Shown: positions 1 through 64,000 of the stretch, one piece after another
Layout of the letters: each line of letters starts with the position of its first letter
How positions within the stretch are numbered: the stretch's first letter is position 1
NCBI RefSeq assembly: GCF_026191475.2
Contig: NZ_JAOSLC020000003.1
Span: 2,325,001-2,389,000, forward strand
Origin: Polaribacter ponticola
GTDB lineage: Bacteria; Bacteroidota; Bacteroidia; Flavobacteriales; Flavobacteriaceae
Reading direction: 5' to 3'
Length of the DNA stretch: 64,000 nucleotides
Position numbers and translations under genes: made by a program
The notes under the pieces: model-generated
Told to the model about the DNA's origin: nothing
Database searches by the model: none
The model's input: the letters and a program-made list of their open reading frames with translations, nothing else

Positions 1-54
1 TAAAGAGAAAGAAGTAATAACTTTAAAACATTATTTTTTATAAAAAATTAAGAT

Positions 55-1368
55 ATGCCATCTAATCAACAAAAGAGCACTTTAGTACCAATTCTTATTA
101 TAGCAGGATTATTTTTTATTTTCGGGTTTGTTACTTGGATTAATGGAGCTTTAATTCCATTTATGAAAACTATAAACGAACTAACAGATGCGCAATCTTA
201 TTTAGTAGCATCTGCATCTTATATTTCTTTTGTAGTAATGGCTTTACCTGCTTCATATATCATAAATAAAGTTGGTTATAAAAAAGGAATGTCTTTAGGG
301 TTAATTATAATGGCAATAGGAGCATTATTATTTATTCCTGCAGCTAATGCTAGAACTTATTGGGTGTTTTTAGTCGCAATATTTATACAAGGTGCAGGTA
401 TGACTTTGTTACAAACGGCTTCAAATCCATATATAACAATTTTAGGACCAATAGAAAGTGCAGCAAAACGAATAGCCATAATGGGAATTGCAAATAAAGT
501 TGCTGGTGCTTTAGGATCTGTAATTTTTGGTGCTATTTTATTATCAGGTATTGATGGAATTAAAGACAAATTAAATGTTGTAGATCCTGAAGAAAAAGCA
601 AATTTATTAAATGCAATGGCAGATAGTGTTGTTACACCTTATATAGTAATGGCAATCGTTTTATTTTTATTAGGTGTTTTAATTAGAAAAGCACCATTAC
701 CAAATGTAGAAGCAGAAGAAATTGAGGTTTCTGAATCTAATGAAAAAGCTAAAACAAGTATTTTTCAGTTTCCACATTTATGGTTGGGTGTTTTAGCATT
801 GTTTTTATATGTTGGTGTAGAGGTTATAGCTGGTGATACGATTATTTCTTATGGAATCTCTTTAAACATACCAGTAGAAGAAGCTAAGTTTTTTACGTTA
901 TTTACTTTAATGGCAATGGTTGCTACTTATGCTGTAGGTGTTGTTTTAATTCCTAAATTTTTAAGTCAATCTTTAGCTTTAAGAATAAGTGCAGTTTTAG
1001 GTATTATATTGTCGTTCTGTATTGTATTTACAACTGGTTTTACTTCTGTACTTTTTGTTGCTGCATTAGGAATTGCAAATGCCTTAGTTTGGCCAGCCAT
1101 TTGGCCTTTAGCTTTAACAGGTTTAGGTAAATTTACAAAAACGGGTTCTGCATTATTAATAATGGCTATTTCTGGAGGGGCAATTATACCTCCATTATAT
1201 GGTGCCTTAGTAGATGGTAAAAAAGAAGAATTAATAACATCTGGAGTAAATGAAGTTAGTGCATTAGCAGAAGCTGCTTCTTTTGGATATTGGATTCTTT
1301 TACCCTGTTATGTAGTTATTCTATATTATGCTTTTTTTGGCCATAAATTAGGATTAAAAAAAGGTTAA
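55..1368 (+). CDS. MFS sugar transporter, FucP/GluP (glucose/galactose) type
   Basis: A 437-residue inner-membrane transporter of the major facilitator superfamily, closest in character to the FucP/GluP proton-sugar symporters. About twelve hydrophobic segments are visible, with a central hydrophilic loop near residues 215-235 that is rich in Glu and Lys. The first helix carries FFIFGFVTWINGALIPF, and QGAGMTLLQTASNPYI follows later; both are typical of bacterial glucose/galactose/fucose permeases. The ATG follows 54 bases of AT-rich spacer. The gene ends 7 bases before the acyltransferase-like gene, so the two probably form a carbohydrate-uptake operon. The exact sugar cannot be read from the sequence. 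Confidence 0.9.
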   Translation: MPSNQQKSTLVPILIIAGLFFIFGFVTWINGALIPFMKTINELTDAQSYLVASASYISFVVMALPASYIINKVGYKKGMSLGLIIMAIGALLFIPAANARTYWVFLVAIFIQGAGMTLLQTASNPYITILGPIESAAKRIAIMGIANKVAGALGSVIFGAILLSGIDGIKDKLNVVDPEEKANLLNAMADSVVTPYIVMAIVLFLLGVLIRKAPLPNVEAEEIEVSESNEKAKTSIFQFPHLWLGVLALFLYVGVEVIAGDTIISYGISLNIPVEEAKFFTLFTLMAMVATYAVGVVLIPKFLSQSLALRISAVLGIILSFCIVFTTGFTSVLFVAALGIANALVWPAIWPLALTGLGKFTKTGSALLIMAISGGAIIPPLYGALVDGKKEELITSGVNEVSALAEAASFGYWILLPCYVVILYYAFFGHKLGLKKG

Positions 1369-1375
1369 TACCTCA

Positions 1376-2463
1376 ATGTTTAAAAAAAGAATTCAATCTG
1401 TAGATGTTTTAAGAGGTATTACAATTATAGCAATGATTGTTGTTAATACTCCAGGAACATGGAGTAGTGTATATTCACCTTTTTTACATGCAGAATGGCA
1501 TGGTTTATCACCTACAGATTTAATATTTCCATTCTTTTTATTTATTGTAGGAATTTCTATTTACTTTGCATATAAAAATAAAGTTAGTAACATGCTAACT
1601 TATAGAAAAATTGGAATTAGAAGTTTAAAGTTGATAGGTTTAGGTCTTTTTTTAACTTTTTTATTCCGTATTTCCCTTTTATTAATCAATTTGAAACGGT
1701 TCGTATTCCGGGAGTTTTACAAAGAATAGGAATCGTATTTTTTATTACTTCAATCTTTTACTTAAATTTTAATTCCAAAAAACTGTTGTTAATTTCACTA
1801 GTAATTTTAATTGGTTATTGGTTAATTTTAGGCTATCTCCCTTTTGCAGATGGAACTTTACCAACTTTTAATAGAGCACTTAATAATTGGGCAAATTATA
1901 TAGATTTAAAGATTTTAGGAAAACATATGTGGCAAGCAGATTATGATCCAGAAGGTTTGTTTAGTACAATACCTTCCATAGTTACTTGTATTTCTGGTGT
2001 TTTAGTTGGTAGAACCTTAGATAATCTTAAAAATATAAAACAACTTTTTTTAATTGCTTTTATATTATTAGTTTCTGGCTATGTTTTTAGTATTTGGTTA
2101 CCTATTAACAAAGCAATTTGGAGTAGTAGTTTTGTTTTGGTTACAAGTGGTTATGGAACCTTAATTTTGGCTTTAATTTACTATCTGCTAGATGTAAAAG
2201 ATAGAAAATTTGGAAAAATATTTAAATATGTTGGTATGAACGCGATAACAATTTATTTTTTATCAAGCTTAATCTCAAAAAGTATGTACTTAATTAAAAT
2301 TGGAGACAATAACAATGTGCATGGTTATATTTATGATACTTTTTTTCGTTATAATTTCTTATCAAATGAGTTATCATCTTTAATTTATGCAGTTGTTGTA
2401 GCTATCTTTTATACTTTTTTTGCGTATTTTCTTTATAGAAAGAAAATTTTTATAAAGGTTTAA
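1376..2463 (+). CDS. DUF5009/NagX-like membrane acyltransferase (frameshifted as sequenced)
   Basis: A polytopic membrane protein of the heparan-alpha-glucosaminide N-acetyltransferase-like (DUF5009/NagX) family, thought to transfer acyl groups to amino sugars. The N-terminal part (from 1376) has QSVDVLRGITIIAMIVVN and HGLSPTDLIFPFFLFIVG. It then runs out of frame. The family motif RIPGVLQRIGI appears in another frame from about 1700 and continues to 2463. The break is in the T6 run at 1657-1662. One extra T restores an uninterrupted protein of 362 residues, a normal family length. The gene lies 7 bases after the sugar transporter, which fits a role in amino-sugar metabolism. I favour a sequencing error over true loss. 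Confidence 0.8.
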
Positions 2464-2466
2464 ATT

Positions 2467-4002
2467 TTACCCTAACCAACCATCTCTATCTAAACTTCTA
2501 TATTGTATAGCTTCTGCAATATGATCTGGAGAAATATCTGTAACATTTGCTAAATCTGCAATAGTTCTAGAAACTTTTAAAATTCTATCATAAGCACGAG
2601 CAGAAAGGTTTAATTTTTCCATAGCTGTTTTTAAAAGTGATAAACTTTCTGGAGATAATTTACAGAACTTACGAATCTGTTTTACGTTCATTTGTGCATT
2701 GTAATGTACGTTTTCAAATTCATCAAAACGTTTAGATTGTATTTCTCTAGAAGCTGTAACACGTTTTCTAATATCTACAGAAGATTCTCCTTTTCTTTCT
2801 TCGGATAATTTCTCGAAAGGAACCGGTGTTACTTCTATATGAATATCAATTCTATCCAATAAAGGGCCAGAAATTTTACTTAAATAACGTTGCATTTCTT
2901 GTGGAGAAGAAGTCATTGGAGAACTAGGATCATTAAAAAAACCACTAGGGCTCGGATTCATACTTGCTACCAACATAAAACTACAAGGATAGGTAACCGT
3001 AAATTTTGCTCTAGAAATAGTAACATCTCTATCTTCTAAAGGTTGGCGCATTACTTCTAAAACTTCACGTTTAAACTCTGGTAATTCATCTAAAAATAAA
3101 ACTCCATTATGCGATAATGAAATTTCGCCAGGTCTTGGATACTGTCCTCCACCAACTAGTGCAACATTTGAAATTGTGTGATGCGGACTTCTGAAAGGCC
3201 GTTGATATAAAAGTCCATGATTTTTTGTTTTACCAACAACAGAATGAATTTTTGTAGTTTCCAAAGCTTCATGTAAAGTCATTGGTGGTAAAATAGAGGG
3301 TAATCTTTTTGCAAGCATTGTTTTACCAGAACCTGGAGGACCAATTAGTATAATATTATGCCCGCCAGCAGCAGCAATTTCCATGCAACGTTTTATAGAT
3401 TCTTGCCCTTTTACATCAGAGAAATCAAACTCAGGGAAATCTATGTTTTTATAAAACTCAGCTCTAGTATCTACAATTGTAGGCTCAATTTTTGCATCAC
3501 CATTAAAATGATTAATTACTTCTAAAATGTTTTCTACACCTAAAACTTCTAAATCATTTACAATTGCAGCTTCTTTAGCATTTTCTTTAGGTAAAATAAA
3601 ATACTTAAAACCTTCTTCTCTGGCTTTTATAGCCATTGGTAAAACTCCTCTGATGGGTTGTAAACTTCCGTCTAAAGACAGTTCACCCATAATAACGTAT
3701 TCTTTTATGCTTTCAGATTTTATTTGACCAGAAGCAGCAAGAATTCCCATTGCTAGTGTTAAATCATAAGCAGCACCTTCTTTTCTAATATCCGCAGGTG
3801 CCATGTTTATAATTATTTTTTTACCAGGAAGTTTGTAGTTATTGTTATTAAGAGCAGCAGAAATTCTGTAAGAGCTTTCTCTAACTGCGTTATCTGGTAA
3901 ACCAACTAAATGATAACCAATTCCTTTATCAATATTTACTTCAACAACAATTGTAGTGGCTTCAATACCAAAAACGGCAGAACCATAGACTTTAACAAGC
4001 AT
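2467..4002 (-). CDS. comM: YifB/ComM family Mg chelatase-like AAA+ ATPase
   Basis: A 511-residue ATPase of the ComM/YifB family. Characterised ComM is a branch-migration helicase that helps integrate incoming DNA during natural transformation. An N-terminal chelatase-subunit domain (residues 1-170) is followed by a Walker A GPPGSGKT near residue 222, the Walker B region VLFLDELPEF, and the C-terminal Mg_chelatase_C region. The open frame extends 21 codons further upstream, but homologues begin at MLVKVYGSAVFGIEA, so I place the start at 4002. The gene is convergent with the acyltransferase, with three bases between stop codons. It sits downstream of ppc on the same strand, with 87 bases between them. 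Confidence 0.93.
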   Translation of the reverse strand: MLVKVYGSAVFGIEATTIVVEVNIDKGIGYHLVGLPDNAVRESSYRISAALNNNNYKLPGKKIIINMAPADIRKEGAAYDLTLAMGILAASGQIKSESIKEYVIMGELSLDGSLQPIRGVLPMAIKAREEGFKYFILPKENAKEAAIVNDLEVLGVENILEVINHFNGDAKIEPTIVDTRAEFYKNIDFPEFDFSDVKGQESIKRCMEIAAAGGHNIILIGPPGSGKTMLAKRLPSILPPMTLHEALETTKIHSVVGKTKNHGLLYQRPFRSPHHTISNVALVGGGQYPRPGEISLSHNGVLFLDELPEFKREVLEVMRQPLEDRDVTISRAKFTVTYPCSFMLVASMNPSPSGFFNDPSSPMTSSPQEMQRYLSKISGPLLDRIDIHIEVTPVPFEKLSEERKGESSVDIRKRVTASREIQSKRFDEFENVHYNAQMNVKQIRKFCKLSPESLSLLKTAMEKLNLSARAYDRILKVSRTIADLANVTDISPDHIAEAIQYRSLDRDGWLG

Positions 4003-4089
4003 TTTTTTCTTTAAATATAAAGAATATTGGCGAATAAAAAAATGCAACCAAAAAATTGATTGCATTTTAATAATTTTTTTGATAAAAGC

Positions 4090-6673
4090 TTATGCAGAAT
4101 TTCTACTAGCATTAATATTACCAAATAAAGAACGCATTACCATTTTCTCATACACTTCAATTTCTTTAGCGTTTCCTTCAAATTTTTGTAAATCTTGAAT
4201 TTGTTTTAAAGCGAATTGCTGTATGGTTAATAGAGGTAAAACAATACTCTCTCTAATTTCTATAGATGCTTTACCTACAGGATGGTTTTCCATTAGCTCT
4301 GTATGACCAGCAAGTTTTAATAATAAACGTTTTGTGGTTGTATATTCTGTGTAAATTACTTTCCAGAATTCTCCGTATACAGGGTCATCAGCCATGTAAG
4401 CAGTTAAGCCAAAGAAAGACTTCGTTAAACTCATCATACTATTTTCTAACAATGTTTTAAAGAAATCTGAAGCATTATAAAATTCAACAATTTCATCAAA
4501 TCTACCTGCATCTTCATATTTTTTAAGTGCTGTTCCAACACCAAAGAAACCAGGTACGTTTTGTTTTAACTGACTCCAACTACCTACAAATGGTATTGCT
4601 CTTAAAGCAGAGAAATCTAATGTGTCTGAATTAGAACGTTTACTTGGTCTACTACCAATATTTGTTTTAGAATAGTATTTTAAAGTACTCATTTTTTCTA
4701 AGTACGATAAAAACTGCGGATGATTTTTAAAATCTACATAAGTATCATAACTTGTAGAAGCTAAATCTTGTATAATTTCTCTATGATGATCGTTTAACTG
4801 ATCTTTGGTAAAAACTTCATTTTTAATACCAGAACTTAATAATTGTTCTAAATTAAATTGCGAAGAATCTTTTGTTCCAAAATTAGAGCTAATTGTTTGT
4901 CCTTGTATTGTTAATTGAATCTCTTTGTCTTCGATAGTTGGTCCTAAAGAAGCATAAAATTGATGCGTTTTTCCTCCTCCTCTTGCAGGTGGTCCTCCAC
5001 GTCCATCAAAGAAAATTACATCAATATCAAATTCTCTAGAGATTTTAGTTAAAGCTTCTTTCGCTTTAAAAATACCCCAATTTGCCATTAAATATCCACC
5101 ATCTTTTGTTCCGTCAGAAAAACCTAACATAATAGTTTGCTTGTTTTTTCTTTTAGTTAAATGATATCTATAAGGATTGTTAGTATATAAAGTACGCATT
5201 ACATCGCTTGCGTTTTCTAAATCTTCTACAGTTTCAAATAACGGAATTACATCTACGGGTAAACCGTTTTCAAAACCACATAAGTTTAACATTGCAAAAG
5301 TTTGCATAACGTTTAAAGCACTTTGATTATTACTTATAATATATCTATTAGCACCGCGTTCTCCATTTCTTTTTTGAATTGTTTTTAATGCGTAAATAGA
5401 TTCAATAGTTTTTACAGACATTTCATCTGTTAAAATACTTGGGTCAATATTTCCTTTTATTAAAGATAAAATAGAAACCTGTTCTTCATCAGATAAACGA
5501 TGATAATTTTTAGGGAAAGTAGTATCACCAGAGGCAAGTAAATCGTCTACAATTTGTGTAAAAGCATCATGATGTACTCTACTATCTTGTCTAATATCTA
5601 AAGTAGCAAAATGGAAACCGAAAATTCTTACTTTATTTATAAAATCATTTAACTCTTCAATAAATAAAGAATTATGTTCGTTTCTTATTATCTCTCTAGC
5701 ATTTTCTAATTCTTCTAATAATATTTTTTGCGAAAAATTAACTTTAGAATAACTTCTTACAACGTGTTTATATAAGCGTTTTTCTATTCTTGATAGTATT
5801 TCTTGAACACCATCAAAAGTAAAACGTCTTTTTAAACGTCTTACATCTCTATAATAACTTCTTAAAATAGATTGACGAAGTCTTTCTGCAACATCTAAAG
5901 TTATTTGTGTAGTTACAAACGGATTTCCATCTCTATCTCCACCTGGCCAAAAACCAAGATCTATAATTTCATTATCTATCGGGTTTCCGTCATAAACGTT
6001 ATGCTGAATATAATTGTAAATTTTAGGTATAGAGTGATAAAAAACGTTTTCTAAATACCAAATTAAACTTACAGCTTCATCAAAAGGAGTTGGTTTCGAT
6101 TTTTTATAAAAAGGAGTTTTTCCTAATTGTGCTAGTAATTTTTTAATAAGTAATAAATCGTCGTTTTGTATTGCTTTATCTAAATCTGTAATAATTCCTA
6201 AAACAGAACCTGGATAAAACTGAGTTGGATGTGCTGTTAAAACAATACGTACTTTAAAGTCTTCTAAATGTTTTTTTAAAACTTCAATTTTATCACTTAA
6301 AATAGCTGTTTCTTTAGAATTTCTTAATGTACCAATCCCATCCATATTATTTACAATAGGAAAAGCAGCGTCTTCGATAGCATCGAAAAGAACAACTTGA
6401 CGTTCTATATATTGAATGAATTGAAATAGTAAATCTTTTTTCTTTTTTGGTAGGATTTTCTTGATATTTCTGGAAAAACTTTTCTACTATTTCTGTAGGA
6501 GTATTTTCGTTTTCAAATCCTTTTTTACAAATTTCATGAAAAAGTGGTAATAAAACACCAGTATTATTAATGGTATCAAAAGGGAGTGTCATAAAAATGC
6601 TGTTGTAAATTTGATATTTAGACAACACATTATCATTAAATCTTGTTAACTTCGGTAATGCAGACATATTCAT
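4090..6673 (-). CDS. ppc: Phosphoenolpyruvate carboxylase (frameshifted as sequenced)
   Basis: PEP carboxylase converts phosphoenolpyruvate and bicarbonate to oxaloacetate and so replenishes the TCA cycle. The N-terminal 79 codons (from 6673) read in one frame and include NVLSKYQIYNSIFMTLPFD. The rest reads in another frame and holds VLTAHPTQFYPGS (catalytic His), FWPGGDRDGNPFVT, the loop GFSDGTKDGGY and the glycine-rich RGGPPARGGGKTHQF. The frame changes in the T6 run at 6436-6441, which is one base too long (or two too short). Removing one base gives 860 residues, the usual size. Bases 6346-6435 encode QYIERQVVLFDAIEDAAFP in the downstream frame, so nothing is missing. A homopolymer error is much more likely than inactivation. 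Confidence 0.93.
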
Positions 6674-6836
6674 TCGTTTTATGTTGTGAAATTACAAAAA
6701 ACCGAAACCATAGAACGCTAGTTATTTTCAATAATAGCCTATTATAATTATCAAAATAATATTAATTATACTATAATTTTTTCAAATAGTTAATTTCTGT
6801 AGAAAAGAGTGTTTTATTAGATTAAAAAATAATTTT

Positions 6837-7211
6837 TTACTGCAAGTTTGGTTGGCGGCATTGTAGATTCCAGCGTGTTGGATCGTTTTTAAGTAAGAAG
6901 CCTTTTAATAAATTTTGATCTTGATACCTTTTGTAATCATCATAAATAAATTCTGATGGTTTTTTAGATAAATGCTTCGTGTTTATAGAAAATCGATTTA
7001 AATCTAAATCAATAGCATTAACAATTACAAAATCAAAATTAGCTAATTTTAGCTTCTTATTAATTTCATAAAAACCATTTTTATCAATAGAAATGTTAGA
7101 AATAGTATAAATACTTACGGGAGTTTTAGTAATTGTTTTGGTCGTTTTTTGAGCAATTAAAGTTGTGTTTAAAAGAGTAAATACAGTAAAAATTAAGTTC
7201 GTAATTTTCAT
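6837..7211 (-). CDS. Small secreted protein of unknown function
   Basis: A 124-residue protein that I do not recognise. It has a signal peptide (MKITNLIFTVFTLLNTTLIAQ) with a likely cleavage after the Ala-Gln typical of Flavobacteriia. The mature part is basic and polar, without Cys pairs or an obvious repeat, until the C-terminal RWNLQCRQPNLQ with one Cys. It is the last gene of the minus-strand run that begins with pabB, 46 bases after dsbD, and is followed by about 160 bases of AT-rich spacer before ppc. A periplasmic or surface location is inferred from the signal peptide only. The final residues look atypical, so a late frameshift cannot be excluded. Confidence 0.55.
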   Translation of the reverse strand: MKITNLIFTVFTLLNTTLIAQKTTKTITKTPVSIYTISNISIDKNGFYEINKKLKLANFDFVIVNAIDLDLNRFSINTKHLSKKPSEFIYDDYKRYQDQNLLKGFLLKNDPTRWNLQCRQPNLQ

Positions 7212-7257
7212 AATTCTAAATATTTTTATTTACTATTAAACAACCAAAACCTTACCA

Positions 7258-9225
7258 TTACTTTGTTTTAAAAGTTTGCAAACCTTCTTGTAACCATTTG
7301 TAATACGTATCTCTATCTGTATATTGTTGTGTGTTATTTAAGATCTCTAAATCTGGACTCATCAAAATATAATATGGCTGAGATGCATTTTTAAAATTGA
7401 TTACTTGAAAAGTAGACCATTTATCTCCAATAGTTTTAATTTGTTTAATTTTTCCGTTTTTCTTTAAAAAATCGAATTGTTGGTCTTTGGGTAATTCTTT
7501 CTCATTATCATCTACATACAATGAAATTAAAATATAATTGTCTTTTAATGTTTGATAAATATCTGGCTCGCTCCATACATTTTCTTCCATTTTTCTACAA
7601 TTTACACAAGCCCAACCTGTAAAATCTAATAGAATTGGTTTGTTTGCTTCTTTGGCAGCAGCAAGACCTTCATCAAAATCTTTATAACAATCTAAACCTA
7701 AAGGGCAGTCGTTTTCTTGTTCGTAAATACTATAGAATTGTGGTGGCGGAAAACCACTTAACAAGCTTAAATTCCATGTTGGTTCTTTTAAAACACCAGG
7801 GCCAATATAAATGATGAATGCAATTACTAAAGCACCAAAAGACATTCTAGAAAACGATAGTTTTTTTACTGGAGAATCGTGTGGGAATTTAATTTTAGCA
7901 AATAAGTATAAAGCTAATCCAATAAAAATAATTATCCAAATACCAATAAATACTTCACGTTTTAATAAATTCCAATGTGCAACTAAATCTGCATTTGATA
8001 AAAATTTAAAAGCTAAAGCCAATTCTAAAAAACCTAAAATCACTTTTGTAGTATTTAGCCAACCGCCAGATTTTGGTAAAGAATTTAACCAATTAGGAAA
8101 CAGTGCAAATAAAGCAAAGGGTAAGGCAAGTGCTAATCCAAAACCAGTCATACCTGCTGTTAACTGCATTGCGCCTCCATCTGAAGTTAAAGAACCTGCA
8201 AGTAAAGAACCTAAAATAGGACCCGTACAAGAAAAGGAAACAATTGCTAATGTTAATGCCATAAAAAAGATACCAATAATTCCTCCAACAGAAGAAGCAG
8301 AATCCATTTTATTTCCCCAAGAACTTGGTAATGTTATTTCGTAGAAACCAAAAAACGAAAAAGAGAAAAACGTTAGAACAGCAAAAAAGAAAATGTTTAA
8401 CCATACGTTTGTAGAAATTGTATTTAAAATTTCTGGGTCTAAATTATCTAAGAAATGAAAAGGAAGACTTAATAAAATGTATATAAACACAATAAAACAT
8501 CCATATAAAATGGCGTTAAAAACCCCTTTCTTTTTATTTTCAGACTGTTTTGTAAAAAATGACACTGTTAATGGAATCATCGGGAAAACACAAGGTGTAA
8601 GTAGCGCTAATAAACCACCAACAAACCCAAGAAAAAAGATGCTAAAAAGACCGCTTTCACTTTCTGAACCTGAATCTGACACATTCTTAAGTAAAGAAGT
8701 ATTTTTTAGATTTAATTTTAAGCTATTTGTAAGATTTTTACTTTTTTCGGTTATAGAAACTACTTCTTTTATTGTTTTTCCTCCAAGAGAAATTGTAAAA
8801 GGTTCATCAACATTTATACATGCGGTTTCACAAACCTGACCGAAAAAGTTTAACTTAATTCTAGTAATATCTTTATTTATAAGTTGAATTCTTTGGGTAA
8901 TTGTTGCTTTGTCTTTAAAAACAATTTCTTCTTTTTCCCAAATATCAGAATACTTTTTAAATGTATCTTTTTCATCGGCTTTTCCTACTAGTTTATAACC
9001 AGTTTCACCTTCTTTAATTGTTATTTCTAAAGGTAAAGAAGCGTCTTCTGGATTGTGTTGTGAATATAAATACCAACCCTTATAAAGTTTAGCATTAAAA
9101 ATAACATCATACTCTGTATCTGATATTTTTTTTACAGAAGTCTCAATAATTATTGGGTCTTCTGCTGTTTGTGCGAAACTCGTTATTGCTAAAAGAAAAG
9201 TTGCAATGAAAAAGATTTTTTTCAT
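7258..9225 (-). CDS. dsbD: Thiol:disulfide interchange protein DsbD
   Basis: A 655-residue inner-membrane reductant conductor that moves electrons from cytoplasmic thioredoxin to periplasmic disulfide reductases or thioredoxin-like proteins. A signal peptide ends at FAQ, followed by the N-terminal immunoglobulin-like domain (about residues 25-180). Eight hydrophobic helices carry the paired cysteines TPCVFPMIPL and SCTGPILG. The C-terminal thioredoxin domain contains TGWACVNCRKMEENVW with its CxxC. The TlpA-like protein encoded just upstream (26-base gap) has a periplasmic WCGPC and is a plausible redox partner. The length is normal for bacteroidetal DsbD. Confidence 0.94.
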   Translation of the reverse strand: MKKIFFIATFLLAITSFAQTAEDPIIIETSVKKISDTEYDVIFNAKLYKGWYLYSQHNPEDASLPLEITIKEGETGYKLVGKADEKDTFKKYSDIWEKEEIVFKDKATITQRIQLINKDITRIKLNFFGQVCETACINVDEPFTISLGGKTIKEVVSITEKSKNLTNSLKLNLKNTSLLKNVSDSGSESESGLFSIFFLGFVGGLLALLTPCVFPMIPLTVSFFTKQSENKKKGVFNAILYGCFIVFIYILLSLPFHFLDNLDPEILNTISTNVWLNIFFFAVLTFFSFSFFGFYEITLPSSWGNKMDSASSVGGIIGIFFMALTLAIVSFSCTGPILGSLLAGSLTSDGGAMQLTAGMTGFGLALALPFALFALFPNWLNSLPKSGGWLNTTKVILGFLELALAFKFLSNADLVAHWNLLKREVFIGIWIIIFIGLALYLFAKIKFPHDSPVKKLSFSRMSFGALVIAFIIYIGPGVLKEPTWNLSLLSGFPPPQFYSIYEQENDCPLGLDCYKDFDEGLAAAKEANKPILLDFTGWACVNCRKMEENVWSEPDIYQTLKDNYILISLYVDDNEKELPKDQQFDFLKKNGKIKQIKTIGDKWSTFQVINFKNASQPYYILMSPDLEILNNTQQYTDRDTYYKWLQEGLQTFKTK

Positions 9226-9251
9226 AAAATAATTTTACAAGTAAAAATGAA

Positions 9252-10630
9252 TTATATTTTTAATTCGTCTAATAATTCTGTAAGTTTTTTGTCTGATGGT
9301 CTTGGCGCATTTGAGCTAACAATGTTTCCTTTTGGGTCAATTAAAATAAAACGAGGAATCCCTTTTATTAAATAATCTTCTATAAATTGAGATTTCCAGT
9401 CATTATCTGCATACAATTGCATACCGCCTAAATCCTTATCAACAATCATTTTTTTCCATTTATCATGGTCTTTTTCTTTGTCGATAGAGATGCTTACAAA
9501 CTCTATGTTTTTATTGTGATATTTTTTTCAACCTTTTTTAATGAAGGTATTTCTGCAATACAAGGCCCACACCACGTTGCCCAAACATCTATATATACAT
9601 ATTTACCTTTTAAATCATCTAAAGAAGTTGAACCACCTGCATTGTTTTCATACCCAATAAATTTAGGAGAAATGTTTCCTTTTGTTACAGCTTTTAAAGC
9701 ATTATAACTTTTAGTAATTTCTTCTTTATTTTCTTTATCTGTAGCAGCTGCCATATACATTTTATAGAACTCTTCTAAATCATTTGTGTATGTAATTCCG
9801 TATTTAGAAGCATTAAAAAGTAATGCGTTTTTTATTGTTTCATTTTTAATTTTACCAGAAACAGTTAACATAGCAATGTCATATTCTAAAGAATCTGTTT
9901 TTATTAGTTCTTCAGCCATTTTACGATAATTTGATGTAACTAAACCATTGTAGTTAGAAGAGAAATTAAAATCTGCTTCGTTTGTATAATCTAAAGCATC
10001 TAGTTCATCTAAAAACCCTTCAGAAGTTTTAAAATCTGGTTTTTTAGCATAATAAGAATGGTAACTTTTATATTTATTTAAATTACTTAAAAAAGCATAA
10101 TTAATATTCTTTTTTTCAAGTTGTTTAAACTCGTCAGAAATTCCTTTAGTATTATAAAGTAGGTATTCTTGAGACTGTTTAAGGTCTTTAAAAGTTTTTA
10201 GATATTCATTTTCTTCTTTTATATACACATCAGTTCCTTCACCAACAGATTCTTTATATTTTAAAGCTTTCTTAGATAGATAATTTGCATACGCAGATCC
10301 TTTTCCAGTAATTTCTAAAGTAGTTTTTCGCTCTTTTGCATCATAATTTATAGAGATATTGTCACCAGCGGATAGATATAAATTTGTAGTATTTCTACCT
10401 TCGTAAACAGCAAATAAAGAGCCATTGTTTAACTTAATCGTATCGTTAAAAGAGCCGTCTTCTGCAAGCGTAATTTCTTTAACAAGAGATCTATCTGCTT
10501 GCTTAACTAAAGAAGCTTTTTCAGATGTTGCATTTATGATTTTTCCTGAAATAATAGCGTAATCTATTTTAATTTCTGGCTCACAAGAAACAATTACTAT
10601 AGCAGCAATAATTAAATATATTTTTTTCAT
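9252..10630 (-). CDS. TlpA-like thioredoxin lipoprotein with DUF4369-type N-terminus (frameshifted as sequenced)
   Basis: A predicted lipoprotein disulfide reductase facing the periplasm. The signal ends in a lipobox, IVIVSC, with Cys 16. The N-terminal half resembles the DUF4369 domain common in Bacteroidota (VISGKI-like start, KLNNGSLFAVYEG). A long helical linker follows, then the thioredoxin fold with VYIDVWATWCGPCIAEIPSL. The frame is lost in the T7 run at 9522-9528. One added base restores KNIEFVSISIDKEKDHDKW and the C-terminal GIPRFILIDPKGNI (cis-Pro loop), giving 459 residues in total. It lies between tilS and dsbD. DsbD is its likely electron donor, inferred from adjacency and redox type. 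Confidence 0.87.
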
Positions 10631-10678
10631 ATTAGTGATTTGATTATTAAAGTTTTAAAATTACAAAATAGAATTAAG

Positions 10679-12004
10679 TTAATTTATAACTTTAACTAAA
10701 ACTTTAAGTAGGTTCTTCGAGTTCTTGTTAATTGATAATCGTTTGTCTTGTCTATAATTTATAACCCAAATAATTTTGTTATCAGAATTACAAAGTAGCC
10801 AAGTATTTTCTTTTTCTAAAAGCGAGAATTTTTCATCTTTAAAATATTTACTCAACTTCTTTTTTCCTTGCATTCCTAACGGATAAAAATAGTCTCCATT
10901 TTCTCGTTTTCTTACAATTAACGGAAATTTTAACAAGTCTTTATCAATATAAATTGTCTGTTTATTCTCTGTTGATATCTCTTGTACACTTTCGAAAACT
11001 AAATGAATAGGGTTTAGAGTTTCTAGCTCATTTTCTTTGATGAAAAAGGATTCTTCTCTAACTTCTTTAGTTTCATTTGATTTGCTTAACAATAAGAAAT
11101 CTCTATCCTTTAGTAAGCGATGTGTTTTAGAAAAAACTTGTTTACCAGATTGAGCAGATAGTAGATTGTAAACATCGTTCCATTCTGTAAAATTATATCC
11201 TTTTAATAATTGATATAAATAGGCTTTCGGATTTGACAGTTCACGTATTTTATGAATATCAATCTTTATAATTCCGTTTTTAGTAGTAATACAATCTTCG
11301 AAAACTTCAGAAATTCTATCTTCTATAACCTGTTTGCTTTCTTGTAAATTTGTTGAGGTTTTTGCAAATGAATCTAATAAATTAGGGTTGATTTCTTTTA
11401 ATGACGGAATTACTTGATGCCTAATTTTATTTCTAATATATTTTGTTGATGCGTTACTAGCGTCTTCTCTCCATACGATGTTGTTTGTTTTTGCAAATGC
11501 AGCAATTTCTTCTCTTGAAAAAGCTAAAAGCGGACGCGCAATATTCCCATTAACTTTTGGGATTCCTGTAAAACCATCTAAACCTGTTCCTCTTGTTAAA
11601 TTGATAAGAAAAGTTTCTAAATTATCATCTGCATGATGTGCGGTTAAAACAAAATCAAATTTATGGGTTGTAATTAATTCTTGAAACCAATTATATCTTA
11701 ATTCTCTTGCCGCTATTTGTGTAGAAAGTTTATTTTCTTTTGCGTATTTTTCGGTATTAAAATGTATTGTAAAAATCTGATTAGACGATTTTTGAGATAA
11801 TTTAACAACAGATTCTTTATCTAAATCACTTTCTTTACCTCGAAGATTAAAGTTGCAATGTGCTAAAGAAATATCAAAATTTAATTGATTACACAATGTT
11901 GTTAAAACAACAGAATCTAATCCGCCAGAAATAGCAATTAATAGTTTTTTGTCCTTTAAAAAAGGAAAATTAGCGTTAATATGTTTTTTGAATTTTTGTA
12001 GCAT
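10679..12004 (-). CDS. tilS: tRNA(Ile)-lysidine synthase
   Basis: TilS attaches lysine to C34 of the tRNA-Ile CAU anticodon using ATP, which changes its codon and amino-acid identity; it is essential in most bacteria. The 441-residue product has the PP-loop AISGGLDSVVL near residues 23-33, LAHCNFNLRGKESDLD, TAHHADDNLETFLINLTRGTG, and the RHQVIPSLKEINPNL segment. The C-terminal substrate-binding domain contains KLSKYFKD. It follows the alpha/beta hydrolase gene by 22 bases and precedes the TlpA-like gene by 48 bases, all on the minus strand. pabB and tilS are often found close together in Flavobacteriia. Confidence 0.95.
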   Translation of the reverse strand: MLQKFKKHINANFPFLKDKKLLIAISGGLDSVVLTTLCNQLNFDISLAHCNFNLRGKESDLDKESVVKLSQKSSNQIFTIHFNTEKYAKENKLSTQIAARELRYNWFQELITTHKFDFVLTAHHADDNLETFLINLTRGTGLDGFTGIPKVNGNIARPLLAFSREEIAAFAKTNNIVWREDASNASTKYIRNKIRHQVIPSLKEINPNLLDSFAKTSTNLQESKQVIEDRISEVFEDCITTKNGIIKIDIHKIRELSNPKAYLYQLLKGYNFTEWNDVYNLLSAQSGKQVFSKTHRLLKDRDFLLLSKSNETKEVREESFFIKENELETLNPIHLVFESVQEISTENKQTIYIDKDLLKFPLIVRKRENGDYFYPLGMQGKKKLSKYFKDEKFSLLEKENTWLLCNSDNKIIWVINYRQDKRLSINKNSKNLLKVLVKVIN

Positions 12005-12026
12005 TTATACTTCAAAAATAAGGCTT

Positions 12027-12848
12027 TTAAAGTTGGGAATTTAGCCAATCTACAACATCTTGTAGCATTTCTTCTTTACATAAATCGTTTTGCAATTCGT
12101 GGTAACCACCTTTGTATAATTTTAACGTTGCATTATCAGATTTGTTAGCAAATTCTTGCGTTCCTTTATAATCGATAATTTTATCATCAGTTCCATGAAG
12201 CAACAACATTTTAGTAGCTAGTTTGTTCGCGTTTTCTATTGCCCATAAACCAGTGTCTATAAAGGTTAAAGAAAAATTAGGACTAATTTTATCATGAACT
12301 AAAGGATCGTTGATATACTTTTCAACTTCAACTTTATCTCTAGAAACGTCATTTGCATCTAGCTCATTTCCCATAGTTAAAGAAGGTGCAATTTTTTGTA
12401 ATAGTTTACCAACTGCTAACTTAATTTTTGGTGGTTGAAAAGCTAATTTTAAAAACGGACTTGTAGCAATAACTCCTTTTAATTGATGTTTTATTCTAAT
12501 AGAATAATTTACAACCACATTTCCGCCCATAGAATGCCCATATAAAAAAACAGGTTTATTTGGGAATAAAGTTGTTGCTTTTTCAATGGTTTTAGTTACA
12601 CTTTCTAAAACGGCTTCAAAACTAGGGTTATGACCACGTTTTCCAGATGTTTTGCCATGACCAAAATGATCGAAAGCAACTACAGAAAAATCATTATCAG
12701 TTAATTTTTTAGCAACATGATTATAACGTCCAGAATGTTCTCCCATTCCATGTACTAAAACAACAACGGCTTTTGTGCTGTTTGCTTGCCATGTTTTACC
12801 GTAAAAATCGGTGTTGTAAATGTTGAATGTAAATTCTGATTGTGTCAT
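12027..12848 (-). CDS. Alpha/beta hydrolase, monoacylglycerol lipase-like (serine aminopeptidase S33 fold)
   Basis: A 273-residue cytoplasmic hydrolase of the lysophospholipase/monoglyceride lipase group. VVVLVHGMGEHSGRYNHVA forms the oxyanion region, LYGHSMGGNVV is the nucleophile elbow, LLLHGTDDKIID supplies the acid residue and YKGGYHELQND the catalytic His. An upstream methionine at 12869 would overlap the preceding gene. The ATG at 12848 (MTQSEF) lies two bases after that gene's stop, so I chose it; the arrangement implies translational coupling. The substrate is probably a mono-acyl ester but is not determined by the sequence. Confidence 0.88.
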   Translation of the reverse strand: MTQSEFTFNIYNTDFYGKTWQANSTKAVVVLVHGMGEHSGRYNHVAKKLTDNDFSVVAFDHFGHGKTSGKRGHNPSFEAVLESVTKTIEKATTLFPNKPVFLYGHSMGGNVVVNYSIRIKHQLKGVIATSPFLKLAFQPPKIKLAVGKLLQKIAPSLTMGNELDANDVSRDKVEVEKYINDPLVHDKISPNFSLTFIDTGLWAIENANKLATKMLLLHGTDDKIIDYKGTQEFANKSDNATLKLYKGGYHELQNDLCKEEMLQDVVDWLNSQL

Positions 12849-12850
12849 AC

Positions 12851-13084
12851 TTATTGCTTTTTTAACCAAGCTCTAATTTCTTTTCTTAAAGATTGCTCTG
12901 GTTTAGGTAATGGTATTGTTTTACCAAATTGTTTACTCCTGTTAAACTTAGAAAATGTAATTTTAAGTTGTTTCCATTCAGCCGGATACAAATCTAAAAA
13001 CGTATTGAACATATTTTGCTCACTTTGTTTTTCTTTTATTTTATCAAAAATTACTTTAAATTTCTCTTCTTTATCAAGTATCAT
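12851..13084 (-). CDS. Conserved small basic protein, unknown function
   Basis: A 77-residue, highly charged, probably mostly helical protein without signal peptide or membrane segment. It starts with an acidic/basic helix (EEKFKVIFDKIKEKQSEQN), has a Trp-containing centre (YPAEWKQLKITFSKFNRSK) and ends PEQSLRKEIRAWLKKQ. I do not recognise a characterised family. Evidence that it is real: a clear start 23 bases after the upstream small gene, a stop two bases before the hydrolase start, no competing frame, and its place in a tightly spaced seven- to eight-gene run. Basic composition could suggest nucleic-acid or ribosome contact, but that is speculation. Confidence 0.65.
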   Translation of the reverse strand: MILDKEEKFKVIFDKIKEKQSEQNMFNTFLDLYPAEWKQLKITFSKFNRSKQFGKTIPLPKPEQSLRKEIRAWLKKQ

Positions 13085-13107
13085 GTAGTAAATATATAAA
13101 ATTGTAA

Positions 13108-13275
13108 TTAATCAAAATCTAGGTGATCATAATCATCAGTTTCACTATTGTCTTTATAATTATTAGATTTTGATGTATCAGTAAACGTGTTAATAATTAG
13201 ACCTATAAGTGCTCCAATTATTATAATTAAAAGAATAAATATCCAAAGACTAATTTCAGTTTTTGAAGAGTTCAT
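13108..13275 (-). CDS. Small single-pass membrane protein (55 aa)
   Basis: A short frame reading MNSSKTEISLW, then one very hydrophobic helix (residues about 10-30, Ile/Leu rich with GALIGLII), then a polar, acidic tail rich in Asn, Ser and Asp that ends DHLDFD. The ATG is 19 bases after the pabB stop and the TAA is 23 bases before the next start. It therefore fills what would otherwise be a 210-base gap in a compact run of genes. A single-pass inner-membrane protein with an acidic C-terminal tail is predicted. No function can be assigned. Support is from context and composition only, so confidence is moderate. Confidence 0.6.
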   Translation of the reverse strand: MNSSKTEISLWIFILLIIIIGALIGLIINTFTDTSKSNNYKDNSETDDYDHLDFD

Positions 13276-13294
13276 GAGGTAAATGTAAATAAAC

Positions 13295-14611
13295 TTATTT
13301 AGAATTCAATAATACATACTTCATTGCTTTTGCTTTTAAAAGGCATTCTTCATATTCTTTTTCCGGAATTGATTTTGCAGTAATTGCACCACCAACAGAG
13401 TAGGAAACATACTTTTTTTCTTCATTATAAAGTATACTTCTAATAACAACATTAAAATCGAAATCGCCAGTTGGTGTAAAATAACCAACGGTTCCAGAAT
13501 ACAAACCACGTTTGGTTTCTTCTAGGTCTTCAATAATTTTCATGGCAGAAACCTTTGGTGCTCCCGTCATGCTTCCCATTGGGAAAGTGCTTTGTAAAAC
13601 ATCTATTGGATGTATTTTCTCGTCAATTTCTGAAACCACAGTAGAAATCATCTGATGCACTTGTTTAAAAGTATACACTTTACAAAGTTCTTCTACTTTT
13701 ACAGAACCTATTTTTGCAGTTTTAGATAAGTCGTTTCTTACCAAATCTACAATCATTACGTTTTCCGATCGTTCTTTAATATCTCTAGATAAGTCTGAAG
13801 CTATTTTTTCGTCATCAATTTTAATTCTTAAACGTTTAGCAGTTCCTTTTATGGGTTGCGATATTATTTTATTTCCTTCCTTTTTAATATACCTTTCTGG
13901 TGTTGCAGATAGTAAATATTGATGTTCAATTTTTAAAAAGGTTGCAAAAGGAGGTTCTGAGATTTCGTTTAAATGATTATAAACTTCAAGCGGATTTATA
14001 GTTGCGTTTTCTGCATAAAATTCTTGACAAAAATTAGCTTCATAAATGTTACCTCTTTTTATATGATTTAAAACTTTGTTTACTTTTTTATGATATTCGT
14101 CTTTGTGAATTCTAAGTTTAATTTTTATTTTATTTTCCTCAATGTCTTTTCGAACGCAGTCGAGAACTCCTTTATTAGTTTTTTGGATTTCCTCAAAATC
14201 TGCATCTATTTCATCATCAACCATTTTTAAATAATGAAACTCAATAGTATTCCCCTTAATAAACACTAATTTTTGAGGTTGAAAAAAATATAAATCAGCA
14301 AAGTCTAAACCATCAAAATTCTTAGAAGAAAGGCGTTCTACATCATTTTTAACATCATAAGAAATGTATCCAAAAATAAAATCTTTTGTAATTGTTTGGT
14401 ATTCTCTTAGTTTTTCGAATGCATTATGGTAATCTGTCTTTATCGATGTAAATTCATCAGCAGCCAAAGCACAATCAAAACTAGAATATTGTTGATTATA
14501 GTTATTAGAATCTAACCAAGTTACGGTTTCAAACTGTTGTGCCCAAAACAATAAGTTTGTTTTAAATTTAATAATATTATCAACAGAAAAAGTACGAATT
14601 GTTCTTTGCAT
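13295..14611 (-). CDS. pabB: Aminodeoxychorismate/anthranilate synthase component I family protein
   Basis: A chorismate-binding enzyme, most likely aminodeoxychorismate synthase component I, which feeds p-aminobenzoate into folate synthesis. The 438 residues include a divergent N-terminal domain (1-150) and the conserved catalytic domain: KRGNIYEANFCQEF, ISQPIKGTAKR, ERSENVMIVDLVRNDLSK, FPMGSMTGAPKVSAMKIIE and RGLYSGTVGYF. No glutamine amidotransferase partner is adjacent. The assignment to PabB rather than TrpE rests on the lack of other trp genes and on the tilS neighbourhood. The linker near residues 148-155 (GVLDCVRKD) is encoded by a sequence nearly identical to the interspersed repeat at 21234-21249. 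Confidence 0.86.
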   Translation of the reverse strand: MQRTIRTFSVDNIIKFKTNLLFWAQQFETVTWLDSNNYNQQYSSFDCALAADEFTSIKTDYHNAFEKLREYQTITKDFIFGYISYDVKNDVERLSSKNFDGLDFADLYFFQPQKLVFIKGNTIEFHYLKMVDDEIDADFEEIQKTNKGVLDCVRKDIEENKIKIKLRIHKDEYHKKVNKVLNHIKRGNIYEANFCQEFYAENATINPLEVYNHLNEISEPPFATFLKIEHQYLLSATPERYIKKEGNKIISQPIKGTAKRLRIKIDDEKIASDLSRDIKERSENVMIVDLVRNDLSKTAKIGSVKVEELCKVYTFKQVHQMISTVVSEIDEKIHPIDVLQSTFPMGSMTGAPKVSAMKIIEDLEETKRGLYSGTVGYFTPTGDFDFNVVIRSILYNEEKKYVSYSVGGAITAKSIPEKEYEECLLKAKAMKYVLLNSK

Positions 14612-14652
14612 ATGTACTGCAAAAATACAAATCTTTATGTATTAATAATCAT

Positions 14653-14682
14653 AAAAAAAGCAACCTAAAGAGGTTGCTTTTT
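14653..14682 (-). terminator. Intrinsic terminator of lpdA
   Basis: A 9-bp perfect stem, AAGCAACCT/AGGTTGCTT with loop AAAG, is flanked by seven A residues at 14653-14659, which read as a T tail on the minus strand. It lies about 40 bases downstream of the lpdA stop and upstream of the pabB start, so it separates the two transcription units. Confidence 0.8.
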
Positions 14683-14722
14683 AATATATAATGTAATTCT
14701 AAAACAAGTTTAGAATATTATT

Positions 14723-16123
14723 TTATGCATTTAATGGTTTACCATCCCAAGCAGCTTTAGCAGCTTCTTTTACAGCTTCAGAATACGTTGGATGACCATG
14801 ACAAATTCTAGCTAAATCTTCTGCAGATGCTCTATATTCCATTGCTACAGCAGCTTCCATAATTAAATCTGCAACACGTGCACCAACCATGTGAACTCCT
14901 AAAATTTCGTCTGTATTTTTATCAGCTAAAACTTTTACAAAACCATCTAAATCTCCACTTGCTCTAGATCTTCCTAAAGCACGCATAGAAAATTTACCAG
15001 CTTTATAAGCAACTCCAGCATCTTTTAATTCTTGCTCTGTTTTACCAACTGCAGCAACTTCTGGCCAAGTATAAATAATACCTGGAATTAAGTTATAATC
15101 GATATGTGGTTTTTCGCCTGCTAAATATTCTGCAACAACAACACCTTCTTCTTCTGCTTTATGTGCTAACATTGCTCCTTTAACAACATCACCAATAGCA
15201 TAAATATTTTTAATATTAGTTTGCAAGTGGTCATTTACATCTACCATTCCTCTTTCAGTAACTTTTACACCAGCTTTTTCTAAACCTAAACCTTCTGTAT
15301 AAGGTTTTCTACCAACAGCAACTAAACAATAATCACCTGTAAAAGTAACTTCTTCACCTTTTTTATTGGTTGCTTTTACAATTACTTCGTCTCCATTTCT
15401 TTCAACAGAAGTAACGCCATGGCTTGCATTTATTTTCATTCCTTGTTTCTTTAAAACTTTGGTAAGTTCTTTAGAAACATCAGCATCCATTGTAGGTGTA
15501 ATTTTTGGTGCATATTCTATAACGGTAACGTCTGCGCCTAAACGCTTATAAACAGAACCTAATTCTAAACCAATAACACCGCCACCAATTACCAATAAGT
15601 GTTTTGGTACTTCTTTTAATTTTAAAGCTTCTGTAGAAGTTATAACACGCTCTTTATCTAATGTAATAAAAGGTAAAGTAGAAGGTTTTGAACCAGTAGC
15701 AATTATAATGTCTGCTCCTTCAATAACTTCTGATGAACCATCTTTTTTTGTAACTTTTACATGCGTAGCATCTTCAAAAGAACCTAAGCCTTCATAAACA
15801 GTAATGTTATTTTTGTCCATTAAATACTTAATTCCTCCTGTTGTTGTTTCTACAACATTGGCTTTTCTTTCTACCATTTTTCCAAAATCGAAAGTTGGCT
15901 TTTCAACAGAAATTCCATGCTCTTCAAAATGATGTACAGCATCATAATAATGGTGAGAAGAATCTAAAAGTGCTTTAGAAGGAATACATCCAACATTTAA
16001 ACAAGTTCCTCCTAAAGTGGCATATTTTTCAATAATTGCTACTTTTTTTCCTAATTGTGATGCTCTAATTGCTGCAATATATCCTCCAGGTCCAGAACCT
16101 ATAACAATAATATCGTATTTCAT
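14723..16123 (-). CDS. lpdA: Dihydrolipoyl dehydrogenase
   Basis: The E3 flavoprotein reoxidises dihydrolipoamide in 2-oxoacid dehydrogenase complexes and passes electrons to NAD+. The 466 residues show an FAD-binding GSGPGGYIAAIRASQLG at the N-terminus and the redox-active disulfide GGTCLNVGCIPSKALL near residues 40-55. The NAD-binding GGGVIGLELGSVYKRLG, the second FAD motif IYAIGDV and the C-terminal dimer interface with the catalytic HGHPTYSEAV are also present. It stands alone between its own terminator and a divergent haem-binding protein gene, with no E1 or E2 gene beside it, as is common for a shared E3. Confidence 0.96.
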   Translation of the reverse strand: MKYDIIVIGSGPGGYIAAIRASQLGKKVAIIEKYATLGGTCLNVGCIPSKALLDSSHHYYDAVHHFEEHGISVEKPTFDFGKMVERKANVVETTTGGIKYLMDKNNITVYEGLGSFEDATHVKVTKKDGSSEVIEGADIIIATGSKPSTLPFITLDKERVITSTEALKLKEVPKHLLVIGGGVIGLELGSVYKRLGADVTVIEYAPKITPTMDADVSKELTKVLKKQGMKINASHGVTSVERNGDEVIVKATNKKGEEVTFTGDYCLVAVGRKPYTEGLGLEKAGVKVTERGMVDVNDHLQTNIKNIYAIGDVVKGAMLAHKAEEEGVVVAEYLAGEKPHIDYNLIPGIIYTWPEVAAVGKTEQELKDAGVAYKAGKFSMRALGRSRASGDLDGFVKVLADKNTDEILGVHMVGARVADLIMEAAVAMEYRASAEDLARICHGHPTYSEAVKEAAKAAWDGKPLNA

Positions 16124-16259
16124 GTGTACTTTTGTTTTGCGTATTAAAGTAACCTTTCGGTTTTTTTCTTTTTATTATATAACAAAAATACGTATATTTT
16201 AATAGAATAAAGAGAGAATTTAGTAGTTTTACTTATTTCTAAAATTTAACACTTACCTT

Positions 16260-16733
16260 ATGAAAATTCTTAAAAAAATAGTACTTCTAATACTTATTAT
16301 TTTACTGATTTCGCAATTTTTTGGACCTGATAAAAATGAAGGTAATTTACAATCTTTAGATTATTTTATATCAGAAACTAACCCTCCAGAAAATGTATAT
16401 AAAATTTTAAAAGAAAGTTGTTTCGATTGCCATAGCAACGTTACCAATTATCCTTGGTATAATAATATAACTCCCGTAAATTTTTGGTTAAATGAGCATG
16501 TAAAAGATGGTAAAAAGCATTTAAATTTCTCTAAATGGGATTCGTATTCTTTAAAGAAAAAAGAGCATAAAATGGATGAGTTACACGAAGAAGTAGCTAA
16601 GAAAAAAATGCCATTAGACTCTTATACTTGGACGCATTCTGAAGCAAATTTAACACAAGCACAGATTGATGAGATTGTTATTTGGGGAAAAAGTGTACAA
16701 GCAAATTATAAACAACAAATAAACACCAAGTAA
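16260..16733 (+). CDS. Haem-binding domain protein, membrane-anchored, CxxCH
   Basis: A 157-residue protein of the haem-binding domain family found in Bacteroidota (PF14376 type). An N-terminal hydrophobic helix (about residues 5-20) acts as an uncleaved anchor or signal. The conserved core has ESCFDCHSNVTNYPWYNNITP with the c-type haem site C54-x-x-C57-H58, then HVKDGKKHLNFSKW and a terminal helix. A periplasmic redox or haem-sensing role is expected from the family. The start lies 136 bases from the divergent lpdA start. The following glycosyltransferase begins 3 bases after the stop, which suggests one transcript though the functions look unrelated. Confidence 0.87.
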   Translation: MKILKKIVLLILIILLISQFFGPDKNEGNLQSLDYFISETNPPENVYKILKESCFDCHSNVTNYPWYNNITPVNFWLNEHVKDGKKHLNFSKWDSYSLKKKEHKMDELHEEVAKKKMPLDSYTWTHSEANLTQAQIDEIVIWGKSVQANYKQQINTK

Positions 16734-16736
16734 TTA

Positions 16737-17978
16737 ATGCAACAACAAGTTTTAATTATTGGTACCGTTTGGGTAGAACCTAATTCTTCTGCTGCGGGTA
16801 GTAGAATGTTACAGCTTATAAAATTATTTTTAAAGCAAGATTTTAAAGTAACATTTGCTTCTTCTGCGCAAAAAAATGATAAGGCAATAGATTTGTCTTT
16901 TATTGGAGTAGAAGAGGTTTTTATAGAATTAAATTCTTCTTCTTTTGATGTTTTTGTAAAAAAAATAAATCCTACAATAGTTGTTTTTGATCGTTTTATG
17001 ATGGAAGAACAATATGGTTGGCGTGTTGCAGAAAATTGCCCAAATGCATTGCGAATTCTAGATACTGAGGATTTGCATTTTTTAAGAAAAGTAAGACATC
17101 AACAATTAAAAAATGAGGAGGATTTTACAATAAATGCGTTATTAAATTCGATGGATGCAAAAAGAGAAATTGCAGCTATTTTAAGGTGCGATTTGTCTTT
17201 AATAATATCTACCTATGAAATGGATTTACTAAAATCTGTTTTTAAGATCGATGAAAAAATTCTGTATTATTTACCTTTTTTGTTAGATAATATTGATGAA
17301 AATCAGATCCAAAATTGGAAGTCTTTTGAAGAAAGAGAGCATTTTGTGTTTATCGGTAATTTTTTCCATAAACCAAATGTTGATGCTGTTTTAACATTAA
17401 AAGAAAATGTTTGGAACGAGATTAGAGAGTATTTACCTAAAGCAGAAATCCATATTTATGGTGCGTATGCAAATCAGCAAATAAATCAACTTCATAATAA
17501 AAATGAGGGTTTTATAATAAAAGGTTTTGCAGAAAACGCACAAGAAGTTGTACGAAATGCTCGAGTTCTTTTAGCTCCTTTACGTTTTGGAGCTGGAATT
17601 AAAGGAAAATTAACTGAAGCAATGATTTGTGGCACACCAAGTGTAACTACTAGTATTGGAGCAGAAGGAATGTGCGATCGTTTTCCTTGGCCAGGTTTTA
17701 TAGAAGATAATTTTTCTGATTTTGCATTGGTTTCTTCAGAATTATATCGGAATAAAACAATGTGGAAAAGTAGTCAAGAAACTGGGGTAGATATTATAAA
17801 TTATATCTATGATAAAGAAAAGTTAGGAGTACCTTTTGTCAATAAGATAAAAGAAATACAAGAAAAATTAGAAGAACATAGAACTCAGAATTTTCTAGGT
17901 AATTTACTGCAACATCAAACATTACAAGCTACAAAATATATGAGTAAATGGATTGAAAGTAAAAATGAGCTGTTGTAG
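16737..17978 (+). CDS. Glycosyltransferase, GT-B fold (family 4-like)
   Basis: A 413-residue cytoplasmic glycosyltransferase with a GT-B fold. The N-terminal acceptor domain starts VLIIGTVWVEPNSSAAGSRM. The C-terminal donor-binding domain includes EHFVFIGNFFHKPNVDAV, AEIHIYGAYA and APLRFGAGIKGKLTEAMICG, with the late acidic residue expected for nucleotide-sugar binding (Glu of KLTEA). There is no signal peptide. Its isolation from other polysaccharide genes makes the acceptor unknown. It is converging on the minus-strand gene at 17987, with 8 bases between stops. Confidence 0.86.
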   Translation: MQQQVLIIGTVWVEPNSSAAGSRMLQLIKLFLKQDFKVTFASSAQKNDKAIDLSFIGVEEVFIELNSSSFDVFVKKINPTIVVFDRFMMEEQYGWRVAENCPNALRILDTEDLHFLRKVRHQQLKNEEDFTINALLNSMDAKREIAAILRCDLSLIISTYEMDLLKSVFKIDEKILYYLPFLLDNIDENQIQNWKSFEEREHFVFIGNFFHKPNVDAVLTLKENVWNEIREYLPKAEIHIYGAYANQQINQLHNKNEGFIIKGFAENAQEVVRNARVLLAPLRFGAGIKGKLTEAMICGTPSVTTSIGAEGMCDRFPWPGFIEDNFSDFALVSSELYRNKTMWKSSQETGVDIINYIYDKEKLGVPFVNKIKEIQEKLEEHRTQNFLGNLLQHQTLQATKYMSKWIESKNELL

Positions 17979-17986
17979 TACTTTTT

Positions 17987-19190
17987 TTATTTCTTAAAAG
18001 AGGGTTTATAATCCAGAGGTAATGCATCTCCTAATCTTTCAAACCCCCAATAATTTTCATAATAAATATCTAGATAATTAAATAGCGAACCATTTTTATT
18101 TAATATTATTGGGTTGTTGTTTAAAAAAACGAAACTCTTCTGATAAGAGGATTGCTCGTAAGGTGGATTGTAATTCTCTTCTTCTGCTTCTTTTATGTAA
18201 AGAATAGATAAGTCTTGATCAAAATTTATGTGATATTTATTGTTGATTAAAGAAATGTCAATATTATCAATTAAAATGTGAGTTTTAGATACTTGGTCTA
18301 AATATTTTGGCTTTCTACTTCTTTCTAAAACCACGTTGGCACTATCTCTTTTGCTTTTAGAAAATTTATTTTTTTTAGAGTTTGATATTTTATAAGCAAT
18401 TTTAATTTCTTTTTCAGAAGGTCTTTCTGGGTTTAAAAATCTGCTAAAATTTTTTAAAATAAAACCTTCTTGAGTGTAATTTTTGTTAATGATAGATTTA
18501 TACAAATGAATGTCTGAACCATTAAATTTTTCTAATCTATTTTTAGCCCATCGTTTTTGTTTATATTTATTTCCCTTTAAAAGTTTGTATCTAGAATAGC
18601 CAGCGTATTTTATCGTTTGACGTGTAATTTTAAACTCTACTAGCTCGTAAAGAATTGTATAGCCAAGTAATTTATGTTCAAGTTCAATAGGTTTATTTGC
18701 GAAAGCTCTAAGTATGTTTTTATTAGAATCGTATGTAAATTGAATGACCTCAGGGTTTATAATGATACACTTTTTAGCTATTTTACTTCTACCAATCAGT
18801 TCTAATTTAAATCTATCTAAAAAGTAAGTACGTTTACTTTTATTTTGAATAAACCTTTTTCTCTTTTTTTATTATAAATAGTAATTTCATCTAAATCATA
18901 TTTTTTTTCTTTAAGATTAAAAGTTAAAGGTTCTGTATAATCTAATGTGTTAAGCTCATAAACTTGAGATTCATAACCTAGAAAAGAAATTATTAATTTG
19001 TAAGTTCCGCTTTCTACTTTTAGGGTAAATTCACCATTTTTATCAGATGTTGTTCCAATTAAGGAACTACCAATATATATGGCAGCTCCTTGTAAAGGTG
19101 TGTTCTCATTAAAAACAGTTCCATTATTTTTATTTGGCTTGATATGTTTGTGCTTAATAGTAGTAAAAATATTAATAGAACCTGTTTCAT
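17987..19190 (-). CDS. Carboxypeptidase-like regulatory domain protein (two frameshifts as sequenced)
   Basis: A secreted Bacteroidota protein with an N-terminal carboxypeptidase-D regulatory (beta-sandwich) domain. The signal peptide starts at 19190 (MKQVLLIFLLLLSTNISSQ). After the T5 run at 19127-19131 the frame changes. The domain then reads GAAIYIGSSLIGTTSDKNGE and LIISFLGYESQVYEL, the usual signature. A second change occurs at the T7 run 18864-18870, after which TYFLDRFKLELIGRSKIA and AKNRLEKFNGSDIHLYKSI follow and the frame stays open to 17987. Adding one base at each run yields 401 residues. The start is 5 bases after the M3 peptidase stop, so the two are probably co-transcribed. The family is probably anchored or periplasmic, function unknown. 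Confidence 0.78.
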
Positions 19191-19195
19191 AAAAC

Positions 19196-21211
19196 TTATA
19201 ACAATCCAGCTCTTTTTAACAAAGCATCAGGTTTTGGTTCTTGTCCTCTAAAACGTTTGTATAAAAGCATCGGTTTTTCTGTTCCTCCTTTAGATAATAC
19301 ATTTTCTTTAAACTTTGTAGCCACTTTTTTGTTGAAAATTCCTTTTTCTAAAAAGTATTCAAAAGCATCAGCATCTAAAACTTCTGCCCATTTATAAGAA
19401 TAATAACCGGCAGAATATCCTCCTTGAAAAATATGAGAAAAAGCGGTACTCATACAGTTTTCTGCAACATCAGGATATAATTTTGTGTTTGCAAAAGCCT
19501 TACTTTCAAATTCCTTTACAGATTTTATTTCTGACGGATTTTGACTATGCCAACTCATATCTAATAAACCAAAACTAAGCTGACGTAAAGTTTGCATTCC
19601 TTCATGAAAACTTGCAGATTCTTTAATTTTTTCAACATATTTCATAGGGATAACTTCACCTGTTTCATAATGTTTTGCAAACAACTCTAAAGCTTCTTTT
19701 TCGAAACACCAGTTTTCTAAAACCTGACTTGGTAATTCTACAAAATCCCAAGAAACAGAAGTTCCGGATAAACTGTTGTAAGTAGTGTTTGCTAACATGC
19801 CGTGTAATGCATGTCCAAATTCATGAAACAATGTGGTAACCTCGTTAAACGTTAATAACGATGGTTTTGTTTCGGTTGGTTTTGTAAAATTACAAACGAT
19901 AGAAACATGCGGTCTTTCGTTAATTCCGTTTTTAATTTGTTGCGATTTATATGATGTCATCCACGCTCCATTTCTTTTTCCTTTTCTAGGATGAAAATCG
20001 GCATAAAAAATAGAAACAAAGTTTCCATTTATATCTTTTACATAGTAGGTTTTAACATCTTCGTGGTATTTTTCTATGTTAGAAACTTCTTCGAACTTTA
20101 AATCGAATAATCTATTGGCAATTTCAAAAACACCATCAATTACATTTTCTAATTTAAAATAAGGTTTTAAAATTTCTTGATCTAAATCGAACAATTCTTT
20201 TTTTAACTTTTCTGAGTAATAAGAACCATCCCATTTTTGAAGTTGATCTATACCATCTAATTTTTTAGCATAGTTTTCTAAGTTTTCAAATTCTTTAATA
20301 GCAGCAGGTTTTGCTTTTTCTAATAAATTATTAGAAAACTCAATTACCTTTTCTGGTGTTTCTGCCATTCTTTCTTCTAAAACAAAATGAGCATGCGTCT
20401 TATAACCTAATAAGTTTGCTCTATTATTTCTAAGATTTACAATATCTAAAACAACTTGTTCGTTATTAAATTCGTTGTCTTTAAATGCTTTTTTACCTGA
20501 AGCAATTGCCATTTCTTTACGTAATTCTCTGTTATCTGCATATGTTAAAAACGGAATGTAACTTGGGTAATCTAGCGTAAAAATATAACCTTCTTTTTCT
20601 TTAGATTTTGCAACTTCTTTTGCAGCTTCTTTTACGCTTTCTGGTAAACCTGCTAAATCTTTCTCATTTGTTAAATGCATTTCGAATGCATTGGTTTCTG
20701 CCAAAACATTTTCGCCAAATTTTAAAGATAATTTAGAAAGTTCAGCATCAATTTTACGAAGCTTATTTTTATCATCATCTTCTAAATTTGCTCCATTTCT
20801 AGCAAAACCTTTATATTGTTTGTCTAAAAGTGTTTTTTGCTCTGCAGTTAAATCTAAAGTATCTTTAACATCAAAAACAGACTTTACTCTTTTAAATAAC
20901 GCTTCATTTAGTGTAATGTCATTTCTAAATTCACTTAACCAAGGAGAAATTTCTTGTGCTATTTTCTGAATTTCGTCATTAGTTTCAGCTGAATTTAAGT
21001 TGAAAAAAATACTAGTAATTCTATTTAATTTTTCACCCGTAAAATCTAAAGCAACAGTTGTGTTTTCAAAAGTTGGTTTCTCAGAATTTATTACAATTTC
21101 ATTAATTTCTGCTTTTGCAATTTTAATTGCTTCTTTAATTGCAGGTTTGTAATCTGAATTAGATATTTTTGAGAAAGGTGCTGTATTAAAATCTTGTAAA
21201 AGTGGATTCAT
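19196..21211 (-). CDS. M3 family metallopeptidase (oligopeptidase A / peptidyl-dipeptidase Dcp type)
   Basis: A 671-residue zinc oligopeptidase that trims peptides, for example signal-peptide fragments, in the cytoplasm. The zinc site HEFGHALHG lies at residues 463-471, with the downstream Glu in SWDFVELPSQVLENW acting as third ligand. AWMTSY and FSHIFQGGYSAGYYSYKWAEVLDADAFE are also characteristic of the M3A subfamily. There is no signal peptide and the N-terminus MNPLLQDFNTAPFSKI matches the usual start. The downstream carboxypeptidase-regulatory protein is 5 bases away. A GC-rich inverted repeat lies between this gene and purE. Confidence 0.93.
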   Translation of the reverse strand: MNPLLQDFNTAPFSKISNSDYKPAIKEAIKIAKAEINEIVINSEKPTFENTTVALDFTGEKLNRITSIFFNLNSAETNDEIQKIAQEISPWLSEFRNDITLNEALFKRVKSVFDVKDTLDLTAEQKTLLDKQYKGFARNGANLEDDDKNKLRKIDAELSKLSLKFGENVLAETNAFEMHLTNEKDLAGLPESVKEAAKEVAKSKEKEGYIFTLDYPSYIPFLTYADNRELRKEMAIASGKKAFKDNEFNNEQVVLDIVNLRNNRANLLGYKTHAHFVLEERMAETPEKVIEFSNNLLEKAKPAAIKEFENLENYAKKLDGIDQLQKWDGSYYSEKLKKELFDLDQEILKPYFKLENVIDGVFEIANRLFDLKFEEVSNIEKYHEDVKTYYVKDINGNFVSIFYADFHPRKGKRNGAWMTSYKSQQIKNGINERPHVSIVCNFTKPTETKPSLLTFNEVTTLFHEFGHALHGMLANTTYNSLSGTSVSWDFVELPSQVLENWCFEKEALELFAKHYETGEVIPMKYVEKIKESASFHEGMQTLRQLSFGLLDMSWHSQNPSEIKSVKEFESKAFANTKLYPDVAENCMSTAFSHIFQGGYSAGYYSYKWAEVLDADAFEYFLEKGIFNKKVATKFKENVLSKGGTEKPMLLYKRFRGQEPKPDALLKRAGLL

Positions 21212-21233
21212 TATGTTTTATTTCTATGTCAGG

Positions 21234-21278
21234 TCGAGCGCAGTCGAGACCTAAATATAACCTCTCGACTGCGCTCGA
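21234..21278. repeat. GC-rich inverted repeat (REP-like)
   Basis: Two perfect 16-bp arms, TCGAGCGCAGTCGAGA (21234-21249) and its complement (21263-21278), separated by 13 AT-rich bases, lie between purE and the M3 peptidase gene. The arms are far more GC-rich than the surroundings. Related short palindromes are scattered through many Flavobacteriaceae genomes. A near-copy of one arm occurs inside pabB at 14151-14165. It may also act as a transcription terminator for purE, but it has no strong T tail. Confidence 0.8.
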
Positions 21279-21290
21279 GGTAATAAAAAA

Positions 21291-21770
21291 CTATTTTTTA
21301 ACTCTTTCTGAAGCTTTTTCAACCTTTAATTTTAATTCTTCTTTGTAGGCAATTATTTTATTTAAAACTTCTTCGTTTGAAGCGCCAATAATTTGTGCAG
21401 CTAAAATACCTGCATTTTTTGCACCATCTAAAGCAACAGTTGCAACAGGTACGCCACCAGGCATTTGTAAAATTGATAAAACAGAATCCCAACCATCTAT
21501 AGAATTTCTACTTTTTACAGGAACACCAATAATTGGTAACGGACTCATAGAAGCTACCATTCCTGGTAAATGCGCAGCGCCACCAGCACCAGCAATAATT
21601 ACTTGAATACCTCTTTTATGTGCATTTTTAGAATAATCAACTAATTTTTCTGGAGTTCTGTGAGCAGACACAATATCTACCTCAATTTTAATATTAAAAC
21701 TCTCTAAAATATCTATTGCTTCTTGCATTATTGGAAGATCAGAATCACTTCCCATTATTATTCCTACCAT
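21291..21770 (-). CDS. purE: 5-(carboxyamino)imidazole ribonucleotide mutase
   Basis: PurE class I converts N5-CAIR to CAIR in purine synthesis, acting after PurK. The product (159 residues from 21770) has GIIMGSDSDLPIMQEA, VDIVSAHRTPEKLVDY (catalytic His), IAGAGGAAHLPGMVAS and MPGGVPVATVALDGAKNAG. The frame is open up to 21815, but the extra residues are encoded by an interspersed repeat (21787-21861). Homologues begin at the VGIIMGS strand, so I use 21770; 21791 is a possible alternative inside the repeat. purK lies directly upstream, so the order is purK-purE, with the repeat between them. Confidence 0.95.
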   Translation of the reverse strand: MVGIIMGSDSDLPIMQEAIDILESFNIKIEVDIVSAHRTPEKLVDYSKNAHKRGIQVIIAGAGGAAHLPGMVASMSPLPIIGVPVKSRNSIDGWDSVLSILQMPGGVPVATVALDGAKNAGILAAQIIGASNEEVLNKIIAYKEELKLKVEKASERVKK

Positions 21771-21786
21771 ATTTTTATTTTGTACT

Positions 21787-21861
21787 GTCATTGCGAGGAG
21801 TTTGTGACAAAGCAATCTGTTTTTTATTTCAGAGATTACTTCGTTTATACTCGTAATGACG
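21787..21861. repeat. Interspersed palindromic repeat, GTCATTGCGAG type
   Basis: The left end GTCATTGCGAG pairs with the right end CTCGTAATGAC with one mismatch. Inner arms ACAAAGCAATCT and AGATTACTTCGT also pair. The whole forms a long imperfect hairpin of about 75 bases in the purK-purE gap and reaches the 5' end of the purE frame. Elements with these ends are abundant in Bacteroidota genomes. It could be a non-autonomous mobile element, or it could shape the purK-purE messenger. Confidence 0.75.
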
Positions 21862-21863
21862 TA

Positions 21864-23021
21864 TTATTTACTAATAACTCTAATTGTTTCTTTAACTTTT
21901 TGTGCTACTTTTCTTGCTTTATCAATATCCTTATTTACAATAGTAACATGGCCCATTTTTCTAAAAGGACGTGTTTCTTTCTTGCCATAAATATGAGGTG
22001 TAACACCATCAATTTTTAAAATATCATTTAAGTTTTTGTAAAATACATCGCCAGAAAAACCTTCTTCGCCTACTAAATTCACCATAATTCCGGCAACTTT
22101 ACTTTCAGTATTTCCTAAAGGAAGATTTAAAATGGATCTTATATGTTGTTCAAATTGATTGGTATAACTAGCTTCAATTGAATAATGACCAGAATTGTGT
22201 GGTCTTGGAGCAACTTCGTTTACTAATATCTCATTTGTTTCTGTTTGAAACATTTCTACAGCCAATAAACCAACAAAATCTAAATCATTTACAACTTTTA
22301 AGGCAACTTCTTGTGCTTTTTTAGCAACCGATTTTTTAATTCTTGCCGGACAAATTACATATTCTACTTGATTAGCTTCTGGATGAAATTCCATTTCTAC
22401 AACAGGATATGTTTTTGTTTCACCATCAGAATTTCTAGCAACAATAACTGCTAATTCGTTTTTAAACGGAATTAACTGTTCTGTAATACATTCTACATTT
22501 GGTAAAGATTCTAAATCGGCAAAATTTCTTACAACTTTTACACCATTTCCATCATAGCCAAAACGTGCAGCTTTCCAAACAAAAGGAAAATTAATAACTT
22601 CAGTTTCTAAGCAAATTACCAACTCTTCTAAATAAGCAAAATGAGAAAAAGGTGCTGTTGGAATTTTATGATCAAAATAAAAGTTTTTTTGATTTGCTTT
22701 ACTTTGTATCGTTCGTAAGTTTTTTGGCTTCGGATAAATAGTTAAACCCTCTTCTTCTAACTTGTCTAAAGCATCAATATTTACGTTTTCTATTTCTATG
22801 GTTAAAACATCTACTGTTTTACCAAAGTTATAAACCGCATCAAAATCTAATAAATCGCCAATAACAAAATTGTTGCATATATCTGCACAAGGTGCATTTT
22901 TATTGCTTTCTAAAATTGAGGTGTAAATATCGAATTTTTGTGTTTCAGTAAGAATCATTCTCCCTAACTGACCACCACCTAAAATACCTAATTTAAAATC
23001 TGAAGAAAAATAGTTTTTCAC
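21864..23021 (-). CDS. purK: 5-(carboxyamino)imidazole ribonucleotide synthase
   Basis: PurK is an ATP-grasp enzyme that carboxylates AIR to N5-CAIR with bicarbonate. The 385 residues show LGILGGGQLGRMI at the N-terminus and FPFVWKAARFGYDGNGV in the ATP-grasp region. VNEVAPRPHNSGHYSIEA carries the metal ligands and substrate contacts. It is followed by purE, its pathway partner, after about 93 bases that hold a palindromic repeat. The start at 23021 is supported by the conserved N-terminal strand 11 residues later. Confidence 0.95.
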   Translation of the reverse strand: MKNYFSSDFKLGILGGGQLGRMILTETQKFDIYTSILESNKNAPCADICNNFVIGDLLDFDAVYNFGKTVDVLTIEIENVNIDALDKLEEEGLTIYPKPKNLRTIQSKANQKNFYFDHKIPTAPFSHFAYLEELVICLETEVINFPFVWKAARFGYDGNGVKVVRNFADLESLPNVECITEQLIPFKNELAVIVARNSDGETKTYPVVEMEFHPEANQVEYVICPARIKKSVAKKAQEVALKVVNDLDFVGLLAVEMFQTETNEILVNEVAPRPHNSGHYSIEASYTNQFEQHIRSILNLPLGNTESKVAGIMVNLVGEEGFSGDVFYKNLNDILKIDGVTPHIYGKKETRPFRKMGHVTIVNKDIDKARKVAQKVKETIRVISK

Positions 23022-23074
23022 TTGTAAAGTTGTTGTGTTTATACAAAAATAAGCATCTAAAGCATAAGAAACTA

Positions 23075-23491
23075 CTAAAAATTACTGATTCGAATTGTGC
23101 TACCAGTTTTTATTACTCTATACTCAATTGCAGGGCATTGGTACCCGTCTGTTTGTGGTGCTCCTCCAAAATCTACGCTATATTTACTTTCGTCGCAAAT
23201 ACACTGTAAAATTCGATTGCTAAAAGACATTGGGTTGCTGCAATCATTAGTAGGGCACAATCTATCAAAAGCAACAAAATCTGTCCCGTTTTTATTAAAA
23301 AGTAAAATTCCTTTATTGCCACCAGAAAGTTTAGCAAAACCTCCAGGAGTTTGGGCGTTTATTAACTCTGGGTTATTTAAATCTGTAACTAAATTTAAGG
23401 GTAAAGTTTGTATACAATTAGCTAAATTACTTGTGTCAGAACAGTTTATAAACAAAGAAATACATAGTAAAGACAATATTTTTTTTAACAT
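23075..23491 (-). CDS. Rieske-like lipoprotein lacking the histidine ligands
   Basis: A 138-residue predicted lipoprotein (lipobox LFINC, Cys 17). The C-terminal half follows the Rieske layout. C79-P-T81 stands where C-x-H is expected. Fifteen residues later C97-I-C99-D100 ESKY stands where CPCHGS-F is expected, followed by VDFGGAPQTDGYQCPAIEY, which resembles the GP-PL-Y ending. Both iron-binding His residues are replaced (Thr81, Asp100) while the ligand Cys positions remain. A [2Fe-2S] cluster of the usual kind is therefore unlikely, and the cysteines may form disulfides. Role unknown; probably attached to a periplasm-facing membrane. It sits upstream of purK with 53 bases between. Confidence 0.7.
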   Translation of the reverse strand: MLKKILSLLCISLFINCSDTSNLANCIQTLPLNLVTDLNNPELINAQTPGGFAKLSGGNKGILLFNKNGTDFVAFDRLCPTNDCSNPMSFSNRILQCICDESKYSVDFGGAPQTDGYQCPAIEYRVIKTGSTIRISNF

Positions 23492-23539
23492 TATAGTTTT
23501 CGGTTTTTATAAAAACGATGACAAGTTACAAATATTTTG

Positions 23540-23547
23540 TACATTTG
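23540..23547 (+). promoter_or_regulatory. Possible -7 element for greA
   Basis: TACATTTG matches the Bacteroidota -7 consensus TAnnTTTG. No good -33 TTG is seen at the right distance. It lies 130 bases upstream of greA, implying a leader that contains the AATCTCA/TGAGATT hairpin at about 23553-23585. Confidence 0.35.
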
Positions 23548-23676
23548 TAATCTAATCTCATTCCTGTAAAGGGTTTGAGATTTTTAAATTTAACCCATAG
23601 TAGGTTTTAAAGTAAACAGTTTTATCTTTTTTTATGAATTAATATAAAGAAATGATAAACTTTAAAAAAGAAAAGA

Positions 23677-24150
23677 ATGAGTGATATATCTTATTATTCT
23701 CCAGAAGGATTAAAGAAATTGAAGGATGAATTGGCGCAACTAGAACAAGTTGAACGACCAAGAGTAACGCAAGAAATTGCAGATGCAAGAGATAAAGGAG
23801 ATTTAAGTGAAAATGCAGAATACCATGCAGCAAAAGAGGAACAATCTCACTTAGAATTTAAAATAGCCAAATTAAAAAACGTAGTTTCAAATGCACGTAT
23901 TTTAGATGAAAGTCAATTAGATACTTCTAAAATATTGATTCACTCTAATGTGAAAATTAAAAACACAACTAACGGAATGGAGTTTACTTACAGGTTAGTC
24001 GCAGATTCTGAAACAGATGTTAGAAACGGAAAATTATCTGTAAACTCACCTATTGGTAAAGGTTTGTTAGGTAAACAAGTAGGGGATATTGCAGAAATTA
24101 ATGTTCCTAACGGAATTATGAAATTCGAAATTGTAGAAATTTCTAGATAA
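23677..24150 (+). CDS. greA: Transcription elongation factor GreA
   Basis: GreA binds the secondary channel of RNA polymerase and stimulates cleavage of backtracked RNA. The 157 residues have the N-terminal antiparallel coiled coil (1-75) with the acidic tip ARDKGDLSENAEYHAAKEEQ. The C-terminal FKBP-like domain ends INSPIGKGLLGKQVGDIAEI-like, here VNSPIGKGLLGKQVGD. The start at MSDISYYSPEGLKKLKDEL is standard. A strong intrinsic terminator follows, then a HIT protein gene. Confidence 0.95.
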   Translation: MSDISYYSPEGLKKLKDELAQLEQVERPRVTQEIADARDKGDLSENAEYHAAKEEQSHLEFKIAKLKNVVSNARILDESQLDTSKILIHSNVKIKNTTNGMEFTYRLVADSETDVRNGKLSVNSPIGKGLLGKQVGDIAEINVPNGIMKFEIVEISR

Positions 24151-24172
24151 AGATTTATTAAATATAGTTTTT

Positions 24173-24204
24173 AAACGCTTTGCATTTGCAAAGCGTTTTT
24201 TATT
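24173..24204 (+). terminator. Intrinsic terminator of greA
   Basis: A perfect 12-bp palindrome AAACGCTTTGCA/TGCAAAGCGTTT with a two-base centre is followed by a T-rich tail at 24194-24206. It lies 22 bases after the greA stop. The HIT gene starts 35 bases beyond, so its transcription is either read-through or from a promoter overlapping the terminator. Confidence 0.85.
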
Positions 24205-24239
24205 TTTACAAAACAATTGAATTTACAAAACAGAAAAAA

Positions 24240-24629
24240 ATGAGTGTTTTCACAAAAATAATTACAGGAGAAATACCAAGTTATAAAGTAGCAGAAGATG
24301 ATAATTTTATTGCTTTTTTAGATATCAATCCAAATGCAAAAGGACATACTTTAGTTGTGTCTAAAAAAGAAGAAGACAAAATTTTTGATTTATCTAAAGA
24401 AGAATACAACTCTTTAATGGATTTTTCTTACAGAGTTGCAAAAGCAATAGAGAAAACAATTGCTTGTAAAAGAGTTGGAATGAGTGTAATTGGTTTAGAA
24501 GTACCTCATGTTCATGTTCATTTAATTCCTTTAAATGCAATGGCAGATATTCAGTTTTCGCAAAAAGTAAAATTGTCTAATGAAGAGTTTATTGCTTTAG
24601 CAGAAAGTATTTCAAAGAATTTTGAATAA
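24240..24629 (+). CDS. HIT family nucleotide hydrolase/transferase
   Basis: A 129-residue histidine-triad protein. MSVFTKIITGEIPSYKVAED is the typical start, so I use 24240 rather than the upstream methionine, which lies in the terminator hairpin. FLDINPNAKGHTLVVSKKE and the catalytic triad HVHVHLIPL follow in the usual order. HIT proteins hydrolyse nucleoside phosphoramidates or dinucleoside polyphosphates. The physiological substrate is not evident. The next gene begins immediately at the stop codon. Confidence 0.93.
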   Translation: MSVFTKIITGEIPSYKVAEDDNFIAFLDINPNAKGHTLVVSKKEEDKIFDLSKEEYNSLMDFSYRVAKAIEKTIACKRVGMSVIGLEVPHVHVHLIPLNAMADIQFSQKVKLSNEEFIALAESISKNFE

Positions 24630-24812
24630 ATGAAAAAGTGGATTAAAGTTGGCTTAATTTGGGCAATAATTATGTTTTTGTTAATGGTCTTTGTTTTTCC
24701 TTATTTTAATAATGAAGAAATTACAAAAAATGGAGTTTTATCAGGTTTAATTATTTGGACTTTAGCTGGTTTAGTTTTTGGTTTTGTAATGAGGAAAAGG
24801 TATAAAGATTAA
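24630..24812 (+). CDS. Small two-helix membrane protein
   Basis: A 60-residue protein with two hydrophobic segments (about residues 6-25 and 36-53), separated by FNNEEITKNG and ending in the basic RKRYKD, which places the C-terminus in the cytoplasm by the positive-inside rule. The ATG directly follows the HIT stop codon, so translation is coupled. The TAA overlaps by four bases with the stop of the convergent histidine kinase gene. No family recognised with certainty. Confidence 0.65.
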   Translation: MKKWIKVGLIWAIIMFLLMVFVFPYFNNEEITKNGVLSGLIIWTLAGLVFGFVMRKRYKD

Positions 24813-25960
24813 ATTTTATCTAACAAAATTTCAAACGTAGTTCCTTTTTCTAATTCAGATTTTTTTACAAATATTTTGCCTTTATGGTAATCTTCCACAA
24901 TTCTTTTAGAAAGTGATAAACCTAATCCCCAACCACGTTTTTTTGTAGTAAAACCAGGTTTAAATATTTGTTTAAAAAGTTTTTTAGGCATTCCTTTTCC
25001 TGTATCAGAAATGGTAATTTTTACTTTTTTAGCATCACTTTCTATTTTTAAATTTAATTCGCCTTTTCCTAACATTGCATCAATTGCATTCTTTATTAAG
25101 TTCTCTATTACCCAACCAAATAATTCTGTATTTATTTTTGTGTAAATTTCAGTATCAGAAGAAGAGAAAGAAAACGAAATTTGTTTAGAACTACGAGATT
25201 CTAAATAATCGAAAGCCTGTTTTGTAATGTCTACAATATTTTCTTTTTTAAGTTCTGGCACAGAACCTATTTTAGAAAAACGATTTGCAATTGTATTTAA
25301 TCGATGTACATCTTTTTCTATTTCTTCAATATAGGTTTCATCAACTTTTTCCATTTTTAAAATAGCAATCCAACCTAAAAGAGAAGATAAAGGTGTACCT
25401 ATTTGATGCGCAGTTTCTTTGGCCATTCCTGTCCAAAGTTTATTTGTTTCTGCAGCTTTGTTAGAACTGTAGAATAAATAAATTACAGCTATAAATAGCA
25501 CTAGAATTAGCAATAAAGCTAAAGGGTAATAGGTGAGTTTGTTTAATAAATCTGAATCTTTATAGTAAATATATTGTTTGTTTTTTCCATCATAACTAAT
25601 TTCAATAGGCTCGTTTTCAATTTTCATTATTGCCAATTGATTTTCTAAATATTCAGGATTTAGAGATTTTATAGAATCTAAGTTTTGAATGTTTAAAACA
25701 ATACCTTTATCATCTACCAAAATCATAGGAACAGTGCTGTTGTTCTCAATAACTTTTAAGGGTAAGCTTACACTTGCGTTTAAATCTGTATTTGTTGCTA
25801 TTTCTTTTTGTGCAGCAGCTAAAATTTCCATTTTAACCCGTTCAGCTTGTTTAAATTTTTGAAAGAAAGTATAAGTATTCCAGAGTATTAAACTAACAAT
25901 TACAATAGAAATAAGAACTGTAATTCGTTTAAATAAAAGAGTATTAGATAAAATGTTCAT
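24809..25960 (-). CDS. Sensor histidine kinase
   Basis: A membrane histidine kinase of about 383 residues. There is an N-terminal transmembrane helix, a periplasmic or sensor segment of about 110 residues (VPMILVDDKGIVLNI), and a second helix (LALLLILVLFIAVIYLFYSS). The HisKA region contains AKETAHQIGTPLSSLLGW with the phosphoacceptor His, and the HATPase domain contains NLIKNAIDAM, DTGKGMPKKL and GWGLGLSLSKRIVEDYH. A methionine 12 codons upstream is possible, but MNILSNTLLFKRI gives a normal membrane start. No response regulator is adjacent. It diverges from the flavin reductase. Confidence 0.9.
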   Translation of the reverse strand: MNILSNTLLFKRITVLISIVIVSLILWNTYTFFQKFKQAERVKMEILAAAQKEIATNTDLNASVSLPLKVIENNSTVPMILVDDKGIVLNIQNLDSIKSLNPEYLENQLAIMKIENEPIEISYDGKNKQYIYYKDSDLLNKLTYYPLALLLILVLFIAVIYLFYSSNKAAETNKLWTGMAKETAHQIGTPLSSLLGWIAILKMEKVDETYIEEIEKDVHRLNTIANRFSKIGSVPELKKENIVDITKQAFDYLESRSSKQISFSFSSSDTEIYTKINTELFGWVIENLIKNAIDAMLGKGELNLKIESDAKKVKITISDTGKGMPKKLFKQIFKPGFTTKKRGWGLGLSLSKRIVEDYHKGKIFVKKSELEKGTTFEILLDKI

Positions 25961-26039
25961 TAAAACAAATATAAAGGTTTCTTGTATATAACTCATTTGA
26001 AGATTTGATAGTATCTTTACCTACCTAAATTTTTTATTG

Positions 26040-26900
26040 ATGCTTACAATCGACCCAAAAGAAATACCAACTGCAAAATTACATGGTTATTTACTAGGTG
26101 CAATTGCACCAAGACCAATTGCTTTTGCAAGTACTATTGATACAGATGGTAATCCTAATTTGTCTCCTTTCTCATTTTTTAATGTTTTTGGGGCAAATCC
26201 GCCAATTATGATTTTTTCTCCTGCAAGAAGAGTAAGAGATAACACAACAAAACACACTTTAGAAAATGCATTAGCTACTAAAGAAGTGGTTATAAATGTG
26301 GTAAATTTTGATATTGTACAACAAATGTCTTTAAGTAGTACCGAATATCCAGAAGGTGTAAATGAGTTTGAAAAAGCAGGTTTTACAATGGTAAAGTCTG
26401 ATGTTATAAAACCATTTAGAGTTAAAGAATCTCCTGTACAATTTGAATGTAAAGTAAAGGATGTTATTTTTACTGGTGATGAAGGTGGAGCAGGAAACTT
26501 AATTGTTTGTGAAGTTGTAAAACTGCATGTTTCTGAAGATGTTTTAGCAGATGACGGCAATATAGATCAGCATAAAATAGATTTAGTTGCAAGAGCAGGA
26601 GGTAGCTATTATACAAGGGCTAGAGATGGTTTTTTCGAAATTCCGAAACCAATTTCTACATTAGGTATTGGTATAGATTCTATTGATGCCGAAATTAGAA
26701 ATAGCACGGTTTTAACTGGTAATAATTTAGGAATGTTAGGTAATGTAGAGCAACTACCAGACAGTAAAACTGTTGATAACTTTGGGAAAGAACATCCTGA
26801 ATTTATTGGGTTAGAAATGGTAAAAAAACATACATTTGCCCAAGAGTATTTAAGTAAAAATGATGTAGAAAGTGCTTGGAAAGTACTTTTATTAAAATAG
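26040..26900 (+). CDS. Flavin reductase family protein (FMN-binding split barrel)
   Basis: A 286-residue protein with the flavin reductase-like split-barrel domain. GYLLGAIAPRPIAFASTID, NLSPFSFFNVFGANPP and RDNTTKHTLENALATKEVVINVV are hallmark segments for FMN binding. The C-terminal 90 residues are an extension present in bacteroidetal homologues. The first base of the frame is a TTG at 26037, but the ATG three bases later is preferable. A TATCTTTA box upstream (about 26012) may be its -7 element. It is followed 5 bases later by the DUF3127 gene. Confidence 0.9.
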   Translation: MLTIDPKEIPTAKLHGYLLGAIAPRPIAFASTIDTDGNPNLSPFSFFNVFGANPPIMIFSPARRVRDNTTKHTLENALATKEVVINVVNFDIVQQMSLSSTEYPEGVNEFEKAGFTMVKSDVIKPFRVKESPVQFECKVKDVIFTGDEGGAGNLIVCEVVKLHVSEDVLADDGNIDQHKIDLVARAGGSYYTRARDGFFEIPKPISTLGIGIDSIDAEIRNSTVLTGNNLGMLGNVEQLPDSKTVDNFGKEHPEFIGLEMVKKHTFAQEYLSKNDVESAWKVLLLK

Positions 26901-26905
26901 AAATT

Positions 26906-27274
26906 ATGGAAGTTATTGGTAAAGTAAAATTAATTGGAGAAGTACAAACATTTGGTTCTAACGGATTTAGAAAAAGAGAATTAGTTGTTACTACAGATGA
27001 ACAATACCCTCAAATGATAATGGTGGAGTTTGTGCAAGATAAATGTGATTTATTAAACAGTTATGCAGTTGGGCAAGATGTAAAAGTATCTATTAATTTA
27101 AGAGGTAGAGAGTGGATTAATCCACAAGGTGAAGCTAAATACTTTAATTCTATTCAAGGATGGAGAATAGAAAACTTGTCTCAAGGAAATCAAGCTCAAA
27201 ATTTACCACCAGTAGATCAATTTCAGCCAGCTGCTAATGTTTCTGGTGCTGAGCCAGACGATTTACCATTTTAG
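26906..27274 (+). CDS. DUF3127 family protein, single-stranded DNA-binding-like fold
   Basis: A 122-residue DUF3127 protein. Residues 1-95 look like an OB-fold similar to SSB (MEVIGKVKLIGEVQTFG, FRKRELVVTTDEQYPQ, VKVSINLRGREW). A flexible Gln/Asn/Pro linker follows, then the acidic tip GAEPDDLPF, which mimics the SSB C-terminal peptide that recruits DNA repair proteins. I infer a nucleic-acid-binding role. The start at 26906 is preferred over 26876, which would overlap the flavin reductase end. A bidirectional terminator follows. Confidence 0.85.
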   Translation: MEVIGKVKLIGEVQTFGSNGFRKRELVVTTDEQYPQMIMVEFVQDKCDLLNSYAVGQDVKVSINLRGREWINPQGEAKYFNSIQGWRIENLSQGNQAQNLPPVDQFQPAANVSGAEPDDLPF

Positions 27275-27316
27275 TGTTAAAATAAATTCTAAAGGTTTTA
27301 ATTTTAGAGATAAAAT

Positions 27317-27354
27317 AAAAAGAGAGAATTCAATTAAGAATTCTCTCTTTTTAT
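27317..27354. terminator. Bidirectional intrinsic terminator
   Basis: A 13-bp perfect stem AAAGAGAGAATTC/GAATTCTCTCTTT with a six-base loop has an A run before it and a T run after it. It lies between the convergent DUF3127 and DUF1456 genes and can stop both transcripts. Confidence 0.85.
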
Positions 27355-27366
27355 TTATCAATAACT

Positions 27367-27615
27367 TTACTTACTTTTCTCTCCTTTTTTAGGCATCGGT
27401 CCTCGTAAATGAACAACCAATCCATTTAAGAAATTACGTAAAATTTGATCTCCACATTCTACATATTTTGGGTGTTCTTCATTTCTAAATAAAGCACCTA
27501 ATTCTCCTTTAGAAACTTTAAAGTCTACTAATGCACAAATTTCTACAATATCTGTATCTCTTAATTTATGTGCTACTCTTAATTTTTTTAAAATATCATT
27601 GTTTGTTAAACCCAT
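27367..27615 (-). CDS. DUF1456 family protein
   Basis: An 82-residue protein matching one DUF1456 unit: MGLTNNDILKKLRVAHKLRD, SKGELGALFRNEEHPKY, CGDQILRNFLNGLVVHLRG. Enterobacterial YehS carries two such units in about 150 residues, so this is a single-unit version, common in Flavobacteriia. Cytoplasmic; biochemical function unknown. The VTT-domain membrane protein gene is 18 bases upstream on the same strand and the two may be co-transcribed. Confidence 0.87.
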   Translation of the reverse strand: MGLTNNDILKKLRVAHKLRDTDIVEICALVDFKVSKGELGALFRNEEHPKYVECGDQILRNFLNGLVVHLRGPMPKKGEKSK

Positions 27616-27633
27616 GTTGCAAATGTAAGAGAA

Positions 27634-28209
27634 TTAATTTACTACTTTAAATATTGCCCACGCATAAATTGCAAATCTTGCAAATCTAAAAAGACCAAAT
27701 AATACTACTCTTTTAAAAGGATACCTAATCATACCTGCAGCAACACAAGCAATAGAAAAGGGTAGTGGGAAAATAGCACCTACTAAAATTAGAATTCCGC
27801 CCCATTTATTAGCATTCTCCAAGTTTTTAGCCATTTTAACTTCAAGATATTCTTTCAAAGATTTTATTTTTAATGCTGCTTTACCTAAGAAATAAGATAT
27901 TAAACCTCCAGAATAAGAAAGAGTTGCTAAAAGCACTAAATTTAAAATAGGCTCTTCTGTTTTTTTAGTCCAAGCAATAAATATTTCTGGCGGTATTAAA
28001 CCAAGTAGTGTTTCAGAAACAAAAAAAGTAATTAAAATACTTGTTCTAGAAACTGTTTCTGTAAAATGATGTAAGCCATCATTTATATTATATACGTATT
28101 TGTTAAATAAATAGATAGCAAGTATAACACCTATTATAGGTAGTATCGCCTTCTTTAGATTATTTAAAACAAAATCATAGAAGCCAGTTCTTGCATAATA
28201 TTTATGCAT
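27634..28209 (-). CDS. YqaA/DedA-like VTT-domain membrane protein
   Basis: A 191-residue inner-membrane protein of the SNARE-associated Golgi (VTT/DedA) superfamily, YqaA-like. There is an N-terminal anchor helix (about residues 20-40) and a core with FVSETLLGLIPPEIFIAW, LSYSGGLISYFLGKAALKI and LVGAIFPLPFSIACVAAGMIRY, including the re-entrant Pro-containing loop. DedA relatives are linked to lipid flipping and membrane homeostasis. The specific role here is unknown. Confidence 0.85.
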   Translation of the reverse strand: MHKYYARTGFYDFVLNNLKKAILPIIGVILAIYLFNKYVYNINDGLHHFTETVSRTSILITFFVSETLLGLIPPEIFIAWTKKTEEPILNLVLLATLSYSGGLISYFLGKAALKIKSLKEYLEVKMAKNLENANKWGGILILVGAIFPLPFSIACVAAGMIRYPFKRVVLFGLFRFARFAIYAWAIFKVVN

Positions 28210-28373
28210 TAACTTGGCTTGTTTTGTTTTAGATTTTTTCTTTTTCTATTCAGCATTTTTTTGAGTTCTAAATAAAATTAAAACGTTTTACAAAAATAGT
28301 GACAATATTCTAATAAATTAAAAATTTACGTTTTTTTATAAATTACTAAATTAGCCAAAAAGTACCTGAAAGA

Positions 28374-29000
28374 ATGATTTGGCTTACAGATGAAATTAAA
28401 TTTCCAGAATATCAATTTACAAATAAAGATGGAATAATTGCACTTGGTGGAGATTTATCTGAAGATAGATTAACTTTTGCTTACAAAAAGGGTATTTTTC
28501 CTTGGTTTTCTGAAGGCGATCCAATTGTTTGGTATTGTCCGCATGAGAGAATGGTATTATTTCCTGATGAAATAAAGGTGTCAAAATCTATGCGAAAAAT
28601 TATTGATAAAAATAAGTTTACAATTACAGAAAATAATGCTTTTGAAGCTGTTATTTATAATTGCAAAAATATTGATAGAAATGATGGTTTTGGTACTTGG
28701 ATAACGGATGATATGGAACAAGCTTATATTAATTTACATAAAGCAGGAATTGCAAAGTCTATAGAAATTTGGTTTGATAATGAGTTAGTTGGCGGTTTGT
28801 ATGGTTTAGAAATAAACAATATATTTTGCGGAGAAAGTATGTTTAGTAGAGTTTCTAACGCATCAAAATTAGCTTTTATTCATTTATCAAAAAATAAAAA
28901 TTATAAGCTTATAGATTGTCAAATTTATAATGAACATTTAGCAAGTTTAGGAGCGAGAGAAATAAGCAGAGATTTGTTTTTAAAGCTTTTAAAAGCGTAA
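28374..29000 (+). CDS. aat: Leucyl/phenylalanyl-tRNA--protein transferase
   Basis: Aat adds Leu or Phe from charged tRNA to the N-terminus of proteins beginning with Arg or Lys and so marks them for ClpAP degradation (N-degron pathway). The 208 residues include IALGGDLSEDRLTFAYKKGI, FPWFSEGDPIVWYCPHERMV, FGTWITDDMEQAYINLHKAG and ELVGGLYGLEINNIFCGESM, all diagnostic. The frame begins MIWLTDEIKFP. A bidirectional terminator follows. Confidence 0.95.
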   Translation: MIWLTDEIKFPEYQFTNKDGIIALGGDLSEDRLTFAYKKGIFPWFSEGDPIVWYCPHERMVLFPDEIKVSKSMRKIIDKNKFTITENNAFEAVIYNCKNIDRNDGFGTWITDDMEQAYINLHKAGIAKSIEIWFDNELVGGLYGLEINNIFCGESMFSRVSNASKLAFIHLSKNKNYKLIDCQIYNEHLASLGAREISRDLFLKLLKA

Positions 29001-29030
29001 TATCTTGTTTGTTATTTTCAAATAAAGCAT

Positions 29031-29061
29031 AAAAAAACCCAAGCAATTGCTTGGGTTTTTT
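29031..29061. terminator. Bidirectional intrinsic terminator
   Basis: A fully symmetric palindrome of about 30 bases is centred on GCAATTGC at 29043-29050, with arms AAAAACCCAAGCAA and its complement. It lies 30 bases after aat and 23 bases before the mscL stop, between convergent genes. Confidence 0.85.
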
Positions 29062-29083
29062 AAATTATAGTAATTTTATTTTA

Positions 29084-29494
29084 TTATTTCTTAGCTAATA
29101 AATCTCTAATTTCAGCTAATAAATCTTCTTGACTTGGTCCTGTTGGAGCTGCTGGAGCTGGTTCTTCTTTCTTTTTAGTTGCGTTAACACCTTTTACAAT
29201 CATAAACATTACAAAAGCAACTATTATAAAATCGATAACATTTGTAATGAAATCACCATATAAAACAGCTACTTCACCAACAATTTTACCAGCGTCATCT
29301 GCAACACCTTCTTTTGCAATCCATTTTAAGTCTTTAAAATCAGTATTAAATATTAAACCTATTAAAGGAGAAACAATTCCTCCTGTAAAAGAAGTAACAA
29401 CTTGTTTAAAAGCTGCACCCATAACAAAACCTACTGCAATATCTATAAGGTTACCCTTCATTGCAAAGTCTTTAAATTCTTTAACCATTCCCAT
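29084..29494 (-). CDS. mscL: Large-conductance mechanosensitive channel MscL
   Basis: MscL opens under membrane tension to release solutes during hypo-osmotic shock. The 136 residues have the amphipathic N-terminal helix MGMVKEFKDFAMKGNL, pore helix IDIAVGFVMGAAFKQVV, the periplasmic loop, and TM2 (FITNVIDFIIVAFVMFMIV). A cytoplasmic C-terminal bundle follows, after a KKKEEPAPAAP linker. A TACTTTTG box on the minus strand (29524-29531) may be the -7 element about 30 bases upstream of the start. Confidence 0.95.
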   Translation of the reverse strand: MGMVKEFKDFAMKGNLIDIAVGFVMGAAFKQVVTSFTGGIVSPLIGLIFNTDFKDLKWIAKEGVADDAGKIVGEVAVLYGDFITNVIDFIIVAFVMFMIVKGVNATKKKEEPAPAAPTGPSQEDLLAEIRDLLAKK

Positions 29495-29539
29495 TTTCTA
29501 TTTTGTTTTTAATTGTTAGACTGCAAAAGTACTAAATTT

Positions 29540-30638
29540 TTAGTTCTTTAACATTTTTTTAACACGTTGAGAAATTGCCGTTAAGGTTTCGTAAACTATT
29601 GTTTCAGAAATATCAGCAATATTTTTTATCATATTTTGAGAATTAAAAATTATTACCTTGTCTCCTTCTTTGCATTCGATTTTGGTAACATCAACCATAA
29701 TCATATCCATACAAACATTTCCAATTATTTTAGCTTTTTGATTTTTGATAAGTACATATCCTTTTTTATTTCCTAGTCTTCTAGATAAACCATCTGCATG
29801 ACCAACAGGTATTGTAGCGGTTTTACTTTCTCTTTTTGCAACAAAAGCTCTATTGTATCCTACAGTTTCACCTGGTTTAATAATGTGTATTTGAGAGATA
29901 ATTGAAGTTAAATTATGAGTATTTTTTAATAATGCAGTTTCTTTATCATCATTTCCAAAGCCGTATAAACCAATACCAACTCTAACCATATCAAACTGAG
30001 CTTTGGCATAATTTACAACTCCAGAAGTATTTAAAATATGTAACATAGGTTCATAACCCAAATGTTTATAAGCTTGCTGCGCTATATATGCAAAATTATT
30101 TATTTGATTTATTGTAAAATCTTGTTCTTCTAAATCTTCACTTGCTGCAAGATGAGAAAAAATAGAGGCTACCTTAACATGGTTTGTTTCCTTTAAAGTA
30201 GTTATAATTTTAGGAATATCTGTATGCCAAAACCCAAGTCTATTTAAGCCTGTATTAAATTTTAAATGAATAGGATAATTCATTAATGGAGCTTCATCAG
30301 ATAGTTTTAAAAAAGCATCAAATATTTTAAAATTATACAAATTAGGTTCTAATCTATAATTTACTATAGATTGTAAATTTTGTATTTGAGGATGTAAAAC
30401 TAAAATAGGTGTTTTAATATCTGCTTCACGTAAAGCTACGCCTTCATGTGTGTATGCTACAGCAAAGTAATCTACTTTATCTTGTAAAAAAGTTGCAATT
30501 TTAACGCTATTACTTCCGTAGCCAAAAGCTTTAACAACAGCTAAAATTTTAGTTTCTGGGTTTAATTTTTTTAAAATAATTTAGGTTATGTTCTAAAGCA
30601 TTGCCATCAATTTCTAAAATAGTTGCATGGTTATTCAT
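29540..30638 (-). CDS. alr: Alanine racemase (frameshifted as sequenced)
   Basis: A PLP enzyme making D-alanine for peptidoglycan. From ATG 30638 it reads [20 protein letters not shown], then leaves frame in the T7 run at 30566-30572. Removing one base restores [14 protein letters not shown] with the PLP Lys, then [19 protein letters not shown] and a continuous frame to 29540 with [26 protein letters not shown] and [10 protein letters not shown]. The corrected product is 365 residues, a normal length. The start overlaps the tdk stop by eight bases (ATGAATAA), so translation is coupled to tdk. Loss of this usually essential gene is improbable. Confidence 0.92.
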
Positions 30639-31254
30639 CTGTAGAACTTTCTTTTTTAGAAGCGTTTGCTTCTTGTTTATTTTTAACAGCTTTATAATAA
30701 GCTGCCCTACTTAAAGGTTCGTACTCTTGTGTTTCTCCTAACATTACAAGTTTTTCATTTTGAGCTTTTCTAAAACTATAATGTGCAAGATTACCTGTGT
30801 GAGTACAAACAGCATGCACTTTTGTTACATACTCTGCAGTTGCCATTAATGCTGGCATTGGCCCAAAAGGATTTCCTTTAAAATCCATGTCTAAACCAGC
30901 AACAATTACTCTAACTCCTCTGTTTGCTAGATCGTTGCATACAGCAACAATTTCATCATCAAAAAACTGAGCTTCATCAATACCTACAACATCTACATTA
31001 TTGGCTAATAATCTAATATTTGCAGAAGCAGGAACTGGGGTAGATCTAATTCTGTTGTCGTTATGAGAAACAACCTCTTCTTCGTCATAACGAGTGTCTA
31101 CAGCAGGTTTAAAAATTTCTACACGCTGTTTTGCAAATTGAGCTCGCTTTAAACGTCTAATTAATTCTTCTGTTTTTCCAGAAAACATAGAGCCACAAAT
31201 AACTTCTATCCAACCAAATTGTTCTGTGTGATTTACTGTATTTTCAAGAAACAT
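30631..31254 (-). CDS. tdk: Thymidine kinase (type II)
   Basis: Type II thymidine kinase phosphorylates thymidine for salvage. The 207 residues show the P-loop [20 protein letters not shown] near residues 20-40, [15 protein letters not shown] (Walker B and catalytic Glu), [19 protein letters not shown], and a lid with [16 protein letters not shown]. Only one of the lid's paired zinc cysteines is kept there, as in several bacteroidetal homologues. The stop overlaps the alr start. Confidence 0.95.
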
Positions 31255-31355
31255 TTTGTAATTTTAAACGTTAGGTATTTATAAAATTGTTTTACTTTAG
31301 GTCTCTACAAATTTATGAATATTTACGAGTAAAAAATAACTTCAATTAACAACTT

Positions 31356-32138
31356 ATGCACAAAAAACTGGAAAGCGATTTAATGAGTTTGGCACATAGT
31401 ATTTTACAAATGAAAAATAAAGATAATGTGTTTTTATTAAAAGAAAAATCCAAGGAAATTTATGAGAAACTTTCTGTTTTGGCATTTGTAGAAGAATATA
31501 TGAATTCAACACCAAATCTAAATGTGTCTAAAGTAGATTTAATTGATAAAGTTAAAGAAGCTTATAAAACTAAAGATAGTTTGGTTGCAGATAATGAAGT
31601 TCTAGAAGTTAAAATAAAAGAAGAAGAAAAAGTAGTATTTAATCTTATTGATGAGGTTTCTGAACCAGAGTTAAAAGAAGAAGTTCTTAAAAATGTTGTA
31701 GTTGAAGAAATTATAGAGCAACCTTTTGATGAATTAGAGGAAATAATGGCTTCTGCAAGTGATACAGCAACAAATTTTAAAAATGATGTAAAAGATGTTG
31801 GAGAGCGTAAGTCTGTTACGTTAGAAGAGGAATTACAAGACACTATTTCTGTAGATGTAATGGCAGATTTATTTGAGAATGCACAACCAAAATCTTTGAA
31901 CGATAAATTAGCTGCCAACATTCAAATTGGTTTAAATGATAGGATTGTTTTTGTTTTAAACCTATTTAATGGTAAACAAGAAGATTATAATAGAGTAGTT
32001 TCTCAGTTAAATACTTTTAAATCAGAAAAAGAAGCAAAAAACTTTATTAATACGATGGTAAAACCAGATTATAATTGGTCTGACCATGAAGAATTAGAAA
32101 TTCGTTTTTTTGAAATAATAGAACGTAAATTCGCTTAA
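31356..32138 (+). CDS. Conserved flavobacterial protein of unknown function, acidic
   Basis: A 260-residue cytoplasmic protein with no signal peptide. The N-terminal helical domain (1-65, MHKKLESDLMSLAHSILQMK) is followed by a long acidic, Glu/Val-rich low-complexity linker (about 70-160) with many EE and EV steps. A compact C-terminal domain (170-260) contains NDRIVFVLNLFNGKQEDYNR and NFINTMVKPDYNWSDHEELE. The two-domain, linker-joined form suggests a scaffold or adaptor, but the function is unknown. It diverges from tdk and is followed 12 bases later by a glycosyltransferase gene. Confidence 0.8.
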   Translation: MHKKLESDLMSLAHSILQMKNKDNVFLLKEKSKEIYEKLSVLAFVEEYMNSTPNLNVSKVDLIDKVKEAYKTKDSLVADNEVLEVKIKEEEKVVFNLIDEVSEPELKEEVLKNVVVEEIIEQPFDELEEIMASASDTATNFKNDVKDVGERKSVTLEEELQDTISVDVMADLFENAQPKSLNDKLAANIQIGLNDRIVFVLNLFNGKQEDYNRVVSQLNTFKSEKEAKNFINTMVKPDYNWSDHEELEIRFFEIIERKFA

Positions 32139-32150
32139 AAATAATAACTA

Positions 32151-33130
32151 TTGAAACCAGTTTTAATTCATACGCATTTTCATAAACGAAAAACGGGTGT
32201 TACCAGAAGCATAGAAAATGTACTGCCTTTTTTTCTGATGATTTTGAAACCTATGTATATGGTTCTAATATTGATGGAAATAAATTAGCTACTTCTAAAT
32301 TAAAAGAAATTTTATTTTCTAATAAAACTCCTGTAGTTCATTGTCATAGGAACAATGAAATAATGAGAATGTTGTATTATCGTTTTTTAGGTGCAAAATT
32401 TACATTAATTGCTACTAGACACGCAGAAACTGTTCCTTCCAGATTAACAAAGTTCTTATTAAAGAAAGCAGATAAGGTTGTTACGCTTATAAAAAGTATG
32501 AGCGAAAATTTAGGAATAAAGAATACAATTGTTGGTCATGGTGTTAGAGTTGATGAGTTTGTTTCTGATGCTAACAAAAAGCTAGAAAATATTCGTCAAG
32601 AAAATATTATTTTAAATGCGGGTAGAGTAAGAAAAGCAAAAGGGCAACTCGTTTTATTAGAAGCTGTAAAAGTTTTAAAAGAGCATAAAAATTGGGCTTT
32701 AGTAATTGTTGGTAAAGTTGATAAGCCTCCATTTTTAGAAGAATTAAGAGCGATTGCAAAAAAGCAAGAAATAGAAAGTCAAGTATATTTTATTGATGAA
32801 ACTAGAGATATTATCTCTTATTATCAAGCTGCAAAAATAGTTGTTGCACCAAGTTATTCAGAAGGATTTTCTTTAGTTACAGCAGAAGCAATGTCTTGTG
32901 AATGCTCAGTAATTGCTACCAAAAATGTTGGTGTTCACTCAAGTTTAATTACTCATAAAAAAAATGGTTATCTGTTTGAAGCTGGTAATATTAAGGAGTT
33001 AGAAGTTCTTTTGTTAAAATCTATAAATGATAAAATTCCCTATTTAGGGAAACAAGCAAGAGAAGAAATTGTGAAAAATTGGAGTGCAAAACAAGAAGCA
33101 AAAAATTTGATTAAAATTTATAATAAATAA
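32151..33130 (+). CDS. Glycosyltransferase family 4 (frameshifted as sequenced; TTG start)
   Basis: A GT-B glycosyltransferase. The frame begins at TTG 32151 (KPVLIHTHFHKRKTGVTRSI) and breaks in the T7 run at 32228-32234. One added T gives LPFFSDDFETYVYGSNIDG and continuity to 33130, 326 residues in total. The donor-domain motifs are GRVRKAKGQLVLLEAVKVL, ALVIVGKVDKP and VAPSYSEGFSLVTAEAMSC with the conserved E-x7-E. No ATG exists upstream in frame, so the TTG start is likely. The stop overlaps the next ATG by one base (TAATG). A lipopolysaccharide or surface-glycan acceptor is plausible but unproven. Confidence 0.84.
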
Positions 33131-34131
33131 TGAATAAAGGACTCTATTTAGTATTTTTAATGGTTTTTGTTGCATGTAAATCTACTTATATAACTCAAGA
33201 ATTTACACAAAAAAATATTCCTTCTAAGCCAGATTATTCTTTAGAAACTAATTGGGCAGTATTGCCAATAACTTATTCAAAAGAATTAAAAGAGTTTTCT
33301 TCAAAAGAAATAGATACCTTAAAAGCAGATGTGTTCTATATTTATCCAACTCTAAATACTGAAAAAGATGATATTCGGTGGAATGTACCTGTTAACGATG
33401 TAATGCAACAAGAAAAAGTTTTAAATAAAACCGTTTTGTTTCAAGCATCCGCTTTTACAACTTCTGGTAAGTTGTATGTTCCATATTATAGGCAAGCACA
33501 TTTGAGGTCTTATTCAATGTTAAAAAATGGAGGAGAACATGCATTATTATTGGCATATTCAGATGTTAAAAAAGCTTTTGAAACGTATTTAGAAAAATAC
33601 AATAATGGTAGACCAATTATTATAGCAAGTCATAGTCAGGGTTCTACACATGCAAAATTTTTATTAAGAGATTTTTTTGATAGCAAACCATTACAGAATA
33701 AATTAATAGCTGCTTATATTATTGGTACTGTAATTAAACCAAATCAATTTAAATCAATAAAACCTATGGTTAACCCAAATGAAATTGGAGGGTTTGTTGG
33801 TTGGAATACTTTTAAAAAAGGAAATTATCCGAAGAAAAAAGATAAATATAAAGGGAGTGTAACAACAAATCCTATTACTTGGAATTTAGATAGAACTACA
33901 GAATTAAATCAGCATAAAGGTTTTTTGTATTCTAATAAAAAAATATACGAAGAGGCCTTAGAAATAGAAGTTACAGATGGTTTAATTTGGAGTACAAACC
34001 CTAAATTTCCAATGCGTTTTTTTATGTCTTTTTTAAAAAATTATCATGTAGGAGATATCAACCTTTTTTGGAAAGACATTCAAGAAAATTCCGTTTTAAG
34101 AACAAATACTTGGTTGGTAAAAAATAAGTAA
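33130..34131 (+). CDS. DUF3089 family alpha/beta hydrolase-like lipoprotein
   Basis: A 333-residue predicted lipoprotein (MNKGLYLVFLMVFVAC, lipobox Cys 16) of the DUF3089 family, which adopts an alpha/beta hydrolase fold. DVFYIYPTLN comes early, IIASHSQGSTHAKFLLRDF is the probable nucleophile elbow (Ser of SHSQG), and INLFWKDIQENS is near the C-terminus. Likely anchored in a membrane facing the periplasm. Start and stop overlap with the glycosyltransferase indicates coupling. Substrate unknown. Confidence 0.87.
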   Translation: MNKGLYLVFLMVFVACKSTYITQEFTQKNIPSKPDYSLETNWAVLPITYSKELKEFSSKEIDTLKADVFYIYPTLNTEKDDIRWNVPVNDVMQQEKVLNKTVLFQASAFTTSGKLYVPYYRQAHLRSYSMLKNGGEHALLLAYSDVKKAFETYLEKYNNGRPIIIASHSQGSTHAKFLLRDFFDSKPLQNKLIAAYIIGTVIKPNQFKSIKPMVNPNEIGGFVGWNTFKKGNYPKKKDKYKGSVTTNPITWNLDRTTELNQHKGFLYSNKKIYEEALEIEVTDGLIWSTNPKFPMRFFMSFLKNYHVGDINLFWKDIQENSVLRTNTWLVKNK

Positions 34132-34179
34132 TTGTAACAAATTATTGTTGTGGTCGTCTTAAAAGCAAAACCAAGACAC

Positions 34180-34656
34180 ATGAAAACATTAGCAACAATT
34201 TTCTTCGCATTTTTTATTACTACAGTTTCTGCACAAAAAGTAGCTTTCGAAAAATTTTATAAAGTAAATAAAGAAAAGTCAACTTTTTCAGTCAATTTAT
34301 CAGCATCTTTAGCAGGTTCTTTTTTAGATGATGAAGATGACAGTGATTTAATGAACATCATTAAAAAATCTAGCGATTTTAAAGTAATGATTTTTGATAA
34401 TGAGGATAATAATATTTCAAAAGACTTTAATAAATTTAGAAAAAAGAACAGATTAAAAACATTAGCTCGCGTTAAAGAAAACGGAAGTAAAGCCGAATTG
34501 TTTTTTATTGAAAAAAATAATTTTATAAGAGAAATTATAATTAGAACAAATAGTAACGACGATACGCTTGTGCTATTTGGCTTAAAAACTAAAATTACAA
34601 AAGATGAATTAGCAAATATGCTTGCGTCATCCGATATTTCTTTTTCTTCAAAATAA
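34180..34656 (+). CDS. DUF4252 family secreted protein
   Basis: A 158-residue secreted protein with a signal peptide (MKTLATIFFAFFITTVSAQ) and a DUF4252-type body: FEKFYKVNKEKSTFSVNLSA, DLMNIIKKSSDFKVMIFDN, and LARVKENGSKAELFFIEKN. An upstream in-frame GTG exists, but the ATG at 34180 gives the signal peptide directly. DUF4252 proteins are widespread in Bacteroidota, often near extracytoplasmic sigma/anti-sigma genes, though none is seen here. Function unknown. Confidence 0.85.
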   Translation: MKTLATIFFAFFITTVSAQKVAFEKFYKVNKEKSTFSVNLSASLAGSFLDDEDDSDLMNIIKKSSDFKVMIFDNEDNNISKDFNKFRKKNRLKTLARVKENGSKAELFFIEKNNFIREIIIRTNSNDDTLVLFGLKTKITKDELANMLASSDISFSSK

Positions 34657-34658
34657 AG

Positions 34659-34698
34659 AATTAAAAGAGAAGGTTTTAACCAATCTTCTCTTTTAATT
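34659..34698. terminator. Bidirectional terminator overlapping the end of the ArsC-like gene
   Basis: Perfect 14-bp arms AATTAAAAGAGAAG (34659-34672) and CTTCTCTTTTAATT (34685-34698), with a 12-base loop, lie between the convergent DUF4252 and ArsC-like genes. The right arm is inside the last codons of the ArsC-like gene, so coding and termination share the same bases. Confidence 0.7.
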
Positions 34699-35023
34699 TT
34701 TCTACAACTTTTTTACTATTTCCAATAAAAATTTCTTCTTCTACAATAAATACAGGGCGTTTTAAAAATGTGTATTCATCTAATAAATACTGCTTATAAT
34801 CTGTTTCAGATAAAGTTTGATTTTTTAAATCCATCGCTTTATACAATTTAGCTCGTTTATTAAACAATGCTTCATAACTTCCAGAAAGTTGGTGCATTTC
34901 ATCTAATTGAGTAACAGTAATATTATTTGCTTTTATTTCTTGGCGTTCAAAACCATCAGTATTTACTTCTTTTAAAATTCTACGACACGTATCACAAGTT
35001 TGTAAAAAATAGACTTTCTTCAT
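34676..35023 (-). CDS. ArsC/Spx family (arsenate reductase-like) protein
   Basis: A 115-residue thioredoxin-fold protein of the ArsC/Spx superfamily. The N-terminal active site is FLQTCDTCRRIL (CxxC), QLDEMHQLSGSYEALFNKRA is the usual middle, and KRPVFIVEEEIFIGNSKK matches the Arg-Pro region of ArsC. The CxxC motif is more typical of Spx/YffB-like members than of true arsenate reductases. No ars genes are nearby, so arsenic detoxification is not supported. It is divergent from the DinB-like gene, 40 bases away. Confidence 0.87.
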   Translation of the reverse strand: MKKVYFLQTCDTCRRILKEVNTDGFERQEIKANNITVTQLDEMHQLSGSYEALFNKRAKLYKAMDLKNQTLSETDYKQYLLDEYTFLKRPVFIVEEEIFIGNSKKVVEKLKEKIG

Positions 35024-35063
35024 TTTTATGGATTATATTTACGATTCAAAATTACATATAAAA

Positions 35064-35519
35064 ATGAAAATACAATTTGATGTTTTAAGAAAATCTAGAG
35101 ATCTTGTTCTAAAAGAATTAGAAGGTTTAACATTGGAGCAGTTGCATACAATTCCAAATGGTTTTAAAAACAATATAGCTTGGAATGTAGCGCACTTAGT
35201 AGTTACACAACAATTATTGCATTATAAATTATCTGGCTTAAACTGTTTGTGTCCAGATGATTTAATTGAAAGTTATAAAAAAGGAACAGCACCAGCTACA
35301 AATTTTACAACAGAAGAGTTTGATGAGGTAAAAGAGTTGCTATTAGGTTTACCAGATACGTTACAAGAAGATTTTGAAGCAGGTATTTTTGAGAATTATA
35401 GCGAATATCCTACTAGTACAGGCTTTGTTTTAACTTCTATAGAATCTGCAATTGCTTTTAATAATTTTCATGAAGGTATACATTACGGTATTATTAGATC
35501 ATTAATAAAACTAGTTTAA
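35064..35519 (+). CDS. DinB family protein
   Basis: A 151-residue DinB-like four-helix-bundle protein. MKIQFDVLRKSRDLVLKELE starts helix 1, NNIAWNVAHLVVTQQLLHY carries the first metal His in the expected position, and FNNFHEGIHYGIIRSLIK holds the two C-terminal His. The frame begins 12 codons earlier, but MKIQF matches the usual helix start. Members are putative metal-dependent transferases or hydrolases, some acting with bacillithiol-like thiols. Role here not determined. The antiporter gene follows after 6 bases. Confidence 0.82.
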   Translation: MKIQFDVLRKSRDLVLKELEGLTLEQLHTIPNGFKNNIAWNVAHLVVTQQLLHYKLSGLNCLCPDDLIESYKKGTAPATNFTTEEFDEVKELLLGLPDTLQEDFEAGIFENYSEYPTSTGFVLTSIESAIAFNNFHEGIHYGIIRSLIKLV

Positions 35520-35525
35520 TTTCTT

Positions 35526-36761
35526 ATGGATTATTTTTTAATAGCAACAGTTTTAATAGTGCTTTCCGCAGCTTTTGGTTATATAAATACTAAGTTTTTA
35601 AAATTGCCTAACACAATTGGGCTAATGCTAATTACAATAGTTTTTACACTTGCGGTGTTTGTGTTAAGTTATTTTGATGATACTTTACTGTTAAAGGAAA
35701 AAGAGTTAATTACAAGTATTAATTTTAAAACCGTTCTTTTAGATGTAATGTTAAGTTTTCTGCTTTTTGCAGGAGCATTACATACTAATTTTCAGCAATT
35801 AAAAATTCAAAGAAAACCCGTTTTAATATTCGCTACCCTAGGTACTTTTGTTTCAACCTTTTTAGTTGGAGTTTTTGTGTATTATGCACTACAATTATTA
35901 AGTCTTAATGTAGATTTTATTTATTGTTTATTATTTGGTGCATTAATATCGCCTACAGACCCTATTGCTGTATTAGGAATCATGAAAAAAGTAGGCGCTC
36001 CAAAAAAACTAGAAACAAAAATAGTTGGAGAATCTTTATTTAATGATGGAGTAGGTGTTGTTATTTTTCTTACAATTTATCAGATTGCAAATGGCGGAAG
36101 TGATATTTCTTTTGCGCATATTTCTGAGTTGTTTTTGGTTGAAGTTGTTGGTGGTATTGTACTTGGTTTGGTAATAGGTTGGGTAACTTACAGGTTATTA
36201 AAAAGTATTGATGAATATGATACCGAAGTAATTATTACACTTGCAGCGGTAATGGGCGGAACTTTATTTGCACAAAAATTTCATTTATCGGCACCTTTAG
36301 CAATGGTAACTGCAGGATTAATTGTAGGTACAGATACAGTTAGAAAAACATCTATGAGCGAAGTTACAGAATTGTATGTAGATAAATTTTGGGAACTCTT
36401 AGATGTTCTATTAAATACTATACTTTTCGTAATGATTGGAATGGAAATTTTAGTATTAACGTTTGATTTCGATTATATTTTAGCTGGGTTTATAATCATT
36501 CCGTTGTTATTAATTGCAAGATATATTTCGTTATTATTACCTATAAAACTGTACGCTAAAAAACTAGATTTTGTGCCAAAAACAAATTTGATTATGACTT
36601 GGGGTGGTTTGCGTGGCGGAATTTCTATTGCTTTAGCACTTAGCTTAACACAAGATATGGAGCGTGATTTGTTTTTAGTAATCACATATATTGTAGTTGT
36701 GTTTTCAATACTAGTTCAAGGTTTAACGGTTGGTAAATTAATAAAGAAGTTTACATCTTAA
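35526..36761 (+). CDS. Na+/H+ antiporter, CPA1 (NhaP-type)
   Basis: A 411-residue polytopic cation:proton antiporter with about twelve helices. Diagnostic segments are GALISPTDPIAVLGIMK, VGESLFNDGVGVVIFLT (the conserved Asn-Asp pair of the CPA1 ion site) and MTWGGLRGGISIALALSL (conserved Arg). It would exchange Na+ for H+ in pH and salt homeostasis, as expected for a marine bacterium. There is no long hydrophilic C-terminal tail. It is 11 bases upstream of the metB-like gene. Confidence 0.92.
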   Translation: MDYFLIATVLIVLSAAFGYINTKFLKLPNTIGLMLITIVFTLAVFVLSYFDDTLLLKEKELITSINFKTVLLDVMLSFLLFAGALHTNFQQLKIQRKPVLIFATLGTFVSTFLVGVFVYYALQLLSLNVDFIYCLLFGALISPTDPIAVLGIMKKVGAPKKLETKIVGESLFNDGVGVVIFLTIYQIANGGSDISFAHISELFLVEVVGGIVLGLVIGWVTYRLLKSIDEYDTEVIITLAAVMGGTLFAQKFHLSAPLAMVTAGLIVGTDTVRKTSMSEVTELYVDKFWELLDVLLNTILFVMIGMEILVLTFDFDYILAGFIIIPLLLIARYISLLLPIKLYAKKLDFVPKTNLIMTWGGLRGGISIALALSLTQDMERDLFLVITYIVVVFSILVQGLTVGKLIKKFTS

Positions 36762-36772
36762 AGTTTCAAAAA

Positions 36773-37921
36773 ATGAAATTTAATACAAAAACAATTCACG
36801 GAGGTCAAAAACCAGAAGCAACTACAGGTGCTGTTATGCCTCCGGTTTTTATGACTTCTACTTACGAGCAATCTAGCCCAGGAGTTCATAAAGGATATGC
36901 GTATTCTAGAGGAGCTAACCCAACAAGAACAGCTTTAGAAAACAATTTAGCGTCAATTGAAAACGGTAAGCATGCTTTTGCTTTTGCATCTGGTTTAGCG
37001 GCAATAGATTGTGTTTTACGCACTTTAAAACCTGGAGATGAAGTTATCGCTGGCGATGATTTATATGGCGGAACGTATAGAATGTTTACAAGATTATTCG
37101 AAAAATACGGTTTAGAATTTTCTTATGTAGATATGAATGTTGCTACAAATGTTAAAGAAGCAATAACAGGAAAAACAAAACTTGTTTGGGTAGAAACACC
37201 AACAAACCCGTTGATGAAAATTGCAGATATTAAAGCAATTTCAACTGTAGTAAAAGAAGTAAATTCTGCTATTTTAATTGCTGTAGATAATACTTTTGCA
37301 ACACCTTATTTACAACAACCATTAACTTTGGATGCAGATATTGTAATGCATTCTGCAACAAAATACATTGGCGGTCATAGCGATTTAGTTATGGGAGCTT
37401 TAATAGTTAAAGATGCAAAATTGGCTGAAGATATTCATTTTATACAATTTGCAGCTGGCGCAATTGCGGGTCCTATGGATTCTTTTTTAGCGCTAAGAGG
37501 TGTTAAAACATTACATATTAGAATGCAAAGACACTGTGAAAATGGTAAAAAAGTTGCTGAGTTTTTATCAAACCATGATAAAGTAGAAGCGGTTTATTAT
37601 CCTGGTTTAGAAAACCATTTAGGGCATGAAATTGCTAAAAAGCAAATGAAAGATTTTGGCGGTATGGTTTCTTTTAAATTAAAAGATACTTCTAAAAAAG
37701 CTGCATTAACATTTTTAGAAAACACAAAAGTATTTACGCTTGCAGAATCTTTGGGTGGTGTAGAGAGTTTGGTTAGCCATCCTGTAACGATGACGCATGC
37801 TTCTATTCCTGAAAAAGAAAGAATCAAAATAGGAATTACAGATTCTTTAATAAGACTAAGTGTTGGTATTGAAGATGAAGAAGACTTACTTGCAGATTTA
37901 GAACAAGCATTAAGTTTATAA
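36773..37921 (+). CDS. Trans-sulfuration enzyme (cystathionine gamma-synthase-like)
   Basis: A PLP enzyme of the Cys/Met metabolism family, 382 residues. KTIHGGQKPEATTGAVMPPV is the typical start, YSRGANPTRTALENNLASIE binds phosphate and PLP, VETPTNPLMKIADI supports the ring, and MHSATKYIGGHSDLVMGAL contains the PLP Lys. SLGGVESLVSHPVTMTHASI is characteristic of cystathionine gamma-synthase, cystathionine lyase and methionine gamma-lyase alike. I favour the synthase/lyase (MetB/MetC) reading, but cannot separate these by sequence alone. Confidence 0.9.
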   Translation: MKFNTKTIHGGQKPEATTGAVMPPVFMTSTYEQSSPGVHKGYAYSRGANPTRTALENNLASIENGKHAFAFASGLAAIDCVLRTLKPGDEVIAGDDLYGGTYRMFTRLFEKYGLEFSYVDMNVATNVKEAITGKTKLVWVETPTNPLMKIADIKAISTVVKEVNSAILIAVDNTFATPYLQQPLTLDADIVMHSATKYIGGHSDLVMGALIVKDAKLAEDIHFIQFAAGAIAGPMDSFLALRGVKTLHIRMQRHCENGKKVAEFLSNHDKVEAVYYPGLENHLGHEIAKKQMKDFGGMVSFKLKDTSKKAALTFLENTKVFTLAESLGGVESLVSHPVTMTHASIPEKERIKIGITDSLIRLSVGIEDEEDLLADLEQALSL

Positions 37922-37924
37922 AAT

Positions 37925-37952
37925 AAAAAAGAGAGCAATTGCTCTCTTTTTT
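37925..37952. terminator. Bidirectional intrinsic terminator
   Basis: A symmetric palindrome AAAAAAGAGAGCAA/TTGCTCTCTTTTTT begins 4 bases after the metB-like stop and ends 3 bases before the convergent lipoprotein stop. Confidence 0.85.
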
Positions 37953-37954
37953 AT

Positions 37955-39568
37955 TTAATCGATTGTAAAAATTTCTTCTAAGAAATAATTGGCTCTTAAC
38001 TCTGCATCTTTAATTCCATCATGATAAATAATGGTTTCAGCAAGTTGTTTTTTTAGAAAATTTCCGGTATCCCATTTATTGTTTTTATTTTTATCAATAA
38101 TGGCTCTAATTGTATAGTTTTTAGGTTCTAATAAGTCAAAAATAATTGTCTTAGATGTATTAATGAATTTTCGCTCAATCACCAATTGATCTTTACCAGT
38201 AAGTAATTCAATAATTAAATTTTTAGAATTAACATTATTAACTTTTAGTGTAATTCTACCATAATCTTCAATTTCTTTAGTTCTAAAATTGTAATTAAGG
38301 GTATCATTTGTAATTCCATAAATATCATTAAATGCATTAGGGAAAGCTTTAAATCTATACTTGTCTTTAGGTTTTTTATTGAAAATAATACCAATTTTAT
38401 TTTCTTTTTTTGACCGGAATGTTTTGTAATTTACTGCAACAGTATCTTTATCAAAAAGACTAACTTTTGAAGTATCAATTTTTATAATTGGGTTATTACT
38501 TGTTAAAAAGAAAGTGTCTCTAAAATGTAATGTGTTTTTAATAGAAGAATTCATTATTAAAGAATCTAGTTTTTTCTTTCTTAATTTTACAGTAACTGTA
38601 TCTATAAAATTATTATTAGAAACTATAAAGTTTAAAGAATCTGCTTCTATTGGTGTAAACCAAAAATTTAAAGTGTCTTTTGTTTTTTCAAATTTAGAAA
38701 TGCTTTTAAAGTCTTTAGGAACTTCTGAAAGCATATTAATTTGCATGTTTTTTGCATCACCTTCAAAACCAAATTCTATTTTTCCTTTTGTTACTTCTTT
38801 CCCTCTTTTAAAAAGGTAAGGTTGTTCTTCTTTAAAGAGGATAATAGATTTTTTAATAATACTGTCTTTTGGTAATTGAATGGTGTCTGTAACGTAACCA
38901 ATTTTATCAGTTTTCGGATTAAAAATATAATCACTTACAGATTCTTTTAATGCAAGCATTAAATATTTTCCTTTTCTAAGGTTTGTAAAATTAAACCCAA
39001 CAGAATCTATATTGTTAGTAATATAACTTGGTTTTTCTTTGTAAATAATAGAGTCGTTAAAAGCACTGTCTATTCTATACAATAATACGCTAACATCTTT
39101 TGGGTTCTTTAATGAACGAGCATCTTTAACAATTCCTTTTGCGGTTAGCGAGTCTATATAGTCACCCGTAGAAAAAACATATTTAAAATTTTCTAGTTTA
39201 TTACCCTCATTATTGTCTTGTACTGCATTTCCAAAATTAAAAATGTAAGTAGTATTTAATTTTAAGGTATCTAAAATCTCAATTTTTATAAATTTACTTG
39301 GAGACCCTTGTGGAGAAATTAAAGGAGGATTTTTCATTGGAGGTGAAACAACCAATTGTTTACTTAAATCTTTAAGAACAATATATTCATTAAAATCAAT
39401 TTTAATTTCCTTTTTATCGAACTTTATACTTTCATAAGCTGGATTTGCAGTAACAAATAAAGGAGCTTCTTCATCTTTTGGTCCACCTTCTGGTGTTCCT
39501 GTTCTAGCGCAATTTGATGCAAAAAAGACTAAGACTACTAAAAAAAGAAATTTGGAAACTATTCTCAC
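37955..39568 (-). CDS. Ig-like (Big_5/SbsA) domain lipoprotein
   Basis: A 537-residue lipoprotein (lipobox LVFFASNC, about Cys 20) that starts its mature part with ARTGTPEGGPKDEEAPLF, a conserved bacteroidetal opening. Residues about 35-130 form a bacterial Ig-like domain (KKEIKIDFNEYIVLKDL, TYIFNFGNAVQDNNEGN). The rest is beta-rich, with a second Ig-like segment near 330-430 and a C-terminal domain containing IRAIIDKNKNNKWDTGNF, a likely Ca2+-type loop (DKNKNNKWD). Surface or periplasmic role unknown. The comF gene lies 56 bases upstream on the same strand. Confidence 0.85.
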   Translation of the reverse strand: MRIVSKFLFLVVLVFFASNCARTGTPEGGPKDEEAPLFVTANPAYESIKFDKKEIKIDFNEYIVLKDLSKQLVVSPPMKNPPLISPQGSPSKFIKIEILDTLKLNTTYIFNFGNAVQDNNEGNKLENFKYVFSTGDYIDSLTAKGIVKDARSLKNPKDVSVLLYRIDSAFNDSIIYKEKPSYITNNIDSVGFNFTNLRKGKYLMLALKESVSDYIFNPKTDKIGYVTDTIQLPKDSIIKKSIILFKEEQPYLFKRGKEVTKGKIEFGFEGDAKNMQINMLSEVPKDFKSISKFEKTKDTLNFWFTPIEADSLNFIVSNNNFIDTVTVKLRKKKLDSLIMNSSIKNTLHFRDTFFLTSNNPIIKIDTSKVSLFDKDTVAVNYKTFRSKKENKIGIIFNKKPKDKYRFKAFPNAFNDIYGITNDTLNYNFRTKEIEDYGRITLKVNNVNSKNLIIELLTGKDQLVIERKFINTSKTIIFDLLEPKNYTIRAIIDKNKNNKWDTGNFLKKQLAETIIYHDGIKDAELRANYFLEEIFTID

Positions 39569-39624
39569 AAAAAATAAATTTTATACAAATTAACAATTAT
39601 TTTTTGAATATAAAATCATAAAAT

Positions 39625-40311
39625 TCACTCTGTATATGCCATTGTTAAAATACTTATTGTACAATTTTTAGATTTTTTAAACTCTTTAACACAAGCTTCA
39701 ATTGTTGCACCTGTAGTAATAACATCATCAATTAATAAAATGTGTTTGTTGTTAAAGTAAGTAGGGTTTTTTAAAATAAACTTTGTGTCATTATTACTAA
39801 AGCGTTCAAAACGAGATTTAAATGTTTGTGTTTTAGAAGATGAAATTCTTATTAAATAATTTTCGATATAAGGCGTTTTTAAATGCTCACTTAATTTTTC
39901 TCCAAATTTAGTAACTTGATTATATCCTCTTTCTTTTAATTTTTTAGGATGTAATGGAACAGGAACGATATAATCTACACTTGTAAATTCGTTGTTTTCT
40001 TTTAAGATTTCTCCTAGCCAATTACCAAAGAAAATACCAATTTCTTCATTTCCTTTATATTTTAAATCTTGAATTAGTTTTTGAGTAATTCCTTTTTTTC
40101 TATAGAATAATAAAGAATATCCTTTTTCTATTAAAACTCTTCCATAAAAAACTTGTGTTACTTTATTATCATTATAATTTAAAAAGTTAGTCAATGGTAA
40201 ATCGTGCCTGCAACTAGTACAAATAGAAGTTTCATTTTCTACAAGTTTTAGCTCACAAGCAGCACATAATTTTGGATAAAAAAGATAGAATAAGTCTTTT
40301 AAAAGTCTCAT
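39625..40311 (-). CDS. comF: ComF family phosphoribosyltransferase-like protein
   Basis: A 228-residue ComF-type protein. An N-terminal zinc ribbon (CAACELKL and CTSC near residues 17-36) precedes a type I phosphoribosyltransferase domain: DYIVPVPLHPKKLKERGYNQ and the PRPP loop ILLIDDVITTGATIEAC. ComF is required for DNA uptake in naturally competent bacteria, where it helps move single-stranded DNA. With comM also in this window, a competence role is possible but not shown. It diverges from the methyltransferase gene, 49 bases away. Confidence 0.9.
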   Translation of the reverse strand: MRLLKDLFYLFYPKLCAACELKLVENETSICTSCRHDLPLTNFLNYNDNKVTQVFYGRVLIEKGYSLLFYRKKGITQKLIQDLKYKGNEEIGIFFGNWLGEILKENNEFTSVDYIVPVPLHPKKLKERGYNQVTKFGEKLSEHLKTPYIENYLIRISSSKTQTFKSRFERFSNNDTKFILKNPTYFNNKHILLIDDVITTGATIEACVKEFKKSKNCTISILTMAYTE

Positions 40312-40360
40312 CTTTACAGAACAATTTTTAGAAATATACTTAATAAATAAGAGATAGCAA

Positions 40361-40924
40361 TTGTCTAGCAGGATAAAATTTTTTCAAGAAGCAATAAAAA
40401 ACATTAAAACTTTAGGAACAGTAACACCGAGTTCGAGGTTTTTGTCTAAACGTATGTTAAAAGAAATAGACTTTGCTAAGGCAGAGGTTATAGTAGAACT
40501 AGGAGGTGGCAATGGAGCTATTACAAAATATATTCTTAAAAATTTATCGCCTAAATCTACACTTGTTTGCTTTGAAATTAACGATAATTTTTATAATCAA
40601 CTACAAACGTTAGAACATCCACAACTGATTGTTTTAAAAGCTTCTGCAGCAAATATTATTTTAGAATTACAAAAGCTAAATTTTACAAAAGTAGATTATA
40701 TTATCTCTAGCCTACCATTAACTATAATACCAGATGAGGTTTCTGATGAAATTTTAAAAAAATCTTTTAAAATTTTAATCAACAACGGAACATTTATTCA
40801 ATACCAATATAGTTTAACTTATTTTAAAAAATTAAAGAATGTATTTAAGGAATCTATTTCTCTAGATTTTGAACCTTTAAATATTCCTCCTGCATTTATT
40901 TATCGATGTAAAAAAGTAGAATAA
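40361..40924 (+). CDS. Class I SAM-dependent methyltransferase, phospholipid N-methyltransferase/KsgA-like (TTG start)
   Basis: A 187-residue methyltransferase. IKFFQEAIKNIKTLGTVTPS and EVIVELGGGNGAITKYILKN (SAM motif I) are followed by TLVCFEINDNFY (motif II) and DYIISSLPLTIIP. The SLP motif in place of NPPY and the GTVTPSS opening match the phospholipid N-methyltransferase (PmtA-like) branch. A stop codon (TAG 40355) sits two codons before the TTG at 40361 and no ATG lies before SAM motif I. TTG is therefore almost certainly the start. Lipid substrate is inferred from family only. Confidence 0.83.
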   Translation: MSSRIKFFQEAIKNIKTLGTVTPSSRFLSKRMLKEIDFAKAEVIVELGGGNGAITKYILKNLSPKSTLVCFEINDNFYNQLQTLEHPQLIVLKASAANIILELQKLNFTKVDYIISSLPLTIIPDEVSDEILKKSFKILINNGTFIQYQYSLTYFKKLKNVFKESISLDFEPLNIPPAFIYRCKKVE

Positions 40925-40951
40925 TTTTTCTTAAAAATATGAGCAAACGTG

Positions 40952-40959
40952 TATCTTTG
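40952..40959 (+). promoter_or_regulatory. Possible -7 element for glyS
   Basis: TATCTTTG matches TAnnTTTG exactly, 8 bases upstream of the glyS ATG, which would leave a very short leader. No clear -33 TTG is visible at the usual distance. GAGC (40941) and GCTC (40961) flank it as a weak hairpin. Confidence 0.4.
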
Positions 40960-40967
40960 CGCTCATT

Positions 40968-42515
40968 ATGGCAAAACAAGAAGATCAGTTTAAAAAAGTT
41001 TTATCGCACGCAAAAGAGTATGGCTATGTTTTTCAGTCTTCTGAAATATATGATGGCTTAAGTGCGGTGTACGATTATGCTCAAAATGGAGTTGAGTTAA
41101 AGAAAAATATTAGAGACTATTGGTGGAAAGCAATGGTGCAAATGCATGAAAACATTGTGGGTATAGATGCAGCTATTTTAATGCATCCAACAACTTGGAA
41201 AGCTTCTGGTCACGTAGATGCTTTTAACGATCCTTTAATTGATAATAAAGATTCTAAGAAGCGTTACAGAGCTGATGTTTTAATAGAAGATTATTGTCTT
41301 AAAATTGAAGGGAAAATAAATAAAGAAGTAACCAAAGCTGCAAAGCGTTTTGGAGATGCTTTTAATAAAGAAGAATTTCTTGCAACTAACGGAAGAGTTG
41401 TTGGTTATCAAGACAAAATAAAAACCATTTTAGCAAGAATGGGTAAATCTTTAGAAAATGAAGATTTAGCTGATGTTAAATTGTTAATAGAAGAATTAGA
41501 AATTGCAGATCCTTTAACGGGTTCTAAAAATTGGACAGAGGTAAAGCAGTTTAATTTAATGTTTGGTACCAAAATTGGTGCTTCTGCAGATAATTCTACG
41601 CAAGTTTATTTAAGACCAGAAACGGCTCAAGGAATTTTTGTGAACTTTTTAAATGTTCAGAAAACAGGACGTATGAAAATACCTTTTGGAATAGCTCAAA
41701 CAGGAAAAGCCTTTAGAAACGAAATTGTTGCAAGACAATTTATTTTTAGAATGCGTGAGTTTGAGCAAATGGAAATGCAATATTTTGTAAAACCAGGAAC
41801 TCAGAAACTTTGGTATGATCAGTGGAAAGAAACACGTTTAAAGTGGCATTTATCTTTAGGTATGGGCGCAGAGAACTATCGTTTTCATGACCATGCTAAA
41901 TTAGCACATTATGCAGATGCAGCAGCAGATATAGAGTTTAATTTTCCTTTCGGATTTAAAGAATTAGAAGGAATCCATTCTCGTACAGATTTCGATTTAA
42001 AAGCACATGAAGAACATTCTGGTAAGAAATTACAGTATTTTGATCATGAAGAAAATAAAAGTTACACACCTTATGTTGTAGAAACTTCTATTGGTTTAGA
42101 TAGAATGTTTTTAGCAGTTTTTTCTAATTCTTTAGTGGAAGAAGCTTTAGAAAACGGAACAACAAGAACTGTTTTAAAATTACCATCTGTTTTAGCACCC
42201 TTTAAGGCAGCGGTTTTACCATTGGTAAAAAAAGATGGTTTGCCAGAAGTTGCACGTAAAATTATGGAAGATCTTAAATGGGATTTTAATGTCTTTTACG
42301 ATGAAAAAGATGCCGTAGGTAAACGTTATAGAAGACAAGATGCAGCAGGTACTCCTTTTTGTATAACAGTAGATCATGATACTTTAACAGATAATTCTGT
42401 TACTATAAGACACAGAGATACAATGGAACAAAAACGTGTTGCAATTGCAAGTTTGAAAGACATTATTAAAGCAGAAGTTGCTGTAAAAACTTGGCTACAA
42501 AAGATGGAAGCATAA
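40968..42515 (+). CDS. glyS: Glycyl-tRNA synthetase (single-chain, alpha2 type)
   Basis: Charges tRNA-Gly with glycine; class II synthetase of the dimeric type. The 515 residues include motif I-like HPTTWKASGHVDAFNDPL, FNLMFGTKIG, motif 2 AFRNEIVARQFIFRMREFEQ-like (FRNEIVARQ...FRMREFEQME), HEENKSYTPYVVETSIGLDR (motif 3), and the C-terminal anticodon-binding domain (KAAVLPLVKKDGLPEVARKI). Start and length fit the family. A terminator follows. Confidence 0.96.
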   Translation: MAKQEDQFKKVLSHAKEYGYVFQSSEIYDGLSAVYDYAQNGVELKKNIRDYWWKAMVQMHENIVGIDAAILMHPTTWKASGHVDAFNDPLIDNKDSKKRYRADVLIEDYCLKIEGKINKEVTKAAKRFGDAFNKEEFLATNGRVVGYQDKIKTILARMGKSLENEDLADVKLLIEELEIADPLTGSKNWTEVKQFNLMFGTKIGASADNSTQVYLRPETAQGIFVNFLNVQKTGRMKIPFGIAQTGKAFRNEIVARQFIFRMREFEQMEMQYFVKPGTQKLWYDQWKETRLKWHLSLGMGAENYRFHDHAKLAHYADAAADIEFNFPFGFKELEGIHSRTDFDLKAHEEHSGKKLQYFDHEENKSYTPYVVETSIGLDRMFLAVFSNSLVEEALENGTTRTVLKLPSVLAPFKAAVLPLVKKDGLPEVARKIMEDLKWDFNVFYDEKDAVGKRYRRQDAAGTPFCITVDHDTLTDNSVTIRHRDTMEQKRVAIASLKDIIKAEVAVKTWLQKMEA

Positions 42516-42533
42516 CATTTTTTTACTCAAATA

Positions 42534-42572
42534 AAAAAATCCGTTAGAAGATAATATTCTAACGGATTTTTA
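42534..42572. terminator. Bidirectional intrinsic terminator
   Basis: The stem AAAATCCGTTAGAA/TTCTAACGGATTTT has a seven-base loop, an A run before it and a T run after it. It lies between glyS and the convergent outer-membrane protein gene. Confidence 0.85.
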
Positions 42573-42590
42573 TTTTTATATAAAATTTTT

Positions 42591-43088
42591 TTAAAATCTC
42601 CAGCCAATATTTAAACCAACTCTTGGTACTAAAACAGGTGAGTTAGAACCAAATAAATTACGACCAATACCACCATATAAATCTATTACTAAACCACTAC
42701 TTGCTACATACTTTGTACCAACAGCAATACCTAACGCGCCATCTGTGTATTTAGTATCGTAAATATTTGAGTCTTTTACAGATTCTTTTTTTCCAGAATT
42801 AACACCAAAAAAACCTTCTCCAAAAAAGTTCCATTGTTCATTTGTAGAAAAATAATGACGATAATATGGTGTTATCATCATATTTTCATTATATCTAAAA
42901 TCGGTAGTTTGTTTCGCTAAATTAAATTGAGCAGAAATACCAAAAGAAGATTCATCTGATATGTATTTTTCATAAGAAAATTCTAAACTTCTAACTACTA
43001 GCGCATCTGCTATATCCAACTTTAATTCTTGTTGAGCATACCCAAATGAGCCAATAAACAATGCAAATAATAAAATGATTTTTTTCAT
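42591..43088 (-). CDS. Outer-membrane beta-barrel protein (DUF3575-like), paralogue 1
   Basis: A 165-residue small barrel with signal peptide MKKIILLFALFIGSFGYAQ. Alternating strands include LEFSYEKYISDESSFGISA, MITPYYRHYFS, FFGEGFFGVNSG and LGIAVGTKYVASSGLVIDLY. It ends in the barrel closing signal VGLNIGWRF, with C-terminal Phe recognised by the BAM machinery. It is clearly paralogous to the protein encoded 76 bases upstream (43165-43725), sharing DESSFG, TPYYRHYFS, GIAVG and GIGRNL. Function unknown. Confidence 0.87.
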   Translation of the reverse strand: MKKIILLFALFIGSFGYAQQELKLDIADALVVRSLEFSYEKYISDESSFGISAQFNLAKQTTDFRYNENMMITPYYRHYFSTNEQWNFFGEGFFGVNSGKKESVKDSNIYDTKYTDGALGIAVGTKYVASSGLVIDLYGGIGRNLFGSNSPVLVPRVGLNIGWRF

Positions 43089-43164
43089 GGTTTAATTTTA
43101 ATGAATAACGATTTGTTATTAATGAAAGTATGATACAAACATACTAAATTCTATAATTCTAACT

Positions 43165-43725
43165 TTAGAATCTATATCCAAGAGAAATTCCTCCTCTACC
43201 AACAGCCTCTAAAGAGCTATTATTTCCTCCTAAATTTCTACCTATACCTAAGTAGATTTCAGTAGTAAAACCTTTTTTAGAAATAAATTTACCACCTACA
43301 GCAATACCAACAGCAAATTCTGTTTTGGTTTCTCCGTTACCGTAATTAGAGTGGTAGTTGCCATTAATATCATAGTAATAATCGTAAGTATTATTTTTAT
43401 AAGAATGCAACATACCAAAGCCTTCTACAAAAAAACCTCTAGCATACCTATTCGAAAAATACCTTCTATAAAAAGGGGTTAAAGAAAATTTTCTATACTC
43501 GTCTAAATCTAAATCATTATCAAAGCCAATAAGTAAACCAGTACCAAAAGAAGATTCTTCATTTATTAAGTACTCATATGAAACATCTAGCCATTCAAAA
43601 GCTAATAAACCTAAAGCATTAAGCTTAACTTCATGTTTTTTATTAATATCTTGAGGATATTCTTTTTCTTGAGCAATTGAAATTGCAGAGATAAATAATA
43701 AGATAAAAAATGTAATTTTTTTCAT
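43165..43725 (-). CDS. Outer-membrane beta-barrel protein (DUF3575-like), paralogue 2
   Basis: A 186-residue barrel with signal peptide MKKITFFILLFISAISIAQ. Strands include FEWLDVSYEYLINEESSFGT, SLTPFYRRYFSNRYARGFFV and FAVGIAVGGKFISKKGFTTE. It ends with GISLGYRF. A loop rich in Tyr/Asn (NNTYDYYYDINGNYHSNYGN) is longer than in its neighbour. It lies 54 bases after the large barrel-like gene and 76 bases before paralogue 1, probably one transcript of three envelope genes. Function unknown. Confidence 0.87.
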   Translation of the reverse strand: MKKITFFILLFISAISIAQEKEYPQDINKKHEVKLNALGLLAFEWLDVSYEYLINEESSFGTGLLIGFDNDLDLDEYRKFSLTPFYRRYFSNRYARGFFVEGFGMLHSYKNNTYDYYYDINGNYHSNYGNGETKTEFAVGIAVGGKFISKKGFTTEIYLGIGRNLGGNNSSLEAVGRGGISLGYRF

Positions 43726-43779
43726 AATAGGGTTTTATTTATAAGTTAACAAAAGTATACAAAAAGTATACCAAGAACA

Positions 43780-46700
43780 TTAAAAAACAGCTCTTAATTG
43801 TAAAGTACCAGTATGGATTGCTTTAGAGTTTTCGCTTTTTCTTCCTAAATAATTAATATTTAAGTTTAAGTAAGAATTTAATTTCTGATTAAATAATAGG
43901 CTCCAGGTGTAATTTTTGCCTCCTTGTAAGCCTTCTAACATTTGGTAGGCAACAGGTGTGTTAGATTCGCCTTTAAAATCATTTAAAAAAATATTTACAT
44001 TTGCAGAAATTTGATTCTCTTTTTTACTTAAGTAAAAATATTCTACACCAAATTTTTGTTGTTTCAATTCTTCGAAATCTTCTAATTTATTTTCTTTGTT
44101 TTTAAAATGATAAAAAGCAGTAAGTCGGTTGTTTTTATTATAAAGGAAGCTAATTTTTTGTTGAATTTCTTCTGTATTAATTACATAATTTCTATTAGTA
44201 AAATTTTCTGTATCTAAAGTATTTGTAGACGTTTTTCCCATAAAATCTAAAAGCCAGAAAGTGGCGAATTTATGTGAGTAATCTATTTGATGAATCTTAA
44301 TATTGTTTTCTTGATTACCGATAAAGTATTGTTGTTTTATTTTTGAGTTTCCATAAGTGAAAGTAACACTGTTTTTTTGCAAGTCTTTGTTAAAGTATAA
44401 ACTGTTTCTGTAGTTTAGGTTTAAACCAATTAATGAGCTTTCATCAAAATCAAAAGGATTTAATTGAAAGGAATCTCCTATTCTTTGTTGTTCATTATCT
44501 ACACTTAAAAAACTCTGATTGTAAAAATGAGATAACAATTTTTTATAGCCAGTTTTAGAACTCCAATTTTTTGGACTTAAAGTAAGGTTTTGTTGTAATT
44601 TTGCCCTTTGTGTAGCAATATAGCTAATGTTTGGTTTTGGTAATCGTAAATAGTTTGCTTGGTCTTGATATTGAGCAATTTCAAATTCATTAAAATCTTG
44701 AATTCCATCATTATTATAATCGATCCAAGTATAAAAACCTAAACCGGGTTCTGTTTTTATATACACATAATCTTGTCTTGCTATATTACCAGAAGAGGTT
44801 TCATAAATGGTACTTAAGTTAATAAAATCATTAAAGAACTTCTGATTGAAAACAATTCTAGAATTTAAAGCTTTTTCATCTTCAGAAAAATTATTTTCAG
44901 TAATTCTATAATTGGCAAATACACTAAGATTCGTATTCTTATTTTTAATTAATTTACTATTAATGTAAAATGTTTTTCTATTGTTTATTTCTGTAAACTG
45001 ATTTGATTTTATACTATCATTATTTCTGTAATTAAAACCTAATTTTGCAAATATTTTGGTTGAATCTCCAATTCCGAGATAGGTTTCATATTCTTTAAAT
45101 TGATGACTTGTATTGATAAAGTTTTGTGTGTTTATATCTTTTCTACTATTAGTTTCTAAGTTTACAAAGGCGCCAATCCAAGATTTTTTAAAACTTTGTT
45201 CTGCTTTTGCCTTCGCTCTAAAAAAGAATTGTCTTCTAAACTAGATGTGTTTTCTAATAAACTACTGTTTACAAAAAAAGTAGTTTTATTAAATGTTAAC
45301 TTAGATTGTAAATCGTGCTTTACACCATTAAAAACATCTGTATAATTTAAATTATTAAATCTGTACAAAATAATATCATCATTTTTATTTTGTAAACTCA
45401 ACTCTGTTTGAAAATAATTTTTTGTGGCATTATTAGTTAGTATATTCCAATCTCTATTAAATTCAACAGATTCCCAACCTTGTTCTGAATTAAAATTTTG
45501 CTCTACAAACTCATGATTTATGTTACTTTTTAGTTGCCATTTTTTATCAATTAAAATTTGCTCCCAACCAACTTTAGCTGCTATTGCAATATTCTGTTTG
45601 TCATCTATACTAGAAAATAAATTTGCATCATTATTACTAATTGCAATTTCGGTATTAATTTGTGTTCTTTTATTTGGGTTGTAATCAGATTGCACTACAA
45701 ATACTTGTGTTTTTGATGGTGCAACTAAATTAACAATTGGCTTATAACTTCCTTGATTTACACCAACATAGAGAAAAATATTCCCAATAGCAATACTTTG
45801 GTCTAAATTATAATCACCATTATTAATACCAACATTTGTAAAAGTAACATTGTATAAATTATCTACTTCTTCAGTAGTATATTCAAAAACCTCTACATTA
45901 CCAGTTGTAACTTTTTTGTATAAAATTTTATTTTCGCTAAAAGAGTCTAAAAATGCACTTTCAGAAACCATTGCATTAGTATTGTTACCTGCATTAGATA
46001 AAATTTGTTTTTGTTCTATAGAAAGATTTTGCTGTAGTGGTTGGTTTTTTGCATCATTTTCAGAATAAAAGTAACCAGCTATATTAAACTTATCACTTTT
46101 GTATGTAACTTCTTCATAGGTAATAAAACGCGTATAATTTCTATCAGAATATTGAAAGTCTATCGATATTCTCATGTCGTTTGTGATAGGGAAAGTTGTG
46201 TTAAAAGTAATTTCTCCAAGATTATAGTTAACCATATAATCTTCATTCTCTCCGCGTTTAATTTGAATTCCATTTACATAAACACTCTCACTGCCTTCAA
46301 TCATTAAAATTGAAGCTTCATTATTAACGCCATAAATTTTATAAGGTCCTTGGTTTCCTTCAGTAGAAGTAAAATTATGAGTATTAAATTTTCCTCTTAC
46401 AACAGCGCCAGATGCTGCTACTTTTAAATTGTTATTTATTTTAGCTTCTACCTTTAAACCAGCTACTTGTTTTGTAAAGGTTAAAAAGTAGCTTTGTTGG
46501 TTTTGTAAAGAAATATCACCAGCTTTTACCCGCCAATTATCATTAAACATCTCTATAAATATACGATCGAAATCTGTAATGTTTTGCGAGTATCCATTGT
46601 TTTGAATAGGTATGTTTGTGTCAAAAATATTTGCTCTTAAACTTACTTCTTTAGATAGTTTACCAGATATTTCTAAATCTAAAGCAGAATTAGTTACTGC

Positions 46701-47155
46701 GTTTTGATTGTTTCCAGAAGTAACACCTCTTGTTATAAAACCTTTTGTCTTTAGCCCCTCAAAAAACTTTACTTCAGATGTTTTTTTATTTGTTGTTAAG
46801 CTATATAATGTACCCTCATTTGTGGTTTTCTTAATAATTAATTTATCATCAAAGGGAGTATATGTTTTAGTTATAAAATCTGGAAATCTAAAATATTCTA
46901 CAGTTATTTTAGAGTACTTTTTAGAATCAATAATTAAAGTTGCTTCAATAAAATCCATTTTAAATTCAGATTCAGAAATTCTTTTTTTGGTAGCGTCAAA
47001 AACTTTAAATAATTGTGAGTTGATTGTAATAGAATCTATTTGAATTGTATCTTTTTTTACTTCAAAAGTTTTAGATCTAAATTCTTTAGATTTAGTTTGT
47101 GCTTGGATATAAAAACCAAGGAAGAAGAAAGTTAATAAAAAAACTTTTTGTACAT
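43780..47155 (-). CDS. Very large outer-membrane barrel-like protein, about 1125 aa (two frameshifts as sequenced)
   Basis: A secreted, strand-rich Bacteroidota protein without a characterised function. The signal peptide MYKKFFLLTFFFLGFYIQAQ (from 47155) is broken at the A7 run 47137-47143. The main frame then has TRGVTSGNNQNAVTNSALDL, FDRIFIEMFNDNWRVKAGDI, the motif YVNGIQIKRGENEDYMVNYN and GEITFNTTFPI. It is broken again at the A6 run 45220-45225. The C-terminal 470 residues read WIGAFVNLETNSRKDI, an EF-hand-like WIDYNNDGIQDFNEFE, and repeated amphipathic strands ending TLQLRAVF. Adding one base at each run gives 1125 residues. The Phe end and strand pattern suggest a large barrel. Two small barrel genes follow. 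Confidence 0.8.
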
Positions 47156-47264
47156 ATATGAACTATACGGAAATAAAGTAAAAATAGTTTTTTATATTTT
47201 AATTAGTATAAAAAAATATCTTTTAAGTTATTGTAGAAATAAACAAAACTTAGATTTTCTAAAA

Positions 47265-47759
47265 TTAAAAAAGAGATTGTTGTTTTACCGGGTTTTCATG
47301 AGCTAATAACCATTTTTTACGCCAAATTCCACCAGCATAACCAGTTAAAGAACCGTCTGACCCAATAACTCTATGGCAAGGTATTATAATCCAAATAGGG
47401 TTTTTACCATTTGCAGAAGCAACTGCTCTTATTGCTTTTACATCACCCAAAGCTTTACTTTGTTCTAAATAAGTTCTTGTTTTGTTATAAGGTATGTTTA
47501 AAAGTTCTGCCCAAACTCTTTTTTGAAAATCGGTTCCTTGGGGATTTAACTTTAAAGTAAAGTTGATTCTTTTACCAGAAAAATATTCATCTAATTGTAA
47601 AACACAATCTTGTAAACAAGTTGGTGTTTTTGAATGTAACAATTTATCAGAAATTGCATCATCATTTAAAACAGAAACCGATTGAATACCGTTTTCGTTC
47701 CCTATAATTTTAGCAATTCCTAAAGGTGTTTTATAATATGTGGTTTGTGTTTCTTGCAT
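47265..47759 (-). CDS. ogt: Methylated-DNA--[protein]-cysteine S-methyltransferase
   Basis: A suicide DNA repair protein that takes the methyl group from O6-methylguanine onto its own cysteine. The 164 residues have the N-terminal domain typical of Ogt. FQKRVWAELLNIPYNKTRTY is the DNA-binding helix-turn-helix, and NPIWIIIPCHRVIGSDGSLT carries the acceptor Cys in PCHRV, followed by GYAGGIWRKKWLLAHE. The start overlaps the tatD stop by one base (TAATG on the minus strand), so the two genes are coupled. Confidence 0.95.
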   Translation of the reverse strand: MQETQTTYYKTPLGIAKIIGNENGIQSVSVLNDDAISDKLLHSKTPTCLQDCVLQLDEYFSGKRINFTLKLNPQGTDFQKRVWAELLNIPYNKTRTYLEQSKALGDVKAIRAVASANGKNPIWIIIPCHRVIGSDGSLTGYAGGIWRKKWLLAHENPVKQQSLF

Positions 47760-48523
47760 TAAACGCCGAATACATCTTTTGAATTCTGAGTTGTAATTTC
47801 TGCAATTTCTTTAAAAGAAAGGTTGTAAATATCTACTAATTTATCAACAACGTTTGTAATAAAGGCGCTTTCGTTTCTTTTACCTCTAAACGGAGTAGGA
47901 GCTAAGTAGGGAGAATCTGTTTCTAAAACAATATGTTTTATATTAATTTCATTTAAAAATTTATCTATTTTACCATTTTTAAAAGTAGCAACACCACCAA
48001 TTCCTAATTTCATATTGTAAGAAATAGCTTGTTTTGCTTGCTCTAAAGTACCCGTAAAACAATGAAAAATCCCTCTTAAATCTTCACTTTTTTCAGCTTC
48101 TAAAATTTCAAAAATTTCATTGAAAGCATCTCTACAATGTATGTTAATAGGTAGCTTTTTTTCTTTTGCCCATTGTATTTGCGTTCTAAAAGCTTCTTGT
48201 TGTTGGGTTAAAAAAGTTTTATCCCAATATAAATCCATACCAATTTCTCCTATTGCACAAAAATCTCTTTTTTCTAACCATTCTTTAACAAGATTTAGTT
48301 CTTCTAAATAGTTTTCTTTTACAGATGTAGGATGCAAACCCATCATTAAAAAAACATCATCTGGGTTTTCTTTTTCTAAAGACAACATGTTTTCTGTGTA
48401 TGAAGAATCTATTGCAGGAATAAAAAACCTAGAAACCCCAGCGTCTTTAGCGCGTTGAATCATTGTTTTTCTATCATTATCAAATTGATCTGAATATAAA
48501 TGTGTGTGCGTATCTGTAATCAT
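47759..48523 (-). CDS. tatD: TatD family metal-dependent hydrolase (deoxyribonuclease)
   Basis: A 254-residue TIM-barrel nuclease/hydrolase. TDTHTHLYSDQF holds the HxH metal site, CAIGEIGMDLYWD the Glu ligand, LPINIHCRDAFNE and GIFHCFTGTLEQAK further His ligands, and IVLETDSPYLAPTPFRGKRN the late Asp and substrate loop. I start at MITDTHTHLYS (48523); an in-frame ATG 8 codons earlier is less likely. TatD acts as a 3'-5' exonuclease in DNA repair and degradation, in keeping with the coupled ogt. Confidence 0.94.
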   Translation of the reverse strand: MITDTHTHLYSDQFDNDRKTMIQRAKDAGVSRFFIPAIDSSYTENMLSLEKENPDDVFLMMGLHPTSVKENYLEELNLVKEWLEKRDFCAIGEIGMDLYWDKTFLTQQQEAFRTQIQWAKEKKLPINIHCRDAFNEIFEILEAEKSEDLRGIFHCFTGTLEQAKQAISYNMKLGIGGVATFKNGKIDKFLNEINIKHIVLETDSPYLAPTPFRGKRNESAFITNVVDKLVDIYNLSFKEIAEITTQNSKDVFGV

Positions 48524-48578
48524 TATTGGTGTGAATTTCGAATGCAAAATTACTAAAATTTCCTTCTCAAAACAGGTA

Positions 48579-48608
48579 TTGCTGCTCGTTTTATAAAGCT
48601 TACCTTTG
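48579..48608 (+). promoter_or_regulatory. Promoter for the DEAD-box helicase gene
   Basis: TTG at 48579-48581 and TACCTTTG at 48601-48608 are separated by 19 bases and match the Bacteroidota -33/-7 consensus (TTG, TAnnTTTG). The helicase ATG follows 15 bases later. This supports 48624 as start over the TTG within the -7 box. Confidence 0.55.
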
Positions 48609-48623
48609 CAAAAAATATTAAGA

Positions 48624-49982
48624 ATGACTTTTGAAGATTTAGGAATCTCTAATCAATTGCAATATGCTATTGACGATTTAGGTTTTGTAAACCCAACTCC
48701 AATACAAGAACAAGCATTTTCTGTTGTAAGATCGGGTAAAGATGTTGTAGGAATTGCGCAAACAGGAACAGGAAAAACCTTTGCGTATATGTTGCCTATT
48801 TTACAAGAATTAAAGTTTTCTAAACAAAAACACCCAAGAGTATTGGTTTTAGTACCTACTCGTGAGTTGGTTATTCAGGTAGTTGAACAAATAGAGCAAT
48901 TATCAAAATACATTAATAATCGTGTTTTAGGTGTGTATGGTGGTACAAACATTAATACCCAAAAACAAGCCATTTTACAAGGGCAAGATATTATAGTTGC
49001 TACACCTGGTCGTTTATATGACTTGGCATTAAGCAACGCATTAAAACTTAAATCTATTCAGAAATTAGTAATTGATGAGGTAGATGTAATGTTAGATTTA
49101 GGGTTTCGTTTTCAGTTGATGAATATTTTTGATGTAATCCCAGAAAGAAGACAAAACGTTTTGTTTTCTGCAACCATGACAGATGATGTAGATGCCTTAA
49201 TTTATGATTTCTTTAAAGAACCTCAGAAAATTTCTGTAGCGGTTAGTGGAACGCCATTAGATAATATTGAACAAGTTTCTTATAATATTCCTAACTTTTT
49301 TACAAAAGTAAATTTGTTAAATAATCTTTTAAGAGATAAAGAAACGTTTCATAAAGTGTTAATATTTGTTGGTTTTAAAAGAACTGCAGATTTACTATTT
49401 AAACATTTAGAAGAAGGTTTTAACGATGAAATGTGTGTAATACACTCTAATAAAACTCAAAATTATAGAATACGTTCTATAAAACAGTTTGATGAAGGTA
49501 AAAACAGAATTTTATTAGCTACAGATGTAATGGCACGTGGTTTAGATTTTGATAAAGTTTCTCATGTTATTAATTTCGATACACCAGATTTTCCAGAAAA
49601 CTATATGCACAGAATTGGTAGAACTGGTCGTGCAGAAAAAGCAGGAAAAACAATTCTTTTTTCTACAGAAAAAGAACAAGAGGCAAAAGAAAGAATTGAG
49701 ACTTTAATGAATTATAAAATTCCTGTTTTAGAACTTAATGAAGATGTTGAGGTTTCTAAATTATTAACCGAAGACGAACGCCCAAAAGAAGATAGAGAGC
49801 AATCTAAAAACAGAACAACTTTAGAGTATGTTCCTGGACCCGCTTTTCATGAAAAGAGCGAAAAAAATAGTAAAACAAACCAAGGAGGTTCTTATAGAAG
49901 GGAAATAGCTGCAAAATATAAGAAACCAAAAACTAGAGGTGATAAAAATTATAATAAGCGCAATAAGAAAAAGAAAAAATAA
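48624..49982 (+). CDS. DEAD-box-type ATP-dependent RNA helicase (motif II DEVD)
   Basis: A 452-residue RNA helicase of the RhlE-like group. The Q motif FVNPTPIQEQAF is followed by AQTGTGKTFAYMLPIL (I), VPTRELVIQVVEQ (Ia), ATPGRLYDLA (Ib), VIDEVDVMLDLGF (II), FSATMT (III), ATDVMARGLDF (V) and MHRIGRTGRAEKAG (VI). Motif II is DEVD, not DEAD. The C-terminus is a Lys/Arg-rich tail (YKKPKTRGDKNYNKRNKKKKK) that probably binds RNA. The stop overlaps the next gene start by one base. Confidence 0.93.
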   Translation: MTFEDLGISNQLQYAIDDLGFVNPTPIQEQAFSVVRSGKDVVGIAQTGTGKTFAYMLPILQELKFSKQKHPRVLVLVPTRELVIQVVEQIEQLSKYINNRVLGVYGGTNINTQKQAILQGQDIIVATPGRLYDLALSNALKLKSIQKLVIDEVDVMLDLGFRFQLMNIFDVIPERRQNVLFSATMTDDVDALIYDFFKEPQKISVAVSGTPLDNIEQVSYNIPNFFTKVNLLNNLLRDKETFHKVLIFVGFKRTADLLFKHLEEGFNDEMCVIHSNKTQNYRIRSIKQFDEGKNRILLATDVMARGLDFDKVSHVINFDTPDFPENYMHRIGRTGRAEKAGKTILFSTEKEQEAKERIETLMNYKIPVLELNEDVEVSKLLTEDERPKEDREQSKNRTTLEYVPGPAFHEKSEKNSKTNQGGSYRREIAAKYKKPKTRGDKNYNKRNKKKKK

Positions 49983-50347
49983 TGCAAGTTTTAACGAAGC
50001 AAGAATTGCATAATTTGGCAATGAATATTGTAGGTAAAAAATTGCAAAAAATGGGTTACGAGTTCCAAGCAATTAATAGTCAATTAAAAAGGCATCCTCA
50101 GTTTGTATTGTTTAAAAAAGGCGAACCCACTATTTTTGTATTGGTAAGAGCATCTAATAATATTCAGAACCCAAATGACTATGATGTTCTTTGGATGGAG
50201 ACTTTTAAAAACCATGCAAAAAAACAAAATGCTAAAGTTTGGTTTGCTGGCGTTGGAATAGCAAATGCTGAAAGTGTAGAAAACCCTGTTTTTAAAGATC
50301 AACCTTATTATGTGGCTTTTGATGACTTTACAAAGATTTTGGAGTAA
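49982..50347 (+). CDS. Conserved flavobacterial protein of unknown function
   Basis: A 121-residue soluble protein: ELHNLAMNIVGKKLQKMGYE, AINSQLKRHPQFVLFKKGEP, DYDVLWMETFKNHAKKQNAK and WFAGVGIANAESVENPVF. Homologues occur throughout Flavobacteriaceae and are often labelled Na+-translocating NADH-quinone reductase subunit F. It has no 2Fe-2S Cys motif and no FAD/NADH domain, so that label is not supported. Its fold may be nuclease-like (beta-rich with conserved Asp, Trp and Lys), but I cannot show that. The start overlaps the helicase stop (TAATG), which suggests a coupled function. Confidence 0.8.
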   Translation: MQVLTKQELHNLAMNIVGKKLQKMGYEFQAINSQLKRHPQFVLFKKGEPTIFVLVRASNNIQNPNDYDVLWMETFKNHAKKQNAKVWFAGVGIANAESVENPVFKDQPYYVAFDDFTKILE

Positions 50348-50351
50348 GTTC

Positions 50352-50474
50352 GCTAACGGTCTTGTATATGGTTTGTTGCGTATTTTAAGCACTAAAGCTA
50401 GTAAATAAAAACCGAATAGAAAATCCGAAAGGATTTTCGTAAGTAGGCTAAAACTAGCAATAAATTATATACGG
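50352..50474. repeat. Palindromic MITE-like element joined to IS110 remnant
   Basis: The element starts GCTAACGG five bases after the previous stop codon. The left arm (50361-50379, CTTGTATATGGTTTGTTGC) and the right arm (50457-50474) are imperfect inverted repeats. Between them is a perfect AAAATCC/GGATTTT hairpin (50420-50437) and GCTAGT/ACTAGC pairs. No coding frame is convincing. The right arm runs straight into transposase-coding sequence at about 50471, and no complementary GCTAAC end follows, so the right end appears replaced or truncated. Confidence 0.6.
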
Positions 50475-51166
50475 ATAAGGCTGATGCAAAAGCGACTTGT
50501 AATTATGGATTAACCCAAGAAGTACCTTTTTATACTGCACTTACAGATGTTCAAAGTGAATGTTTGCAGTTGTTTCGCTTGATGGATAATCAATTAAAAA
50601 TAAGAACGGCTACAAAAAACAAAATTCACGGCGAAAAAGTTTTAGGAATCCCATCACCTTATGTGTATCGTTCACTAAAACGAACGCTTAAATATTTAGA
50701 TAAAGAGTTAAAAGGAATAGAGCATAAATTGTTGTCTTTAGTAAAGAAAGAACATCAAAAACAGTTGACGCTATTGCAAAGTATTCCTGGTATTGGTTTG
50801 AAGACAGCGTTGTTTTTAATAGTAGTTACAGATGGTTTTAAGAAGTTTGAGACGTCATCACAATTGTGTAGTTATGCAGGAATAACACCCACAATTAGAG
50901 AAAGTGGAAGCAGTGTAAGAGGTAGAGCCAGAATAAGCAAAGTTGGTAATAGAAAATTACGGAATTTACTTTTCTTATGTTCTTTTAGCGCCTATAAACA
51001 TAATAAGGGTTGTGCAGCAATATTTGAACGAATAACCAACAAAGGAAAGAGTAAAAAACTAGCATTAATCGCAGTTTCCAATAAACTATTAAAACAATGT
51101 TTTTCGATAGTTAAATCAGGAATTCCTTATGATGAAGCTCACGTTTCAGTCTTAAAAGTGAAATAA
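50471..51166 (+). pseudogene. IS110 family transposase, 5'-truncated remnant
   Basis: The frame that is open from about 50447 becomes transposase-like from TDKADAKATCNYGL (about 50471), which corresponds to the last acidic residues of the DEDD RuvC-like domain. The C-terminal Transposase_20 domain is intact: LLQSIPGIGLKTALFLIVVT, LCSYAGITPTIRESGSSVRG, and RARISKVGNRKLRNLLFLCS. About 100-130 N-terminal residues with the remaining catalytic acids are missing, so this copy cannot be active. The longest ATG/TTG-start frame is 50564-51166. The upstream junction is with a palindromic repeat. Confidence 0.85.
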
Positions 51167-51321
51167 AAAAATAAAAGTTATAATGATAATTTTAGCTTGT
51201 TGAATTGGAAATAAATCGACCAAAGGAGATTTATTCTACTTCAACAATGCTAGAAGACTATTGCCTAAATTTAATGAAGAATTTGTTTGGTTTTTAACTC
51301 AGTTATTTGTTGTTCAATGGT
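51167..51321. other. Noncoding flank of the IS110 remnant
   Basis: This is 155 bases between the transposase stop and the decarboxylase stop. It holds a short hairpin, AATAAATC/GATTTATT, at about 51211-51234. It may represent the element's right end, but IS110 elements lack clear terminal repeats and I cannot place a boundary. I see no gene here. Confidence 0.4.
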
Positions 51322-52770
51322 TTAATTTAATTCAGTTAAGGTGTCATCTAAGTATTTTTTAATAATATCGAGCAAAAGATCTATCTGTTCAAGATGCGTT
51401 CTAAATTGTACAATTGCTATTCGTATCCAAAACACATTATTTATGTTCGTTGATGATAGAAATATACGTCCATCATTTTGAATGGCTTCAATTAATTCTC
51501 TGTTGAATAAATTTGCATCTTCATCTTTGGGAACATACCTAAAAATAGCAACAGAAAGTTCTGGTTCTGGACCTACTTCAAACCTTTCTATTTTTTGTAT
51601 TTCATCATAAAAATACTTTGTTAGGTTTAGTTTTTCTTCTAAAGCTGCTCTAAAAGGTTTTAAACCAAATAACTTTAACGGAAGCCACATTCTCATCCCT
51701 CGAAAATGCTTTGTTTGTTCGGTAGATATGTCTGCAGGTGAAATTTCATCTTCCTTACCAATAATATCTTGCATATAGTCAGCTTGATAATGATATGCCT
51801 TTAATAGATTTTCTTTGTCTTTTATAAGTATAGCACCTGTTCCATAGGGTATAAATAGTGTTTTGTGTGGATCTAAGGTAATAGAATCGGCTTCTTTGAT
51901 ACCTTTAAATTTAGAATCTAATTCGTTCACCAACTTAAAAAATCCACCATAAGCACCATCTACATGAAACCATAGTTTGTGTTTTTTAGCTATAACAGCA
52001 ATTGATTCCAGAGGGTCAATTGTTCCAGTATTAGTTGTCCCAAAAGATGCATTAATATAGAAAGGAATCAAACCATTTTTTCTATCTTCAATAATTACCT
52101 TTTCTAAATGTTCTGCGGAAAGTTTTAGGTTTTCGTCTAAAGGAATAAATCTTAACTTGGCTTCAGATAATCCCGAAATTCTGATAGCTTTTAATATGGA
52201 ATGATGTGCTTGTTCTGTAAGATAAATAACAGATTTTTCAATATCTCGAGCTTTTATGTTATGAACTTCACGAGCTGTTACCAAGGCCATTAGATTAGCA
52301 GTTGATCCGCCAGAAGTTAAGTTGCCAAAAGAATTTTCAGGATAATCCATTAGACGACACATCCATCTGATAATCATGTTTTCTAAACGAACCGCTCCAG
52401 GTGCTGCATAAAATACTCCTGCATAACGATTGCTAATTGCTGCAATATAATCTCCAAGAGCAGAAGGATAAAGTCCTCCACCAGGAATGTAACCCATGTG
52501 TCCTCCAGAAGCTGGATTTATACCAACTCCGTCAATATTTTTTGTTGTGCTATCTAATAATGAAGTTAATTCAATCGCTTGCTCATCAATATCTAAATTG
52601 TATATATCCTTGCCATTTTTTTTAGACTGTATAAAAGCTTTTGAAGTGTCCAAGTTGTTTATGAATATATTGGAATAATCTAAAACTTCAGAGTTCCATT
52701 TTTCTCTTATACTTTCTTTAGGATCTAAAAGGCGGGATAATTTCTCTAACTCTTTAATTTTATTAATCAT
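51322..52770 (-). CDS. Group II PLP-dependent decarboxylase (aromatic-L-amino-acid/glutamate decarboxylase-like)
   Basis: A 482-residue PLP enzyme. NIDGVGINPASGGHMGYIPG, NLTSGGSTANLMALVTAREV (PLP phosphate), LWFHVDGAYGGFFKLV (Asp that contacts the pyridine N) and SITLDPHKTLFIPYGTGAIL with the Schiff-base Lys are all present. The substrate class (Trp/Tyr/DOPA, 2,4-diaminobutyrate or Glu) is not fixed by these motifs. I start at MINKIKELEKLSRLLDPKES (52770); a start 19 codons upstream is less typical. It stands alone between two palindromic repeats next to a transposase remnant, which may indicate insertion by transfer. Confidence 0.9.
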   Translation of the reverse strand: MINKIKELEKLSRLLDPKESIREKWNSEVLDYSNIFINNLDTSKAFIQSKKNGKDIYNLDIDEQAIELTSLLDSTTKNIDGVGINPASGGHMGYIPGGGLYPSALGDYIAAISNRYAGVFYAAPGAVRLENMIIRWMCRLMDYPENSFGNLTSGGSTANLMALVTAREVHNIKARDIEKSVIYLTEQAHHSILKAIRISGLSEAKLRFIPLDENLKLSAEHLEKVIIEDRKNGLIPFYINASFGTTNTGTIDPLESIAVIAKKHKLWFHVDGAYGGFFKLVNELDSKFKGIKEADSITLDPHKTLFIPYGTGAILIKDKENLLKAYHYQADYMQDIIGKEDEISPADISTEQTKHFRGMRMWLPLKLFGLKPFRAALEEKLNLTKYFYDEIQKIERFEVGPEPELSVAIFRYVPKDEDANLFNRELIEAIQNDGRIFLSSTNINNVFWIRIAIVQFRTHLEQIDLLLDIIKKYLDDTLTELN

Positions 52771-52813
52771 AGTTAAATAAAAGTTCTGAATGTTGTTGTA
52801 TTGTATACTTGTG

Positions 52814-52866
52814 GCTAACGTTAACACGAATATGCAACGTTTGAATGTTTTATATTCGTAGTTAGC
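52814..52866. repeat. Palindromic repeat related to the 50.4 kb element
   Basis: The outer arms GCTAAC (52814-52819) and GTTAGC (52861-52866), with inner arms ACGAATAT (52826-52833) and ATATTCGT (52852-52859), make an imperfect hairpin just upstream of the decarboxylase start. It shares the GCTAAC end with the element at 50352, so two related elements flank the decarboxylase. Confidence 0.6.
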
Positions 52867-52920
52867 GAAGTTCGGCTTTTTAAATTAAAAAATCAATAGG
52901 AAAAACACTCTATTTAAACA

Positions 52921-52950
52921 AAAAAAACCAACTCAAAAGAGTTGGTTTTA
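52921..52950 (-). terminator. Intrinsic terminator of the OmpA-like lipoprotein gene
   Basis: An 11-bp perfect stem AAAACCAACTC/GAGTTGGTTTT with loop AAAA, preceded by A residues that form the T tail on the minus strand. It lies about 20 bases after the lipoprotein stop. Confidence 0.85.
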
Positions 52951-52971
52951 AAATATTATAAAAACTAAAAA

Positions 52972-53817
52972 TTAGTTAGCATCTTGCTCTAATAAATCAA
53001 AAAACTGATTTAATTTAGGCATAATAATAATTTTTGTTCTTCTATTTTTCGCTTTGTTTTCTGCAGTGTCATTTGGTCCTAAAGGAATGTATTGACTTCT
53101 ACCAGCTGCAATTAATCTTTGAGGTTTAACACCATATTTGTATTGTAAAATTCTAGTAATAGAAGTTGCTCTTAAAGCAGATAAATCCCAATTGTCTTGA
53201 ATGATGTTTCTTTTAATTGGAGTTGCATCTGTATGCCCTTCTACCATTACTTCCATTTTAGGTTGGTCGTTAATTACTTTAGCTATTTTTTCTAAAACAG
53301 TATAAGCATTATCTGTTACGTTGTAACTTCCGCTTTTAAATAAAAGCTTGTCTGAGATAGAGATAAAAACTACCGTTTTTTCAACATTAACCTCAATATC
53401 TTTATCCTGTATACCGTCTGTTAAGTTTTTAGTTAAGTGATATTTAATAGCAAGATTTAAAGAATCTTTTTGGGTCATTGCTTTTCTAACACCATTAATA
53501 TATCTGTCTTTTTCACTTAATTGAGAAATAACACTTTTAATATTATCTGAAGATGACTGTGTTAAAACCGTTAAGTTTTCAACTTGTTTTAAAGCTGTTT
53601 TCTTGTCGTCTTTTAAAGATTTTACTTGTTCTGTTAAAGAAAATACTTGGGTAGATTCTTTTTCATTTTCAATTAAACATTTTTGTAAACTAGCTTTTAC
53701 ATTTACTAACTCTGTTTTAGCTTGGTCATGTTGTTCTTGTAATGCAACAAACTCTTTTTGTGATACGCAAGAGCTAGCTAAAATTGCAGATAATAATAGT
53801 AATGATATTTTTTTCAT
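52972..53817 (-). CDS. OmpA family lipoprotein with coiled coil (MotB-like C-terminus)
   Basis: A 281-residue lipoprotein (MKKISLLLLSAILASSC, Cys 17). Residues about 20-120 form a coiled coil, and the C-terminal 130 residues are an OmpA/MotB peptidoglycan-binding domain. That domain shows LLFKSGSYNVTDNAYTVLEK, VMVEGHTDATPIKRN, WDLSALRATSITRILQYKYG and RLIAAGRSQYIPLGPN, then NRRTKIIIMPK. It probably links the outer membrane to peptidoglycan. The earlier in-frame methionine is upstream of the signal peptide and was rejected. It diverges from apbE. Confidence 0.9.
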   Translation of the reverse strand: MKKISLLLLSAILASSCVSQKEFVALQEQHDQAKTELVNVKASLQKCLIENEKESTQVFSLTEQVKSLKDDKKTALKQVENLTVLTQSSSDNIKSVISQLSEKDRYINGVRKAMTQKDSLNLAIKYHLTKNLTDGIQDKDIEVNVEKTVVFISISDKLLFKSGSYNVTDNAYTVLEKIAKVINDQPKMEVMVEGHTDATPIKRNIIQDNWDLSALRATSITRILQYKYGVKPQRLIAAGRSQYIPLGPNDTAENKAKNRRTKIIIMPKLNQFFDLLEQDAN

Positions 53818-53885
53818 CGTTAAAAGATTAAATTCGAGAAACAAATTTAGCAAAAACGTAAGACAAAAAGTAGTAATAAGAATAT

Positions 53886-53913
53886 TTTGTGAAAAATTTA
53901 TGTACTATTTTTG
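53886..53913 (+). promoter_or_regulatory. Possible promoter for apbE
   Basis: TTTG (53886-53889) and TATTTTTG (53906-53913) resemble the -33 and -7 elements, with a slightly short 16-base spacer, 20 bases before the apbE ATG. Confidence 0.35.
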
Positions 53914-53932
53914 TTTATTCATTATTAGATTT

Positions 53933-54923
53933 ATGAAAATTAAAAAAATAGCACTTTTTGTTGCAGTTATTATATTTTTAATAGCTTGTAATCAAGAAAA
54001 AAGAAAAATGACTTTACCTTACAAGGTTTCGTATTCGGTACAAGTTATAAAATTACTTATTTAAATACCAATGTAAACTACCAAAAGTCTATAGATAGTT
54101 TGTTTTTATTGGTAAATAAATCTACATCAACTTATATCCCTACTTCAGATATTTCAAAAATTAATAATGGTGATTCTACAGTTATTGTAGACGCTATTTT
54201 TTCTGAAGTTTTTAAAAAGTCGAAAAGAATCTATAAAGAAACCAATGGTTTTTTCGATCCTACGGTTGGTAATTTAGTTAATGCTTATGGTTTTGGCCCT
54301 AAGAAAGAAATAAAAAACCTTACCCAAGCAGAAGTTAAGCAAGAAATGCTTTTAGTTGGTTTGGATAAAATTACCTTAACAGATAATAAGATTGTAAAAG
54401 AAAACCCCGCAATATATTTAGACTTTAACTCGATTGCAAAAGGTTTTGGAATTGATGTAATAGCTCGTTTTTTAAACGAAAAAAAGTAGCCAATTATTTA
54501 ATAGAAATTGGAGGAGAAATTAGAGCTAAGGGAACAAAATTAAATAATGAACCTTGGTTGATAAAATTGGTTAACCCAGTAAAGTCAGAAAACAACGATG
54601 GTTTTAAAATGATAAACCTTTCTAATAAATCGATGGCTACTTCTGGTAACTACAGAAAATTTAGAGTTTCTAAAGAGGGTAAAAAATATGTACACACTGT
54701 AAACCCTAAAACAGGTTTTGCAAAAGAGAGCAATTTGTTAAGTGCATCTGTAATAGCAAATACAGATTGTGCAGACGTAGATGCGTATGCAACAGCTATA
54801 ATGGCAATGGGATTAGAAAAAGCAAAAATATTTCTGAAAAAGAACAATCAATTAAAAGTTATTTTGCTATTTTTTGATTTAGAAGGAAACATTAACGAAT
54901 ATTCCACATATACCTACAATTAG
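53933..54923 (+). CDS. apbE: FAD:protein FMN transferase (frameshifted as sequenced)
   Basis: ApbE transfers FMN from FAD onto a Thr of partner proteins such as NqrB/NqrC or RnfG. The frame from ATG 53933 encodes a lipoprotein signal (LFVAVIIFLIAC) and breaks at the A5 run 54004-54008. An added base gives KNDFTLQGFVFGTSYKITYL. A second break lies at the A7 run 54479-54485, after which VANYLIEIGGEIRAKG, NLSNKSMATSGNYRKF, YVHTVNPKTGF and NTDCADVDAYATAIMAMG follow. The corrected length is 330 residues, normal for ApbE. No Nqr or Rnf genes are in the window, so its target is encoded elsewhere. Sequencing error is favoured. Confidence 0.9.
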
Positions 54924-55000
54924 GTATGTTACCTTTGAGTATTAATCCTTATTTTTGCTATATTGCAAGCCAAACTAAGTTTTTAAAATTATACTACTAA

Positions 55001-55030
55001 ATAAAGCTATGAAGAATAAAGCTATGAAGA
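55001..55030 (+). repeat. 15-bp tandem duplication over a start codon
   Basis: ATAAAGCTATGAAGA occurs twice in tandem (55001-55015, 55016-55030). It duplicates the start codon with its upstream context and adds five codons (MKNKA) to the frame, giving two equivalent starts at 55009 and 55024. Confidence 0.85.
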
Positions 55031-56346
55031 ATAAACTATTAATTACACTTATCTGCTTTTTTGCATATTCCACGATAAGTTTTGCTCAGTCAGATAAAGT
55101 TATTGCTAAAGCTTATATGAAAAGGGCTAATGAAGCTGCAGGGAATATTGATTTTGAAGGTGCTCGTATTTCTTTTGATAAAGCAATAAAAAGGATGGAC
55201 ACTATTTTAGATAAAAAAGTAGCTGCTTTAGGCTCTATAATTTATTTCGAAATTCATCATCAAAGACCAACAGAAAAAGAACAGTTAGAATTTTTAGAGA
55301 AAGCAAGAGATTATTCTAAACAGTATTTTCTTTTAGAAAAGAATACTACATCAGAAGATTATTTAAATAATACAGAACATTCAATTCTTATTATAGAAAA
55401 TATTGAAATTCTAAAGAATAAAATTCAAGCAGCAGAATTAGAGCGTTTAAGAAAAGAAAAAGAATTAAGAAGAATAGATTCTTTAAAAACAGTTTGGAAA
55501 AATAAATCTGAAGCCCTTACTTTAAAAGTAGATAGTATTTATAGTTTTAATAAAAATAATATTGCTATTTATCAAAAAGATGACTTTTTTGGGGTTATAG
55601 ATGATAGAGGTAAAATATTAATTGAAGCTATCGAATATAAAGATGCATTAAGCTCAGAAGGCTTTATTCTTTTAAAGAATAAAAAAGAAGAGACCAATAA
55701 AATTTATTGTTTTAATACGAATGATAAAGCTGGATTTCTTTTACCGAGTGCTTCAGACTTCAATTCACTTTCTACACATTACGGTAAAATTATGTTACCA
55801 AGAGGTAATGGTAGACTTGTAACTTATCCTAACAATTCTTTTCAACCAATGGTTTACGATTTAAACGTAAAACAGGTTGTAAGGGTTGCTAATCAAACAG
55901 AATTATTTAAAAATTTAAAAAAGTCTGATGCCATTGGAAAGTATAATAAAGATGGCGAAGTAAAAGTTGGTAAAACTTGGTATGTATTTGGAGGTCATTT
56001 AGGAGGTGGAATTCACCCACTTTATTTAGAAGGAAATTACAATATTGATGCTTTTCTTTGTTCTATTGATGGTACGAGGCTTTTTACAGCCAATGGAACC
56101 CAATATATAGGTGCTTTTTACAATAACAAGTCACAAACAATTAAGAAAGGAAAAACGATTTGGATTAATCAAAACGGTACAAAAGTGAGTAAAGCTAAAG
56201 ATGAATTCGCAGGTTATACTGGAGATTCTGAAGTAGTAAGGTTAAGTAAAGGTAACTACCAAATAATGAGAAATGGAGTAGTTATTATTGGAGATGAAGA
56301 ATTGGAAAAAATGGGAGAATTCTTAAGAAAATATAGAGGAAACTAA
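55009..56346 (+). CDS. Secreted protein with helical N-domain, unknown function
   Basis: A 445-residue secreted protein. A signal peptide (LLITLICFFAYSTISFAQ) follows either of two tandem starts. Residues about 25-130 are helical and TPR-like (AYMKRANEAAGNIDFEGARI). A coiled coil rich in Glu/Arg/Lys covers about 140-175 (ELERLRKEKELRRIDSLK). The C-terminal part is beta-rich with WG-repeat-like units such as DDFFGVIDDRGKILIEAIEY. I do not recognise a characterised family. The stop overlaps by four bases with the convergent methyltransferase gene. Confidence 0.75.
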   Translation: MKNKAMKNKLLITLICFFAYSTISFAQSDKVIAKAYMKRANEAAGNIDFEGARISFDKAIKRMDTILDKKVAALGSIIYFEIHHQRPTEKEQLEFLEKARDYSKQYFLLEKNTTSEDYLNNTEHSILIIENIEILKNKIQAAELERLRKEKELRRIDSLKTVWKNKSEALTLKVDSIYSFNKNNIAIYQKDDFFGVIDDRGKILIEAIEYKDALSSEGFILLKNKKEETNKIYCFNTNDKAGFLLPSASDFNSLSTHYGKIMLPRGNGRLVTYPNNSFQPMVYDLNVKQVVRVANQTELFKNLKKSDAIGKYNKDGEVKVGKTWYVFGGHLGGGIHPLYLEGNYNIDAFLCSIDGTRLFTANGTQYIGAFYNNKSQTIKKGKTIWINQNGTKVSKAKDEFAGYTGDSEVVRLSKGNYQIMRNGVVIIGDEELEKMGEFLRKYRGN

Positions 56347-57113
56347 TTCTTATAACATACAGGAAGAATTTCATTCTTCATTAAACAAAATCGTTCTAGT
56401 TTTTCTGGAGCGATTTTTTTTGTGTAATCAATCTCATCAACTTTAAAACCAATAGAACGTAATTTATTAAAATAATCTCGTCCGTAAACTCTTACATGAT
56501 CGTATTGACCAAAAATTTTAGCACGTTCTTTTTTATCAGTTATTGTATTATCTTCAAAAGTAACGTCTCTAGATAGGTCTTGTGGAATTTGAAATATTCC
56601 AAATCCGCCTTTTTTCATTACCCTAAAAAGCTCTTGCATTGCCTTAGTATCATCTGTAATGTGTTCTAAAACATGATTGCAAAAAACAACATTAAAAGTA
56701 TTATCTTCAAAAGGAAGATTGCAAATATCTGCTTTTACATCTGCAATGGGGCTTTCTAAATCTGATGTAGTATAGTCTAAATTTTTTTGATTTCTAAATA
56801 AGTCTAAAAAACATTGTTCTGGAGCTATATGTAATGTTTTCAGTTCTTTTTTTGATGTAAAAAAAGAAGTTTCATCTTTTAAAAACAACCACATTAATCG
56901 ATGTCTCTCTAAAGATAATGTTGAAGGAGAAAGTGCATTTTCTCTTTGTTTTCCATAACCATATGGTAAAAATTTTCGAAAACTTTTACCATCTATAGGA
57001 TCTGTAAATTTATGACCTTTTAAAGTAAATGCAATAACTGGTCTAACTAAGTAACTTGCTTTTATTAACCAAGGTCTTGGTACTGTGTTTAATATGGATT
57101 TGAATATAGACAC
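56343..57113 (-). CDS. Class I SAM-dependent methyltransferase
   Basis: A 256-residue cytoplasmic methyltransferase. The N-terminal 80 residues are basic (LKGHKFTDPIDGKSFRKFLP). The Methyltransf_11-type domain shows KTLHIAPEQCFLDLFR, TTSDLESPIADVKADICNLP, NTFNVVFCNHVLEHITDDTK and ELFRVMKKGGFGIFQIPQ. Motif I is HIAPE rather than a glycine-rich loop, as in a known bacteroidetal subgroup. Substrate not known. It starts 3 bases after map and was probably co-transcribed with it. Confidence 0.85.
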   Translation of the reverse strand: MSIFKSILNTVPRPWLIKASYLVRPVIAFTLKGHKFTDPIDGKSFRKFLPYGYGKQRENALSPSTLSLERHRLMWLFLKDETSFFTSKKELKTLHIAPEQCFLDLFRNQKNLDYTTSDLESPIADVKADICNLPFEDNTFNVVFCNHVLEHITDDTKAMQELFRVMKKGGFGIFQIPQDLSRDVTFEDNTITDKKERAKIFGQYDHVRVYGRDYFNKLRSIGFKVDEIDYTKKIAPEKLERFCLMKNEILPVCYKN

Positions 57114-57116
57114 GTA

Positions 57117-57923
57117 TTAACTTGCTCTAAATTCATCTTCAACATCAGTTACTATGCCTAATGCTTCATTTACATACTTAAAAGTAGAAAGTAATTCTGG
57201 TTTACCGTTAACAATAGCAATATCATGTTCAAAATGAGCAGAAGGTTTGTTGTCTAATGTTGTAATTGTCCAACCATCGGCATGTTGTCTTATTTTTTGA
57301 GTTCCTAAATTTGTCATTGGCTCAATGGCAACAACCATTCCTTCAACAAATTTTTTCCCTCTTCCTCTTTTACCATAGTTTGGCATTTCTGGATCTTCGT
57401 GCATTTCTCTACCTAAACCATGCCCAACAAGTTCTCTTACAACTCCATAACCATGTTTTTCTGTAAAATTTTGTATTGCAAAACCAACATCTCCAACTCG
57501 GTTGCCAACTTTAAATTCTCTAATACCAACGTATAAACTTTCTTTTGTAACGTCTAATAATTTTTGAATTTTAGAATCTATTTCGCCTACGGCAAAAGTA
57601 TATGCATGATCTCCGTAAAAACCATTCTTCTTTGCACCGCAATCTATAGAAATAATATCTCCTTCTTTCAAAGGAGTTTTATTTGGGATTCCATGAACTA
57701 TTTGTGAGTTCGGACTCATACAAAGCGTGTTTGGAAAATCATATAAACCTAAAAAACCAGGTATTGCTCCTTGTTCTCGTATAAATTCTTCTGCAAGTTT
57801 ATCTAAATATAAAGTAGAAACACCAGGTTTTACCTCTTTAGCAAGCATACCTAATGTTCTAGAAACTACTAAAGCACTTTCGCGCATAATTTCTATTTCT
57901 TCTCTGGTTTTAATTTTAATCAT
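57117..57923 (-). CDS. map: Methionine aminopeptidase, type I
   Basis: Removes the initiator Met from new proteins. The 268 residues (from MIKIKTREEIEIMRESA) have the five metal ligands in IISIDCGAKKNGFYGDHAYT (two Asp), VGHGLGREMHEDPEMPNYG (His), GMVVAIEPMTNLG (Glu) and FEHDIAIVNGKPELLS (Glu or Asp region). The upstream methionine of the open frame is seven codons earlier and less typical. The C-terminus is about 15 residues longer than the E. coli enzyme. Confidence 0.95.
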   Translation of the reverse strand: MIKIKTREEIEIMRESALVVSRTLGMLAKEVKPGVSTLYLDKLAEEFIREQGAIPGFLGLYDFPNTLCMSPNSQIVHGIPNKTPLKEGDIISIDCGAKKNGFYGDHAYTFAVGEIDSKIQKLLDVTKESLYVGIREFKVGNRVGDVGFAIQNFTEKHGYGVVRELVGHGLGREMHEDPEMPNYGKRGRGKKFVEGMVVAIEPMTNLGTQKIRQHADGWTITTLDNKPSAHFEHDIAIVNGKPELLSTFKYVNEALGIVTDVEDEFRAS

Positions 57924-57991
57924 TTTAAAAAAATTGAACCGCAAAGTTACTATATTTATTAGAATTTATTTCTTAAGAATAAGCAAGATAT

Positions 57992-58603
57992 TTATTTGCT
58001 TTTATCGTAAGAATGTTTGTAAGGTTGACCAGAAACTATTTTTAAAATATCTTTTTCTAATGTTTCTCTAGGGTATTCTACATAACGACCAATTTCTCTA
58101 CCATCTTTATAAAAAATATAAGTAGGTACTCTTATAATATTAAATCCTTGTTGAAGGTTATCTGGAGTTCTTTTACTTCTATTTACAGTTACTAACTCAA
58201 AATCATTTTCATCAAACCCAGTTTCCTCTAAAATTTTGTAAAAACGAGGAGTCTCTCTCTTGCTATCGCCACACCAAGTACCCATAAAACCTTTTATAGT
58301 ATATCCTTTAATTGCTTCTGTTAGTTTTCCAATTGTTTCTTTATCAGTTGTGTATTCTTCGTACCTACTGTTAAACCAACCTTTAAAAGCTTCGTCAGAA
58401 AAAGAATCTTTGTTAGCAACGCCAACTAAATAACCATTAGTGTCTTTTTTTGCAGTAATTGCTTTTACCACTTTTTTTATTTCTTTTTTTATAACTTTGG
58501 GCTCTTCTTTTTTAGATTTAACAAGTGTGGTTTGTGTTATGTTTTGTGATGTTCCACAAGAGATAAAAAGTGCTGAGAGTATAAGGATTATTGTATTTTT
58601 CAT
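57992..58603 (-). CDS. Thioredoxin-family lipoprotein with WCGDS active-site motif
   Basis: A 203-residue lipoprotein (lipobox ILSALFISC, Cys 16) with a Lys-rich linker (about 25-50) and a thioredoxin-like domain: KGFMGTWCGDSKRETPRFYK, ELVTVNRSKRTPDNLQ and NIIRVPTYIFYKDGREIGRY (cis-Pro). The motif is WCGDS, with one Cys instead of CxxC, so it cannot act as an ordinary disulfide reductase. Related bacterial proteins keep this motif and are annotated as thioredoxin family. It lies next to gpmI, 2 bases after its stop. Confidence 0.85.
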   Translation of the reverse strand: MKNTIILILSALFISCGTSQNITQTTLVKSKKEEPKVIKKEIKKVVKAITAKKDTNGYLVGVANKDSFSDEAFKGWFNSRYEEYTTDKETIGKLTEAIKGYTIKGFMGTWCGDSKRETPRFYKILEETGFDENDFELVTVNRSKRTPDNLQQGFNIIRVPTYIFYKDGREIGRYVEYPRETLEKDILKIVSGQPYKHSYDKSK

Positions 58604-58605
58604 AA

Positions 58606-60123
58606 TTATAAAAGTGATTTTTGGGTCATTTCTTTAGGTTGTTCCACTCCAATTAACTCTAATATTGTTGGAGCAATATCACCCAATATACCACTTTTTA
58701 TTGATTTGATTTCTTCATCGATTAAAATGAAAGGAACTGGGTTTGTTGTATGTGCAGTGTGAGGTGAACCATCTGGATTCATCATTGTTTCACAGTTTCC
58801 ATGATCTGCAATTAATAAAGTGGAGTAACCATTTGCTAAACCAGTTTCAATTACTTCTTTTGCACATTCATCTACAGTTTCACAAGCTTTAATAGCAGCT
58901 TCCATTATACCTGTATGGCCTACCATATCTCCATTAGCAAAGTTTAAACAAACAAAATCGGCTTCACCTTTTTCTAAATCTTCACAAAGTGCATCTTTTA
59001 ATTCGTAAGCAGACATTTCTGGTTTTAAATCATACGTTGCAACTTTTGGCGAGTTTCTTAAAATACGAGATTCACCATTAAAAGGTTCTTCTTGTCCGCC
59101 AGAGAAAAAGAAAGTTACATGAGGGTATTTTTCAGTTTCTGCAATTCTAATTTGTTTTTTACCAGCTTTAGATAAAACTTCACCCAATGTATTTTTAATA
59201 TTATCCGTATTGTAAATTACGTTTATTCCTTTAAAAGAAGCATCATACAACGTAATAGTTGTAAAATACAAATCTAATTTTTTCATACCAAAATCAGGAA
59301 AATCATTTTGAGATAAAGCATTTGTTAACTCTCTTCCTCTATCTGTTCTGTAATTGAAAAAAATTACAGCATCGCCTTCTTTTATACTTGTTTTTGGCGA
59401 GCCATCTTTATTTGTAGCAATTATTGGTTTATGAAATTCATCTGTAATTCCTGCTTCATAATTAGTATTCATTGTAGCAATAAGGTTGTTAGATTTAGTT
59501 CCTTCTGCATTTACAATTCCGTTATAAGCTTCTTTAACACGTTCCCATCTATTATCTCTATCCATAGCATAATATCTTCCTGTAATAGTAGCTATTTCGC
59601 CACCATTATCATTCATATATTCTTGTATATCATTTATAAAATAGGTTCCAGATTTAGGATCACAATCTCTACCATCTGTAAATGCATGTAAAAACACATT
59701 ATCTACGTTATTTTCTTTTGCTACGTCTATTAAACCTTTTAAATGGTCTATATGAGCATGAATTCCTCCATTAGAAACTAAGCCTAAAAGATGAACGTTC
59801 TTGTTATTTTCTTTTGCGTATTTAAAAGTATCTAATAATACTTTTTCTTTACCCAATGTTTTTTCTTTGACAGCTTTATTTATTCTAGCTAAATTTTGAT
59901 AGACAATTCTACCCGCACCAAGGTTCATATGACCAACTTCTGAATTCCCCATTTGCCCTTCAGGTAAGCCAACATGCTCACCATCTGTTCGTAATTCTGC
60001 ATGTGGGTATTTGTTATATAAATTATTGATAAATGGAGTTTTTGCATTATAAATTGCGGAAACTTTTGGGTCTTGTGTTATTCCCCAACCGTCTAAAATC
60101 ATTAAGATAACTTTCTTGTTCAT
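58606..60123 (-). CDS. gpmI: 2,3-bisphosphoglycerate-independent phosphoglycerate mutase
   Basis: Interconverts 3- and 2-phosphoglycerate in glycolysis and gluconeogenesis, using two Mn ions. The 505 residues show VILMILDGWGITQDPKVSAI, GLPEGQMGNSEVGHMNLGAG with the catalytic Ser, LHAFTDGRDCDPKSG, FFNYRTDRGRELTNAL, CLNFANGDMVGHTGIMEAAI and IADHGNCETMMNPDGSPHTA. This is the normal size and order for the iPGM family. It is followed by the thioredoxin-like lipoprotein gene with 2 bases between, suggesting co-transcription. Confidence 0.96.
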   Translation of the reverse strand: MNKKVILMILDGWGITQDPKVSAIYNAKTPFINNLYNKYPHAELRTDGEHVGLPEGQMGNSEVGHMNLGAGRIVYQNLARINKAVKEKTLGKEKVLLDTFKYAKENNKNVHLLGLVSNGGIHAHIDHLKGLIDVAKENNVDNVFLHAFTDGRDCDPKSGTYFINDIQEYMNDNGGEIATITGRYYAMDRDNRWERVKEAYNGIVNAEGTKSNNLIATMNTNYEAGITDEFHKPIIATNKDGSPKTSIKEGDAVIFFNYRTDRGRELTNALSQNDFPDFGMKKLDLYFTTITLYDASFKGINVIYNTDNIKNTLGEVLSKAGKKQIRIAETEKYPHVTFFFSGGQEEPFNGESRILRNSPKVATYDLKPEMSAYELKDALCEDLEKGEADFVCLNFANGDMVGHTGIMEAAIKACETVDECAKEVIETGLANGYSTLLIADHGNCETMMNPDGSPHTAHTTNPVPFILIDEEIKSIKSGILGDIAPTILELIGVEQPKEMTQKSLL

Positions 60124-60350
60124 TGTTGTGTTTTATACTGTAAAAATAAGAAAGATTTTGATGGTTATTTTAAATTTTTACGAAACCGATAGCGTAAAGT
60201 TTTTTCTATTTTAAAAAGTGATTATTCTTTATTGATTTTAATTTTAGGTGGGAATTTTAAAATATATAATAAAAGAATTTTTAATAGCAAACAGTGCTTA
60301 ATGAATTGTAAAATTCGTAATTTTACATAGTAAATTTTATCAAATACTTA
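60124..60350. other. Divergent intergenic region
   Basis: This is 227 bases of very AT-rich sequence between the divergent gpmI and aromatic amino acid hydroxylase genes, expected to hold both promoters. AATTGTAAAATTCGTAATTT near 60304-60325 is partly symmetric. I see no gene, repeat or clear TAnnTTTG pair. Confidence 0.4.
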
Positions 60351-62090
60351 ATGGAATTACATTTTGAAATTAATGAAGTAACACAAAAGTTACCCAAACA
60401 TTTACATAAGTTTATTGTTAAGCAACCTTATAATGAATACACTTCTCAGAACCAAGCTGTGTGGAGATATGTTATGAGAATGAATGTTGATTATTTAAGT
60501 AGAGTTGCTCATAAATCTTATTTAACCGGACTTACAAAAACAGGTATTTCTGTAGAAAACATTCCTCACATGGAAGGAATGAATAGAATTTTAAAAGAAA
60601 TTGGCTGGTCTGCAGTTTCTGTAGATGGGTTTATTCCTCCAAATGCCTTTATGGAGTTTCAAGCATACAATGTTTTAGTAATTGCTTCAGATATGAGAAC
60701 CATAAATCATATAGAATATACACCAGCACCAGATATTATTCATGAAGCTGCAGGTCATGCACCAATAATTTCAAACCCTGAGTATTCAGAATATTTAAGA
60801 CGTTTTGGAGAAATTGGAAGTAAGGCTATTTCATCTTCTAAAGATTATGAAATGTACGAAGCTATTAGGCTTCTATCAATTTTAAAAGAAGACCCAAATT
60901 CATCTGAAAGTGAAATAAATGAAGCTCAAAAACAAGTGGAGTGGTTGCAAGATAATATGGGTGAATTGTCTGAAATGGCACAAATAAGAAATTTACATTG
61001 GTGGACAGTAGAGTACGGTTTAATAGGAACTTTAGAAAACCCTAAGATATATGGAGCAGGTTTATTGTCTTCTATAGGTGAGAGCGCTTGGTGTATGCAA
61101 GAAGCGGTTAAGAAAAAACCGTATTCTATAGAAGCTGCTAATATAAGTTTTGATATTACTAAGCCACAACCACAGTTATTTGTTACCCCAGATTTTGCTT
61201 ATTTAAGTTTAGTTTTAAATGAGTTTGCAAATACGATGGCGTTAAGAAAAGGAGGGTTAAATGGTGTTAAAAAGTTAATAGATTCTAAAAACTTAGGAAC
61301 TATTGAATTATCTACAGGGATTCAGATTTCTGGAGTTTTTACAAATGTAATTCAACATAAAAACAATAAGGTTGCCTATTTTCAAACTTTAGGTCCAACT
61401 GCTTTAGCTAATAGAGATAAAGAATTAATTGGCCACGGAATTTCTTATCATGCAAATGGATTTGGAAGCCCGATAGGGAAATTAAAAGGAATAAATTTAA
61501 ATATAGAAGACATGAGCCCGAGAGATTTAAGGGCTTATGGAATTTATGAAGGTGAATTTATGACATTAGAATTTGAAAGTGGTGTAATTGTAAAAGGAAA
61601 AGCGATAACAGGAACAAGAGATTTAAGAGGTAAAATTTTAATTATTTCTTTGGATGATTGCACAGTTACTTATAAAGACGAAATTCTTTTTAAACCAGAA
61701 TGGGGAATTTACGATATGGCAATTGGTAAAGAAGTTATTTCTGCATATTCTGGCTCTGCAGATGTGGCTTCTTTTGAAGATACAAGTAAAGTTTCTGAAG
61801 TTAAAACACATAAAATTAAATATTCTGAATCTGAAAAAGAATTGTATACTTTATATGAGGAGGTAAGAACTTTACGAGAAAATAAATCATCTACAGAAGA
61901 AAAAATTATAGAAATATTTAAGCAATTAAGTACAAATTTTCCTAACGATTGGTTATTACTTTTAGAGTTGTATGAATTAGCTTTAACTAATAATTTTTCT
62001 ATAAAATCTAGTATTTTAAATGCATTAGAAAACTTAAAAAGTAATAAAAGTTACACAAAACTTATAGAAAATGGTTTAAATTTGCATTAA
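60351..62090 (+). CDS. Aromatic amino acid hydroxylase (phenylalanine 4-monooxygenase type), long form
   Basis: A 579-residue tetrahydropterin-dependent iron hydroxylase, most likely converting Phe to Tyr. The catalytic domain (about residues 10-330) has VDGFIPPNAFMEFQAYNVLV and YTPAPDIIHEAAGHAPIISN with two His iron ligands. The third Glu ligand is in HWWTVEYGLIGTLENPKIYG. Residues 330-579 are a C-terminal extension absent from the about 270-residue proteobacterial enzyme, with a beta-rich part and a helical end. This long form occurs in Bacteroidota. A rhodanese gene follows 16 bases later. Confidence 0.88.
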   Translation: MELHFEINEVTQKLPKHLHKFIVKQPYNEYTSQNQAVWRYVMRMNVDYLSRVAHKSYLTGLTKTGISVENIPHMEGMNRILKEIGWSAVSVDGFIPPNAFMEFQAYNVLVIASDMRTINHIEYTPAPDIIHEAAGHAPIISNPEYSEYLRRFGEIGSKAISSSKDYEMYEAIRLLSILKEDPNSSESEINEAQKQVEWLQDNMGELSEMAQIRNLHWWTVEYGLIGTLENPKIYGAGLLSSIGESAWCMQEAVKKKPYSIEAANISFDITKPQPQLFVTPDFAYLSLVLNEFANTMALRKGGLNGVKKLIDSKNLGTIELSTGIQISGVFTNVIQHKNNKVAYFQTLGPTALANRDKELIGHGISYHANGFGSPIGKLKGINLNIEDMSPRDLRAYGIYEGEFMTLEFESGVIVKGKAITGTRDLRGKILIISLDDCTVTYKDEILFKPEWGIYDMAIGKEVISAYSGSADVASFEDTSKVSEVKTHKIKYSESEKELYTLYEEVRTLRENKSSTEEKIIEIFKQLSTNFPNDWLLLLELYELALTNNFSIKSSILNALENLKSNKSYTKLIENGLNLH

Positions 62091-62106
62091 CTATAAAATA
62101 GATAAC

Positions 62107-62415
62107 ATGGGCTTATTTAACATGTTTAAAAGAAAAGATATGAGTTTAGAAATTAAAGAGTATTTAGAAAAAGATGCAATAATTTTAGATGTAAGAACTC
62201 AAGAAGAATGGGATGAAGGGCATACTGAAAGCGCAAAGCATATTGTTTTAAATTTAATTCCTTTAGAAGTTGAACAAATTAAATCTTGGAATAAACCAGT
62301 AATTGCTGTTTGTAGAAGTGGTGGTAGAAGCGGGCAAGCAACTCAGTTTTTAAAACAAAACGGAGTAGATGTAATTAATGGCGGACCTTGGCAAAATGTA
62401 GATCAGCTTATATAA
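62107..62415 (+). CDS. Rhodanese-like domain protein
   Basis: A 102-residue single rhodanese domain without a signal peptide. DAIILDVRTQEEWDEGHTES is the substrate-side motif and PVIAVCRSGGRSGQATQFLK holds the active-site loop CRSGGRSG with the persulfide Cys. It could carry sulfane sulfur in the cytoplasm. It ends 6 bases before the convergent response regulator stop, and follows the hydroxylase closely. Confidence 0.9.
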   Translation: MGLFNMFKRKDMSLEIKEYLEKDAIILDVRTQEEWDEGHTESAKHIVLNLIPLEVEQIKSWNKPVIAVCRSGGRSGQATQFLKQNGVDVINGGPWQNVDQLI

Positions 62416-62421
62416 ACATCT

Positions 62422-63075
62422 TTAAATTAAGTTGTTCTTTTTAGCTTTCATTACAGCTTCCATTTTACTATGTACTTGTAATTTTTTGTAAATATTTTCT
62501 ATATGTTTTCTAACTGTAGAAGGAGATATAATTAAGTTTTCAGAAATGTTGTTATAATTTAAGCCTTTGCTTAGTTGTAATAGAATTTCTGTTTCCCTTT
62601 TTGTTAATTTTATATTATTAACAACTTCAGATTCGGAATTTAAAGAACTTGGGTCTCTTAATAAGTTTAATGTTTTTAACGCAATGCTTGGAGTCATTGG
62701 AGCACCACCTTCTGTTACTTCTATTATGCTTTTGTGTAAGTTTTCTGCATTTATTTCTTTTAAAAGGTAGCCATTTGCTCCGGCTTTAATTGCTTTAAAT
62801 ACACAATCATCATCGTCTACAACAGTTAGCATTATCACTTTAATTTGTGGATACTTATTTTTAATAAGTTCTGTAGCTTTTATACCATCCATTATTGGCA
62901 TTTGAATATCCATTAAAACAACATCTATATTATGGTTTTCTTCTAGTTTGCCAATTAATTCGGCACCATTGTTAGCGTGGAATTTTATAGAAATATCATC
63001 AAAAAAAGAAAGTTTTTCTTTGATAGCTTTAACTAAAAAATAATTGTCTTCTGCAATACAAATTTTAAGGTTCAT
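62422..63075 (-). CDS. Response regulator, NarL/FixJ (LuxR) family
   Basis: A 217-residue DNA-binding regulator. The receiver domain (1-125) has CIAEDNYFLVKAIKEK, VVLMDIQMPIMDGIKATELI with the phospho-Asp, and IKVIMLTVVDDDDCVFKAI and a Lys in GYLLKEI. The C-terminal HTH_LuxR domain has LTKRETEILLQLSKGLNYNN and SPSTVRKHIENIYKKLQVHS. It is 45 bases downstream of its probable partner kinase on the same strand. Its target genes are unknown. Confidence 0.94.
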   Translation of the reverse strand: MNLKICIAEDNYFLVKAIKEKLSFFDDISIKFHANNGAELIGKLEENHNIDVVLMDIQMPIMDGIKATELIKNKYPQIKVIMLTVVDDDDCVFKAIKAGANGYLLKEINAENLHKSIIEVTEGGAPMTPSIALKTLNLLRDPSSLNSESEVVNNIKLTKRETEILLQLSKGLNYNNISENLIISPSTVRKHIENIYKKLQVHSKMEAVMKAKKNNLI

Positions 63076-63120
63076 AGTTTTTTCTTTTTCAATAAATATA
63101 GCTATTATTTAAAAGCTTAT

Positions 63121-64000
63121 TTATACGTCATTTGCCGTATTTTTTAAACTTACTTTTAAAATGATTTTAGTTCCCTTTTTCTTTTTAGAATCTATTTCTA
63201 GAAATCCGTTAACAGAATTCATTCGTTTTTTCATATTTGAAAGACCATTACCAAAATCAATTTTATCATTTTCAAAACCAATTCCATCATCTATAATTGT
63301 AGCGGTAAAATTAGTAGCTACTTTTGATAATTGAATTGTAATGTTCTTAGCTTCTGCATATTTAATAGCATTATTTATAGCCTCTTGTATTACTCTAAAA
63401 ACATTCATTCCTATTAAAGAAGAAAAGCTACTATTCTTATCAATATTATATTCAACTTTAAATTGAGTAGAAGTAACAGCAATTTTTGCTTTTTCGGTAA
63501 AAGATAAAATTCTAGCGTGTAAATCTTCTACAGATATTTCGCTTTTATTCATTGCCCAAATAGTATCTCTTAATTGATGAATAGTGTCTGATGTAAACGA
63601 ACTGATACTAGTTAGTTTAGATTTAAAATTGCTATTTACCTCTTTAGAAATGTATTTTAAATTATCGATTGAAGAGATAATAAACGTTAATTGAGAGCCA
63701 ATGTTGTCATGTAAATCTCTTGATATTCTTAAACGTTGTTCTTGTAACCTGTTTTGAGTTTTTATTTTAGAAAGTGCATCTTTTAATGCTATTTCTTTTT
63801 GTAATTGTTTCTTTTTGTATTGATAACGATGGTAATATCCTAAAGATAAAATAGTTAGAATTATTAATGTTGCAGTTAATAGAGTTATGTATAGTTTTCT
63901 ATTTTTTATAATTAACTTTTGTTTGGTTATTTCTTTTTCTTTTTCATTGGTTTCAAACTTAATTTTTAATTCAGCAATTTTCGAGTTTGTATTTCGGTTT
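63121..64000 (-). CDS. Sensor histidine kinase, HisKA_3 type (5' end outside window)
   Basis: The frame is open from 63121 to the window end (about 293 residues), so the true start lies beyond 64000. The N-terminal part seen here is a coiled coil (KFETNEKEKEITKQK), then one transmembrane helix (LYITLLTATLIILTILSLGY). The dimerisation domain is QRLRISRDLHDNIGSQLTFI with the phospho-His, then DTIHQLRDTIWAMNKSEI. The HATPase part has FRVIQEAINNAIKYAEAKNI and DDGIGFENDKIDFGNGLSNM. Homologues have N-terminal TPRs, which would be upstream. It pairs with the adjacent NarL-type regulator. Confidence 0.9.
   Translation of the reverse strand, partial: NRNTNSKIAELKIKFETNEKEKEITKQKLIIKNRKLYITLLTATLIILTILSLGYYHRYQYKKKQLQKEIALKDALSKIKTQNRLQEQRLRISRDLHDNIGSQLTFIISSIDNLKYISKEVNSNFKSKLTSISSFTSDTIHQLRDTIWAMNKSEISVEDLHARILSFTEKAKIAVTSTQFKVEYNIDKNSSFSSLIGMNVFRVIQEAINNAIKYAEAKNITIQLSKVATNFTATIIDDGIGFENDKIDFGNGLSNMKKRMNSVNGFLEIDSKKKKGTKIILKVSLKNTANDV

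Follow-up and report, generated by a model that had tools for sequence, protein, structure and literature searches.

In canonical Rieske proteins, the first cysteine and the histidine of each of two boxes are the cluster ligands, while the second cysteines of the boxes form a disulfide. NirD, the small subunit of nitrite reductase, is a cytoplasmic enzyme subunit, and several NirD proteins lack the cluster ligands. In green plants and algae, TEF5/PSB33/LIL8 has a Rieske-like domain without the cluster residues and acts in photosystem II assembly, according to an extract of its description (PMC12164590). In a model outlined for actinobacterial Rieske proteins, the cluster is inserted and the folded domain is then moved by the Tat system (an excerpt of PMC5449189).

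Here we describe a gene of Polaribacter ponticola found in a window of 64,000 nucleotides, the whole stretch of DNA that was analysed. We consider its product to be, most probably, a lipoprotein with a Rieske fold that is cluster-less and braced by disulfides and that serves as a non-redox binding or scaffold protein; that it holds no metal and that it binds or scaffolds a partner are what we infer, not outputs of a computation. Cluster-less Rieske folds are already known in a few places, and what is new is a conserved branch of Sec-exported lipoproteins. Among the papers listed by searches of an open-access library, none described this ligand-deficient lipoprotein family.

Results

Gene, lipoprotein signal and export

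The gene lies on the minus strand at 23075–23491 and encodes 138 amino acids from an ATG start. Its designation as a Rieske-fold lipoprotein is based on the reading frame, on family matches and on the folds given by AF2, Foldseek and VIA-align. A 152-codon frame with a GTG start (23097–23555, plus strand) overlaps the gene in antisense. Residues 1–16 (23444–23491, minus strand) form a predicted Sec-type lipoprotein signal peptide, MLKKILSLLCISLFIN, without a twin-arginine motif. It is followed by C17 (23441–23443, minus strand), the predicted lipidated residue, which is a cysteine throughout the first alignment (137 of 137 rows).

The homologues, as 226 non-redundant rows, were sorted into 23 canonical rows and 203 ligand-deficient rows, the latter having an incomplete ligand set. 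A lipobox was detected in 176 of 177 ligand-deficient rows by a simple rule, whose placement looks wrong in two canonical rows (L201 and L203). Upstream of the domain, the motif R[RK].F occurs in 23/23 canonical rows versus 0/177 ligand-deficient rows tested, and a looser twin-arginine motif was seen in 7 of those 177. Given the model in which Tat transport follows cluster insertion, a Sec-type signal fits a protein without a cluster inserted in the cytoplasm. Surface-export motifs, K-(D/E)2 or S-(x)-(D/E)2, taken for comparison from a section of PMC5080379, occur in 17 of 158 rows.

Rieske fold and family membership

The single 138-residue sequence gave no Pfam match at E≤1, PF00355 included, and its matches to the Rieske subunit of arsenite oxidase were weak (E values of 0.082 and 0.077). 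Kinesin-like and TAF15 matches from the single-sequence PDB search were dismissed as fortuitous. A profile of 46 diverse family members matched the Rieske ferredoxin CarAc in the PDB with an E value of 9.7e-5. Ten of the 46 members matched PF00355 at E≤0.1 (best 2.1e-5) and four matched TIGR02378 (best 0.0012).

The AF2 model of the protein, built on 16 close relatives, has a pLDDT of 81.8, the other four models ranging from 52 to 63. A second protein, L044, which is 57% identical to the first, was modelled with a pLDDT of 75.2 (66–75 over the five models). In Foldseek searches the Rieske superfamily occupies the best 50 matches listed for the 138-residue model and all of the best 50 listed for L044, NirD included, with E values that are modest for both models (best 1.1e-3, none ≤0.001, and best 4.2e-4, respectively). 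With VIA-align, the best 50 matches listed for the 138-residue model all belong to the Rieske superfamily, the top match being AioB over 97 residues at 2.6 Å with a Z score of 9.1, on a scale where a best Z of 7–8 is common without a clear match. Because the family profile, the PF00355 matches of family members and the fold searches agree, the Rieske likeness is more than chance, and with the relatives included we regard membership of the Rieske superfamily as firm on the strength of profiles and predicted structures. The original prediction of a Rieske-like lipoprotein is thereby backed by fold prediction, profile homology, the family-wide alignment and the export signals, and the comparison with Rieske domains that it had proposed gave a resemblance in every match listed (best 50) for the AF2 models.

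A further family, NCBIfam NF052634 (the Riean_0653 family), was matched by 12 of the 46 members, with a best E value of 6.8e-6. Riean_0653 was found in a Riemerella transposon screen for haemolysis, as stated in an extract of PMC7881567. We rejected this link, since the matches are confined to the signal peptide, at profile positions 1–31 of 176. When 20 of the 46 members were rescanned one by one, 9 matched, including the best (L111), all at positions 1–31, and two of ten other relatives (L138 and L174) matched over the same stretch. All 11 located matches fall under the cut-off and none extends beyond the signal peptide; the gene of the P. ponticola genome that scores above the NF052634 cut-off is a different one.

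State of the former ligand site

The Rieske fold of PF00355-type proteins is thus found by prediction, while their histidines are missing. In place of the C-x-H of box I, the protein has a remnant, C79-P-T81-N-D-C84 (23240–23257, minus strand), with Thr81 where the ligand histidine would stand, and a box-I histidine is found in none of the 16 A1 rows. In place of the C-x-x-H of box II stands the remnant C97-I-C99-D100 (23192–23203, minus strand), with Asp100 in the ligand position, and a histidine occurs there only in L039 of the same 16 rows. Fifteen residues separate C79-P80-T81 from C97-I98-C99-D100. All four box cysteines, the ligand pair and the disulfide pair, have been retained, and neither histidine remains. 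The second cysteine of each box, which is not universal in PF00355-type proteins, is present here and in 16 of 23 canonical rows for each box. The translation agrees with the original prediction in the cysteine pattern C79-P-x-(15)-C97-x-C99 and in Thr81 and Asp100 as replacements for histidine, and the GP-PL-Y-like end that it placed downstream can be recognized as a C-P-A-I-E-Y segment. To the cysteines named there can be added C84, C26 and C119, of which C84 takes, with C99, the classical Rieske disulfide positions.

Both histidines are present in 23/23 canonical rows versus 0/203 ligand-deficient rows. Taken singly, the two positions are not uniformly non-histidine among relatives: at box I, 121 of the 203 rows have a histidine, mostly with a shift of one residue (C/D-P-N-H). 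At box II only one row of the 203 has a histidine, L039, which reads C-T-C-H there, has no box-I histidine and is possibly a chance reversion. Position 79 is aspartate in a large subgroup of relatives, and position 100 is variable (D/E/N/G/S/T/P/A). C84 and C99 are each found in every Flavobacteriaceae row (184 of 184). Among the canonical rows, box-II C99 is absent from seven (L136, L137, L193, L196, L198, L205 and L206), so that these rows mirror the ligand-deficient family in reverse.

When the site columns were left out of the tree, one change parted canonical from ligand-deficient rows, and the loss of histidine is not private to the P. ponticola protein. The ligand-deficient rows have conserved residues of their own. 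Position 76, an aspartate in this protein (D76; 23264–23266, minus strand), is acidic (Asp or Glu) in 183/184 Flavobacteriaceae rows and in 19/19 other ligand-deficient rows versus 6/23 canonical rows, and this residue count marks it as typical of the clade. Asn137 is found in 177/184 Flavobacteriaceae rows versus 0/23 canonical rows; Pro41 and Gly58 are found in 178 and 180 of the 184. These residues, together with the single change on the tree, suggest that the cluster was lost once and that the protein was then recruited to a new and conserved role.

Probable disulfide pairing and the coupling of site residues

Cysteines after the lipid anchor were counted in 176 rows. Where C79 and C97 are present and the box-I histidine is absent, the mature number is even in 41 of 42 rows; where all three are present it is even in 34 of 38, whereas it is odd in 70 of 75 rows with the histidine and C97, without C79 and with C99 present. 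An even number is also found in all three Flavobacteriaceae rows where D79 is combined with the absence of both the histidine and C97. Exceptions are eight rows of remoter relatives that carry Ser79 and Asp97, six of which are odd, and a sister family without C99, in which parity is mixed (four of six odd). Since parity is mostly even where C79 and C97 both exist and mostly odd where C97 occurs without C79, these two residues very probably form a disulfide in the 138-residue protein. Cysteines near positions 26 and 119 occur together in 62 of 158 Flavobacteriaceae rows, are both missing from 96 and are single in none. This covariation makes a further disulfide probable, between C26 (23414–23416, minus strand) and C119 (23135–23137, minus strand), the latter being invariant in the 16 A1 rows. 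The six cysteines of the mature protein are enough for C26–C119, C79–C97 and C84–C99. The sequence and fold data support the original view that a conventional His2Cys2 cluster would be impossible and that the cysteines may be engaged in disulfides or the fold recruited for another task.

The conservation of C97 together with a box-I histidine in many relatives is a point against a role in bracing alone, and suggests that the ancestral site may have done more than brace the fold. C97 is kept in 162 of the 203 ligand-deficient rows, always with C79 or the box-I histidine. Among the 118 rows without C79, the histidine and C97 occur together in 82, neither occurs in 35, the histidine stands alone in one (L221) and C97 stands alone in none. 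Of two congeners, L104 has neither the box-I histidine nor C97 and L212 keeps both. Throughout another genus, that of G199 (L213–L238), C97 is absent in 26 of 26 matching genomes, C84 and C99 are kept, and the box-I histidine has given way to L, I, V, E, M or R except in L221. Mapped on the tree, the coupling is seen in four independent pairs, of which two lie on starred branches, and its direction is the same in every pair (sign test, p=0.5). With its one-row exception and too few independent events for significance, we treat it as a lead only.

The main rival to the cluster-less, disulfide-braced reading builds on this lead. It proposes that the dead cluster site was rebuilt in an ancestor from Asp79 or Cys79, the shifted box-I histidine and Cys97, and that lineages then kept the site, locked it by a disulfide or dropped it. 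The rebuilt site could be a mononuclear metal site or a Cys-His site; D-P-N-H with Cys97 could be the kept form, the C79–C97 lock the Polaribacter type, and the joint loss of histidine and cysteine the outcome elsewhere. We think this history unlikely, if worth keeping in mind. Somewhat doubtful too, and in our estimate improbable, is that the old site still binds a mononuclear metal or an unusual cluster, in a metal or redox role, through cysteines 79, 84, 97 and 99 or through C97 and Asp100, with the box-I histidine added in relatives. The same co-occurrence of C97 with C79 or histidine, and the joint loss in L104, speak for it, but the Polaribacter lineage is without any site histidine and has an even number of mature cysteines, D79 in the sister groups breaks a four-cysteine site, position 100 varies widely, the coupling comprises only the four pairs noted above, and export is of the Sec type. 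The four cysteines might also bring a zinc ribbon to mind, a reading ranked low in view of Asp79 in the sister groups.

Redox-active disulfides at C79–C97 and C84–C99, in an envelope thiol-disulfide or redox-sensing lipoprotein, would be compatible with the closeness of the paired cysteines in sequence and with C97 and C99 each being present in 135 of the 137 rows that made up the first alignment, a set that includes two canonical Rieske paralogues. We nevertheless hold such a function to be quite improbable, as whole genera lack the C79/C97 pair or have it replaced and still keep the gene, and no thioredoxin fold was seen among the best 50 matches listed for each fold search.

Distribution, gene neighbourhood and selection

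Of 149 genomes sampled from the taxonomic family, 120 gave a match at E≤1e-3 with the 138-residue protein as query. The family profile found a match in 124 of 296 genomes of the phylum, canonical Rieske proteins included, and the taxonomic family is absent among the 20 non-matching genomes listed from that search (152 more did not match). In the P. ponticola genome PF00355 had no match at E≤1, a threshold that the 138-residue protein itself also fails to reach, in a search whose control gave a match in 11 of 14 genomes; a canonical Rieske partner is therefore not seen in the P. ponticola genome.

The lipoprotein gene has greA as its divergent neighbour at 155 of 158 Flavobacteriaceae loci, two of the three exceptions being loci cut near a contig end, and a match to a HIT gene is present at 147 of the 158. 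In P. ponticola, greA lies at 23677–24150 on the plus strand, identified by matches to GreA and given here as context only, and the divergent intergenic region that it shares with the lipoprotein gene spans 185 bp (23492–23676). On the greA strand of this region is a TAnnTTTG motif at 23540 (plus strand), which we take to resemble the −7 promoter element of Bacteroidota; none was found on the opposite strand. The divergent greA recurs at 6/6 loci in another family belonging to the order and at 0/13 of the more distant ligand-deficient relatives. Several of these relatives (L170, L174, L176, L177, L179 and L184) adjoin other housekeeping-like genes instead, identified by eye as pheS with a TetR-type gene, a 3-hydroxyacyl-CoA dehydrogenase-like gene and tsaB. 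No redox partner gene was seen beside the more distant relatives when the starts of the neighbouring sequences were read by eye. The greA and HIT neighbours are housekeeping genes and uninformative on function.

Pairs of close orthologues gave dN/dS values of 0.04–0.20 in 38 of 55 cases, the remaining pairs being left out as saturated and many of those kept having dS near or above 1. The lipoprotein gene is under purifying selection. That it should be a functionless, pseudogene-like relic, as its degenerate cluster site might hint, is extremely unlikely in view of this selection, its presence in the large majority of sampled genomes, its constant place beside greA and the residues conserved outside the former site.

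Discussion

We favour the reading of a cluster-less, disulfide-braced lipoprotein, in which a Rieske-fold domain would be tethered by lipid to the cell envelope without an iron-sulfur cluster. It would be exported unfolded through Sec, instead of folded and with its cofactor through Tat, and would fold outside the cytoplasm, where C84 and C99 would form the classical Rieske disulfide. The orphaned ligands C79 and C97 would very probably pair in a second disulfide in the Polaribacter lineage, with C26–C119 as a third, and the resulting rigid, non-redox fold may offer a binding or scaffold module to an envelope partner.

An old redox fold thus seems to have found a different use in the envelope and to have been kept across a group of related bacteria. 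The family is a natural series for the decay or rebuilding of a metal site, and if the rebuilt-site history were true, a passage from cluster ligand through new site and disulfide to nothing would be visible on one conserved fold. It is also a warning that such proteins are not to be annotated as iron-sulfur electron carriers.

Comparison with known systems

The family profile or the query also recovered the phylum's own canonical Rieske proteins that are exported (rows L136, L137 and L186–L206, of PF00355 type). They share with the ligand-deficient family an export signal, the conserved G110, aromatic residues at 104 and 124 and a hydrophobic core. They differ in having C-x-H and C-x(2)-H boxes and a twin-arginine-type motif, neither of which is found in the ligand-deficient family, and in missing the acidic residue at 76 (17 of 23) and Asn137 (all 23). 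AioB, the Rieske subunit of arsenite oxidase (1g8k, 8r3a; TIGR02694) and the top VIA-align match of the 138-residue model, has its CPHKGC...CPCH aligned with residues 69–112 of the protein; the histidine ligands are present in AioB and absent here, and the single-sequence E values are 0.077–0.082. NirD-type small subunits (2jo6, 4aiv, 3c0d; TIGR02378), among the matches listed, have the fold in common with the lipoprotein, but a cytoplasmic subunit differs from a lipoprotein encoded beside greA. By the description in the extract of PMC12164590, the TEF5/PSB33 type resembles the present protein in kind, as a membrane-attached Rieske fold without cluster ligands, although it is a chloroplast protein with C-terminal transmembrane helices, unlike a lipoprotein. 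By analogy, and as far as that extract describes it, TEF5/PSB33/LIL8 is the best precedent we have seen for a cluster-less role of the kind proposed here.
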